64,000 nucleotides of DNA from Erodium maritimum (taxonomy: Eukaryota; Streptophyta; Magnoliopsida; Geraniales; Geraniaceae): NCBI GenBank assembly GCA_963921825.1, contig OY997589.1:75872523-75936522 (forward strand). Direction: 5' to 3'. This document shows positions 1-64,000 of this stretch, piece by piece. Every line of letters starts with the position of its first letter. Within the stretch, counting starts at the first letter, position 1. Below the pieces are notes generated by a model. It was not told the DNA's origin, made no database searches, and saw nothing but the letters and a program-made list of their open reading frames with translations. The position numbers and the translations under genes are program-made.

Positions 1-3000
1 TGATCCTATGACCAAGAACACATTTAGATCAAACTCTATAATACTTGACTCTCATTATCATAATCCCTATTATGATGACAAATATATCAGTTTAATCAAG
101 GACTTATCATATCCAATGTCAATAAACATTCATATATGATAGCAGTAAAAGCCATTATATTAGTCAGCACTAATAAGAAAAACACGATATGAAATGTGCT
201 AAAATAATGTTTCATGAAGATTAACATTTGACTAGAGGCAAACATTCATGAATTTCAATCCTATATTCCACTTGTGCTTGTCAAACTCTTTTGAACCAAG
301 CACCTTAGTGAAAGGACCTGCATCGTTTTCCTTTTCTTCCAACTTCAGAATTTGAACGTCTCCACGTTCAACTATTTCTATAATCAGAAGAAACTTCCGA
401 AGAACGTGATTGGATTTCTGGTGTGCTCTTGGCTCCTTGGCTTGTGCAATAACGGTCGTATTGTCACATAATAAAGGAACACTTTCCTTTACTGAAGGAA
501 CCACACCAAACTCAGTTAAGAACTTCTTTATCCATACACCTTCCTCAGCAGCATCACATGCAGCTATGTATTCTGCTTCGGTTACTGAATTAGCTACGAT
601 AGCTTGTTTGGAACTCTTCCAAATTTCTGTTCCACCATTCAAGGTAAATCATAACCAGAATTAGATTTGCTATCATCCTTATCTGATGCAACACTTGCAT
701 TGATGTGGCTTAACAATTTAAGCTCATTATCTCCATACATGAGGAATTGGTCTTTAGTTCTTCCCGAGCACTTAAGAGTAATTTTAACAACTTTCCAATG
801 CTCCTCACCCGGATTTCCTTGGTACCTACTTGCTACTTCTAGCGTATAGGCAACATCCGGTCTCGTACATGTCATGTTATACATGATAGCTCCTATTGTG
901 TTAATATATGGGTATATACTCATGCGTTCTCTTTCCTCTAGGGTCTTAGGATTATCCTAGAAAGAGAAACTTCAGTTCCAATAGGTAAGTACCCCTTTTG
1001 GGAGTTATCCATGTGATACTTTCTTAAGATAGTATCAATGTACATAGATAAGGAGATCTCAAGCAACTTCCATAATCTATCTCTATAGACCTTGATTCCA
1101 AGAATATAAGTTGCTTCTCCCACATCTATCATGAAGAACTTTTCAGATATCCAAATCTTTGTTTCTTGCATGGCTGACACATCATTTCCTATTAGGAATA
1201 TGTCATCTACATACAACTCTAGGAAAATAATAACGCTCCCACTAACCTTCTTGTACACACATGACTCCTCTTCACAACGCACAAAATCAAACTTTTCGAT
1301 TGTCGTGTGAAAACGAATTTTCCAACTATGAGAAGCTTTCTTTAATCCATAAATGGATCGTTGTAGCTTACATACTTTACTAGGAGCAGATGACAATGTG
1401 AAACCTTCAGGTTGAGTCATATAGACATCTTCCTTGAGCTCGCCATTAATGAAAGCCATTTTCACATCCATTTGTCAAATCTCATAATCATAGTATGCAA
1501 TAATAGCAAGCAAAATCCGAATAGATTTGAGTATTGCTACAGGGGAGAACGTTTCTTCATAATCAATACCTTCCTTTTGATTATACCCCTTAGCAACCAG
1601 ACGGGCTTTAAAGGTTTCAACCTTACCCTGCTCCAATCTTTCTCTTAAAACCCTATTTAAACCCAATAGGTTTTAAGTCCTTAGAGTCATCAACTAAAGT
1701 CCATACTTTATTGATTTTCATTGACTCCATTTCGGATCCCATGGCAGCAAGCCATTTCTCATGGTCTGGACATAGCCATCGCCTCTTGAAAACACTTATG
1801 ATCGTCTTTAATAATAAGGTCATCATCAATATGATTGTCCTCATTATCGTACACTAATAGATTAATCCTATTTTGTGCACGACGTTCTCTAATTGATCTT
1901 CTAGGAGGCTCTTGTACTTCTTGATTCTATTTTTACCCTTGTTCCTGATTTGGTTCATTAACCAAATCATTTACCTCAACGTTTGAGGTTGAAACCCTCG
2001 GTGGCAAATGTAAGACACCAAGAAAAGGTTTCTCAATATGCATCTCATGCTCTTGAGTCGGCGCTGACTCATTGATATCTTGTATTTCATCAAGATCTAT
2101 TTCTACTTCCAGTTCTTCTAACATCAAGGAACTTCTTTTCTAAAAGAAAAGCAGAGTTCCTAGCCACAAATACTTTGTGTTCAGAAGGATGATAGAAACA
2201 GTATCACATAGTCTCATTGGGATAACCAACAAATATGCATTTGTTAGACTTAGCCTCAAGCTTGTCTAATTACAGTCGCTTAACATAGGTTGGACAACCC
2301 TAAACCCTTAAATGTTTAAAGTTAGCTTTCCATCCTTTCCATATCTCATATGGTATTCAAGCAATTGCTTTAGTGGGGATCTTATTTAACAAACATGTAA
2401 CAACCTCTAAAGCATATCCCCATAGGAAGATAGAAAGATCTATAAATCTCATCATCGATCGCACCATATCTAATAAGGTACGAAATCCACTATGATAGGA
2501 TCCCATCTTGTGGCAAATAATCAATAAAATCGTCTACAAGATACTCACCCCCACGGTCAGATCTTAGTGCCTAGATATTCTTACCGGTTTGTTTCTCAAC
2601 TTCACTTCTAAATATTTTGAACATTTCAAATGATTTTGACTTATGTCTCATGAGATATATAAAATCATATCTCGACATATCGTTAGTGAAGGTAAAAAAA
2701 GTAAGAATATCCACCTTTAGCTCGAACTTTTATTGGCACACATACATCAGTATGTATGAGTCCTAAAAGTTCACTAGCTCTTTCTCCAGTTCCAGTAAAA
2801 GAAGATTTTGTCAGTTTCCCAATGAGACAAGATTCACAAGTATCGTATGATTCATAATCATACTACCTAAGGCACACTGCCTTATGCAACTTGTTTACTC
2901 TTTTCTCATTGATATGACCAAGCCTATAATGCCAAAGGTAACCTTGATTTGTTTGATTATTTCACTTCCAATGCTCTTTCTTCTTACAATAGAAACGTCC

Positions 3001-3835
3001 AACATCCCGTTTATCAATGTTCATCTTTAATTTATTGAATGTGTTCATAACAACATTCACAAGTGGAAGCGGTTTTCTCTCAGGCATCGTTTTGCCTCTC
3101 CTTTTACTCTTTAAACATTCATCAATCAAATGCCCAGATCTAGATGCTTCCTTTTCTCGATGTGAATTGTTTTTCATAATTGATCAACATATTGAGCAAT
3201 TCATGAATATCACAATCCACCTTGTTCATGTTAACATTAACATAACAGAAGTATCATCAAGAGACTGCAAGATCAAATCCCGCTATAAGTGTGCATCCTA
3301 CTTCTCAAGTTGCTCTATAAGATCAATTATCTTTAGAACATGGATGCGCACCAACTCATAGAGCTTTAATTCAGACATGAATAGAGACTTAGATATCTGA
3401 TATCTAGCATTCATATTCTGAGACTCCTACATCTTCTCAAGATGTTATATTATTTGTGGTGGATTCATAGTTTCATGTTTCCCTTGAAAGACAAGACTCA
3501 TGGAAGCCAAAATGATGCACTGAGTAGTAGTACTTCGTTCCCAGTACTTCAAGTATACATCTAATGTAACTACAACAGTCATTCCCTTAGTAGGAGCTTC
3601 CATAATGGGGTTATCGATCACATCGATAAGCTTTTCATGAATGAGAACAATTTTAGGGTTCCGGTACCAGTCATATCAAAAAGGTTACTAGACATTTTGT
3701 TAGCATCTAGTATGCCATGCAGAGAAATAGTAGTCATTTCAGAAATTAAGCATAAAGGAAAAACAACAATAGCACAAGCATACATCATTAAGACATGGAC
3801 TTCATCAAAATGATAATACAAACTTTAAAACATGA

Positions 3836-4650
3836 GTGAGCCCCTTGGTAGTCAAGTCGTTTCTCACGCATAATTAAAGTTCTCTTAATTTTATCATATA
3901 AAATCAAAGCTGACTATATACTACATAGTCACCTGGTTGTCAGGTCGGTCCTATTAGTACATTTGAGTTTATCCATCCTTGTGACAGAAAATTAAGTAAT
4001 ATCATACCCTCTGGGTAGTTCAGACTATAAGTATAACATTATATAACTTTTCTTCACACTCGCATCATATACAGTAGAATAAATTAATTTTCTCCAAAAA
4101 TTAATAATATCATACCCTGTGGGTAGTCCAGACTATAAGTATAATGTTAAATAATTTTAATTTCACTTGCATCATATGCAACAGAATATACCATTTCCTC
4201 CCAAAGTTAATTAATATTATACCATCTGGGTAGTCCAGACTATAAGTACAATATTAGATAACTTTCCCTTTCCATTTGCATCATATGCAATCAAAAAGTA
4301 TATTTATCTTTGAACTACAAGTCCCCTGGTAGTCAGGTCGTTCCTTGTAAACAAAAATAAAATTTATACACTTTATACTTTATCATATACAACGGAGGAA
4401 GGAAAAACATTTATCTTTGAACTACAAGTCCCCTGGTAGTCAGGTCGTTCCTTGTAAACAAAAATAAATTTTATTTTGAACTACAAGTCCCCTGGTAGTC
4501 AGGTCGTTCCTTGTAAACAAAATACAGTTTTCTACTTGCATCATATGCAATAGAGAAAAGTAACATTTATCTTTGAACTACAAGTCCCCTGGTAGGCACA
4601 AAAATAAATTTTATTTTGAACTACAAGTCCCCTAGTAGTTAGGTCGTTCC
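3836..4650 (-). repeat. Tandem stem-loop array in the copia leader
   Basis: About nine units occur in 0.8 kb between gag-like sequence and the primer site. Each unit has an outer stem, an asymmetric internal loop (about 3 nt on one side, 6-7 nt on the other), an inner stem of 3-4 bp and a five-base apical loop (GTAGT on the plus strand, once GTTGT). Inner stems read CTTG/CAAG (3844-3856), CCTG/CAGG (3932-3944, 4325-4337, 4432-4444, 4491-4503), CTGG/CCAG (4226-4238) and CCTA/TAGG (4631-4643). Outer stems read GTGAG/CTCAC, ATAG/CTAT, ATAC/GTAT and TACAAG/CTTGTA. One further unit near 4587 is cut short. Confidence 0.8.
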
Positions 4651-4936
4651 TTGTAAACGAAAATCGATATTATTTATCTACTTGGATGGAAAAGCCGTTG
4701 ACAAAATATCTCATATTTTATCAATTAAAACTCAATAATTTTAAAATAAACAACTTCATGTCATTAAAACAATTTTAACAACACTAACGATTATATCGTA
4801 TATAATCGTTAATAATAAAATTGATTATTATCCAATCATGTATACCAAAAAACAATTCTATACTTTGTGTTCATAAAACACACGACCTTGCATCATTAAC
4901 ACATCATCATGCATAAGGTTTATCATATAAAGTACA

Positions 4937-4988
4937 TGTGAAACTTTGAATACACGTGATGAGAAGATGTGTTTGTATTATGTTTATG

Positions 4989-5024
<36 letters not shown>

Positions 5025-5182
5025 AGTCTTACAGCATAATCCACTAATCAAGCTACAGGGTAAATGAGATGAGCCAAAATCAAGGAGCCTAATATAATCA
5101 GATCTTGCTAATTGCTTGCTAATTGATTGTACATAATCAATTGGCAGATTGGTAATTATGGAAAGAATTGATATGGCTAATA
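4937..5182 (-). repeat. 3' LTR of the nested copia element
   Basis: 246 bp, matching 9417-9674 apart from a longer AT repeat (about 4990-5020), a missing 34-bp segment and a few substitutions. On the minus strand the LTR begins TATTAG and ends TTCACA, so its 5' end is not the usual TG. Confidence 0.9.
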
Positions 5183-5194
5183 CTCCCCTGCAAG
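5183..5194 (-). other. Polypurine tract of the nested copia element
   Basis: The minus strand reads CTTGCAGGGGAG directly before the 3' LTR, as expected for the plus-strand primer. Confidence 0.8.
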
Positions 5195-8100
5195 TTCATG
5201 GTCGAGGACGGACATGCAACTTGTCACGAAGAGTAAGGAAATGGTGGTTGCCAACAACTTTAGTGAAAATGTCTCCAGTTTGGTCTAGTGACCGTACATG
5301 ACGAACTATCAGATCACCGGAAGCAACTTGTTCTCGTACAAAGTGGTAATCAATCTTGATGTGCTTTGATCGTTGATGAAAGACTGGATTGGCAGAGAGA
5401 AAAGTGGCAGTTAGATTGTCACATAGTAAGATTGGTGGTTGATGAACTGTTACACTCATTTCAAGTAGGAGTTGTCGAAGCCATATCAACTCAGCGGCAG
5501 CAAATGCAATGGCCCTATATTCGGCCTCAGTGCTTGAGCGAGCCACAACTTTTTGTTTACGTGAGGACCAACTAATAAGGTTACCACCAAAATAAATAGC
5601 AAAACCATGTTGTGACCTGCAATCATCTATATCAGATGCCCATCCAGCGTCAGAGAAGGCAACAAGACGATCATCACGAGCTTTTTGTAGAAGTAGGCCC
5701 AAAGAGATAGTACCTTTGAGATAACGCAAGATACGCTTAACCGCACACCAATGAGACTCTGTGGGGTTGTGCATGAATTGGCAGACCCTGTTCACTGCAT
5801 AAGAGATTTCAGGCCTAGTGATTGTAACATACTGTAATGCACCTACTACACTCCTGTATAGCGCTGGATCTGAAAAAAGGGTGCCAGATGTAGTCAAGCG
5901 AGAGCCAGGATCGGCCAGAGAGGAGATCGGTCGAGCGCCAGACATGTTACTGCGGTCAAGGATGTCACATATGTACTTTTGTTGAGATAATTGGATGGAT
6001 GATTATGTGCGAGAGACCTCTATGCCCAAGAAGTAATGTAGGTCGCCGAGATCTTTGAGGGAAAAGTCTCGGTGCAAAAGTCGAACAAAGTCATTAATAA
6101 ATGAGACATGAGGGCCAGTAATAATAAGGTCATCAACATACACGAGGACATACGTAACACAAGGCCCATACTTCTTGATGAATAGAGAAGGATCTGAGAC
6201 ACAAGGTTTGAACCCATGATGAGTGAAAGAGCATCTCAACTTGTGAAACCAAGCTCTAGGAGCTTGTTTAAGACCGTACAAGGCCTTTCGGAGTTTGCAA
6301 ACATGTTGTGGTTTGTCAGGAGCTATAAAGCCTTGTGGTTTATCCATATAAACTGTCTCTGCAAGATCACCATTAAGGAAGGCATTGTTAATATCAACCT
6401 GTCGAAGACACCAGCCATTAGTTATAGCCAAACTTAAAACAATGCGAACAGTAGTAGGCTTCACAACAGGGCTAAAGGTATCAAAGTAATCGACGCCAGT
6501 CTCCTGATGAAAGCCTTTTGCCACCAGACGTGCCTTATACCGAACAATGGAACCATCAGATTTCTTTTTGACCCTGTTAACCCACTTACAACCAACCACG
6601 TTAGCATCAAATGGATGAGGGACTAAGTCCCAAGCCCCATTTTTCATTAAAGCATCAAATTCTACCTACATAGCATGTTGCCAGTTCGGATTTTTTACAG
6701 CTTGATGGAATAATTTAGGTTCAACATGGGCTGTAAGGGCAATAGGTAAGGGATATTTAGTGGCAGTAAGGGCTTTTGGCTTAAGGGAGTGAGTGGATGA
6801 ACGAGTGATCATGGTATGCGTGGATTTTTCTGGTGGACGAAACCATGAAGGGGCATGTGGGTAGGGAAGAGGTGGAGGTGGGGGCACAGGATGAGCAGGA
6901 GATGATGGTTCCAGGGTTGCAAGGGGTAAAGGGTCCATGGGTGCAGGTGATGAGGCAGGAACAGATCCAGAGGAAGATGTTGACGAAGGGCCTGTACTCG
7001 TATCCAACTGAGGAGATGATGGCATTGATGGCGAAGAAGTTTCAACCAAAGGAATAGATGCTTGTTGGAGCAAGGACAAAGGGGCATAGTCTGGAGAGTG
7101 AGATTCAGTCAAGACTGATGGTGAAGAGTGGGACGGATAAGGAAAGACTGACTCATCGAATATGACATGCCGAGCAATATATGTGCGAGATGTAGGAACA
7201 TGTAGACACACATACCCTTTATGTTTAGGGCTGTACCCCAAAAAGACGCAAGGTAAGGACCTGTACTCCAACTTGTTATGATTGTAAGGACGCAGGAATG
7301 GGTAGCATAAACATCCAAAAGACTTGAGAAACCCATAATCTGGTGATCTGTTATACAAACATTCAAACGGGGATTTAAACCCCAAAACTGGTGTGATGGT
7401 GCGATTTATGAGATAAACAGTGGTATGAAAAGCTTGTTGCCAAAATTTGATCGGTACATGAGAGTGGGCGAGCAAAGCAAGGCCTTTTCAACAATATCCC
7501 GATTATGACGCTCAGAGGAACCGTTTTGTTCTGGGGTAGAGGGACAAGATACCCTATGACCTATGCCCTTGGTGTCAAGAAATGTAGAGACCTTGCGATA
7601 CTCGCCACCCTAATCCGATTGAAAGGATTTGACCTGAGTAGAAAATTGAGTTTGGATTAGTTGGAGAAATAATTGCACAATAAAGAGAACTTGTGATTTA
7701 TGAGATAGGAAATATATCCAAATAAATTTTGTGCAATCATCAATAAAACTAACATAATAACGACACCCAGTAGTGGATATATGAGGAGAAGCACCCCAAA
7801 CATCAGAGTGAATTAGATCAAAGGGATTAGGAGACTTCTCATGCCTTCTTGGCAAGGGTAATCTGTGACTTTTACCAAGTTGACATGAGCCGCACACAGA
7901 GTCCAATTTATTACATGATACGGGCAATTGCCGACTAGAAACTAAACGACGTAAAACAGTTTCATGAGGATGAGCTAGACGATGATGCCAACATTGAAGA
8001 GATGTGCGTTCTCCGAGATAGGCAACACGAGGAGTAGGATGAGGTGGAGCATGAGGACGAGGGAGACGGTGAAGGCCATTCTCAACAGTTCCTCTTAGCA

Positions 8101-9405
8101 AGACCTGTCCCTGCGCATTCTTCACAAGACAAAAATCAGGGTGAAATTCAAGATAGACATTGTTGTCTCTTGTTAATTGAGAGACACTTAATAGACTTTT
8201 TGCTATTTGTGGGACAAAGAGAATATTGTTAAGGTGCAAAGGTTGGACAATATGTGTTGCAGGGAGAATCGAATGCCCTAAATGAGTGATGGGGAGAGAC
8301 TTACCATCCCCGACCATAAGACGATCATTACCATTGTAGTTGGACTGAAGTGTGAGGTTTCTGATGTCAGCGGTCACATGATTGCTAGCTCCAGAGTCCA
8401 CGAACCACGGATCAGTTATTTCAGATGGATTATCATGAGATGCTAAAAAGGCAGATTTTCCAGGTGCATTAACACGAATAGCAGCATTGCGATTAGTTAC
8501 TGGAAACTGACGCAGATTCAAACGTTGGAAACAGTTGAGTGCCTCATGTCCAGGACGCCTGCAAATTTGATACTGTGGTTTTGACTTATCTGTAGGAAAG
8601 TCATCGGTGGATGAACGATCATGTCGGCTTGTGGAGGGACGGGATTGCGACTTCCAGATTTGCGAAAGGCGGCATTGGCAGATGGAAAAGATAGTGATTG
8701 TGTGTCTTCTTCCAAGCGTTGCTCTTCTTGGAGTAGGAGGCCCAAGAGTTCGTCAGAACATAATGGTTCAACTCACACAGAAATAGCAGAGCGAAAAGCA
8801 CTGTATTGAGATCCAAGACCATATAAGAGGTAAGATACAAAATCCGCATCAGAAATAACACACATACATTCAGATAAAGCATCAACAAGGGAACGCTTTT
8901 TCTCAAAATAGTCAAGAACAGATAAGGAGCCCTTTAATAGAGTTTGAAGTTGCTGGCGAAGATGCATTTGACGAGCACCGGTTTGTGCATAAAAGGTTCG
9001 TGCAAGAATGCCCCATGCTTCAACAGTAGTGGAGGCGCGAGCGACAACGCCTAGAAGAGGAGTGATTAGAGTAGACCGAACCCATAAAAGGATTAGGCGA
9101 TCCTTTCTAATCCAAGAAGCAAAGTCTGGATTTGCAACTTCACGTGCTGGCGTAGCAGTGGAGGGATCAGCGGGGTCCGTCGGAGCGGCTGCCGGAATCA
9201 TAACAGTGGAGGCCGGGGGATTGGTCTCGGTTAGAAAGGACATCAATCCATATGCTTCCAAAGCCGAGTGAACAGTGCTACGCCAAAGAGAGTAGTTGGA
9301 TCTATCAAGACGTATCGTCAATGTAGGGAACTGAAAAGCGTGGTCAGAACCAACGGGAGAGGAAGATGAGTCAAAAGGAAAAGACATATTGGATCAAAAT
9401 GGTTA

Positions 9406-9416
9406 GGCTGATACCA
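9406..9416 (-). other. Primer binding site of the nested copia element
   Basis: The minus strand reads TGGTATCAG immediately after the LTR, the initiator tRNA-Met complement. Confidence 0.8.
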
Positions 9417-9674
9417 TGTGAAACTTTGAATACACGTGATGAGAAGATGTGTTTGTAATATGTTTATGGAGATATATATATACACAAGTCTTACAACATA
9501 ATTCACTAATCAAGCTACAGGGTAAATGAGATGAGCCAAAATCAAGAAGTCTAATATAATCAGATCTTGCTAATTGATCGTACAAAATCAATTTACTTGC
9601 TAATTGCTTACTAATTGATTGTACAGAATCAATTGGCAGATTGGTAATTATGGAAAGAATTGATATGGCTAATA
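9417..9674 (-). repeat. 5' LTR of the nested copia element
   Basis: 258 bp. The minus strand runs from TATTAGCC to TTTCACA. The target duplication GTACA follows on the plus strand at 9675-9679. Confidence 0.9.
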
Positions 9675-11366
9675 GTACACAATATAAGTCACCTAACTCA
9701 ATAGGACAAAGATCATATCTCATCCATCTAAGAACAAGCCTTAGCCATGGATTATACACGTGATTTACTAAAGTAAGAATCATATTAGTCATTTTTTTAA
9801 CAACATAATGATCAAGACATGATTACCCTGTACATTCATATGCCATAAACCAGTCATACACAGAGTATACATTCATACCTTGTACATGTCGCAAAAAAAA
9901 ATATTGCAATCAAGTTATGATTTATATAATCATAAAAATAGTACCCAAGTATAACATATATTCATATACACGGTTTTACCTAAGACAATGTATATGTGTA
10001 TATAAAGAAACATAAGGTGTCAACAGCAAGAAAATTTCTCTCTCAACTGCTATAGTACAACCCTAAACCAGTTTCTTCCAGCCGCCTCCCTGCAACCTCG
10101 CCGGTGACGGCTATGGCCTTAGCCGTGGCTGTTGCCGGCGAGGGTTCCCCTCCCCACCTTTCTTTTGCTATCCCTTCTTCCTTTTCTTATCACCCTTGGT
10201 ACGCTTTTCTTCCCATGCTTTTGAAGATGGCTTCGCTGCGCCTGCCGGAGTGTCCCGTCCGTTTTGCTCGTCTCCTGGAGTATTAAATCGCCTCTCCTCT
10301 CAGCTGGAAGCCCGTGAAGTCGTCCTCTAACCTAGGCAGTGGGTTATTGCTTCCCCTGTTTCTGTTGTTGATTTTGCTGCGCCGGCCGGAGTTTCTTTCG
10401 CAGCGTCCCGTCGCATCGTCTCCTAGCCGGAAGCCCGTGAAGTCGCCTGCGACGTGGGTTAGTTTCCGAGGAGAAGGGGCTGCTCGGGAATACATCTTGC
10501 CCTGAGTTTTGCCGGAGTTTCTTTCCCGGCGCGGGGATCGTCGGTAGGTTGCTCGCCGGATGGTGTGGACGTCTTCTTGTGGTGTGCCTGTGGTTGGAGG
10601 TTCGGGACGGCAGCTTTGCAGTGTGTTGCTGGTCGTCTCACCGGAGTTCTCTCTTCTCGCCGGAGTTCTTGACGGTGTCGTCTTCTCGCCGGAGGCAGCT
10701 TGTGGTCGCTCTTGCTCGGATCTGCTGGTAAGGAAGGTCGCTGGACTGGGTTTGTTTTCGCTGGTACAGTTTGGATCCGGCGTTGTTGCTGGTTCGCCGG
10801 AAAGTGTGGTACGTGCAGGCTCGGGTGGCAGGCTTGGGAAAGGACGGCTGAATGTTGGAACCGGGTAGGGCAGGCCCGGTTCTGTTGGGTTTGGTCCAGT
10901 CAGTCGGGTCGGATCCTTCTGGGCGGGTCTTGCTCTATGGGCCTGGGCAGTTTTGGCCCAGATTCGGATCTGGGTGGGCTGGGCTTTTGGGCCTAGGGTC
11001 TTTATGGGCCCAGATGCTGGTTTTGTGTATTATTTGGGTCTGATGGACCGGGTCAGAACCGGGTCTGACAGCGGGTTTTCAGCTTCAGCTTTTTCCTCGT
11101 CGCTCTCCGGTTTGTCGTGTTGCCTTCTCTGTTTCTCGGGACTTTCGTTTGGGGGAGTTCAACTCGCTTTGTATTTCCGATCAAAGTTATTTTTGGACTC
11201 TCTCCGGGTTTGGTTTCTCTTCAGCTCGGTATTATTACAGGCCTTCTCCCTCGGGTTCTCGTTTGGTGATGACCGACGAGAGGTTATCAAGTTTGATATC
11301 AGAACGCTCAGCTTGAGTTCCAGTCTCGGATCCCCTGTTAGTGGAGGGTCAGCCGTCGGTCGGCTG

Positions 11367-14070
11367 TGTCACGCCCCAAATCCGGTTTGGACCGGACTCG
11401 AGACGTGAACTAAAAAAATAATAATTTTAAACGAAAATAAAGCCAATAAGTCTTAAACTCATAATTTTAAAAACTTTAAACACCACACGAGTCACAGCTC
11501 GGTAAAAACCAACGGTAAAACAGTTCAAATAAAACGGTACGTCTCTAGACTATCTAGCCTAGGACCCTCGTAGCTCCCAAGCGTCGAGCATCCGGCTATA
11601 CACTTCCCGATTAGAACCTGAAAAGCAACAAGGTAAGGGGTGAGCTCTCGCTCAGTAGGAAAAGTAGTTAAGGTTATAAGCAAGTGCTCACCACCACGGG
11701 TAACCGTCCAATTAGGGCATACTAGTACAACACACAACTAATTTCTAATGGAACTCGTAACCACCATCCTCAACTCAAGACCAACCCATGCTCACAACCA
11801 CCCAAACAGCACAACTATAAACAGTCAAACTAACCACGGGACGCTCTCAAATAGTCATACCAGAATCTCTAATGGCCTAAATCTCTTTCCCGGAACTCCT
11901 TCGGGCAAAGGATAATTAAAACAGCCTTCCCGGAACTCCTTCGGGCAAGGCAAAGGATAGGTGAAACAAGGTGAGACAACTTCCCCGGAACTCCTTCGGG
12001 CGAAGCAGAGGATAGAAGAAAACGGCTTTCCCGGAACTCCTTCGGGCAAAGCAACGGATAGAAACGACCTTCCCGGAACTCCTTCGGGCAAGGCAAATGT
12101 TAGACAACTTTCCCGGAACTCATTCGGGCAAAGCGTCAAGAATAATAAAACAACTGTCCTAATTAAACACGGCTAACCCAGCCCTATAATCCTACCACAA
12201 CCAGTCACATTGATCTATCACTCACCCGACCATCACAAAACCAAGGGTTTCACATCAACACAACCACGGCACACTCGGCCATACATAACAACAAGATGCA
12301 CAACGGATATACTAATCTTGTCTATTAACCCTAACGACAACGACTCACACGGCAGGCATATCAAACAACAACATGTACTTCAATCAACCACGCAACCTAC
12401 GGCTCGACACGGCCGATCTACCAGCACAACAATTCCCAAGTAGAAACGTAAAGGTTCACAGTTCAATCGACTACGCTAGTTGTTCTCATCCTACATGTTA
12501 CTACGACTCGTCCAGTTATTATCTGATATAAACATTCTTTCCAGTTTTATTAATCCTAGCATGCATACTAGTAACTTTCCGCAATTAAACCGGTATCTGC
12601 TACTTCCATACCTCAAGACGATACCACAGCAGCGTCTCCTAGCTGCAGACGACCGGGTCAACACCGTCTTCTAGGGCGACGTCTGTGTCTGGGTTTAACT
12701 CCGGTTTTCTCTTCGCTCGAAGCCGGACTCTACTTAACACAGAAAGTTACAATTAACACCGGTTTCACAAAAGGATTTAAAAGGTTACGACGGTTTCGAT
12801 TTAAGTTCAAAAGATGTCTTTAAACTCGAGCGGGCTAAAAGCGGGATTACGACGAATCGGGTTCGAGCACCCGAGCACCGAAACCAGTGCACGTTTCCCG
12901 AGGAACGGTCCCAATGCACAAATCTCGAGGTACGGGTTTCGCTGCACAATTCCCGATGTACGAGTTTCGTGGCACGTTTCCCAAGGCCGATTCAGCATTC
13001 CGTTTTTGTTCCGTTCTAAGTCTGTTTTAAACGTCCAACTTAAACGTTCGGTTTCTAACTCGTTCCAGTTTAGATCTAACGATCAAAAGCAAGTCTTTTT
13101 AAATTAAAACTGATTTTTCCCGTTTAATTAATTTCTTAAATTTTCTGTTCAAACTCAACACCACACGACGGGATCTAAGAGATAGATTTAGCTTTCCTTT
13201 TTGTTTTAAAACCGAACCAAAGATTATAAGTTTCTTTTCTGTTTCAACCAAAACTCTTGAATCAAGCTAGATTCGTCCGATCCGCAAGAAAAGCTCAGGA
13301 ATAAACAAAGAAAAAAAGGAAAGGGAGAAGGTGCACGGTTTTGGGTCCGGCCGATCACAGGCGGCGCCGTTGCCGGCCGAGACTCCACGGGTCGTGAACT
13401 CGCTGTGGGGAAAGCGAGACGGAGACGGGGAAAATGAACACGGCGAAGGGACAACCTCAGATCCGGACGTAACCGGCGGAACTCACCAGATCTGGCGAGC
13501 TCCGACGTGCTCGTCTCGGTTAGACGCGTCGGCGGAAGGGGGGTTCGGCCACGCCTTGGTGAGGGAGAGGAGCTCGGGTTCGAGACGGCCGGCGATTGGC
13601 GTTGGGTTGGACGGAGACGGGGAGAGAAGAGGAGAGGGACGGACTTGATGGTGGTGCTGGCTCGGGGAAGAAGGAGAGGACGAGGGAGGGTGAGGTTGTG
13701 GTGGTCGGCGACGTCACGGGAGGAGAACAGAAGAGGTGAAGGGAGAGAGTGATCGGGAGAGTTCGGCTGCGCAAACGAGAGGGGAAGGAGACACTGAACT
13801 CGAAACCCTAGGGTTCGGGTTTATAAGGGTTGGGTTTATAAGGGCTGGGTTTCACGGCCCAAACGAAGTGCAACCGGGTGGGGCTGGCCTGGCAGGGTCA
13901 ACAGGTCGGGTCGGCCCGGTCCAGCCAAACCATTTTTTTTAAAGAATTAAAACTGTTTCAAAAAGACATTTTTTTAAACAAATAAGAGATTAAACCAAAA
14001 ATCACCCTCAACGTTCCGATCGAACACTTTTAAAATAATAAAAACTTTTTAAACCGAGGCGGTCTTCACA
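11367..14070 (-). repeat. Gypsy LTR, 2.7 kb
   Basis: On the minus strand it runs TGTGAAGACC...GGGGCGTGACA. It shares with the LTRs at 20638 and 37017 the segment around GGGGTGAGC...GCTCA (about 11639-11660) and a gene-like leader region around 13.2-13.8 kb with TTATAAACCC boxes (about 13.82-13.84 kb) upstream of it. Confidence 0.8.
11885..12135 (-). repeat. Tandem hairpin repeats in the gypsy LTR
   Basis: Six units of 40-60 bp share the core CCCGGAACTCCTTCGGG, which can pair CCCG with CGGG. The flanking arms alternate between CTTT/AAAG and CCTT/AAGG. Confidence 0.75.
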
Positions 14071-15411
14071 ATCTTCCCCCCTTAAAAGAATTTCGTCCTC
14101 GAAATTCAAAACGAACGCGCTCCACTTAATCTCATCTTAGGGAACGTTCGATTAACACTCCTCGTCCATCAACCCTCAAGCACGCGGAAAACACTTAAAC
14201 CAGTTAGTCGATACCGGAAACCTCCGACGGTAGAGACGTCACACCGTCATACGTAACTTATTCGAGTCATCCTATACCGGAACCGTCCGTCGGTATAGGT
14301 ATCAAACCAGAACAAAACTCACCTCGTCCTTATAACGGATCCAACACAACGACACCTCCACTCCACCGTTCTCTTTGCTCAAACGACAGGTAACACGTAC
14401 CCAACAAAACGCAAGGGGGCCACCACGCTTCTGCTGCGCCATCCTGATCTCAACGTTACTGAGTCAAGCTCGGGGCACGAACTTAGAAACAACAGAAAAA
14501 GACTGACAAGAAACGCAAGATCAAGAGTTGCAACAATACTCAAAAGTAGCAAGCCAAAACGAGTCAAACACGAGTCTCAAAACGAGAACACAGTTCTAAA
14601 GTCAAAGCAAAAGCAACTACCGGACTCTCGCTAGTCCTACGCTCCTCAATATCCTCTAGCGCGTTGGAAGTCACGAACGGTCTCACGATCAGAGTCCTGT
14701 CTCTCCGCCCGTGAATCGACGACAACATACACTCGACCCTGTCGTAACGGAGGTCCGCCTCTCGGAGGTGGTGGAAGTGCCACCTGCTGCGCAGCTCTCT
14801 GCCTCGGCGCGGGCGCGCTCGCTGCCTGCCACGGAGCTCTCTACGTCTGCGCCTGACGCTGCTGAAACTGAGGTGACTGCACAGTCTGCGACTGCTGGGG
14901 TCGCGGGACTGACATCTCTCCAACTCGATCGGGACATCTGGCCGCGAAATGTCCAGGTCGTCCGCACTGGTGGCATAGCAGTGGCCAAGCACTTTGTCTC
15001 CTCTCAGATATGGTCAAAAGTCAATCCCCTGGTCCGTTCTCCGGACACTCTCGAGCTGCGTGGTCCTGCTGTCCACATCGAAAACACGCCCGTTCAGACG
15101 GGGCAGGTGCAACGGAGGCCATCGATCCGGCCCGCTGTGTACCTCTCAGCTGAGTCTGAGACTGGAACGATCCCGTGAATCTCGACCTCCTCGGATCACG
15201 AGACTCGGATGGCCTCAGGAAACCACTCGGCCTCGGCCTGACCTCTCGAACCATGTCTGTCTCCCGGAGGCGTCGCTCCACGGCCAAAGCCCGGTCCACC
15301 AGCTTCGAATAAACCTGAGTCCTCATAGCAGCGAGTCGGTCTCCTATAGCGGGATGCAGGACGTCCTCAAACCGTCGACAACGCAAAGTCTCCGTCTGCA
15401 CCATCTCAGAG

Positions 15412-16290
15412 GGGTTTTCAGCTTCAGCTTTTTCCTCGTCGCTCTCCGGTTTGTCGTGTTGCCTTCTCTGTTTCTCGGGACTTTCGTTTGGGGGAGTTCA
15501 ACTCGCTTTGTATTTCCGATCAAAGTTATTTTTGGACTCTCTCCGGGTTTGGTTTCTCTTCAGCTCGGTATTATTACAGGCCTTCTCCCTCGGGTTCTCG
15601 TTTGGTGATGACCGACGAGAGGTTATCCAGTTTGATATCAGAACGCTCAACTTGAGTTCTAGTCTCGGATCCCCTGTTAGTGGAGGATCAGCCGTCGGTC
15701 GGCTGTGTTGTGGTTGAAGCTGGTGGCTGTTCGGTCTCTCGGTGGTGGCATTCTGCTTCTTTTCAGGTTTTGGTCTCAGTTCTCTTCGGGCTCAGGCTGG
15801 CTAGGACTCGGCATTATTACAGGCCTTCCTCTTTGGGTCCTCGCTAGGTGTTGGCCGGCGATGGGGGTACCTTTCTTGGTATCGGAACGCTCAGTTTGTG
15901 GCCAACCTTCGATCCTCAAAGCGCTGATTTCCCTTAGCCTTCTTATTGGAGTGTGTTGGTCGGGTGCTTGGTTGTGGCATTGCCATTCTCTGTTGGCCTT
16001 GGTGTCAGATCTTTCCGGCTTCTGGTTGTTTCGTGCTCGGTATAACTACAGGCCTTACCATTTGGGTCCTCGTTTGGTGTTGGCCGACGAGGGGTTACCG
16101 GTCACGGTTTCGGAACGCTCAGCTCGATTTCAGCTTGCAATTCTTGGAAGTGATGTCTTGATGCGGTCTACTTGGAAGTTTGTGCTCGTTCTCGGTAGAA
16201 ATACCGGCTCTCCCCCTTTGGGCCCTTTTCTCGGTGTAGGCCGGAATTGGGTTAACGAGGGCTAAGTTCGAGCTCCTCTGTTCATAATCG
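15412..16290 (+). repeat. Degenerate ~235-bp tandem repeats in the retroposon
   Basis: A shared core beginning CTCGGTATTATTACAGGCC and ending near GAACGCTCA recurs at about 11226, 15565, 15809, 16038 and 16190. The first two copies are nearly identical because of a later duplication. The rest have drifted. Period is about 230-245 bp. Confidence 0.7.
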
Positions 16291-16571
16291 AGCTGACCTT
16301 TGATGCGTATCTTTCGAAGACTTCGGTGTCTATCCTAGCTCCGGTGTGGGTCTGCTTTCTCGCCTTTTGGTTGGTGATTGTAGCGGTTCTGGTTTAGTCG
16401 CTCATGCTGCTCTTGCTCTTCAGGCTAACTCGTACCTTGCGGTTTTGTTGGAGGAGCTTCTCGCAGGTCTGACCTTCTGCTGTGCCAGTTCGGGTATCTT
16501 CTCTTTTCTCCTTTCTCTCTGGCAGGATTGTCGGTTGTTGTATTCCGGGCGACATCTTCGTGGTTGTAGAC

Positions 16572-16713
16572 CGAGCGCCATGCTTGTGGTTATGCTTTTC
16601 TGAGCGACATGCTCATGATCTCGAGCGCCATGCTCGAGTTGTCTTCGGAGCGCCAAGCTCCTGGTTATATAACGAGCGCCATGCTCGTGGCAGTATTCCG
16701 AGCGTCATGCTCG
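16572..16713 (+). repeat. Array of six small stem-loops near the retroposon 3' end
   Basis: Six units occur 22-29 bp apart, each with a 5-7 bp stem and a five-base loop of the form GNCAT (once GCCAA). Positions are 16572-16586 (one G-T pair), 16601-16615, 16620-16638, 16647-16661, 16672-16688 and 16699-16713. Stems are CGAGC/GCTTG, TGAGC/GCTCA, CTCGAGC/GCTCGAG, GGAGC/GCTCC, ACGAGC/GCTCGT and CGAGC/GCTCG. Confidence 0.8.
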
Positions 16714-17033
16714 TGTATTCTTTGTCTTGGGTCTGCGTACCCTCATTTGCACCCCAGTGTGGGTTTGGTCCTTGTGTTGCTGATTTCAAGTTCTTCCCCG
16801 GCTTGATTGCTGGAGTTTGTGGTCTGTTTTCTTTGTTCCCCCATGATGATTGTTGCGTCCTTCTAGGGCTTTTGAAGTCTGTAGTCAGACTTGTGTATTT
16901 CTCCTCTTTCGTCTTGTAAGAGGTTTCATTTATAACAAAAAAGAGAAAATATTGCCGATAAAAAAATGTATATGTGTATATAAACACATATCAACAATTA
17001 AATCTATTTCACATATGATTTAAACGCAAAAGC

Positions 17034-17050
17034 CCAAGGCTCTGATACCA
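17034..17050 (-). other. Primer binding site, initiator tRNA-Met type
   Basis: The minus strand reads TGGTATCAGAGCC two bases inside the LTR. This is the standard initiator tRNA-Met complement of plant copia elements. Confidence 0.85.
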
Positions 17051-17052
17051 AT

Positions 17053-17433
17053 TGAAGGATCGAAAAACATCATATGTTCGCAGCGGAATAAAAGGATTCG
17101 ATCCAAAACGATCTATTTGCATTTGAATCAATGATAAAATTAATAGGTTTACTTACTTGATATGTAGAACAAATCCGATATAGCTCCGAAAGTACGAAGC
17201 CTCTAGTGTATTCACACCGAGCAACGATTTGATGCTTTCAACCTTTGAGGTGACAATGGAGGAAGAACGATTCTTCATTGTTGATTTTGGGAGAGAAGAG
17301 AAAAAGGAGGCTACTAGAGAATAAGATGATTAATCTTTTCTAAACCTAATTTTCTCTTAATATACTATAAAGTATATTGGGCCTAAAACTCAATTGGGCT
17401 TTAAACCCGATTGGGCCTAGGGCAAGCCCAACA
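17053..17433 (-). repeat. 5' LTR of the old copia copy
   Basis: On the minus strand it runs from TGTTGGGCTTGCCC to CTTCA, so it has TG...CA ends and is 381 bp long. It is followed directly by the primer site. Its partner LTR is outside the window. Confidence 0.75.
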
Positions 17434-17760
17434 AACCCTCCTCCTCCATGGTTTTGGGAAGAGACCACCACAGAGTTGAGTCTCCTCGTTCCATCCCTCG
17501 AACCTACCGAAACAAAATCTTTCTCAAGTGTCCCTTTTCTCAAATCTTCAAACCCAGGTGGCGGGCCGCCGATAGATGAAGACGTCGTTGATTCAAATTC
17601 CACGGTGGTCCGATGATCTGAAAAGATCACCCTGAACACTACACCAAAGATGATCAAACCCAGCTCAGATGAGGAATCTTGGAGATTGGAGCAAGAACTT
17701 TAGAAGTTCATCCTCAACACTGTAGCAAGTTGAGAGAAAAATGGGGTTGACTAATTCTTC
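17434..17760 (-). other. Possible LINE ORF1 relic
   Basis: A short minus-strand open stretch contains GGPPPGFED, like the GPPPGFEE word in the ORF1-like region of the LINE at 35.8 kb. The copia LTR ends here, so this may be older retroposon sequence that the copia copy entered. Weak evidence. Confidence 0.3.
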
Positions 17761-18085
17761 GTACATGACTAACAATCTTCCACAGAAATGAAACCTTAAA
17801 GCAAAACAAAATCCTTAAAGAATAGGGATCTTGTTTTGCATGCTCATTGCTGGAAATGAAAAAAAACAGGTCCATATAAACACTATTCTAACAATTCTCT
17901 GTTAATTAACTTAATTGTTTTGTGCGTATCTTTAAAATTAAAAATAAGACCAATGGCTATCTCCAATTCTCCACCACTATAACTTAATTCTATAACTGAA
18001 TTAGAACTGTTCTTAACAGTTTTTTTTCTAAATAAATACATGTCTTGTTAAACTCGTACTTAAATATGGCGTGGGTATGGATGGC
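17761..18085. other. Intergenic, nothing recognised
   Basis: AT-rich sequence with no coding signal. From about 18070 it begins to match the carA exon 1/intron 1 boundary. Confidence 0.4.
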
Positions 18086-18101
18086 TATCGAGGGATAAAT
18101 T

Positions 18102-18658
18102 TTTTTTTTGATAAACGAGGGGAAAATTCATTATACTACAAGAGGAGTACAATGAAAGCAGAATGCCAAACCGATGAGGTCGATTCTGAGTAAACTAAAC
18201 AATAAAGAAATAAAAACGATAATTGCTTGTACCACTAGAAACCAAGCAATATACACAAAACAAAAACAAAAACTTCAAAACATCTGCAGGAAAAACAGCA
18301 AACCAAAGAACGCAGCCGCGCAAAACAGAAAGATGCCTCCACAAGATCAATGAAAAGAACCGTAGGTACCAATTAACTGTGCTCTACCAGTGGACCATCA
18401 AGGGCTTTTGCATCAGGAGAAAAAAAAACAAACTCTCAGCGACAAAGAAAACCACAAACTTTTTAAAGAGGAAGAGTGAAAGATGATACTCATTTGAGGA
18501 ACAAAGATGGAGGAACAGACTCAAAAGCATCCAGTTCCTCATCATCACAAATGTCCTCATAAAAGTCATCCTCATCACCTTCCAAGTCCAGCCGTTCATG
18601 CACCTCCAAATCTAGGTTGTTGAATTGATCTATAGCAGAGTCAGTGGATTTCAACGCA
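18102..18658 (-). mobile_element. 5'-truncated LINE-type retroposon with 16-bp target duplication
   Basis: The minus-strand insertion ends TTTATCAAAAAAAAA and is flanked by TATCGAGGGATAAATT at 18086-18101 and 18659-18674. Just upstream of its 3' UTR it encodes an acidic stretch (EGDEDDFYEDICDDEELDAF) that looks like the C-terminal tail of a LINE ORF1. It sits within a duplicated piece of the carA exon 1 region. Confidence 0.8.
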
Positions 18659-18674
18659 TATCGAGGGATAAATT

Positions 18675-19240
18675 AGATTCCTAATCAAAACACAGTTTAT
18701 GGACAATCATCGAACTGCTCAGGAAATGAGTACATGAATCGAAAGTTCCAATTTTGAGAAGTGGGTATGGATGATTACCGTGGGATGAACTACCTGAAGA
18801 GGATAGAGAGACAGAGCATCTGACAGAGGAAACTCCCAGCTTTGAAGACGGGACTGGTGCCTTCACCTTCGCCCTAAAGCTCGAATGAGTTCTTAGAGCT
18901 ACGAAATCCATGACCTTGGCCGTCATTTTCTTTTCGTTGAGAAAGAAGCAAATTTTACGGTTTTCTTTCAAGTCTGATCCACTCCTCTCCACTACATTGT
19001 ACCTGCGATTTTGTTCTGGTGCTTTTAGGTTTATTGTCGGACTAATCAAGAGTTATTATGCTTTGCACCCGAGTCTATGCTAAGTTTAATAGTCATGTCA
19101 CTTGTTATTCCCCACTTACATTTCCATTTTACCCATCCCTATACGATTTTTCCTTTTTCTTTTGTAATAAATATAACAAAATGTTGTAAGATATGATGTT
19201 AGATTACGTCTACAAACTGATAAGCAAAGTCATAGTTGAT
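18675..19240 (-). pseudogene. carA exon 1 copy A with its own upstream region
   Basis: Closely matches the carA intron 1 start, exon 1 and 5' UTR at 28370-28680. The transit-peptide coding stretch is open ([20 protein letters not shown] and onward from about 18911 downward) and has the same GT donor context. Upstream (19000-19240) it has a sequence also found at 24030-24280 and 24430-24590 but absent from the intact carA gene. No downstream exons follow, so it cannot make the enzyme. Confidence 0.85.
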
Positions 19241-19254
19241 TACTTCTCCTTGTG

Positions 19255-20637
19255 GTTTAGGTTTTCAAAAAATGCAAGCCTAAGGAGATGCTTCTTATAC
19301 TGGGACAATCAAACTTAAAGTTTCAAGACTGCAACTAGACTCACTCTCCAATTAGACCTAAAATAACATCACCAAACGAGCACAAAAATGTACAACCAAC
19401 ACCCTCAAATACAAAATGTGCCTCGTCTGATAGATGCTTATAAGGTCACCACAAATCACACAACACTAATCAAACAAGTAAAGAAAGTCATGGTGCATAG
19501 GGGCGAGCATCGGCTGGTACCCACCCAAAATTCCAAACCCATTACCTAAACCGTTTTTTCCTGTTACATAAAACCCGTACCCATCCCCATCACCGGTCGT
19601 TAAAGGGAAGGCCGATAACCGCCCGACCTCACTATCGGACGGGGACGATTATAACCAACCAACCCAGACCCAATGTGGTTCTTATTGGGCCTACTGAAAT
19701 AAACATTCAAAAACTGTCTATGCAACATGTTCCCTTCAAAACAATACACTTCAGTGCTCCATTTTCACTTAAAAAATGACTAAGGATTTAATGAAGTAAG
19801 ATCCTAGCTCATTTTATTTAAATCGATCATCACCAAATTATTAGAAGGAAATACACAGATGCAAGTAACCGGACAAAAACTGTTTATGCAACATGTTCCC
19901 TTCAAACATAGTTCAGGGTCATTTCTTAATTGACCAGCAGCAAATAGTATTTGAATGTGAACTACAACCCTATATCACATGCTCCTATATACTTGTAGAG
20001 ACATACATAATTTTCAGTCTAAAAATATCTCAACTAATTGCAAATCGGTAGAGACATGTTACCAAGAAATGCAAACAAGTAAATAACATCAAAAAACAAT
20101 TTCCTCGTGCTGGTTTCACTTCAAACACAACTCAAGGGATTAAAAATGCCCTATCTTACAAGTTTTAATTGACCAACTTATTTGAACGAGGAATAGCATG
20201 AATGCAAACACTTCAATTCGCGAGTGAGCCTCAGCCCATCATTTGCTACAGTGCCGGCCGGTTCGGGTATAGCCGGTTTTCTTGTAAGAAAACCGATCAA
20301 ACCCGTTGACCACGCCGGTTTAGCTATTTCCAACCCGTGCCCACCCGTGGTAAGGCCGGTTCCGGGTTTTCCGGTTATGGGGACGATCGGGGATGATCGG
20401 TTTACGGTGATGGTCGGATTTTTGCTCAGCCTTAATGGTGCACGTCAAGACAACACGCTTAAAAATAACATTTTTATCCTTGAAATTTCCATACCAAGGT
20501 TCACAGTACAAGAAATTTGCAATAGTAAAATATAAATTACATTCCTAATCAAAACAAAAGTTATGGGCAATCATCGAAATGCTTAGAAAATGAGTACATG
20601 AATCGAAAGTTCAAATTTTGAGAAGTGGGTATGGATA
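19255..20637 (-). pseudogene. carA intron 1/exon 1 copy B, split by a hAT element and a gypsy LTR
   Basis: 19255-19497 and 20435-20637 match carA intron 1 (28030-28470). The hAT element (19498-20434) interrupts it. The match stops at the exon 1 donor, where the gypsy LTR starts. The upstream part of this copy resumes near 24010. Part of exon 1 equivalent to about 180 bp of copy A is missing at the LTR site. Confidence 0.8.
19498..20434. mobile_element. Non-autonomous hAT element with 8-bp target duplication
   Basis: Flanked by ATGGTGCA at 19490-19497 and 20435-20442. Ends are TAGGGGCGAGC and GCTCAGCCTTA, imperfect inverted repeats (8 of 11). The empty site is visible in the intact carA intron (about 28270), where ATGGTGCA occurs once. 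GC-rich ends contain many CCGGTT words, and the AT-rich middle has a ~40-bp direct repeat (19708, 19876). No transposase is seen. Related ends occur at 51280 and 60702. Confidence 0.85.
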
Positions 20638-23600
20638 GTCACGCCCCAATTTTAGTAAACCGAACTCGGGACGCGAACATTTAAAATAATAAAATATTTT
20701 GAAACCCTTTTCATAGATCACTTTAAAATCACCGTTTGCTCAACAAAATAATATTTACAACTCAAAATCAGTCCCAATAAGTGGACAAAAACATGGTATA
20801 CGTCGCTAGACTCAAAATAAACCCAGAATCCCGCTTCTAGCTCTTCAAGCTTCAGAAGCTCACCTAGTCCAGCCTGCGAACGGTACCTGTAGGAAAAGCA
20901 GCTAGGGGTGAGCGTTCGCTCACCACCACGGATAACAGACTGACTACGGCATAATTAGCAGACAATGCCGGTAACACCAACAACAACTCAACACCGGGGA
21001 ACACTATCCCCAACCCAAGTACTCCGACTGAACACACACCCACTGTTACCTTCCTTGACCAACTCAACACTCTGACACGTAAAGTAGACCCGGCACAACG
21101 ATCACGACCCCTTCCAAGGACTCAAAAGACCACCACGCAACACCCAAGATCACAAAGGATCGCACACCAAACAAGATCACAAAGGATCGCATACCAGCTG
21201 CCATCTGCTCAGTGCCAAAGAACGCTCGCAACCTCCCGAGACTCTAACTCGGTCAGGCCAGCCCAAGAACGCTCGCAACCTCCCGAGACTCTAACTCGGT
21301 CATGCCAGCCAAAGAACGCTCGCAACCTCCCGAGACTCTAACTCGGTCAGGCCAGCCAAAGAATGCTCACAACCCCAAACCACACACGCGCGACCAGGAC
21401 CCCTTTCTTGTCGGGCGGGCCCCCTACCCCGTCTGAACATGCAGACGCGTGTGCTCGTGGACCCCCGTTTCATGAAGCGGGCCCCCAACCTCAGGTAACC
21501 ACAATCACAATCACAAGCAAGTTCAACACTCACAGGCACACATGGCCACCCAAGACACCAACAGTATAACTCGGACTCAACAGCCCCACAGGCACTCACG
21601 GCCTCCCAAGATACACCAACAGTAACTCACGGGCTCAACAACCCCACGGGCACTCACGACCACTTAAACCACCAACAGTAACTCACGGGCTCAACAACCC
21701 TACATGCACTTGCGGCCTCTCAAAACCACCGACAGTCACTCACGGGCTCAACAACCCCATAGGCACTCACGACCTCCCAAGACACACCAACAGTAACTCA
21801 CGGGCTCAACAACCCTACAGGCACTCGCGGCCTCCCAAGACACACAAACTGTAACTCACGGGCTTAACAACCCTACAGGCACTCACGGCCTCCCAAGACA
21901 CACCAACAGTAACTCACGGGCTCGACAACCCTACAGGCACTCGCGGACTCCCAAAACACCAAAGGTAAAGACGCGGGTTCAACAACCCCACGGGCACTCA
22001 TGGCCACCAAAAACTCAACAATAATAGCACGGGCTATCAAGGCCACCCAATACTCAACAATAATAGCACGGGCTCTCAAGGCCACCCAAGACTCAACAAT
22101 AATACACGGGCTCTCAAGGTCACCCAAGACTCAACAATAATACACGGGCTCTCAAGGCCACCCAAGACTCAACAATAATACACGGGCTCTCAAGGCCACC
22201 AAGGACACCAACAATAAAACACGGGCTCTCAAGGCCACCCAAGACACCAACAATAATACACGGGCTCTCAAGGCCACCCAAGACACCAACAATAATACAC
22301 GGGCTCTCATGGCCACCCAAGACATAAATTAAACAGTCAACCTCCGGGCATGGTCATATGCCTCCAGTAATTCTAATATCGCTAGGTTCTCTGCTCCTAC
22401 GACACTGCTAAGTGTCACATGCTTTTCTAATATTCGCTACGTTCCCGTATCATGCTTTTCTAATATTTAAATAAACCTACTCAACCTACGACACCCCGGT
22501 GTCACATGCAATTCTACTGTTAACTTTCCCTAGTCAGGGCCGAGATCCGGCTACTTTTCCCTACCTCGTGCGTGTTCTCCAAAAGCCAACCAACAAGCTC
22601 CGGTGTGATCTCAGTCACTCACCCAACTTTCCCTTGCTTCGGTCCGTGGCACCATCTAAAAGAACACAATTTAAGGCACTTAACAACTCGCAGGAATAAA
22701 CTGAAAATCATTAAACTTGATGCCCAAACTTAACCCCGACAATGTCGATCACTCCCAAACTCCCCAAATACTCGACATTGTCGATAAGGGACCCGTAAAG
22801 GCCCGATTCGCCCGACATGGCGAATCTGCCCGGGTTTTGTAAATGCCCTTTCGGGGCTCCAAAAATTCCCGTTTTTGTTTCTACGGTGTTAGAATAATTC
22901 AAGGGTCCCAATGCACTTGACGGAATCGAATTCCAACTTCCGAGTCAATTAATTGACGTTTAAAGTTTCTAAACCCGATAATTACAACTTCTCCAATTTA
23001 ATTCCAAATTTCGATTCGGTTAAGGATAAAAGGTCCGGGGAACGTTTTAAACCACCCGAGCACTAAACCCGAGCACCCGAGCACGTGGGACCCACCCGAC
23101 CCACTTGGCCATGGGACCTAGTGTTCAAAGTGGGGCACGGCCACCATGGTGGTGGCTGGTCCCAGCTCCGGCCAACCACCACCCACGGTGGCCGGAGCTC
23201 CTCCCGAGCTTCCAGTCACCGGAAAACGTCATATTTCGACTCCAAACACCTCCAAAACGTCTCCAACAATTCCCCCAACCTCAACACACCCTAAACTAAT
23301 AGTTTTACATAAACCCTAACTTCCAAAAATTATCAAAACGAGAATCGGTTCGGTGTATACCGTAGAGGAGAACAAGGGGAGTGCACTTCCTCCTAGCCTT
23401 GAGACGATCCAATGGATGGAGATGACGTGAATAGTAGCCCCAACCCTAGCAACCTTCTTCTCTCTTCTTCTCCTTCTCCTTCTCTCTCTAACTCTTTCTC
23501 TCTCTTTTTCTCTTTTTTTTCTCTTTTTAATTGTGCTAGCCGATCCCCCCTTATGCCTCCATCTCTCATTTTCCCCCCAAAACCTAACACCACCACTTGG

Positions 23601-24005
23601 TTGACAAGTGGCAAGGTGGGTCCCACACCTTTTTGGAACAATATCTAGAAGATAGTTTCCAATCAGATTCGCGAAAATCGGATGTTTCGGGCCCCGAACG
23701 GCACTTTTCCCAAGAAATTACAAAACTTGGCGGGCTACAAGGAAACGGCTCAACTGAGACCGCTGCGACGACGGCTAAGCTTTTTGGATTCAAAACGGTC
23801 CTCGAATAGACCAAAACGTCGCTCGGTTGACTTTTCCAGCGAAAAGTCAACATTTCCCAAATTGATCAGAAAGTTGCTCTGAGTCCCCCGGAACTCATTT
23901 TGGTCGATAACGGGGTCAACTCAAGTCCGATATGACACTCGGGGTCATTTTAGGTTCAATTAAGTGTCGGTCTTAAAATTTTTAAATTTTTCTGTTTTTC
24001 GCAGG
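20638..24005 (-). mobile_element. Gypsy LTR (solo or truncated), Tekay/Del-like
   Basis: Starts AGTCACGCCCCAATTTT on the plus strand and shares the GGGGTGAGCG...CGCTCACC segment (about 20915) with the other two gypsy LTRs here. The upper boundary near 24005 is uncertain and no clean target duplication is visible. No interior domains are present. It sits in carA copy B and is associated with loss of part of that copy. Confidence 0.65.
21219..22325 (-). repeat. Three classes of tandem repeat in the gypsy LTR
   Basis: 21219-21365 holds about three ~54-bp units with CCGAG...CTCGG inverted arms. 21590-21960 holds ~59-bp units containing GGGCTCAACAACCC. 22010-22325 holds seven or more ~39-bp units containing GGGCTCTCAAGGCCACCC. 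All three unit types contain short GC-rich inverted arms. Confidence 0.8.
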
Positions 24006-24285
24006 TTTAACTGGTGTATCTTGGGAAAAAAAAAATCAAATTTCATGCTACTCCCTTAGGTTTGAGCCACTCCTATCCACTAGAATGCACCTATGATTTT
24101 GTTCTGGTTCTTTTAGGTTTATTGTTGGACTAATCAGGGGTTATGATGCTCTCTGCACTCGAGTCTATGCTAAGTATAGTAGTCATGTCACTCGTTATTC
24201 CTAACATACATTTCTACTTTTACACCTCTACATAATTTTTTTTGAAATAAATATAACAAAAATTTATAAGATAATCATTATTTTT
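24006..24285 (-). pseudogene. Upstream region of carA copy B
   Basis: Resumes the copy A type 5' UTR and upstream sequence (compare 18950-19180), including the stretch around TTTTAGGTTTATTG and the GCACTCGAGTCTATGC word. Confidence 0.7.
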
Positions 24286-24289
24286 TTTT

Positions 24290-24605
24290 TGAAGACGAGA
24301 GTGGTGCCTTCACCTTCGCCCCAAAGCTCGAAGGAGTTCTTAGAGCGACTAAATTCATGACCTTCGCTGCCATTTACTTTTCGTTGAGAAAGGAAAATTT
24401 CACGCTACTCTCTCAAGTCGGGACCACTCCTCTCCAGTACACTGCACTTACGATTTTGTTCTGGTTCTTTTAGGTTTATTGTCGGACTAATCAAAGGTTA
24501 TGATGCTCTGCACTCGAGTCTATGCTAAGTGTAGTAGTCATGTCACTTGTTATTCCTCACTTACATTTCCACTTTTACCCCTCTCACCTAACAGCGCCGC
24601 ACCGT
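24290..24605 (-). pseudogene. carA exon 1 copy C, partial, with upstream region
   Basis: Minus-strand partial exon 1 (transit peptide coding, about 24290-24375) followed upstream by the same non-carA promoter-like sequence seen in copies A and B. It is preceded by a T-run at 24283-24294 where homology starts. It lacks the donor site and all later exons. Confidence 0.8.
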
Positions 24606-24917
24606 ACATGTTCTAAGGAAATTTATGATAGAACTGGTTCTGGTAGAGGCTTGTTTTGCTCAAAAAAAAAAAACTAAAACCTACTATAACTTGAATAGAT
24701 TCAATGCATGTACCATAAACTTCATAGGGATAACAGATAATGGAAGGAGAACTCAGCCAATTCTTTCATTCCCCAAATCACTACTACTTGACCATCAGTA
24801 ACAAGTTGTGAAATGATAACTAGAAGTTGCAATTTCTCTGAACAGAACACAAAGCAACACGGCCTATTTTAAGAGGGGTATCAGCAGCTAGGATGCTCCT
24901 TGTTGAACTGGATTTAC

Positions 24918-27900
24918 TCAGGCATTTTGCTTCATCAGCTGAATAAAGTCTCCAAAAACTGTCACAGGAACATCACATTAATATGCAGAGAATGAACCTA
25001 AGTAACATCATACATGCATTTGACCAACCATATGGGAAAGTTATACTACACACCATTTGCCTAATATCCAATAGGACATAAACGACTACGAAACAAATCC
25101 ATACTGGCCGAATACAATTTCTTAGGCCCTTGGCGAGTAAGGTATATACCCTACATTAGTTCCATTCGGGGAATGCAAAAACTAATGTGCAGTATTTGTC
25201 ACCCTCTAAGAGGTTTTAAATCCCCCCAAAACAGCCATATACAACAGACTTTCAACCGAGAACAAATCTTATGTATATCACTATATACTATTGATTTTGC
25301 CCTATATGGTATGAATATATTAGTTAATGTGTAAGAGCAATTAACATTACCAGAATCCGAATCATGCGGTCCAGGAGAAGCTTCAGGGTGGTACTGAAGT
25401 GACATGATCTTTTCTGCAGGGAACGCAAGACCAGCACAGCTTCCATCATTCAGATTAATATGTGTTACTTCCACACCTTCAGGAAGTGATTCAGGATCAA
25501 CAGCATAGTTGTGATTCTGCACCATCAAAATTGTAAGTCTAATCCCAAGAAAAGAAAGGCTAAGAACAACAGAACTCAACAAAGATATAAGGGGAAATTG
25601 CAAAAAAAAAAGTGCCCGAGGTATTTAGCTTTTTGCAAATCTTAGCCCTCTTCTCTGATAATGGCAAAAAATGCTCTGAACTTGTCTTTTTGTTGCAATT
25701 TGTTTCAAAATGATGATTTTACCCTAGAAATTTTAAATTTTATAATGACAGTCCAAAAATTCCATCTTCCTTAGTTTTCTTCTTCTTTGTATTGTAGAAA
25801 GAGGAAGAAAAATTAAGAGAGATGAAAATTTTGTTTTTTACCTTGAAATACTAAGGGTTCAATCGTCACTTTGAAATAGATTGATACAAACTACAACAAA
25901 AAGGCAAGTTCAGGGCATTTTTTTGCTATCAACAAAGAAGAGGGCCAAGACTTGCGAAAAGTGAGTACCTCATAGTACTTTTTCGCAACTGTCCCAAGGT
26001 ATAAATACCAAATACAAGCACTCAGTATTTTAGTCATTTCTCAAGTTAACAAACCTGAGCACTAATCTCAACATGCCCATTACGGAGATTACGAACGGGA
26101 TGATTCCCTCCGTGGTGCCCAAACTTCATCTTAAAGGTTTTACCGCCCAAGGCCTGGCCCAGCAACTGATGGCCCATGCAAATTCCAAAAACCGGAACCT
26201 TCCCCACAATTTTCTGAACAGTCTCAACAGCATATGGTACAGCAGAAGGGTCGCCTGGGCCATTGCTGAAAAGAACACCATCTGGTTTCATTTTCAGAGT
26301 TTCTGATGCGGGCCATGTTGAAGGTACAACAGTAATTTTACAGCCGTATGATGACAATCGCCTCAGTATGTTATGCTTGATCCCAAAATCATAAGCAACA
26401 ACCTTCAATAATAGACAATTAGAATGACTTATGAGAACCAAAAGGGTATGATTTAGTTCTTCAACATAAATAAAGAGAGAACTAACATGGAAGGTATCTT
26501 GATCCCTCCCATTGGAGTTAAAATCCCAATCTCGCTTAGTTTTGTCAACCCATTCATACGGGGCCTTGCATGACACACCACTTATTAAGTCAACACCTGA
26601 AGTAATAAAACCAGAAAAATAAGTCAACCCTCAACTATCTTTTTAGGGAAAATCTCACTCAGCTACCCCTACGTATGCATAATTCTCTACTAACTACCCT
26701 TGAGTTTAAATTTTTTTTGACAACCCTCAGTTTTTTAATCTCATTTTACCCCAATCCCGTCAATTTGGAGTACGAAATGACAACAGTGCCCACATGAAAA
26801 ATAAAATAAGTAAAAATGAGGGTATTTTCGTCATTTCACGCCCAAAAGTTTGACGGAATTGGGGAAAGTTGAGGCTAAAACCCTTAGCGGTTGTCATAAT
26901 TTTTTAAACTGAAGGGTAGTTGATTGAAAATTGTGCATACTTACGGGTAGCTGAGTGAGATTATCCCATCTTTCTAACCCATCTTACTAATCGAATAGAT
27001 TTGTTACCAACAATGTCCCATGAACGGGACATTTTCAGAAGCTCTTCATCAGTCTTGGATTCTTCAGTGCTCAATACACCAATAAGACTTCCATCTTGCC
27101 TTAGCCTACGGGTAATTGCACGTGTGTCAACATCGTCTGTCACACCAACAACACAAAAACAAAACCTAAGTTAGAAACGATGAACGTAATTGTCCACTAG
27201 ACACCATAAAATATCGCTTACATATCCCCATGATGTTTCTTACAGCCAAGTAATCGCCAAGTGTTTCAGCGCATCTCCAATTAGAAGTACTGAAATCATG
27301 TAGATAAAGTTTAAATATATACCAGTGGGACTGATGAAGTAAATGGATGCATATGCGTCTGTTGAGTGAACAAGAGAAAGCAGGCTTACTCGATACTTAA
27401 ACTTCTAATGACCAACCCGGCAAGAAAGCACTGTCTTGACTCCTCATCATCTGAATTAAAGGGACAACTATCAGAGTTCAATAAGTTATTGAAGAACTTG
27501 AGTGTGTTTGAGAAATCGTGTTTTACATACCAAAATTTACACCGGTGTTGCCAATGTGTGGGTTTGTCATCAGAACAAACTGCCCAGCATAACTAGGGTC
27601 TGTAAGAATCTCTTGATAACTACATAATAAACGTCAGTTAATGACAAAGTAGAGTGGATTTGTGTTTTTTACTCTAGTTCAATGAAGCTCCCATATTCTT
27701 CTATTGAACATATGGAACAGTTGATTATATGAGTTCAAATCATCTCACCCTGTCAAAGATGTGTTGAAAACCACTTCACCAACTTGGGTTCCCGATGCAC
27801 CAAATGACTTGGCATTCCATACCAACCCGTCTTCAAGAACAAGCCTAGAATTTGATAACTTCCATGGTCTTTCAGCCAAACCTGTGACCCATGCAATAAC

Positions 27901-28607
27901 ATCAATCGATTCGATCCACATCAGATATATACATGTATGCGACCAAAACTATAAATCCTCGAAGATATGTAATGACAAGCATGAATTCACAGTTCAACCT
28001 TAGAACACCAAAGGGCTGAAGGATTGTGATGGCTTAGGTTTTCAAAAAATGCAAGACTAAGGAGATGCTTCTTATACTGGGACAATCAAACTTAAAGTTT
28101 CAAGGCAGCAACTAGACTCACTCTCCAATTAGACCTAAAATGACATCACCAAATGAGCACAAAAATGTACAGCCAACAGCTTCAAATACAAAGTGTGCCT
28201 CATCTGATAGATGCTTATAAGGTCACCATCAAATCACACCAAACTCATCAAACAAGTGAAGAAAGGCATGGTGCACGTAATGACAACACGCTTAAAATCC
28301 CATTTTCATCCTTAAAACTTCCAAACCAAGGTTCACAGTCAAAGAAATTTGCAATAGTAAGATATAAATTACATTCTAAATCAAAACACAGTTTATGGGC
28401 AATCATCGAAATGCTCAGAAAATGAGTACATGAATCGAAAGTTCCAATTCTAAGAAGTGGGTATGGATGGTTACCGAGGGATGAACTGCCTGAAGAGGAT
28501 ACAGAGACAGAGCATCTGACAGAGGAAACTCCCAGCTTTGAAGACGGGACTGGTGCCTTCACCTTCGCCCCAAAGCTCGAAAGAGTTCTTAGAGCTAATA
28601 AATCCAT
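24918..28607 (-). CDS. CARA: Carbamoyl-phosphate synthetase small (glutaminase) chain, plastid
   Basis: Supplies ammonia from glutamine to the large CarB subunit, giving carbamoyl phosphate for arginine and pyrimidine synthesis in plastids. I read ten exons with GT/AG borders: 28475-28607, 27749-27881, 27531-27619, 27390-27450, 27222-27289, 27008-27136, 26487-26596, 26055-26402, 25351-25516 and 24918-24958. They total 1278 nt, 425 residues plus stop. Residues 1-45 are Ser-rich and basic, as in a transit peptide. The N-terminal domain follows ([35 protein letters not shown]). The class I glutamine amidotransferase domain has Cys316 in [10 protein letters not shown] and His400/Glu402 in QYHPEAS. 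All catalytic residues are present and every junction keeps frame, so the gene looks functional. Two MITEs sit in its introns. Three broken exon 1 copies lie beyond its 3' end. Confidence 0.95.
25591..25995. mobile_element. Mutator-type MITE in carA intron 8
   Basis: 405 bp with imperfect terminal inverted repeats of about 130 bp (left end GGGGAAATTGCAAAAA, right end TTTTTCGCAACTGTCCC). Flanked by 9-bp duplications AAGATATAA (25582-25590) and AAGGTATAA (25996-26004), one mismatch. The 9-bp size indicates Mutator-like mobilisation. Confidence 0.8.
26646..26967. mobile_element. Mutator-type MITE in carA intron 6
   Basis: 322 bp. About 80-bp inverted ends start GGGAAAATCTCACTCAGC and, on the other strand, GGGATAATCTCACTCAGC. 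Flanked by ATCTTTTTA (26637-26645) and ATCTTTCTA (26968-26976), 9 bp with one mismatch. Confidence 0.85.
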
Positions 28608-29153
28608 GACCTTCAGAGCTATTTTCTTTTCTTTGAGAAAAAAAAGCTCTCTCTTCTCTACTACACTGTACCACGGCGGCTAGGGTTTTGCAGAGGCGGC
28701 GCCTGAGCTGCAACGTGGTAGTAGTAGTAGTGTGTCAAAAGCTTGAAGAAGACAGATTCGATTTCGATCGCTACACTGCAATTCCTTCAACATTATTTCT
28801 CGTAATACTGTTCCAATCAGATGGTGACACGTGTTTTCATGAAATGGACAGCGATATTGAGTCAGAGGAGTTTTTATCTGGTACTGTAAAGTGCGTGGTA
28901 AGTAACGCGGACGGCGTCGTATTGGCAATGGCGCTGAAACGAAAATGTTTTCGTACCTAAAAATAGAAGGGAAATAAAAAACGGAAACATTCTCGCGCCA
29001 ATATTTCCCTCTTCTCTTTTTAAATATATTTTTCTGCTTTTATTTATAACTCGAGAACATACTCAGAATTGGCTCTGCGTCTCTCAATTTTCAGATCGTT
29101 AGAAGCGTAGTAGCAGAAGAGCACAGAACCAGCAAGCGATTTGCAGAGAAGGG
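28608..29153. promoter_or_regulatory. Divergent intergenic promoter region, carA / HMGB7-like
   Basis: 546 bp separate the two start codons. The first ~65 bp upstream of carA match the exon 1 copies (5' UTR). Beyond about 28675 the match stops, so this gene has different upstream DNA from its copies. A TATTTATAAC stretch near 29039 could serve the plus-strand gene. Whether the two genes share control elements is inference. Confidence 0.5.
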
Positions 29154-31043
29154 ATGGGTGGATCGTCCAAGTCCATTGTTAAGGCGAGGAAGAGAGTTGA
29201 AGCGGAGAATGAGAGCAGCATCGCCGCCAGTTCTCTCGTTCGAGGCAAAGATGGAAGTGCTTTCGCCAAATGGTGCTTCTCTCTCTTTTGTTCTCGTTTT
29301 ATCGCCGATTCATATGTTCATTGGTCTCATTTTAGGGCTCGTATTTGATTTTCAGAAGTTTAGTGTTCTTTTGTTTGAGTAATTTTCTAGAATCTATATA
29401 GCTTCATGTTGTTGAATCCCAAATTGATGTTGATTGTTTTGTGGAAATACAGTGATGAGTGCAAGAAGGATGTGCCTGTGGCTCTGATTTTTATGCATAG
29501 TTGCAGCCTTGATGCCAAAATCAAGATGAATCTGGGTATGTTTTTCCCATTTTGGCTATGTTATTTGCATCTATTTTTGTAATTAGGATTTGACCATTTT
29601 TAATTGATTTGTACATCTTAATTTCATGGTTTTAGAAGCTCAGGTGGTTGAAGGTGCAACTGAAGTTAAGAAGAAGCAACCAGAAAGGTAATTTGCATTC
29701 AATTTATGTTGCTTTAACATGTATGTACTCTGATTTCCTTTCATTTTTGTTCTGTCATGTCTTTGTACTTGTTTGTTGCACTCTATTGAATTTGGTGGGG
29801 CGGGTTCTTTTGTGCTTAGTTATATTGAAACTTGATGAAGCTCTTTAAGTGAGAATTCTTGGCCAAGTGATGTTTGGTAGCCTTGTTTTCATTTATTTAT
29901 AGGTTATGGTTTGTTGTATGTTGGTATTGAGAAGTTGTGATGGGACCTGTTGTATCTTTCTGAGTATATAAGTTGAAGAGTTGGTGTATTAATTCTTTGT
30001 TTATGTACATCTTGGCTATCTGTTTATAATTTTGATTTATCTTTTGGTGTCTTGCTATGTTATGTGTTACAAGCTTGTGTAAATTTTGTTTGGTTTCTCA
30101 TATTTCCTTTTTTGTCTTGATCTAGATTTAGCCTCTGTCTGAAACTCTTTTTGTGCAAATTTATGTAGCAAGAAGAAAACCAATGCTCCTAAAGAACCAA
30201 AGGCAAAGAAATCAAAACTGGACAAGAAGGACAAAGATCCAAATATGCCAAAACGCCCTCCCACCTCCTTCTTTATCTTCTTGTATGATTTTCCCCCGAT
30301 TGGATGCTTCATAGTAATCATGCTTTGATAATATGCATGTGAACTGACTTTACTATATATTTTAGGGATGAATTTAGGAAGACATTCAAAGAAGCCAATC
30401 CAGATTCTAAGGGTGTTAAAGAGGTAAAAAGGCGGTGTTATGACATTGCTTCTTCTGATGATTGGGATGCTTATGTGTTATGATTCTTTTTACCAATTAA
30501 AATGTGTGGTCTTTTATGTTGTAATTATAGGTTGCAAAAGAGGGTGGTGACAAGTGGAAATCTATGACAGATGAAGTAAGCTTTAGTTTATGTTTCTTCC
30601 TTAATGAATACTGAATTATACAACTATGCTGACATTATGTAATATTCCATGATTTTTCTATGATTCTGCCCAGGAGAAGAAGCCTTATTTGGATAAAGCT
30701 ATTGAGCTCAAGGCAGAGTATGAAAAGGCCATTAAAAAATACAAGTCTGCAGATGCAAATGCAGATGTAAGTTCCATCTTCTATAGTATTACTTCTATCC
30801 ATATTTGGCTTGCTTTGTTTGTTTTGTTTATGGTTTCTTGAATTTATTTAATGTATCTTCTGGTAAGGTTTATACTTATATCTCCTTCAGGATGAGAGTG
30901 CAGAGCATGTTTCAGACAAGGAGGTTGAACAGAAATCTGATGAAGAGCATGTTTCAGACAAGGAGTTTGAACAGAAATCTGATGCAGAGCATGTTTCAGA
31001 CAAGGAGGTTGAACAGAAATCTGACAATGAACAAGAGGATTAG
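29154..31043 (+). CDS. HMGB7: HMG-box chromatin protein, HMGB7-like
   Basis: Architectural DNA-binding protein of the nucleus. Eight exons with GT/AG borders: 29154-29272, 29453-29535, 29636-29687, 30169-30282, 30366-30423, 30531-30575, 30674-30766 and 30891-31043. Sum 717 nt, 238 residues plus stop. Residues 33-70 carry the plant-specific N-terminal segment (KDGSAFAKC, then MHSCSLDAKIKMNLEAQ) shared with Arabidopsis HMGB7. A Lys-rich linker leads to one HMG box at about 111-183 (PKRPPTSFFIF, EFRKTFKE, GGDKWKSM, KKPYLDKA). The tail is acidic and holds three tandem 14-residue units EHVSDKEVEQKSD(E/A). The protein is shorter in its acidic tail than I recall for the Arabidopsis one. The symbol is by family resemblance. 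Confidence 0.9.
30904..31031 (+). repeat. In-frame 42-bp repeat in the HMGB7-like acidic tail
   Basis: Three near-identical 42-bp units (GAGCATGTTTCAGACAAGGA...) each encode 14 residues. One unit has Phe for Val. The low divergence suggests recent expansion. Confidence 0.85.
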
Positions 31044-31412
31044 GATTGCTTCCAAATGTTCTGTTCTCTGACTGATAGTTAGTTTACTATGTTGTCTAAT
31101 GTTTGAGTATTGTAAATTTTGAACCTAGGTTGTTCAATGCATTTGTGCTCTTTCTGTTGAAGCTAGATGTTCATTTATATCAATGAAAAGCTCTTTGTTC
31201 TGTAGAGTTATTGGCATGAGCTTTACTACATTGCATTTCAGCTTCATTCATGTGCATACTCATTGTCTTTACTTTAGCTAATATTTGAACTGTAGTGACA
31301 TAAGAGAAACAAATTGCAATTGGATAAAGGTTGAGCAACTGATAGATGTTGCTGAAAATGAACATTGCCTTATTAGCTTCTATCTTTAAGATCAGCTTCT
31401 TACTGACCCATC

Positions 31413-33197
31413 TTACTTTTGTGTCCTTTCCCTACAAGGTGGCATGGGTTTGCCACACAAACACAGGTTATGGGCATAAGCAACTCTTGGGAAAATGCTA
31501 TAAGGTCTACCTTGTGGGATCTCTCCACACAGAAAGTTAGCCCTGAAATTTGCATGCTGTAGGTCTTTCAGTGCCAACATGCTAACTGGGATTTTTCCAA
31601 TCAGCTTATTGACAGAGAGATTGAGCCATTGAAGCTTCTGTAAGTGCCCCAAACTTGTAGGGATTGTGCCTGTTATGTGGTTCCTCGAAACATCTAGCTT
31701 CTGGAGTTGAGTCATACTTGAGATTGAATAAGGGATAGGACCTGTAATATTGTTGCTTGCCATGTTCAGGACCTTCAAGCTTAAGCCTCCTCTGAACTCA
31801 GGAATGGTGCCTGATATCTGGTTGTTTGATACATCTATCTCCTCCAAAAGCCTGCTTGTCTTTTCATTGAAGATTGCAGAGAGAGAGCCGGTGAGCTGAT
31901 TTGAGTGGAGATTGAGAGAGGACAATCCATCAGGCAATGCGAGCTCAGAAAGAGCAAACTTCAGCTGGTTGCTTGAGAGTTTCAACTTCTCCAAGCTGGA
32001 CATGCCGGAGAAGAAGCTCCCGATCCCACCAGTGAATAGGTTGTCTGAAAGATCAATGGAGGTCAATGAATCAGGATTGCTGAATTTGGGGAGTGTTCCT
32101 CTGAGTCTGCACCCAGCTAAATGAACATCTGATAGAGGCCTGCTCCTGATCCAATCTGGAACTGTGCTTAAACTGAGTCTGTTGTAGGACAGATCTATTG
32201 ATAGCAGGGAGGGTATGCCCTTGGCAAGGGCAATAGGTAAGGGACCTGATATGGCATTTCTTGACAAGTTGAGCTGCCAAAGGTTGTTTAGCCTTGAAAT
32301 GGATGCTGGAACTTGGCCTTTAAGCTGATTTGAACCAAGTGAAAGAGTAGTTAGAGACTTCAATCTTCCAATCTGGTAAGGGATTGTACCTGTGAGCTGG
32401 TTCATGCTCAGAGACAAGTCTCTAAGATTGGCCAAGTTGCAGACGGAATTGGGTATTTGCCCAGAAATTCGATTGCTGGAGAGGTCGATGAAGGTAAGGT
32501 TTTTGCAGTACCCTACAAAATCTGGTACTGACCCAGATAAGGAGTTGAAGTTGAGATCAAGATACTGTAAACTCTGCAGGTTTTTGAAAGTGTAGGGGAT
32601 TGGGCCTGTGAGGGAGTTCCTGGATAAAATGAGCTGAAGAAGATGCTTCAGGTTACCTAAAGCTGGAGGGATGGGTCCCTGAAAATGGTTGCCACTGAGT
32701 GATAGGGTAGTGAGCAAAGGAAAGTAACCAAAAGATGGAGGGATGTGGCCTTGGAATGAATTGTCATCTAGGACTAGGTGGGTGAGGTGGGTGAGGCTTG
32801 AGATGGTCTCAGGGATTGGTCCTGTGATGTGCTTCATGCCACTGATCACCAAAGTCTCCAAGAACTCAAGACTGCCCAGAGAAGAGGACATTGTGCCCTT
32901 CATGTAGAGGGCTCTCTCCTCGACCGGCCTCTGCAGCTGTAGGGCAATGACCCTTCCTGTGCCTTGTGCGTTGCACTCGACGCCCTCCCAGTCTCCTCCA
33001 CAGCAGTCTCTGCCTGTCCAGGAAGCTAGAATGCCTGTAGTGTCCTTGTAGATTCTTGCTTTGAAGCTCAGAAGTGCAGCTCTATCGGCAGCCGAGCACG
33101 GGCCAGTTGTTGGTTCTGCTAAGGACTGTGGAAAGACATGAAAAACTGAGTGTATCAGCAAAAGCTTGAGGAGCCATGTTGGACAAAGAAGCATCAT
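31413..33197 (-). CDS. Secreted leucine-rich repeat protein, DRT100-like
   Basis: Single-exon gene of 594 residues. Residues 1-27 form a signal peptide (LLKLLLIHSVF core). Then comes the LRRNT_2 cap (CSAADRAALLSFKARIY, WTGRDCCGGDWEGVEC) with paired cysteines, followed by roughly seventeen plant-type repeats of the LxxLxLSxNxLTGxIP form, and a C-terminal cap ending CLCGKPMPPC. There is no membrane segment and no kinase domain, so the product should be extracellular or wall-bound. This is the architecture of DRT100 and related LRR proteins. Polygalacturonase inhibitors are shorter relatives. The ligand is unknown. It converges with the HMGB7-like gene, with 369 bp between stop codons. The start is supported by a TATA box about 80 bp upstream. 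Confidence 0.9.
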   Translation of the reverse strand: MMLLCPTWLLKLLLIHSVFHVFPQSLAEPTTGPCSAADRAALLSFKARIYKDTTGILASWTGRDCCGGDWEGVECNAQGTGRVIALQLQRPVEERALYMKGTMSSSLGSLEFLETLVISGMKHITGPIPETISSLTHLTHLVLDDNSFQGHIPPSFGYFPLLTTLSLSGNHFQGPIPPALGNLKHLLQLILSRNSLTGPIPYTFKNLQSLQYLDLNFNSLSGSVPDFVGYCKNLTFIDLSSNRISGQIPNSVCNLANLRDLSLSMNQLTGTIPYQIGRLKSLTTLSLGSNQLKGQVPASISRLNNLWQLNLSRNAISGPLPIALAKGIPSLLSIDLSYNRLSLSTVPDWIRSRPLSDVHLAGCRLRGTLPKFSNPDSLTSIDLSDNLFTGGIGSFFSGMSSLEKLKLSSNQLKFALSELALPDGLSSLNLHSNQLTGSLSAIFNEKTSRLLEEIDVSNNQISGTIPEFRGGLSLKVLNMASNNITGPIPYSISSMTQLQKLDVSRNHITGTIPTSLGHLQKLQWLNLSVNKLIGKIPVSMLALKDLQHANFRANFLCGEIPQGRPYSIFPRVAYAHNLCLCGKPMPPCRERTQK

Positions 33198-33276
33198 TTT
33201 TTTGATTGAATAAGAAGAATTGATCGAGATTGATCAGGTTGGATGGAAGTGAGATTTTCAGTGATGCTACGTCTTC

Positions 33277-33284
33277 TATTTATA
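33277..33284 (-). promoter_or_regulatory. TATA box of the LRR gene
   Basis: The minus strand reads TATAAATA about 80 bp upstream of the ATG at 33197. Confidence 0.6.
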
Positions 33285-33299
33285 GTAATTAGGTACCGT

Positions 33300-35250
33300 A
33301 AAATGAATAAAACGGTATCAAATTTGAATTTTGTGAGAAATTAAAAACAGGCACAGGAAAATTCATGGATATGATTCACGAGGATGGCCAATTTGAACGT
33401 AGGAGCGCAACATATTCAAAATTCTCCGCCGTTCCATTAATGTTCATGTTGTTGCTTAGAAGATTAAATTCACCCAGACCCGCCTCCTCCCCAAATCAGC
33501 TCTTGGAGATCAATTACAGTTGCTATTTATATAACAGTTAACGAAAGTATCAGCAACAAATCTCTTTTTAAATTAACGAAATTATAGTCTACCTCAAATT
33601 TCGTATGTTTTTAGTGACAAGTCTCCGAGGAGGGGGTAAAGTGACTTGATAATACATTTTCTTTTAATTAAATCCTATCCATTATACTAAAGCAAAATAA
33701 AATCTCGACTGATAATCAGAAAGTAATAAACCAGGTAACAACAGAAAGCTTAATTGAAACGTTCGAACATCGTAGGACTGTAAAAAGGACTCAAATATAT
33801 TTATTGGTCGAAATGCTCCAGGTGGATGTAGGGAGATGAGTGATATTGGCCGAAATACTCCTGTTGGATGCAGGGAGAGGGATGATGCGATAGCGGTCGA
33901 GGACATCAGTATAATTACTCAAAACAATGAGCTAGAGCAGAGTCGGTCCATTTCCGAAATGTTGGTGTCGAGGCGGACTAAGTATTCCTCCGAGGATCCA
34001 GGTAGCGTCGTCTTCCCTTGAATGATGGCGTAGGACTCCAAGAACGCGAGAGTGCTGGCTCCTGAGATAGTAGAGAAATATTATACCGATACTTGGTGGA
34101 ACTGTTGCCACAATGCGATCAGTGAGGCGGTAATACCCGCGAACCCCTCACTAGTCCTTATGTCACTTATTGGGAGAGGCAAGGGGGCGCAACACCTTTG
34201 CTGATTTGTTTGTCCCTCCTTTGTGCCCATCATTCCTATCTGATCTGGTATCTAGACTTTGTAGTAGACCTAAGTTCGTCCGAGCATTAACGAAAAACAG
34301 ATACACCCTACTATCGATCGAGAACGATGCCTTTACGATACTTGTTTACCCTGCAGCCACCCGAACAACGGTTGAGGAACGAAGCATCGGACGATTACTC
34401 TTGCTACATCCAGACCTTCCTCCGTCATCATTGTCGTCTTAGTCGTCGTCCCTGGACAAATGACCACACTCGCCCAACGAGCAGCTTCCGCCTCCGCTCA
34501 CATGTGGTCGACGTCCGAATACCTAACAATTTCGCGCCAGAGTTCTCATTAAAACAAAAAAAAATCCTTAAACCAAGGCAATATGCACAAACGTGTGAGA
34601 CGGAAAACCATAGAGAAGAGATATGTATCCAACCTCCAAACAGACCTCTGAGACACCAGAAGTGACCTCGATAGCCAACCCCGAACCACACTTTTGTGCA
34701 GCCTTGCCTGACAGCAAAAACACCCCGGTGGGAGGCCGACCATCTCGTCGCTGCACGTTGAACTGACTCCTTCCAACCGGGGAGCCGTCCTCGAGACGGT
34801 TTCCTGCAATCAGACGCTTTCACGTTGCACTCGCTCTACCAAGACACGAATGGAACCTCTCTCCAATTTGTCCACAACAGTCTTGTCGATCCACTCCTAC
34901 ACCATCTTGAACGCATCAACGAGATGAACCGCACAGTACATAAAGAATGATCAATCCCATCTCTAAACCTAAATCCTAGCCGCCTCCATCACACCGTTGG
35001 TACTTCTAAATCGATATTTAATACATTTTCATCAATTCCAATCCTAAAAGAACAAAATAATGTATCAATTCTTAAGTTGTGCCGTTAGATATTATTGACA
35101 AAAAAAAATGTTATTTCGTGACTAAGGTCCCGTTATGTGCTACAAGCTTTGATATCATGATCCAGTCAAAGCTGAGTCTTGTCCAGCAATGAAATAGTTA
35201 GAAATTGATGACAATTTAGAATAGGTACGTACCAATCAAATTGTAAAAAT
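33300..35250. other. Intergenic region with no recognised gene
   Basis: Short open frames occur (for example around 34.4-34.8 kb) but none shows a known domain, codon pattern or splice structure. 34.0-34.9 kb is more GC-rich than its surroundings and may be old repeat sequence. Confidence 0.4.
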
Positions 35251-35353
35251 TGTATGCGTTAATTAGATGGACAGGTCCCCCGAAGAAGAAAGTGACGATC
35301 CATAAATACATTTAAATAACGCAAAGAATATAGCGCTCTGTTTGCTACAGTAG

Positions 35354-36833
35354 ATGATGATTTTTTCAGAAGAACAACTTGAAGATCTACAGCTATTGGG
35401 AAGAACAGCTTGGATTCTTGCAGCAGATATATCGGTTCTCCTTCCTGGTTTCACTTATAAGATCTCTAGGTCCCCGGACGATAGTCAACACTCCGGCTGC
35501 ACCAGAGCATCCTCGCACTGCATCGGGCCATCCTATTGACCTTGTTCTTCAATTTGGAGATAGAGACGATTCTCCAACCTCATTTGAAGACAGAAGATAC
35601 ATCTGGAATAATTTTCAATGTACTAATATGTTCGACAGTGAGAAGATGTTTTTTTCAAACTAGAGCGGACGGATCGTTGAGACTTTTGAATTCTCGAACT
35701 CGTACTCTAGAGAAGACTCAGAAGATTGGGAGCTCGTTAGAAGAAATTAAAGAAAATGCCTCTTTGGATAGAGAAGTGAGAATAGCTTCCTCTTCAGCAT
35801 TAGGTCCACCACCTGGTTTTGAGGAAGGAGTTGAGGCGGTCCAAAAGAAGCATCCTCAGAGCTCGAGACTGAGTACAACTTCAGAGTTTAAAAGAAAATG
35901 GAGAAGAAGACTAGGTCGTCGCTTAAACCTGGATGGAGATAGAAGGTGGTCTGAAGTTAGTAGTGGTGAGCCAGAGTATTGGGATTTCATTAGCAATGTA
36001 CCACCCAATTCATCATGCCTTTAGATAGAAGAGTAGTTTAAAGATGTTGGCCAGATTTTAACAGTAGAGGCATCTATAAAGCCAAATCTCAGAGGGGGGT
36101 GGTTTGCATTCATTTGATTTCAGAAGGAGGGAGGTTTACTATCAGCAATTCAAAAGTTCAATGGGTGGCTTCTTTGTGGCAACATAGCACTTGTAGCTAA
36201 GGCTTGGAGAAAGAGGAAAAGCATGGCTCTCCAATCACCAGAAAAATTTGAATGGAGAGAAAAAAGGAAATCGAGCATGGAAAACATTTCTCAGGCACAA
36301 GTTGCAGTCCCTAGAGGCTCGGTGGTTACTGAACAACTTCATTTGTTGAGGAGATCTCATATAGCAATTTCACACAGAAACCTAAGTGCTCAAGCCATAA
36401 TGAGGGAGATGGCAAGTGAAGGAGTTAGTCTGATGTTAAAGATCTGGGAAGTAGATGTGTAATATTCACTTGCTTAGATGAGGAGATAGACAAACTAATG
36501 CTAAATGAGAACATGAAGTGGCTGGAAAATTGGTTCTTGATCATTCCAAATAGGCAGTTATTGTGTAAAGAGATATGATCCTTCCGATGGGTATCAATTC
36601 AAGGCATCCCTTTCCATGATCGGTGTGAAGAATTTATGGCTGCTGCAGTTGAAGAGGTAGGTGAATTAATTTATACTCATCCTTCATCTCTTTCAGGATC
36701 TAGTAGAGAGGTGGCTTATGCACTGATTCATACTCCTTCAATCAAGCATGTGAACAAGTTTACAACTTTCTTATTGGGGAATGATAGTTTTGAAGCTCTG
36801 GTTGCTACAAAAAATACCAACATTCTTCTTTAA
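35354..36833 (+). pseudogene. LINE ORF1-like region, 5' part
   Basis: Broken open stretches: one with GPPPGFEEGVE (about 35.81 kb) and a basic block KRKWRRRLGRR, one at 36223-36462, and one at 36636-36833 ending before the gypsy LTR. The RWVSIQGIPFHD stretch near 36.59 kb resembles the conserved WVxIxGxP segment of plant LINE ORF1 proteins (DUF4283 type). Frames change between stretches. Confidence 0.6.
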
Positions 36834-38921
36834 TGGGATCTAGCATCTGTACCAATTTCAAGCTGTGTATCAGAAGACCCATCTTCTACAAGTCAGTTTA
36901 CAACTCCATCACAGTCTTTGAATCTTGCAAATCCTACTGAGGTGAGACCTTATACCCCTGACTCCTATCTATCTTCACCTACTGTAGAACCCGCTTCGTT
37001 TAAAAGTGTAGTAAAGTGAAATTTGGAAACGTCGAGGTGTGTTTTTGTAACAAATCATTTTTGTTTGGAGAAGGAAAAATCAAAAAAAAAAAGAGAAAAG
37101 AGCAAGGAAGGGAAATGGGTCTGATTTGGGGAGGTTGGGCTGTTTGGGCCGAGCCCAGATTACCCACGCCGGCCCAACCCAAACGAAACCCTAGAGCACT
37201 CCTACTTCAACTGTTCAGGCACGCATTTCGAGGCATCAGAGCCGCGCCTCTCTCTTCCCAGTCGATCCTCTCTCTCTCTTCTCGCGCGAACAGCTTCCCC
37301 TCCCTCTCACCTGTTCGACGCCGGCGACCTGACCTCGCCCTCCCTCTCCGGCCACGCCACCGACCGCGCCGAGCTCTCACCTCTCCTCTCCGAGCTTCAA
37401 CCGAACCTCCCCCGGCCGGAATCGACGCGGGCTCGCCGGAGAACGTACGATGCCCCCGAGCTCGACTTCGCCCGATCCCTCGTCGTCCTCCTCTTCTCCG
37501 TGAACCACCGCCAGACAACCGGCCTAGCGAGCTGGGTGGGAACGAGCGCCGTCGTCAGAACCTCGAGCCCCGTCGGACTCCACTCGCCGGAGAAGACGAA
37601 CCCTCGCCAGATCCGAACGAGAAACGCGCGTGGGTCCTCACCTAAGCCGCCGCCGCCACGACCTCGAGTTCGCCGTGGATCTGCCGCCTTCCTCCGCTTC
37701 TTTCCCTCGTCGGCGTACCTCACCGGCCATCGTGGACGACCGCCGGAGCAACCCTGCTCACCGGTGTCATGCTCAGTTCCGGCCAGCCTCATCAGGCCAG
37801 TTTGGGCCAGAAGAGAACCGGGCCTTGGGCCCGAAACGAGTTGGGTCGAGCAGACCTCGGGCCCGTGTGAAGGATCGGGCCAACAAGACCAGAAGACGGG
37901 CCTTGGGCCACTATGGACTCGGGCCTTGGGCCCATTTGGACTTCAGGACCGGGTCTGGACCGGGTTCGGGTTCGGATCCGGGTCAACCGGACTTTAATGG
38001 AAATCGTTTTAAAAGCAGATTTAATTAATCGGTTTAACGAACTCAAGGTGAGATTTTGGACTGGGTAAATTGTGGTTAAATCAGAGAACCGTTGGACTGT
38101 TATCATTATTGATTTGGACATTTTATGTGTCAACCTAGACGGGACTTCGCCCGAGAGCGAAGATGTTGGACCCGAGCTAGAAGAGCAAGGATCACACCGG
38201 GACCCGAGTGAAGAACGGAGTAGTGACCACCGGGCCTCATCAAAGCGTTGAAAGCAAGACCACGAGGTAGGGAAAGTCTTAAATTCTTAATTAACGCTTA
38301 GTATGCATGACTAGAATAATAAAATCGGAAAGGTCCTAGAATTGCCCATAGGATGCGAATAACTAGAATAATCGTATTTCAATCACTAATAAATGGATGA
38401 GTCTAGTATGCATGCTTAGGACGATGACAATTAGTGAAGTGTGCTTTCAATACTTGGGAACTTCATTTACTGGTAGAGAGGCTGTGAAGAGCTCTCGGAT
38501 TAGTTGCGTGCTAGGTTCACATGCTTGATTGATTGTTGTCGAGTTAACTTAAGAGTCTAATGAAACTAGATTAGCTTGTCTTATCGAATGCCTATTTGTT
38601 CGTTCACTTGATGATTGATTGGTTGAATGCATACTTGGTTGGTTGAGTGTTTATGTTGATGTAAATTGTTGGTTAAACGGATGATCGAGTATGACTGATT
38701 GTGCCAAAGGGGTACAATCAGGTGATCGATGTACCGATGGTTGGTGACAGGTAAGTGTACGGTAAGTATGAAATGGTATTGGTTGTCTGGGTTGTGATGA
38801 AAGTGTGTTCCGATGTGTGCTGCTTGATGGATGAATGAAATGCTTGTTCCTTTATTCTTATTCTTGAATGTATGCTCGTTTATTGGTTTGTCTGTTTGTT
38901 TGCTCGGTTCGGTACTACACC

Positions 38922-38946
38922 GGGGGGGGGGGGGGGGGGGGGGGGG
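38922..38946 (+). repeat. Poly-G run of 25
   Basis: Uninterrupted G25 inside the gypsy solo LTR. Length may be affected by sequencing. Confidence 0.9.
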
Positions 38947-39058
38947 TAATCCGGTGCCGATGAGGTGGTTGGAGTTGGACAGATACAGTGAGTTAATGAC
39001 TGAGTTTAGAGCCTGAGGGTATTGGTTACTGGATATTATAAGAGTTGAGTATTGGTCG

Positions 39059-39315
39059 GTCCTGCGGGATATTCTTTGGTTACTGGATATTATGAGAGTT
39101 GAGTATTGGCAGATCCTGCGGGATATTCATCGGTTATTGGGCCTGCGGGCAGTTGGTTATTGGACCCTGCGGGGCATTGGTTATTGAGCCTGCGGGCATT
39201 TGGTTATTGGACCCTGCGGGGCATTGGTTATTCGGCCTGCGGGCATTTGGTTATTGGACCCTGCGGGGCATTGGTTACTGGGCCTGCGGGCAATTGGACA
39301 GTTTACCCTGTGGGG
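39059..39315 (+). repeat. Array of ten C(TGCG)G mini-hairpins in the gypsy LTR
   Basis: Ten short hairpins share the loop TGCG (once TGTG) with 3-4 bp stems that vary: TCC/GGA (39060), ATCC/GGAT (39113), GCC/GGC (39141, 39188, 39235, 39282), CCC/GGG (39165, 39212, 39259, 39306). From the third unit they alternate GCC and CCC types at ~23-24 bp spacing. Linkers read ATTGGTTATTG or similar. Confidence 0.8.
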
Positions 39316-40859
39316 AAAGGATTACTTATGGTTTCACCCCCAAGGAACTGCATCCCAGTGGGTGCACTACTTGGTCCCCCATGAATATGGTCCTTAGGTG
39401 GCATTTCCGAATTAGTTTCGGTGCCTCGATGCATGTACCTCCTCTGGACCGAGGGAAAATCTGATGTGATGTGGATACTCTGGTGGATCGGATTATGGGA
39501 ACCGAAGTGATCCCAGAATGTATCCACGGATCGGAGGCTTGAGAAAGCAAGTGGTTGGCAAGGTACTGATAATTCCCAGTTTACTTTTATTGTCCCTTGA
39601 AGTAATTATTATAAACTTATTTATGTCACGGTCACTTGGATATTATGACGTTGTTGTAACTATTTCTGATTCTTTATCACTTCCTTATTTATTATAGTGT
39701 TCCGTTGTTCGGTTTACATTTGTAAGCAGTTTACCTTTAACGTAAGGGTTGAGTTATTAAGGTTTTTCCTACTGAGCGTAAGCTCACCCCCTTTGGTGTC
39801 TAACTGTTTTACAGGAGTACCGGTTGTCGAGGGAAGTCAAGGCTCGGGAGCTTTTGGACTTCTTTGGGCTTACTAGAGTTATGTTGGTCTCATGTATTGA
39901 ACATCCTTTATTTGACCATCTATGTTGAGCTGTGACTCACGATGTTTTTAAACTATTTATTTATGTGTCGATTTTGACGGAGTTCGTATGAGATTTTGGA
40001 ACTTTTACCTATCGTTTATGATTTCTTTTATTTCAACTCAGGTCACGTCTCGAGTCCGGTCAAAACGGATTTGGGGCGTGACACCTACGGCTATGGAACC
40101 TCTTATAGTTATTGCAGAAGAAGAAGGAAATCTTTTATTAAATACAGTGAAGGTCAATCTAGAGGCCATTCGTGTTGATATTCTTCAAGAGGTTGTTCAA
40201 TCCCACATTAACTCAGGGGACAAGCAAAGGGAATGTATCAAACTCTGAGGTCTGAAGGCAGTGGAGAACATATTAATGGCTCTTTGGAGTATTCAAGTCT
40301 AGCTCCAGATTCTGTAGTTCAGGAAGTGATCAAAGATACCTTTGATAATTCTACCTACATTTTTCAGTAGAGAATTTAGACACTAATACTTTGAATCATC
40401 AGTCCTTTTCTCCACATTCCATGGAGGTCGCAGAAGCAGTTTCTTACTCTGGTAACAAACCACTGGATAAAGGAATAAACCTTCTTGTGTCAGAATTAAA
40501 AAATACTACCTCTTTGGAACCTGTGGTGGAAGGGAACACTAATGAGATGGTAAGGGTCACAAGTTTAGGTACATTTGAGGGTCCACTTGCTAATTTTCAA
40601 AAAGAAAAGGAAACTCAGTTGGAGGGAAATATTGCCTCAGATTTCATCTTCTCCCAAGTCAGATGCACAAATAACAAATCCCCTCCCTCTCAGTCTCCTA
40701 AAGAAAGACCAAGAAACTCCAAGTCTCTTATGTCTATGATACTAGATCCAAAAAGGGAAGACAGGTTCCACTTTTATATCTCTCAGACAGTAAAATTGCA
40801 GGCAAAAGAAAACCCTTAGCTCTTTCTAAAGAGAAAAATAAGTCCCTAGGACTATTGCA

Positions 40860-43800
40860 AGGCCTTAGAAATCAAAGCCTTAGTTGTTGATCATTTGGTG
40901 GTTGATCAATTCGACAACTTAGAAGATGAGATCAATCAGAGACTCAACCTTGATGTTGATTCTAGTGGTGGGTTCCTTGATCTACAAGAGGATGATGAGA
41001 CATGTCTGGATGAGATAGAATCTCAGTCCAGAGCTCTTTTCCCCTAAAAGCTCAGTGAAGATCTATGATTGGAAATACCAAACCCCTAGAACATGCAATT
41101 ATTTGGTCTGGTTATGTTGTTGATTGGAAAGTACATATCTCTATTGTCAATATTTATGCTCCCTGTGGAGTAAGAGCTAGAAGGTCTTTGTGGCAGACCT
41201 TAATTCAGGAAATACAACTCCTTGGGGAATTCTATATGTGTGCTGGTGATTTAAAAACAGTTTTATCTCCTGTTGAAAAATCAGGTTCCTCTCAGTTGTC
41301 ATCTTCAAGCATAAACTTCTCTTTGTTCATCAATGAAGCTCCCTTACTTGATCTTCCTCTCAGTGGAGCTAAATTTATTTAGTTTGGTCCCTCTTCCAGA
41401 GCATCCAGATTGGATAGATTTTTGCTTGGACCACAAGTAATGGCAGAATTCAAAAATCTCTCTCAGTTTTGTCTCAGCAGATCCATTTCAGATAACAAGT
41501 CTACTCTATTGTCAGATCCTTATGTGGATTGGGAGCCTAGACCTTTTAAGTTCCTAAGTGCTTGGCTAGACCATCCATTATTTTTCTCTGCAGTTAAGTT
41601 TTTCTGGTTGAATTTTGTCATAGGTGGTGAACCTCATTTCATTATTTGGCAGAAGTTGAAACTACTCAAAATCTTTCTAAAAGATTGGAACACCAATGTG
41701 TTTGGTTGGTTAGAGAAGAATATTGATTCTATTAAGCAAGAGATTAATGATCTGGATTCTTTAGTTGAAAGTAGAAGTCTTACAGAAGTTGAGAGATCAA
41801 GAAGAGCTTTCCTAGGGGCATTACTTATACAAAAGTTGAAGGCTTTGTCCAAAGTTTGGAGACAAAAGCTAGATTTAAATGGTTGAAGGAGGGTGATAGA
41901 AGCTCCAAATTCTACAACCTTCTGGCCAATTTTACAGGTTAGAGGAAGAAAATCACACAAATTTGGGATGGGGAAAATTTTCTTACTTCTCCTCCGGATA
42001 TAAAGGAAGCTGCACGAGAACATTTTGTTGTTACATTTAAGAAATCCTCATATGTAATTCTTGATCTCTCTAAGTTTCCTTTTAATTCTATATCTATAAC
42101 TAAGGCTAATTTTCTTGAGAGACCATTCTCTGAACCTGAAATTTTTGGTGCTGTTATGGAATACAATAGTGAGAAAGCATCAGGTCCTGATGGATATACA
42201 CTTAAGTTCTTTCAAAAGTGTTGAGATTTCTTACAACTAGACATATCCCTTTTTGTCATCATTTCTTTGAGACAAGATTGCTAGGGAAAGGGATAAACTC
42301 TTCTTTCTTCACTTTGATTCCTAAGGTTCAAAATCCCTTAACTTTTGAGGAGTTCAGGCCCATCAGTTTGGTTGGAGTAGTATACAAGATCATCTCTAAA
42401 ATTCTAGCTGCAAGATTAAAAACAGTTATGGATCAATTAGTAAATGATGTTCAGACTGGATTTATAGTTGGGAGACAAATCCTAGACGGGGTCTTAATTG
42501 CCACTGAGTTGATTCATTCTATAAAAGCTGCCAAAGATGAAGTAATTATTCTCAAGGTGGATTTTGAGAAGACTTATGCCTATCTAGACTGGAGTTATTT
42601 GGATCAGATTTTACATATTATGGGCTTTGGTAGTGTGTGGAAGATGTGAATGGCTTCTTGCTTTCAGGCTTGGTCATCAGTTTTGATAAATGGCTCTCAT
42701 TCTTCTGATTTTAAATTATCCAGAGGCTTGAGACAAGGGTGTTCTCTCTCTCCTTTACTTTTTTCTCTTGTAGATGAAGGTTTACATCAAATCCTTGATC
42801 AATGCATTCATGCTAGTAATATATAAGTCATCTCTTGTGGTATTAAGGGGCCCACCATCTCTCATCTGCAATTTCCAGATGATACCTTGATCATCATCAA
42901 AGCTAAAGCTCTACCTATACACAACCTCAAGTCGTCTCTTAAAGCTTTCCAGTTAGCCTCTAGTTTAAAAATCAATTATTGCAAATAAAATGTAGTTCTC
43001 CTTAATGCCTCATCCATCTCAGTTGATTTAGTGTATGATATTTTGGGTTGTGAAGCTGTTGATCTTCCTTTAGATTACTTAGGGTTCAAGTTAGGTGCTT
43101 ATACAAGGAGATATTCCACTTGACTCCCTATCATCTCTAAGTTTAAGAGAAAACCCAGTCTTTGGCAGGCCAGGATGTTTAATTTTTGGGGTAGTATCAC
43201 TCTAATTAAAACATCCATGTCCTCTTTGCCCCTGTACTATATGTCTCTTTTCTAGGTTCCAAAGAAAGTTATTAGAGAAATGGAAATGTGACAAAGGAAG
43301 TTTCCGTGGAATGGATCAATTACTAAGAAGGTACTGCATAAAGTCAGGTGGGATTTGGTTTGCCTTCCAAAGGTAAAGGGAGGTATGGGAATTACAAGTC
43401 TTTATATTATGAATTCAGCCCTCCTAGCAAAGTGGTGGTGGAGATTTTCTATAAAGACTGATTCTCTTTGGAAAAAAATTTCTTTGTGCCAAATATGGTT
43501 GGAGCCCTGAGGATTGGCATTTGTCCCTCATTAATATATCATCAAACCAAAATTTCCTAGGGCATATCCAGTCTCTACTTTTAGATCATAAATTCAGCAA
43601 TGCAGAGGAGTTTTCTGGTTTGGAATGGTTTGTAGTAAATGGTCTCAGAGTTGATTTTTGAGGGGACATCTAGTTATTGGAGGTTCCAATTAAGTCTACA
43701 TTTCATAGAGTTTTTCATTTGTGCATACACAAAAAATTTAAGGTTGCATTCTTCTAGAACAATGGTGAATGGCTCATTCATTTCAGGAGGCAGTTGAGGG

Positions 43801-44402
43801 GTTGGGAGCTAGGAGAATTCAAAGCTCTATTTGATTTACTGAATTTGTTTTCCCTTTAAGATTCTGGACAAGATAAGGTGATATGGAAAATACATAATGT
43901 AGGCTTTAACGTCAAGAAAATGTATACATTTTTGGAGCCTGATGATATTCAAGAAAAACCTTAGCCAAAATTACTATGGTCTTCTATTCTCCCTCCAAAG
44001 ATTTCAGCCTTTGCTTGGCTATCCTGTCATAACAGAATCCCCACTAATCTCTTTTTGGACAATAAAGGGATGAATCTCAATCTTGCAGACACATTGTGTC
44101 CCATATGTGGGAATGATTTTGAGGAAACTAATCAACTTCTTCTCTCTTGCCCTAGAGCCTGGATGGTTTGGGCTGAGGTTTTGAATTGGTGGGGCTTCTG
44201 GTGCCCTTTTTGCAATGACATTATCAGCTTCATTTACTCTTGGGAATCCTTTTGCACAATTTCCTATCTAGCTCAATGGAAATACATTTGTTTCATTACT
44301 CTCTGGCATATCTGGTTAGATAGAAATGAGGTGGTTTTCAATAACAAAGCATCTTCTCCTCTTGACATCCTCACAAAATTCAAAGTTACAACTTTAATTT
44401 GA
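40860..44402 (+). pseudogene. LINE ORF2: endonuclease, reverse transcriptase, zf-RVT
   Basis: Domains in order: AP-endonuclease (about 41.06-41.38 kb, NIYAPCGVRARRSLW, then AGDLKTV where GDFN is usual), linker, reverse transcriptase (about 42.28-43.3 kb, FRPISLVGVVYKIISKILA, VGRQILDG, KVDFEKTY) and the zinc-binding zf-RVT module (44055-44402, CPICGNDF, SCPRAWMVW). The catalytic FADD box reads FPDD near 42.87 kb. Stops and frameshifts interrupt it at several places, for example near 41.38, 42.22 and 42.65 kb. Confidence 0.9.
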
Positions 44403-44490
44403 AGGACCCTATTCTCTAGATTTCAAGCTTTTTCCTCTGAAAGGTGGAAATCTTTCCCTAGATCTTGCATTAGGAGGAAAATTGTAAGCC

Positions 44491-45330
44491 TTTTTTTTAT
44501 CAGCGCATAAATTTATTATACAAGGATACTCTCCAAGAAGGAGGGCACCTCAGGTCAAAAGACCAGAAACACAGTTATAGAGGATCTCCCGGCAATGGAG
44601 CTTAAAGGCTAAAACCTTTAAAACCAAAAGAGAGTAGTCCCCATAAGAAAAAAAACATAAAAAAACAGGCAACAACCAAAATTAATTGTTAGTCTTCTTA
44701 ACAACCTTCGAAGACTGAATAGCTGCCTGATTCCATATGCCTGCCGCTGAAGGAACAACTTGCAACGCCCGCTCTTTACTCATGGACCGAGTTATGGGCT
44801 TCGTAAAAGTCACAATACCATCAGAATAATGCTTTTGGGTCCAACCCCTACGTAACACGGGTTTTGACAAAGCATCTTTCCACGGACTGTCCATGGGCTC
44901 TCCAACCGGGATCGGGTCCGTTGACCCATCTGCACCAGTATCTATACACAGACTTACCAAAGGAGGGCCAAGGCCCTAGGCCATAAAGATCTCTTCCAAA
45001 CTAGACGAAACTATCTGACCGACTGAATCTGACAAAAATTGGACCTTCTCGGATGGGGCACTGATGTTACTTGATTCAAGTTTTCCCGAATGCACAACAA
45101 TTGGGCCAGAATTAACCAGATTCAAATCTGGAAGCCCGGTACTAGGTGGGCTCGCCACCTCCTAACCACCTAACACAATCTGGGCTTGATTTAGCTCCGG
45201 CACAACACTTAAAGGGTCTAAACCACCCTGTTCATCTTCTTCAGCACACGCTGAACCAGACGCGGGAGCCGAAAGATCTGCAACAGAAAATCCACGCGAT
45301 CCAACCGAATCAAGACATATGTCTTTGAGT
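44491..45330 (-). mobile_element. ORF1-only LINE-type retroposon, 5' truncated
   Basis: The minus-strand insertion ends ATGCGCTGATAAAAAAAA at 44491. Open stretches at 44976-45158 and 44682-44960 resemble the C-terminal part of a LINE ORF1 (SPWKDALS, compare SPWKDILLS at 46.85 kb). The reading frame ends only ~185 bp before the poly-A, so no ORF2 exists. It lies in the 3' region of the long LINE. Confidence 0.65.
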
Positions 45331-46303
45331 GTGTCTTCTTGGTTGTTTGATGTTTTGGTACTCTTTAGTGGGTGTTTCAGTGTCTTTCCTCTTTGTCTCT
45401 GCAGCTGCTCCTAGTTGCTTGAGACAAAAGTCTCCTTTATTTGGGTTGGGTTTAGGAGGGGTGGGGTTTTGCGGTGGGTATGTGTTGAGAGTAGAGTTGG
45501 TTGAGGTTTCTCAGGTGTTGCTGGAGGTTACTTTCATAGGTTTTGAGTGTGGTTTCTTCTCATATCTCTCTTGTATCCCCTTTATTCCTTAGTGTGGGTA
45601 GTTATCTTTTAGATTGGAGAGTGTAGTTGGCCTTCTGATGGAATTCTCAGTTTTAGTTGGTTTGCAATACTTGTTCAGTCTTTGTAGTGTGTTCGAACTG
45701 GAGTGGGAGATTCTGGTTTTATCTTCAAGGAACTGTGCAAATTGTATGTTTCCAACTAATAATTTGCTTTGGACCTGGTGATTTCAAGGGTCCTTGAGTA
45801 CTTCATGTTTCAATTTCATCCTCATAAACATCATGTGGTGAAGTCTGCAGGATCTTGCCTTTTTTGTTTCTTGGTTTACACTTCAGATTTGGTGCTAGTC
45901 TAGTGGGATATGCCTTCAAAAGGGCAAGTCTACTGAGATTGGCTTGTTGGGTTGTTTTCTTGGGTTTCAAGGCTTTCATTTTGAGTATTAGAATCCATGT
46001 GTGTTGCCTAGGGTTCTTTTGCAGTTACAGAATTGATTCTTAAGGTGTTGTTTTCGGTTTCTTGGGCTGCAAGGCAGCAAAGAGTTGGGTTATTTCTTTG
46101 TTTCTTGGATTGCAAGGCACCATAAGTTGGGTTGTTAATTGTTGCTTGGACTGCAAGGCTCCCTTAGGTTGTTTTTTTTAGTTAATTTTTGTAATCTGTG
46201 GGTTTGTGTGTGCTTGAGAGATGTTCTCTTGGCCTTTTATTTACTTCAAAGAATTGGCCCATCAATAATAATCTTTGTTGATAAAAAAAATGATTAGTTG
46301 AGA

Positions 46304-47730
46304 TCTTTTTTGATAAGCGAAGAGATTGTACTAGGCAAACGTCCTACAAGAAAGTAAAACGAAGCAAGAAAAACGATCCTTAAATGGACCTTTTTCCCAA
46401 ACCGAAACAAGCATAAAGCCAACAAAAAACAAATACAAAACAGGGAGCAAACTAAACGGAGCACCACCCTTCTTGCCTACTTCCTATCCGGATTCAAGTA
46501 GAGAAATCGGTTAGAAACCGAAACAGGATTCTCTGGAATAACCTCAATCTCGCTATCCTCGACGTCCTCCTCAACCTCAACCTGTTGAGGGGAATCAAAA
46601 CCTAGGGAATTGGCAACAACATTTTTCACAAATCGCTTGCTAAAGCTCCACGTTCCTTCTTTACATTGTTTAGCAATATTAATAGTGACGCTTCCCGCAA
46701 GACCCCTTTTATCAGCCGATGTTTTGGCTCTGGTCTGGTAAAAAACAGTTGGAGGAACTATCTTTTTTGGCTGTCCTTTTTTTGGGCGACTAGGTCTCTT
46801 TGGAACCTCTACGGGAATACTTTTTTTACTCAGAAGAATGTCCTTCCAAGGACTACCTTCCAACCCGCTTTCCAAAAATGGTTTTCCCTCCCGAGGCTGA
46901 ATGACCTGCGTGGCTGGACCCGAGCCCACATCAACTGTCGGGCCCAAATCAGTACCAATGCGTTTAAAGATGTCAAACAAGCTCGGATTACCGGCCGACT
47001 TCTAGGCACCTGGGCCTGGGCCACACTTGGCAGAACTACCCCAAATCCAACCTCTACTGGATCAGGATTTTGTGACTTAACTAGGCCAGAACCACTAGGC
47101 CCGTTAGCTACACTAGATCCAAAAATCGGATCAGAAGAAGCTGGACCTACGACAAAAGAAGCCGGCCCATTTTCCAATTGAACGCGCTGTGTAACTCCTT
47201 CTTCCTCGCGACAGTAAGTGATTGAACGCAAATATCGGACCTCGCGGCAATTTGATCGCAAAACAGAAGAGGAAAGAATAGCAGAAATCTCGGGATTGAT
47301 CTCCAACTGATCCGGTGAATCGGCTACAATCAAAACCTGCCGAGAAATCCTCCGAGAGATCATGCCGGCGTCAGGAGATTGCTCACTGCTCTAAGAGGTC
47401 GTGCCGGCGTTGTGAGCTTGCTCACCAGAGATGATACAAAGCGGGGTCGAGTTGTTGTCGTGTTTTACATCAGACTCGACCCCCAGATTCACCGGTGGTC
47501 ACTCCATGGGCTTGCTTTGTTTTTGTGCCTGTAAAACAGAGGATGTCGTCGGGGAAGAACCACTTTTTCGAGGGAAATTAAATGCGATGAACAACTTGTA
47601 TCCGTTTAATGTGAAGCCGTTAAAAGTCTCAATGACCTTCTGTGCCGAGTCCCTGCTTCTGGAAGTGATAAAACCGAAGTAGTAGCCATGGCGATTTGCT
47701 CTTTTCGGCAACAATTTCTACCTTTATATT
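46304..47730 (-). mobile_element. ORF1-only LINE-type retroposon with RRM
   Basis: Minus-strand element ending TTCGCTTATCAAAAAA at 46304. The 5' part (47499-47714) encodes an RNA-recognition-motif-like fold (YYFGFITSRSRDSAQKVIE, GYKLFIAFNF), the middle (46830-47363) an unrecognised stretch, and the 3' part (46477-46980) a basic then acidic tail with SPWKDILLS. The last stop is ~170 bp before the poly-A, leaving no room for ORF2. Frames are broken between the parts. It abuts the poly-A tail of the long LINE tail to tail, with only ~6-15 bp between. Confidence 0.7.
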
Positions 47731-47756
47731 TAAAAAAAAATAGAAAATTGTTATAT

Positions 47757-49130
47757 ACATTTTTTTTTTAGTATAATGTGGATATTTTATTGATACGAAA
47801 ATCAAGCTACACATAGACAATCACTAACAAGAACGACACAAGGGACATAAAATCAAAAGGATGATACTTTGTTCTAACCCATAGGTTTGGAATGCTCAAC
47901 CTCGCAACAAAGTACCTAACTGTACCCAAAATTATAAAAAGGAGACAGGCACCTGTTGTTGGGACGATACTAAGAGACTTCACCAAATTTCCTAACTCGG
48001 CCTGATGCCCGTGGATATAAAGTAAGGGAATTTTCGGGTTGCACGGGTAATCAGGGAGAACACCAGGAAATTGGGGGGGGGGGGGGTCAGGGGTTCGGGC
48101 TTGCGTCGAACACAGTAGGGCAGAGTGTGCATCCCCACACACACTTTATTACATAGTGGGTCCGTCATTTTCCTTGGTGAGGCTGCTTTGTAGACCTCAC
48201 CTCGTCTTGCTCCGGGGCATCTTGTATCTCGGTCATCATGCGTGGATCCAAATCCCATAAGAGTCCATCCCAATTTTCCATTATCAGGAGTGGACTAGCT
48301 GCCCGTACGGACCCTCCATGTGAGGCATCAGTGTCTACCCAATTCAGCCAAACCCACACGGCCCGTCACTGCTTCCATTCTAAAGGGTACCATCATATAA
48401 GGGGGGTAGTTACCTCAAGTGAACCTGCAAGCTGGGTTCTAGGAGACTCATGTGTGGGACTTTTTGGTAGTATGGTAAGTGATTATTTCAATATATGTGC
48501 TTAGGACAATCCTTGCAATCACTAAACCATAATTCTAAGTTGTTGAATCCCCCCTAAATGCTTCAGGTATCATATGAGACGAAACCCAGCCACATCCTAC
48601 GGTGTTCACATCGTGATCGACAAGGCGGCTCGTCTTCTCCGCGAGAGCTGAGGGATGGGGATCTAGAGACAGCTCTTGGATGGGCGACATCCCTAGGGTC
48701 ACAGCCACAACCGGTGACCGACTGATGGCCGCATCAGTCCCGACGAAGATGATGCAGGTGTGGCAGTTGAGGGCGGGTTTGGTCTGACCTTAGGTGGTTC
48801 GTCTCCGTCTTCCGAGTGGAAGCAGTGGGACAAGATTCCATGGGAGGTGCGTGGGAAAGGAGGAGGGAAGCGGGTTGGAGGCGACGACGGGCAGAGGGCG
48901 GTGGAGCTTCTCAGGGACAGTCCAGTAACGTTGGGTTGTCTGGTTTTCTTCATGGCTCGCCAGATGCATTTTTTCTAGATCACGGTATCAACTGGTATGG
49001 GTTGAAAAGATGGAGCATGGAGTTGTGGACGGCGATGGGCAGGCAGAGACGGTGAGGGACAATGGTGGTGGCTTGAAGCCAGGAGGCGACACGCGATGTA
49101 GAAGACAAGAAGCCTTATGCCCGAATTGAA
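47757..49130 (-). mobile_element. Possible non-autonomous retroposon, minus strand
   Basis: Begins on the plus strand with a T-run (47759-47769) and TATTTTATTGATACG, which looks like a poly-A 3' end on the minus strand. It contains a poly-G run (about 48077-48090) and GC-rich sequence to about 48950. No domain recognised and no target duplication found. Confidence 0.35.
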
Positions 49131-49208
49131 AGTCTGAAAATTCTTATATATATAATATACTTCATGAAAGTAAAATTTTAATACATATAACATTTATTAT
49201 AATAATTT

Positions 49209-50768
49209 GGGTAAACTTCATCCCACTACCCTAAAAAAACTTAAATTTCAACCCACTACCCTAACGAAACTTAGTTTCACCTCACTACCCTAACGAAACT
49301 TTTAGTTGCACTTTCATACCCGCCGTCAACTTGACATCCATTTTCGGATGGAAAATGGTAAAAAGTCCAAAATACCCCTCACTAACACTCAAATTTTCAA
49401 AAGCATGCCATTGGTTTTCAAAAATTCTTTTTATTTATTTATTTATGTAAATCAGTTTAATATTTTTAAAAAATCAGTTTATTCTTAAAAAAAATCAGAT
49501 TTTATTTTTTGAAAAATCATTTTTGTTTTATGAAATCAGTTTTTATTTTAAAAAATCATTTTTATTTCAAAAAATCACTATTTATTTAAAAAAAAATAAG
49601 TTTTTAAGTTTTAAAAAACAGATTTTATTTTTAAAAATCTAATTTTATTTTATAAAATTATTTTTTATTTTTTAAAATTCAGTTTTATTATCAAAAATCA
49701 GTTTTTATTTTAAAAAAAATCAGTTTTATTATCAAAAATCAGTTTTAATTTTTGTTTTTGGCAAAATCAGTTAAATTTTTTCATTATTTTTATTTTTTAT
49801 TCATTTTCTGTAAAATCAGTTTTAGTTTCAGAAACCTTTCTATTTAATACTCAGCAACAAATCCTATAAACAAGCTCAAAAACAGCCAACATACTCAATA
49901 GAACAAAAACAAATCGTGCTTGGTAATTCACAATTCAAATGGGCAATTTTTATTTCATCTTTGCAACTCAATATTACAAAACAAAATCGGAAACAACCAT
50001 GCTTTCCAATCCCTCGTTCGTGCTTCTAAGAATATCAAATCTGAAATCTGATGTTCTTCCCAAAAAAATTCTTCAGATTTGTTCAAACCCTAAAGCCCCT
50101 TTTCAATCCCTCTTGTCGGCTCTATGTGTGTAGCTTGGCCAGATTATTCTTCATCCATCCAACCAAAATAAACTCCTTCCCAAAAGTAAATCGTCATCAG
50201 TGGGCAAAATAAAAGTGCAAATCATTACTAGGAAATAGGAGGTCTGGTCGAGGACGACCTCTCCGGCACGAGCTCGACGTGATGAAACCGAGACTCGCCA
50301 GAAACATCACCAGCCTCGCCGGAAACATCACCAGCCTCGTTGTGCTCCTCGACCCGCGAAACGCGAAACCCAGCTGGGAAACCAAACTCCCTCTTCGCCT
50401 GCAAGTCCTCCCACAAGGTCGCAAGTAGATATGAAAATCCAGATCTACAACCATGGAGAGGAGGGAGGAGTCGGCCATGGTGTGTGAGAAATTGAAGTCT
50501 GATTTTTTTGAAAGCAAAAGGAGAGAAGAACAATAACAGAAAGAGGCATTAGGGTTTTAAGGGAGCCAAGGGTAATATGGTCAATTTCTGAAAAAGTAGG
50601 GTCATGTGCCAGGCACATGACCATTTTCCATCCAAAATGGATGGAAAGTTAACGGTAGGTATTAAATTGACACTAAAAGTTTCGTTAGGGTAGTGAGATG
50701 AAATAAGTTTCGTTAGGGTAGTGGGTTGGAATTTAAGTTTTTTTAGGGTAGTGAGATGAAGTTTACCC
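49209..50768. mobile_element. Foldback element with ~155-bp terminal inverted repeats
   Basis: The left arm (49209-49360) and the complement of the right arm (about 50612-50768) both run GGGTAAACTTCATC, then CACTACCCTAACGAAACTT repeated, and end near GGATGGAAAATGG, roughly 88 percent alike by eye. The interior has an AT-rich low-complexity block (49420-49830, many AAAATCAGTTTT words) and a GC-richer block (50220-50470) with a 24-bp direct repeat (ACATCACCAGCCTCGCCGGA type). The GGG end resembles the Mutator MITEs in carA, but flanking 9-mers do not match clearly. Confidence 0.75.
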
Positions 50769-50777
50769 TAAATTAAA

Positions 50778-51280
50778 TGTTGACACTAGTATTAATGAAT
50801 TTATTTGGTTTTAAAGTTCCAAATTTATTTGATTGTAATAAACTTGAATTTAAATCCCTGTATTTGAATAAACATACATTTTAATCCTTTATTTATTGTT
50901 TATGGCATGTATTTAACTTGAAGGTTTTTGTGTTTAGAAACCATTAAAAACTTTAAAAAAATGTTTTTCTTGATGTAATAGCTTAATAGAAAATTAGTAG
51001 TAATAATTGATTGTGTTTATGTTGTAAATTGATTTTATTGTTATAGTTGCTTCAGAAATTGATGTTTTTTTTCTTCTATTTTGGGCTTTAATTGAAAGCA
51101 CAGAAGAAAGCCCACTGGGTCGGTTAAAACCAGTAACCGGTCGGCTCCGTAACGGTCGGTTTTTTAGTTTCCCGTCGGAACCCGGTGCGGTGATGGTTAT
51201 GGATTTCAAGTAACCGGTCCTCCCGATTTGGGTTACGGATAATGAAAATATTTCCGGACCCCGGCCGATGCACACCCCTA
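50778..51280 (-). mobile_element. hAT remnant, right part
   Basis: Ends CCGATGCACACCCCTA, the complement of the TAGGGGTG hAT end. It matches 60215-60702 over its length. The left part is not recognised. The foldback element lies immediately to its left and may have entered it. Confidence 0.65.
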
Positions 51281-51289
51281 CTTATGAAC

Positions 51290-51580
51290 ATGACTTGTGT
51301 TACAAGCAACTACATAAGTATGATCGGAATAAAAGTTACTTAGTTATTACATGCTACAAGTTAGGAAGAACCCATTGAACTATGATTCGTGGTTTGATTA
51401 TATTCGATTAGAAGAGAGTGTGGGCAATAAGGAAAAGATTCGGGAAGTATATGAGCCTGCGATTGCTAATATACCACCGGCTGAGGAGAAACGCTATTGG
51501 CAGCGTTATATCTACTTGTGGTCAGTACTTGATCCATAATTCGGGAAGTATATGAGTGTGTGATTGCTAATTTTCTTCCC
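51290..51580 (+). pseudogene. Copied exon of the Crooked-neck-like gene with flanking intron
   Basis: Matches 56395-56660. The exon part 51365-51520 encodes the segment [18 protein letters not shown] through [13 protein letters not shown], with an AG acceptor before it and a GTCAGT donor after it. Then a partial second copy of part of the exon follows (51539-51578, TTCGGGAAGTATATGAG). No other exons nearby, so it is a fragment. It matches the family motif more closely here (RYWQRY) than the copy at 56.6 kb (RYLQRY). Confidence 0.85.
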
Positions 51581-52198
51581 CCGGAGTCGAGCGGTTGAAA
51601 AACTAGAAGGCGCCCGTGAATTAGCCACGTCTTCCCTCCCGATGTGTATGAAGCGACTGGTGGGGGAGATCCAGTACTCGGAGTCCGAGGACTCTACACA
51701 TTCTATGGGGGAATATCAAGCAGCGACAGGGCAATAAGCACCCTCGCCTTGACCAATGAGGAGCTCGTGGTCTAGTGAGAGGCCTACCGGTAATGTCGAT
51801 TCATTGGACGTATGGTAGTAGTGGTACCACCACATACCGGCACGGTACTCTCTTACCATCTAGGGAGCCATCACTCTCGTGTTCATGGAGCCCTACCACT
51901 ATCAGTCAAGGGAGGACGACGCACGCTATCAACTGGGGGAGTATCTAGTCCACCCGTATCTTTATTCGGTGAGGGGTCTATTCGATCCTAGCTTCCGCCA
52001 GTCTGGACTCGCTGTATCGGTGTCGCCAGACGCTACCGTAGTCTCACCTTCCAGCCGCCTTCAAAAAGTATTTGGAACATTGAGCTTTTTATTAGCATGT
52101 CTGAGTATCCTCTTTCGTGGAAACTCGTTTCATTTTGATTTTTATATCCAATTATTTATTGTTTTAGTACTTTCCTACTCTGTAAACATTCGTTATTA
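51580..52198 (+). mobile_element. Retroposon copy, 3' part, split by a LINE (tail at 54144-54172)
   Basis: Closely matches the 3' half of the element ending at 59747 (from GGAGCCCTACCACTATCAG to the ACATTCGTTATTA word). The final ~30 bp with its poly-A tail lie at 54144-54172, on the far side of the inserted minus-strand LINE. Confidence 0.75.
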
Positions 52199-54143
52199 TT
52201 TTTTTTTATCAGCAATTTTTCATTATAAAGACCACCATTTCCGAGATGGAAAAGAAGGTCGAGTGTCTGAAAATTCAGCACACTCAAAGACCATTGAAGA
52301 GGTTACACACAAAGCTCAACTATTGAGTAATAGTTAGCAAGAGAGAAAGAGCATAAATGCAAAGTACACAAACCAAAAGGCAAGAAAAAACTAAACAAGT
52401 GAAACAAATAATTAAACCAAACGATCAAGGTTGGTTGCAGCAGAGGGGACCTGCTGTAGAAGATCAGTAGAAGAAATTCAGAAGAAGCAATCCTTGATCA
52501 AACAATAACAGAGAAGGGTTAGTGCAAACTCAGTATGAATTAGCAAGCCAGCCAAAAAACCTTTGTCAACAATCATAAATAAGTAGACAGAGGAACCTGC
52601 AAGAAGATGTTCAGCAACCCCTCACCAAAGAACCCAACAAAAAGTCTTCAGCAAAGGAAAAGAGCCATATGTAGGCACAAAAAACACTCATCTAGATAAC
52701 ATACTACCCTTAAACAGACCAAAAGAGGGTTAAGAAGTAGAATAAACCCACTCTCCCCAACAGTACAGGCAAGAAAACAAACAAACACCCAAAGCAACCT
52801 CACCAAATCAAACCACAGGCCCTAAACCACCCAAAACCCCTCCCATAACCCCCCAAGAACCAGAGAACTCATGAAAACAGTTTTTTTCTTTTTTCTAGCA
52901 CATAACCAAGGAGTGGCTTGCCATTGTGAAAAAGAAAAAGCCTTTTGAGAGTTGAATCCAGCCCAATCCTGTTGAAAAGAGTAGCATTGTATCCTGTGGA
53001 AGATAATGCTAGAATCCTCAAACGAATTGTTGAAGATGGCATTGTTTCTAGCCAGCCAAAGGAACCATAGAGTGCAGGCCAAAGTGATGAACCATTGTTT
53101 TTTGGAATTTCTTGCAACCAACAATACCCCAGCTTCTACTAATGATATGATGTTTGATGGCATAACCTAGACCACATTCCACCACTGAAAAATCAAAGAC
53201 CAAACCTCCCAAGCCTTAGGACAAATCAAGAGTACATGGGAAGCATCTTCCAAGTCAGCATCACAAAATGGACAGAGTAGCTGTTCTAAAGAAAAATGTA
53301 TGCCTCTGGATTCTAAAAAACATCTGGTGGGTATAGCATTTAGACATGCTAGACATAAGAAGGCAGAAATTTTGGGAGGTATAGATGGAGACCACAATAC
53401 TTTTGTCCATTGTAAGATCAAAGTGCCTTGTGGTTGCAAATTCTGATAAGCCTTATGAACTGAGAAACTCTTTGAATCTTTGTCCCAAATTAATTTATCA
53501 GCTCCATTAGGATTAACCACTGTCTTTGAGCTCCTTTCTGAAGGCTTTAGCTTGGCCCTTTTCCCACCCTCTAGGCCTTCTTGAAAGAGGAATGATCCAA
53601 GCATCAATACACCAGAATTCTTCTACTCTTATAGATTTCTTTTGGCATAAGTTATATAATCTTCTGAATTTATCTTTAAGGGAGATTGGGAGTAACCACT
53701 TATCCTCCCAAAAAGCAATTCTGTTCCCTCTCCCCAACTGCCATGATAACCCCATATCCCCAAATAGTGTTGCAAATGAAGGATCAGTTGCTAGAGACAA
53801 AATATGATTCATTAGAGTTGAGGTGCATGCAATGTTGCACTTAGAGAGATCCCAATCCTGAGGGTTCCACCCATATTTATGACAGATAACCAGTTTCCAA
53901 AGAGAGTTCTCTTCCCAAGCAAACCTCCACCACCTGGCCAGAAGTGCTCTATTCATATCTTTCAAGCTTTTGATTCCTAGTCCCCCCAATTCCACAGGTT
54001 TACAGATGTTATGCCAAGCCACCTTTGATAGAGATTTTCCTTGTAATGAACTTTTCCAAAGGAATTTTCTCTGCCAGGCCTCCAGTTGTTTCATAACACC
54101 TTTGGGGGCTTTAAAGATAGACATATAGTAAAGTGGTAGTGCA
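52199..54143 (-). mobile_element. 5'-truncated LINE, ORF2 3' half
   Basis: Minus-strand insertion ending TTGCTGATAAAAAAAAA. It carries the C-terminal part of the reverse transcriptase region (ALPLYYMSIFKAPKGV, RKFLWKSS) and the zf-RVT module (CPFCDADLEDASHVLLICP) in broken frames, plus a C-terminal stretch at 52822-53163. It is truncated within RT near 54.14 kb. It entered the tail of another retroposon whose last bases resume at 54144. Confidence 0.85.
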
Positions 54144-54600
54144 GATATAGCCAATCGGGTATCTAAAAAAAACAAATATACGAGAACATATTTATCTAAA
54201 GGGTAACGACATTTCCGTGTTGTGGACAAATGTGAAAGTGGTAAGTCCATACGGTGGAGACCTTTATGTTCAAGTCCTGTTAGAAAACGACCTTTAATTT
54301 CTAAAAAATGACGAAATTGGTTAAAGGTGGCGCTGACATTTAAAAAAATGCCATGTATTATTTGAAAATAAATAAAAGTCATTGATAAGACTTGAAAATG
54401 AAAAAAAAGATCAGTAGTAGGACTTGCATATAAAGGTGGTTACAATACGTACGCGCCAGAAATGTCGTTTTACAATATGGAAATGGGATTATAACCCTTT
54501 ATCTAATGAACATAGTGACGATATATGATTTGGCCCATTTGTTTCAACTGAAAGCAAAAAAAATAAAACGTAATGGGCTTATTTGGTGTGTTTGGGCCCA

Positions 54601-54746
54601 TTTCCATGATTTTGAATCGAAAAGGAAATTTGAGAAAATCGGTTACAAGAACATATATTACTTACTTGTAAAAATAAATTCGCGCTATTAGTTGAGAATC
54701 CTAATCCAAAAAGAAAAAGGAAACATATGTTCCTTACTTATAAAAG
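54601..54746 (+). promoter_or_regulatory. Promoter region of the Crooked-neck-like gene
   Basis: A TATAAAAG box at 54739-54746 lies ~143 bp before the ATG. The stretch 54601-54663 is copied at 59764-59827. Confidence 0.55.
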
Positions 54747-54888
54747 CAAATTCACGCTTCTATAAATCATACTTTCTTTAGTTTCTCATACACAAATCCC
54801 GAACCTACCACAGGTTTAGGTCGTCGTCTTCTAACTCTCCTCCATCTCCTTCCGATTTGAGGCTCAAATTCCTCTCACAGCCCCAACC

Positions 54889-56638
54889 ATGGCTTCGGTA
54901 GGTTACATCACCGAGGTCAAGCTTCCGAGACCGACCAAGGTCAAGAACAAGACGCCGGCGACGGTCCAAATCACCGCCGAGCAGATCCTCCGGGAGGCCA
55001 GGGAGCGCCAGGAACCCGAAACCCGCCCCCCGAAGCAGAAAATTACCGACCCATCCGAGCTCTCCGATTACCGATTAAGGAAGAGGAAGGAGTTCGAAGA
55101 TTTAATCCGGCGAGTGAGATGGAACATTAGCGTGTGGATCAAGTACGCGCAGTGGGAGGAGTCGCAGAAGGACTTGAACAGAGCCCGATCCGTCTGGGAG
55201 CGAGCTCTGGAGGTCGATTACCGGAACCACACCCTCTGGCTCAAGTACGCGGAGCTGGAGATGAAGAACAAGTTCGTCAATCACGCCAGGAATGTCTGGG
55301 ACCGAGCCGTGACTCTGTTACCGAGAGTGGACCAGCTCTGGTACAAGTACATCCACATGGAGGAGATGCTCGGGAACGTGGCCGGTGCGAGGCGGATCTT
55401 CGAGAGGTGGATGAATTCGATGCCTGACCAGCAAGGTTGGCTTTCCTACATCAAATTCGAGCTCAGGAACAACGAAATCGACGGAGCGAGGTCCATTTTC
55501 GAGAGGTTCGTGACGTGCTATCCTAAGGTTGTGGCTTGGATTAGGTATGCGAGATTCGAGATGAAGAACGGTGAGGTTGCTAGGTGTAGGAGTGTTTACG
55601 AGCGAGCTGCGGAGAAACTAACTGATGATGAAGAAGCTGATGTTCTATTTGGGGCGTTTGCGGAGTTTGAGGAGAGGTGCAATGAGACCGAGAGGGCGAG
55701 GTGCATTTACAAGTTTGCATTGGATCGTATCCCGAAAGGTAGAGCCGAAGATTTGTATGGGAAGTTTGTGGCATTCGAGAAACAATACGGGGATAGAGAA
55801 GGAATCGAGGATGCTATCGTTGGGAAGAAGAGGTTTCGGTATGAGGATGAGGTTAGGATGAACTCATTGAACTATGATTCGTAGTATTGACTGAAATCTT
55901 TGTTTATCACTTGTGTGTTGATAACGATTGAGTTTATTGAATTTGGACGCTTATGTCACATACAATGGCTGAGATATCTGCAAAGACAAAACTAATCTTT
56001 GTCACCCATGTAACAGTTTGGTGTGGTATTAGTTTGATTTAGAAGAGATTATGTGAAATGACTGGGTCACCCATTGGATTGAACAAGTTAGGAAAAATTA
56101 CAAAATGAAAAGCCAGCTCGATTTTGATGTATAGTTCAAGACAATGACATGATTATTTTTGGAGTTAAATATTAGATAGACTTTCTCTTAAAATTAGGGA
56201 TTGACTTAAGAGTATTTTCGATGGTTTGAGCAATTTGTCTAGCCAATTGTAGCACAATTTGCCGGCCTGGACAATATGGGTTGTGAATGTCAATGATTCG
56301 TCCAAGCAGAGAATCCTTCGCCCACCCAAACCTCGAAACCTCCTTTTTTGGCAGTTCTCCCCATTGGAAGTCTAGAATATTTGGAACATTGACTCTGATG
56401 AACATGGCTTGTGTTCCAAGCAACTACAGTAGTATGATCGGAATAACACTTACTTACTTAGTTATTACATGCTACAAGTTAGGAAGAACACAATGAACTA
56501 TGATTCGTGGTTTGATTATATTCGATTAGAAGAGAGTGTGGGGAATAAGGCAAAGATTCGGGAAGTATATGAGCGTGCGATTGCTAATGTACCATCGGCT
56601 GAGGAGAAACGCTATTTGCAGCGTTATAACTACTTGTG
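54889..56638 (+). pseudogene. CRNKL1: Crooked-neck-like splicing factor, N-terminal half only
   Basis: The family protein (CLF1/Syf3/CRNKL1, a scaffold of HAT repeats in the Prp19-related spliceosome complex) is about 690 residues. Here 54889-55884 encodes 331 residues: the conserved N-terminus ([33 protein letters not shown]) and about seven HAT repeats ([48 protein letters not shown]). It ends in a stop after NSLNYDS. A next exon-like piece (56483-56638, AG before, GTCAGT after) continues the homology but repeats the last ~9 residues. A GT at 55881 would splice to it in frame, giving a small duplication. The remaining half is absent from the window. Probably a truncated or decayed copy, though the 331-residue frame is fully intact. 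Confidence 0.8.
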
Positions 56639-56666
56639 GTCAGTACTTGATCCATAATTCGGTACC

Positions 56667-57910
56667 TTTTTTTTTATCGGCAAAGCATAATGAAATTTTA
56701 TAAACCCTCTTTTGAGATGAAAAAGGATTACAAGGAACCTAGATCTAGCTACAGATCTTCAAAAGAAACCCCAAATCGATCAAAGTCGATTTTGTAAAGG
56801 AATCAACAAGGAAGCCACTAAAAGAACCACCAAATTACAACAGTACAACTAAAAAGAAAAGAACTGCAAACAACCGCAGCAACCATGATAAACCACCAAG
56901 AAAGCAACCAACCAGACAAGCTTACAACCAGATTACACAAACAAGAAACCACCCCCAAGATTACAGATGCAAAGACAGCGGGTCAGGTACCCGTAAGAAA
57001 CCACCAAGAAAAGCGAACTGAAGGGGAAGCACCCGAACCCCCGCCCGAACAAACAGAAAAACTCTAATCCAAAACCTGTCGGGATTGAACTACTCCGACC
57101 CTAAGACCAAACTATTTCAAACTGATAAATTCAGAACAGGGCTTACATTGCCCTAAGAACTCGCCGGCGGCCAACCCCTTGACCGGCGAGCTCGACCTAC
57201 ACTTGGTCGAGAAGAAGCGAATTCAATCAGTAAGAAAAAGCAAGAAAAGGGGGTGCAAATCTAACCCGACAGGAAGAGGGAGAAGAGAACACCTTCGAGG
57301 ATAATCATCATTCAACACTCGAAGGATGGGCACGAACTCGGTCCTCCTCACATTCCGGCCAACCCCGGGAACGCCAAAGACGAGGACTAAGGAATTTCTT
57401 CCTGGCTCAAAGCAGACTTGAGAGGCTGTCCGATCGAATCTCCTCAGCACGAACAACGGGCATGGAGCACAAGTTGCAACGCAGCTGCGGAGGCGAAGGC
57501 CCTGTGAACAGCGGAGAACGGGGGTAGAAGAGCAAACGGCCGGGGAAGCATCGCCGGTCCGGCCACCACAGCAACAGATCTAAGCCGAGAAACGAAGATT
57601 CACACCAGATCGAAGTCCCAAACTTCAGATCTGTCGGCAAAGACACACAAAGAAGAAACTACAAGATTGTAGGACCACTCCACCGGCGAGAGGCGAGGCT
57701 GGAGCGGCCAGCAGAGAAGAAAACAGAGGGCGGCGGGGTATGAAGCTCAGATGAGAGAGAACTTTGGATTCACGAGGAGAGAGGGAAAGGAATTGAAACC
57801 TCGCCGGCAACAGCCACATCCGTGGTGGTTGTGGCCGTCACAGGCGAGGGAGAGGGTAGGCAGCGGGGGCTGAGATTTAGTGTTATGGAGGAAGGAGACA
57901 CGGTTCCCAA
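56667..57910 (-). mobile_element. Non-coding LINE-derived retroposon
   Basis: Minus-strand insertion ending TTTGCCGATAAAAAAAAA, in what would be an intron of the Crooked-neck-like copy. Its 5' part (57.7-57.9 kb) shares the CTCGCCGG...GTGGCTGTTGCCGGCGAGG pattern with the start of the retroposon at 10.09 kb. No RT or intact ORF. No target duplication was found. Confidence 0.6.
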
Positions 57911-58129
57911 GCCAGAGCAAAAACTTTCATAAGTACTTGCAACTATTATTACCTATGCTTTTTTACTTTAGTTATCAAATTTTAGGTGAGGATTGTTTTT
58001 GATTTATTATATAATTACAATTAAAAAAACAAATCAAAATAGATACAAATCCCCAGATTTCAATTATAAAGTTATAAACAAATATATGAGAATAATAAAT
58101 TTAATTACTACAGACGCAACTCTCTCCTT

Positions 58130-59747
58130 TTAGAACCCTAGGGTTATGCAAACAGCGGTGGTCATGGACATTTCCTTTCCTATCGATCATCATCACTATG
58201 GGAGTGGCGGGAACAACAGCGGGGAGTTGGCGGCGTCCAACCGTTCGGCTTCACTCACCCCCTCGGATCGTACCTCTCTACGTCCCCTATCGTCGGTTTC
58301 GGATGGGGTCTCGGTGGAGATGGACCGTCTCGTCTTCTCGGCATGCAGGGAGGATGAAGATCGGTCGACGACTGCAAGGGGCCTAGGAAGTCGGACCATG
58401 CAGGGGAATCTGATGGGATATCGTCGGGGACTGTTGCGACATACCCCGGCGACTGGACCTCGTCCTCGAATGGGGAGGGAGGTGAACCTGGAGCACCGCC
58501 TGAGATCGGGACCACCCTCCCTAGTGTTTCAATGGGGGAGGACGTTGACAAAGGAGTTGGAGTCGGAGGATCGGGCCCTTAAGGTCCTGGTTGATTTCGG
58601 AGGACAGCCTCCGGCCAAGTCGGACGAACCGAGGCATGCCTCGTCAGATCCGAGAAGGGACGGTCGGATAGAGGCGAGTCGGGTACGTGGAAACGGCGGC
58701 CGGGGAAGGAACCCCTTAGGGTTTCGCAGGAACGACCATTAGATCTACGCCTCAAGGGTGGGCCTACCCACGGGGACCCGGGCCTAATGAGGGACGCGGT
58801 GCATGCTTGGGTCAGGGGGCCGAGACAGGTGGATGGGCCACGGAATGGGACGGAGGTGGGCCTTCCTTCTTGGGCGGGTCATGGGACGGTTCCGGGAGTC
58901 AAACCAAGGGTCGGACTGGGTCCGAGAGGTGGACTACCCGGTTTCCAACAGCGGGGCGGACCCTCCTTTAGGGGTCAGCCCAGTATAAATTTAGGAAACA
59001 CCCATGAGGTCCCGGGCTAGAGACGGGGAGATGTGGTGGGGGAACTAGGTGTTAGGATGAGATCTATGGTGATCAAGGGGGTCATTGTTCCTCCTTCGGA
59101 GATAGGAGGACGGGGGCCGAGTTTTGCGTATGCCCTGGTGGTAAAAGTGCTTACCACCCGCACGTTATACTAGAGGACTATGGCTACTCGGATGGAGGAT
59201 CTGTGGGGTATGCGGAAGGTGACAGCGGTGGGGGGTGGGGGGGGGGGGTGTTTTAAGTACCCTCGCCTCGCGGAATGAGTCCGAAGAGGTCCAGAGGGGG
59301 GTCGGTTGTACCGCCCCTATAGACGTAAGGTGGCAGCGGTTCCACCAAAAGCCGACACGGTACTTCCCTACCAGCTCGGAGGTCAGCAATCCCGCTTTTA
59401 GGAGCCCTACCACTATCAGTCAAGGGAGGACGACACACGCTGGCAACCTGGAGGAGTATCTAGTCCACTAATATCTATATCCGGTGAGAGGTTTGTTCGA
59501 TCCTAACTTCCGCCAGTCTGGACTCGCTGTATCGGTGTCGCCAGACGCTACCGCAGTCTCACCTTCCAGGCGGCTTTAGGAAGTAGTAGGAACATTGAAC
59601 TTTTTATTAGCCTGTCTGAGTATCCTCTTTCGTGGGAACTCGTTTCATTTTGATTTTTATATCCAATTATCTAGTCTTTTAGTACTTTCCTACTCTGTAA
59701 ACATTCGTTATTATTAATATAGCCAATCATGTATCGCAAAAAAAAAA
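58130..59747 (+). mobile_element. ORF-bearing non-autonomous retroposon with poly-A tail
   Basis: Plus-strand element with a 198-residue open frame (58146-58742, start MQTAVVMDIS), Arg/Gly-rich at its end, of unknown function. About 1 kb of further sequence follows, with a poly-G run (59229-59248) and a tail ending GTATCGCAAAAAAAAAA. No reverse transcriptase. The 3' part is shared with 51580-52198. The ORF has the look of a LINE ORF1-type basic protein, but no domain is recognised. Confidence 0.6.
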
Positions 59748-59763
59748 CAAGTAACATTTCCAT

Positions 59764-59827
59764 TTCCATGATTTTGAATCAAAAAAGGAAATTTGAGAAA
59801 ATCGGCTACAAGAACATATATTACTTA
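59764..59827 (+). repeat. Copy of the Crooked-neck-like promoter segment
   Basis: Matches 54601-54663 with a few differences (TTTCCATGATTTTGAATC through AACATATATTACTTA). It directly precedes the hAT remnant. Confidence 0.75.
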
Positions 59828-60702
59828 TGGTTGGGAAAATATTCAGGCGTCACCGAAAACCGACCGTCACTGGCCATCCCCATCACCGAAATCACCCAAA
59901 CCGGTGTCACCGGAGACGATTACACTTAGGAAAATACCAACCTGACAACATTTTGGGTGGGTACGATTTTTATCTTCCAAACCGGTAAAAACCGACCAAT
60001 CGGCTTTAGGTGTGTTTATAAAAATGTTTATGTTTTGTTTTACTAATTTGATGGTTATAGTATTACAAGACGTTTAAATTAAATATTGACACTAGTATTA
60101 TTTTAACGGTGTAACAGACGTAAAATGTAGGAGATTAGTTAACTTTTAATCATAAATTTGCCTATAAACAATCATGTAGTAAGTTGGTTGTTCAAGTTAA
60201 AATAAATTGAATGTTGACACTAGTATTAATGAATTTATTTGATTTTAAAGTTCAAAGTTTATTTGATTGTAATGAACTTGAATTTAAATCCTTCTACTTT
60301 AATAAATATACATTTTAATATTTTATTTATTATTTGTGACATATATTTAACTTGAAGGTTTTTGTTTTTAGAGACCATTAAAGACTTTTTTAAAAATGTT
60401 TTTCTTGATGTAATAACTTAATAGAAAATTACTAGTAATAATTGATTGTGTTTTTGTTGTAAATTGGTTTTATTGTTCCACTTGTTTCAAAAATTGATGT
60501 TTTTTTCTTCTATTTTGGGCTTTAATTGAAAGCCCAATGGGTCGGTTAAAAATCGTAAACGGCTGGCTCCGTGACGGTCGATTTTGAGGTTTCCCGTTGA
60601 AATCCGATACGGTGACGGTTATGGATTTCAAGTAATCGGTCCTCCCGGTTAGGGTTACGGATAATGAAAATATTGTCGGGCCCCGGCCGATGCCCACCCC
60701 TA
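59828..60702 (-). mobile_element. hAT remnant with intact right end
   Basis: Ends GATGCCCACCCCTA, the complement of the TAGGGGTGGGC hAT end, followed by the 8-mer GTGGCAGC. The left part has CCGGT-rich hAT-like sequence but no clear terminal repeat. 60215-60702 matches 50778-51280. The same target 8-mer occurs unfilled at 61472, marking the insertion site. Confidence 0.7.
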
Positions 60703-61104
60703 GTGGCAGCCTCTTATGCACACTTTGCTTCTACGGAGAGCTCTCCTTTATCGGCCTTTCGTATACACACATTAATGTCTACTTGAATTCCTTTTATCTC
60801 TTCACCTCCTTTTGCAGTCTCCCCGACTTGTACAGTACCCTAAATTGGAGGAGAAAAATGTATCTTAAAATGTTCACCTTTTGTCACCTTTACTATTCTT
60901 ATTTAATAAAAACATTGAGAACTTTTATTAAAAAAATTATAATTTTTTTGTGAAAGGATAATTTTATCTTTTAGAAATAGTAAAAAATAGAAAACAAAAA
61001 ATAACGAACTTTATGTTTTTCGAATTTCTCTCTTTTTACGTATGAGGAAGAAGAAATGCAAAGGCATTGAAATTATAGATTTTTTTACTTGTTAATTTTT
61101 AAAA

Positions 61105-61389
61105 TGGTTATTACAATAAAAAAACGATTCTAAAGTATTCAGTTATTGCAATTTGTATCCCTAAACAAAAAACTACTTTGGACCCCTATATTTTTCTTAA
61201 TTTGCAACGTCAATGAAAAATTACATTTTCCATCCAAAATAGGTCTAGAGTGGAATTAGAATTCGATTTAGTCGACGATGCATACCAAGAAAAGTACAGG
61301 GGAATAAAGTGCTAGGGTTTTTTTTCGTTCAGGGACACTAACTGCAAAACTCGAATACCTAAGGGTCGTATATATTTTACAATAATCTT
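61105..61389. mobile_element. MITE in tandem unit 1
   Basis: Inverted ends GGTTATTACAATAAAA and TTTTACAATAATC, with inner AACGAAAAA and TTTTTCGTT type arms. Flanks are TTTTAAAAT-like on both sides. Confidence 0.65.
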
Positions 61390-61872
61390 TTTTTAAAATG
61401 AACAAGAAATGTTTATTTTGAATAAAATTTATACAAATCTATAAGACTATAATAGCAGAACACCCGCCAACGTGGCAGCCTCTTATGCACGCTTTGCTTC
61501 TACAGAGAGCTCTCCTTTATCGACCTTTTGTATACACTCATCAATGTCTACTTGAATTCCTTTTATCTCTTCACCTCGTTTTCCAGTCTCCCCGACTTCT
61601 ACGATACCTTAAATTGGAGGAGAAAAATGTATCTAAAAATGTTCACCTTTTGTCACTTTTACTTCTCTTATTTAATAAAAACGTTGAGAACTCGTATTAA
61701 ATTTTCTATAAATTTTTGTGAAAGGATAATTTTATCTTTTAGAAATAGTAAAAAAAATAACAAAAAATAAAGAACTTTTAAGTTTTTCGAATTTCTCTTT
61801 TTTTACGTACAAGGAAGAAGAAAAACAGAGTTATTGAAATTCTAGATTGTTTTTACTCATTACTTTTTAAAA

Positions 61873-62161
61873 GGGTTATTACAATAAAAAAACGATTCAA
61901 AAGTATTCAATTATTGCAATTTGTATCCCTGAACAAAAAAAAAACTACTTTGGACCCCTATATTTTTCTTAATTTGCAACTTCAATGAAAAATTACATTT
62001 TCCGTCCAAAAGAAGGCTGGAGTGGAATTAGAGTTCGATTTAGTTGACGATGCATACTAAGAAAAGTACAAGGGAATAAAATGTTAGGATTTTTTTTCCG
62101 TTCAGGGACACTAACTCAAAAATTGAATACCTAAGGGTCGTATATATTTTACAATAATCCC
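61873..62161. mobile_element. MITE in tandem unit 2, Mutator type
   Basis: Ends GGGTTATTAC and AATAATCCC. Flanked by TTTTTAAAA and CTTTTAAAA, 9 bp with one mismatch. It is the duplicate of the MITE in unit 1, so insertion preceded the tandem duplication. Confidence 0.7.
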
Positions 62162-62433
62162 CTTTTAAAATTAACAAGAAATATTTATTTTCAATCAAAT
62201 TTATACAAATTAAGAAAAGAGCAAAAAAAATAAGTTCACGATTTTTTTATGATTATCGGTTGAGATATACTAAAATACACACATGTGTAAAAGCCTTGAC
62301 GCCATGTCTCTCGAGCTTGACATCAAGCATAAGATCCTTTTATCTCTCCACCTCCTTTTTCAGTCTCTACGACTTCTACGGTAGCTTAAATTGGAGGAGA
62401 AGCTACAGAGAGTTGTGTTGATAACACGAAGAA

Positions 62434-62727
62434 TCAGTTCTTCGGTTTGAACTGTCCGTTAAGCACGACGGTGAGCTCCTGACTCTTTATGGTGTCAATG
62501 TCGGATAGTGAGAATGATATAGGGGTTTTTGTGTTAGGGTCGACAACGGACAAGATGGAGAAGGTACGAGCGTCGAGGGAGGTGGGACCGGAGTGAGGGT
62601 TGGGGAGTGAGAGGAGAGAGGAGGCATGGATAGTGGAGGAAGATAAATCGAAGTAGAGAGCAAGAGAGATGTGGGTGGCAAGTGGGTGAGTCGAATCGGT
62701 AAAAGAGTGAGGAAAAATGGATGCCAT
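62434..62727 (-). pseudogene. Leukotriene-A4-hydrolase-like first-exon fragment
   Basis: 97-residue frame, MASIFPHSFTDSTHP then LATHISLALYFDL, SSTIHASSLLSLP and PHSGPTSLDARTF. This matches the N-terminal beta domain of plant LTA4H-type M1 aminopeptidases as I remember them. The family protein is about 610 residues with an HEXXH zinc site, which is not here. The match ends after about 90 residues with an unrelated tail and stop, and no other exons lie at lower coordinates. It is a 5' gene fragment unless a far intron separates the rest beyond the window. Confidence 0.8.
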
Positions 62728-62959
62728 TGGAGAAGAAAACGCGGAGGTTAGGGTTAGGGGTTGGGAATTGGGAAAACAAAGTCTTCGTTTGAGCGAGTAA
62801 TGAAGAAGAAGACGGAGGTTTAACGGAAATTGTTCGGATCAAAGCTGTTGACGAAAGTGGAAGGGCTATACCAAACGCTACAATGTCCCTACAACAGAAG
62901 ATGTGGGGCTTCCCAATAGGATGTGCAGTGAGCAAGAACATCCTAGATAACACAGTGTA

Positions 62960-64000
62960 TGCACCATTTCTTTCTTAGGTTTTTTTAGGTTTACTTTGAA
63001 TTTGAAATTTATGTCGATTTGGTGATAGACTAGTTTTGATTTTAGTTTGTCTTTTGATAGACTATTTAAGGGTTAAGCATTTCAAGTACTTAATTGTGCT
63101 TTTAATATTCATAATTTTGTTTGTTAAATCAAAACTTAAATTTTCATTATGTATTTCGTCCATTTGTACTTATTTCGCCATCCATTTTTCTATGCGTCTA
63201 TACTAGATTTTGGTCTGATTTTGCTGATCCTTTTTTCCCATTTCAGTAAGTATATGTCATATATTTAAGGTGATATATCGAATTTTCATTGTAGTGCACA
63301 ATTGGATAGGGTTCCGCACTGCGTCTTTGTGGTGATCTATAGCAAGTGTATCAAGTATTTGTTTGTGTTGTTGGGCATTTGGGTTTTGGGTGTGCTTAAG
63401 GTGTATGACTTTCGATCGGTGACTCTTGTGATTTTTATGGCAAGTCGTGTGTGTGCTTATTTTATCCTACATGGTTTCATCTTCTAGGCAGACAGTTTGA
63501 GTATGTGGTCGACTTTTCTGGGTTCCTAGGCAGCTAGGCCCGTCATCATTTTTCCTCTGTCTTTATTTATTTGTTTGTTCATCTTACCAACTAACGAGCA
63601 TTTAGGAAAATTTATTGAATATTGAACCAATATGTGTGATTGCAAGCCTCATCTGACACACATGTCTTAGATTTTCAATTTTACGTTGTGTATTTGTGTT
63701 GGAGTGTGATTAACGTGAGCCATAGTCCTTCATCATGATCTGAGGTTCATGGTTTAGTATTGTGTTGTTTACTGACACTTCTTTAATTTGTTTCATGTGC
63801 TTTATTTCCATTCATTCAAATTTTATTTGGTTTGTCAATTAATATGAGCCATGGTATTCCTTCCTGAATTGGAGTGTTGTTCAGTGTCGTTAATTGTTTT
63901 TATTTTTATGGTGGGGAATGTGTGTTGATATTACCATGCAGAAATTTTGGTTGTAAGCCAGTTGGGGTTGTTATCGTTTTGTTGTTGAGTTCTCTGGATT
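62960..64000. other. Intergenic, nothing recognised
   Basis: T-rich sequence with short open frames only (for example 63302-63487) and no domain, repeat border or RNA gene that I can identify. Confidence 0.4.

Follow-up and report, generated by a model that had tools for sequence, protein, structure and literature searches.

A two-tier hairpin array in the leader of a copia family of Erodium maritimum and its possible role as an RNA structural element

A copia element with a hairpin array upstream of gag

The window, i.e., the whole 64,000-nucleotide stretch of Erodium maritimum DNA that was analysed, contains as its first copia a minus-strand element whose reverse transcriptase piece matches Pfam RVT_2 (E 6.1e-37). 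This element is broken and split, a second copia having inserted in its leader. The nested copia has a reverse transcriptase piece at 6003-6665, and a pair of repeats about 80% alike, at 4935-5182 and 9415-9674, are probably its LTRs. The remaining leader of the window element, with its primer site TGGTATCAGAGC and its LTR end, most likely lies at 16975-17434. On the sense strand, directly upstream of gag, positions 3832-4655 hold nine complete two-tier hairpins and one truncated hairpin. The features of the element are as follows.

938..1474, minus strand: reverse transcriptase piece (Pfam RVT_2 match) of the element carrying the array
3735..3737, minus strand: gag start codon of the window copia; this gag is broken further downstream
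3832..3871, minus strand: type C hairpin, outer helix ATGCGTGAG/CTCACTCAT (one mismatch), inner helix CTTG/CAAG, loop ACTAC
3886..3904, minus strand: small hairpin GATTTTAT...ATAAAATY, noted directly from the sequence, lying between the C and D units
3918..3960, minus strand: type D hairpin, outer helix TACTA-ATAG/CTAT-G-TAGTA, inner helix CCTG/CAGG, loop ACAAC
3997..4041, minus strand: type B hairpin (slot B3), loop ACTAC, outer helix of 12 bp, one mismatch in the inner stem
4105..4149, minus strand: type B hairpin (slot B2), both helices imperfect
4212..4256, minus strand: type B hairpin (slot B1), 12-bp outer helix, loop ACTAC
4316..4349, minus strand: type A hairpin, TACAAG-GAACGA-CCTG-ACTAC-CAGG-GGA-CTTGTA, with a further outer tier
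4423..4456, minus strand: type A hairpin, core identical to that of the 4316..4349 unit
4482..4515, minus strand: type A hairpin, core identical to that of the 4316..4349 unit
4579..4599, minus strand: truncated type A unit
4622..4655, minus strand: type A hairpin, inner pair exchanged to CCTA/TAGG
4641..4839, minus strand: leader sequence at the last A unit and further upstream, ahead of the nested second copia; matches the leaders of copies L049 and L046
17039..17050, minus strand: primer binding site TGGTATCAGAGC, most likely belonging to the window element and displaced by nested insertions
17151..17161, minus strand: predicted 5' splice donor ATCAA/GTAAGT (slash at the predicted junction) in the LTR end; its position is fixed in the copies, and alone it is no more than chance in the window

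In each unit a five-base ACWAC tip is carried on a short inner helix, which an asymmetric internal loop joins to an outer helix. Read on the sense strand, type A is TACAAG - GAACGA - CCTG - ACTAC - CAGG - GGA - CTTGTA plus an outer tier, type C is GTGAG - AAACGA - CTTG - ACWAC - CAAG - GGG - CTCAC, and type D is TACTAATAG - GACCGA - CCTG - ACAAC - CAGG - TGA - CTATGTAGTA. Type B has a 12-bp outer helix followed by TATAGT, CTGG - ACTAC - CCAG and AG. Over the 154 units found in 21 leaders (described below), the sense tip is ACTAC in 105, ACAAC in 37 and another sequence in 12, so that 142/154 read ACWAC.

The array lies where the initial annotation had placed it and stands well beyond chance. 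In the window the core pattern gave six matches at up to three mismatches (≤3) and none in 100 shuffles, and in the host genome the reversed pattern was absent where the true one occurred 274 times. Seven representative units of the array fold with z-scores of -2.2 to -4.9 against dinucleotide shuffles, and representatives of the four types taken from other copies gave -4.91 (A), -3.99 (B), -2.46 (C) and -4.02 (D). "About nine repeats" proved to be nine complete units (four A, three B, one C, one D) and the truncated A. All of the stems that had been listed are present, CCTG/CAGG and CCTA/TAGG among them, although the outer ones are longer than described, reaching 12 bp in B and about 9 bp in C and D, with a third tier in A. 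The inner stem is imperfect in two of the three B units of the window. The apical loop, said to be fixed, is GTAGT in 8/9 window units but GTTGT in one, and the internal-loop word (TCGTTC, TCGGTC or TCGTTT) holds for types A, C and D (6/9 units) but not for the three B units, which have ACTATA instead. The stems do change in step, mainly from one type to another (A, B, C, D) and at individual pairs inside a slot; the outer stems of the A units are plain copies.

Several other features of the locus were noted. Small hairpins of the form TTGCAT-ATG-ATGCAA lie between the large units at 4167-4181, 4276-4290 and 4536-4550, i.e., three in the window, with zero to four in other copies. Staggered internal tandem repeats occupy 20638-22370 of the window, and the same stretch is also found upstream of the array in copy L046. 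A search of the whole window, on both strands, with the Rfam 15 models, including those of self-cleaving ribozymes, gave no match at the gathering score. A hairpin at the gag start codon (GAAATG-ACTAC-TATTTC) has the tip of the array; however, the version tested folds weakly (z -0.96) and its tip or arms are altered in other copies, and we treat it as a chance effect of the coding ATG ACT ACT. A K-turn was rejected for the internal loop, as GA stands on both sides in type A but not in B, and is lacking on one side in C. Pairing of the tip with a nearby GTAGT is available only beside A and D units and hence is not general.

Copies in the host genome and the pairing of the arms

The 18-base core of the A unit occurs at 274 exact places in the 763 Mb host genome, and its reversed control at none. 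Twenty copies of 9.9 kb were fetched, being the first listed exact A-core places on one contig; because the copies were chosen in this way, A cores are ascertained, while B, C and D units are not. Two further loci (L054 and L055) proved to be mostly other insertions. An ungapped search of the window and the 20 copies yielded 73 units of type A, 48 of B, 16 of C and 17 of D; it overlooks units that contain indels, among them the D unit of L045 and the window's truncated A. In 15/21 leaders all four types are present, two to five A units coming first, then two or three B, then D and finally C, 6 to 12 units altogether; the highest number is reached in L051 through duplication. By the same search L045 has no D unit, and five of the 20 copies (L038, L039, L042, L043, L048) have only A, or A and B, units. 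In L051 (5271-5690, sense) a 152-base block of one B and one D stands three times in tandem, which represents growth by duplication of a pair of units.

The primer site TGGTATCAGAGC, which we take to be of the tRNA-Met type, was found upstream of the array with at most one mismatch in 15/20 copies and was not found in five. A word search located the gag start downstream in 11/20 copies and in the window. Wherever both landmarks were located, the array thus lies between primer site and gag, as had been anticipated, and with the one upstream and the other downstream the array region is the leader. An exact scan of viral contigs with the pattern gave no matches, and among genome contigs it was matched at two places in bacterial MAGs, one match each, which we take as chance.

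We then considered whether pairing is kept where the arms differ. The structures were drawn from the same sequences that were tested, and the units within a type are near-identical, so that the independent evidence comes to a handful of lineages. In an alignment of 12 A, C and D units, whose rows stand for three unit lineages with few independent events, 90.2% of cells pair, compared with 74.3% in shuffles. Both sides are changed within the same cell in 26 cells, against 8.4 +/- 2.6 in shuffles (0/500 as high), and structures slid along these units gave 0-7 such cells. Pairs changed on both sides numbered 6 against 4.1 in shuffles (12/500), a modest excess, and further pair types were not raised in these 12 units (10 against 11.5; 455/500 as high).

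A second test compared alignment columns over the B-D-C stretch of 15 copies, with pairs drawn on L036 and with L051 left out on account of its tandem duplication. Shared alleles make both sides variable in four structural column pairs, and three of them pair in every shared haplotype (3/4, against 45/690 among the remaining column pairs; Fisher p 0.0012). The exception lies in slot B2, where C.A and T.T occur as shared states, and T.C is a shared state at a neighbouring pair; these count against the structure there. Among shared pair types in this alignment G.U outnumbers A.C by 14 to 1, an excess that is inconclusive because A/G polymorphisms outnumber C/T polymorphisms there by 36 to 16.

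The third line of evidence comes from single slots across the genome. At 93 places with an intact core, the variable pair of slot C is G-C in 33, G.U in 27, A-U in 31 and A.C in 2, against 12.4 A.C expected if the columns were independent. Slot C places were linked to typed reverse transcriptase matches (107 of 150 rows), and frames of at least 300 aa occurred in 16/18 linked copies with G.U, 0/19 with G-C and 6/22 with A-U; the two A.C copies have no reverse transcriptase link. Since long frames sort by the state of slot C, the pair state follows lineages, with the wobble mainly in long-frame copies. In slot B (119 places in total) the pair is kept in 51/51 of the matches listed with letters, as C-G in 30 and T-A in 21, a split that partly reflects two different slots.

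The A/C/D units, the genome places of slot C and the 15-copy column pairs all bear out the proposal that arms are exchanged while pairing is kept, and selection on RNA structure is well supported. Compensatory change that keeps the structure, a criterion for packaging signals, is thus present here, in few independent changes. Unpaired stems in other copies of the family would have spoken against the proposal; in those examined the stems are kept. The initial annotation had placed such selection in the past life of the family. Selection on structure is supported, but the array is not only a relic, because closely similar copies, necessarily multiplied recently, also keep their stems.

Watson-Crick arms serve both strands equally. 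The sense strand nevertheless folds lower than the antisense strand in 149/154 units, as shuffled units partly do through composition. The difference was therefore compared with that of shuffled sequence in 61 A, 32 B, 9 C and 12 D distinct units (114). Sense minus antisense energy was -5.20 in real against -2.35 in shuffled A units, -6.88 against -2.11 in B, -4.33 against -1.39 in C and -0.39 against +2.48 in D, compared with -3.56 against -3.33 in 180 control windows of the upstream leader. The excess beyond composition is thus 2.9 kcal/mol in A, 4.8 in B, 2.9 in C and 2.9 in D, and 0.2 in the upstream leader. In the 5% tail of their own shuffles were 18/61 A, 20/32 B, 2/9 C and 4/12 D units (44/114), against 13/180 control windows. 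As the units are not independent, the result counts as four of four types in one direction. RNA or cruciform structure had been left as alternatives; the sense excess, seen in four types and absent from the rest of the leader, favours sense RNA over a DNA cruciform. Folding of 120-nt windows separates the array from coding sequence weakly (mean z -1.70 against -1.29 in the window copy, and -2.58 against -1.45 in L036) and is not counted as support here.

Two more copia families, of which few leaders were read, were reached through reverse transcriptase matches of 56-59% identity. In the second (L053, L056) gag matches Retrotran_gag_2 (E 2.1e-16). The L056 leader has four units that fold with z -3.0 to -4.1; in each, an outer tier is followed by the 9-bp helix CTATGTGTA/TGCACATAG, then by a bulge of two bases and by TTACGC-CAAA-GCGTGG. 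In one second-family unit the helix is exchanged to TTGTGTGTA/TACACACAA, and over five units three pairs are changed on both sides against 1.0 in shuffles (24/500 as high), which is weak alone. The core of this unit occurs at 154 places in the genome; of the stretches fetched, L053 has one such unit and L058, of the same family, has none. In the third family (L059, L060), L059 has two units with a common core TGTCGTGCGCATTAGCGGAGCA and differing outer arms (z -3.3 and -3.5). This core is found at 7,668 exact places, often paired 65 bases apart among the matches listed, and the family is probably a very abundant copia with a two-unit leader. L060 has three small hairpins with TTGGA-like tips, two of them no better than shuffles, and L057 contains a reversed copy of the third family. 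Each family has its own tip, and the architecture is alike where the sequence is not. Two smaller observations concern the second family: a TTGCAT/ATGCAA hairpin lies near gag in L053 and L056 too, and a 28-base tandem repeat (TTGTATGATAGTAACATGCTTAGGCYG), not obviously a hairpin, lies in the leaders of L053 (699-790) and L058 (about 620-710).

A predicted leader intron, a lineage with a dead gag and readings of the array

The motif ATCAA/GTAAGT lies in the LTR end about 105 nt before the primer site in 15/15 copies that have one. This conservation is weak evidence alone because the whole LTR end is conserved. Just before gag, 10/16 copies have a T-rich stretch ending in TATAG or TACAG, and the acceptor AG is lost in 6/16, the window copy included. 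In the other families, 3/3 leaders that reach gag have TGTTGTAG or TTGTTGTAG, then ATC(AA)ATG, before it. ATGs were counted in seven copies, leaving out L036, L040 and L041, with altered upstream sequence, and copies without one of the landmarks. From donor to acceptor these span 1,461 to 1,818 nt and hold 55-76 ATGs. Per kb there are 5 ATGs in the 140 nt preceding the donor, 38 within the putative intron and 46 in the first 700 nt of gag; the corresponding T fractions are 0.31, 0.38 and 0.32. From these sequence features we predict that the leader is an intron with its donor in the LTR end and its acceptor before gag. Splicing would make the gag ATG the first or nearly the first in a short leader, and would take out the primer site and the array.

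A group of copies bears on what the array may do. L033, L034, L035, L047 and L049 are 97.6-99.4% alike over the B-D-C region. These five and L037 have two one-base gaps in common, one inside gag and one immediately ahead of its ATG, and most gag-frame stops fall at identical codons in all six. These shared gaps and stops indicate a non-autonomous lineage that multiplied with a dead gag. All four unit types are retained in the five copies; slot C is A-U in 5/5, and in L047 and L049 the slot C unit carries single later changes at other positions. An early gag stop is present in all 12 leaders with a located gag start; the sample is therefore silent on live copies, and long open frames exist elsewhere in the family. 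Retention of the array by copies with a dead gag fits a cis-acting signal recognised by Gag from elsewhere better than a device for translating the element's own gag.

We propose that the array forms a structured element within the genomic RNA of the copia and serves as a packaging or dimerisation signal on the unspliced RNA, and give this reading a probability of roughly 0.48. The putative intron holds the array just upstream of gag. Spliced RNA would lose the primer site, the array and nearly all upstream AUGs and could act as the gag-pol message, and unspliced RNA, retaining primer site and array, could act as the genome. The repeated tips are candidates for being bound by Gag, or by a partner RNA during dimerisation, and binding of the tips would select the unspliced RNA for packaging. 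The sequences themselves establish the position of the array, pairing that survives changes of sequence, its occurrence in several lineages and similar hairpin units in two further families. A role in packaging or dimerisation is putative; both Gag binding and packaging are what we infer from the pattern.

The strongest rival to packaging is that the hairpins control splicing, restraining or shaping the leader intron and so leaving a portion of the RNA unspliced, with pairing selected for intron retention. The position of the array in the 3' half of the predicted intron, near the acceptor, is in its favour. Hiding a splice site, however, needs no repeated and nearly fixed tip, and the array is present in the 6/16 copies without an acceptor AG; we consider this explanation unlikely.

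Ordinary inverted repeats could also arise without selection, with tandem duplication and template switching at palindromes rebuilding perfect arms. The A units, plain tandem copies that number 2 to 5 among copies with all four types, and the tandem B and D duplication in L051 fit such a history. Template switching gives Watson-Crick arms, yet G.U is common (27/93 C slots), and it is found mostly with long open frames (16/18 linked copies). Moreover, the arms differ around a tip that is kept, as is the internal loop of types A, C and D, and other families have different multi-tier hairpin units. On this evidence an origin without selection is quite improbable.

The initial annotation had also mentioned leader translation. 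The array would here act as an IRES, or as a ribosome shunt past the AUG-rich leader to gag. Plain scanning of the unspliced RNA cannot work, because the leader holds 55-76 ATGs (seven copies), which speaks for such a device; the predicted intron would, however, remove these ATGs, and the array is kept in a lineage whose gag has many shared stops. The ATG-rich, intron-like leader and the array kept with a dead gag therefore leave translation disfavoured, and we rate it as highly improbable.

Least probable of all is a DNA-level element, i.e., palindromic enhancer boxes or cruciforms, for which the enhancer in the Drosophila copia leader is reportedly a precedent: the palindromes are indeed clustered, but protein-binding palindromes keep their arm sequence whereas here the arms vary and the tips are kept, and the sense strand folds better than composition predicts. 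The palindromes described in Sirevirus LTRs (PMC2829016) offer a further precedent for it.

The packaging or dimerisation signal remains our preferred reading, and it can be extended to a broader conjecture, put forward tentatively and on balance rather unlikely. Plant copia may have family-specific packaging codes, hairpin arrays each with its own tip that lie with the primer site in a leader intron. Only unspliced RNA would be packaged and reverse transcribed, and non-autonomous relatives would keep the code of their helper. How plant retrotransposons choose the RNA to package is poorly known. A repeated hairpin with stems exchanged and tips kept is a concrete candidate signal for which other families can be searched, and one splice junction together with particle RNA would make the division into message and genome testable. 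If true, the reading would give a handle on how dead elements parasitise live ones.

Comparison with known systems

A hairpin array of this design was not found in the literature searched, a scope outside which most subscription journals lie. Packaging and dimerisation structures in the leaders of retroelements are an established kind of element (PMC5454406, PMC5035971). According to PMC2829016, Sirevirus palindromes, most of them with a CGG-CCG core, are found upstream of the TATA box within the LTR, or else by env. They resemble the present array as palindrome clusters in non-coding parts of plant copia, and differ from it in that ours lies in the leader and has variable arms and kept tips. 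CGG followed by CCG within 12 bases occurs in 0/154 units, so that the array has neither the core nor the LTR position of the Sirevirus motif. In Diaspora of soybean a long leader has donors predicted in the LTR and acceptors around the gag start (PMC1142308). Diaspora, however, is a Ty3-gypsy element, and the text describing it nowhere uses the words leader, stem, hairpin or tandem repeat.

In retroviruses, packaging (psi) and dimerisation depend on structured RNA in the 5' leader, where Gag selects the unspliced RNA (PMC5035971). The copia array is likewise structured RNA in a 5' leader. Unlike psi, it repeats a small hairpin 6-12 times (in leaders with all four types) with the stems exchanged, a role of Gag is putative, and the predicted donor lies upstream of the primer site. 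In yeast, the TIPIRT of Ty1 is a 5' RNA structure for packaging and dimerisation that is backed by compensatory mutations, and consists of a pseudoknot and two hairpins with complementary 7-nt tips (PMC5454406). The tips of the copia array, by contrast, are nearly all alike and not self-complementary.

According to PMC3735527, BARE1 of barley splices a 104-nt intron that lies just after gag, not in the leader, and the accessible part of that source describes no hairpin array for BARE1 or BARE2. BARE2 is gag-less and is said there to retain packaging signals, and it is thus a known parallel to a copia lineage that keeps its array with a dead gag (PMC3735527).
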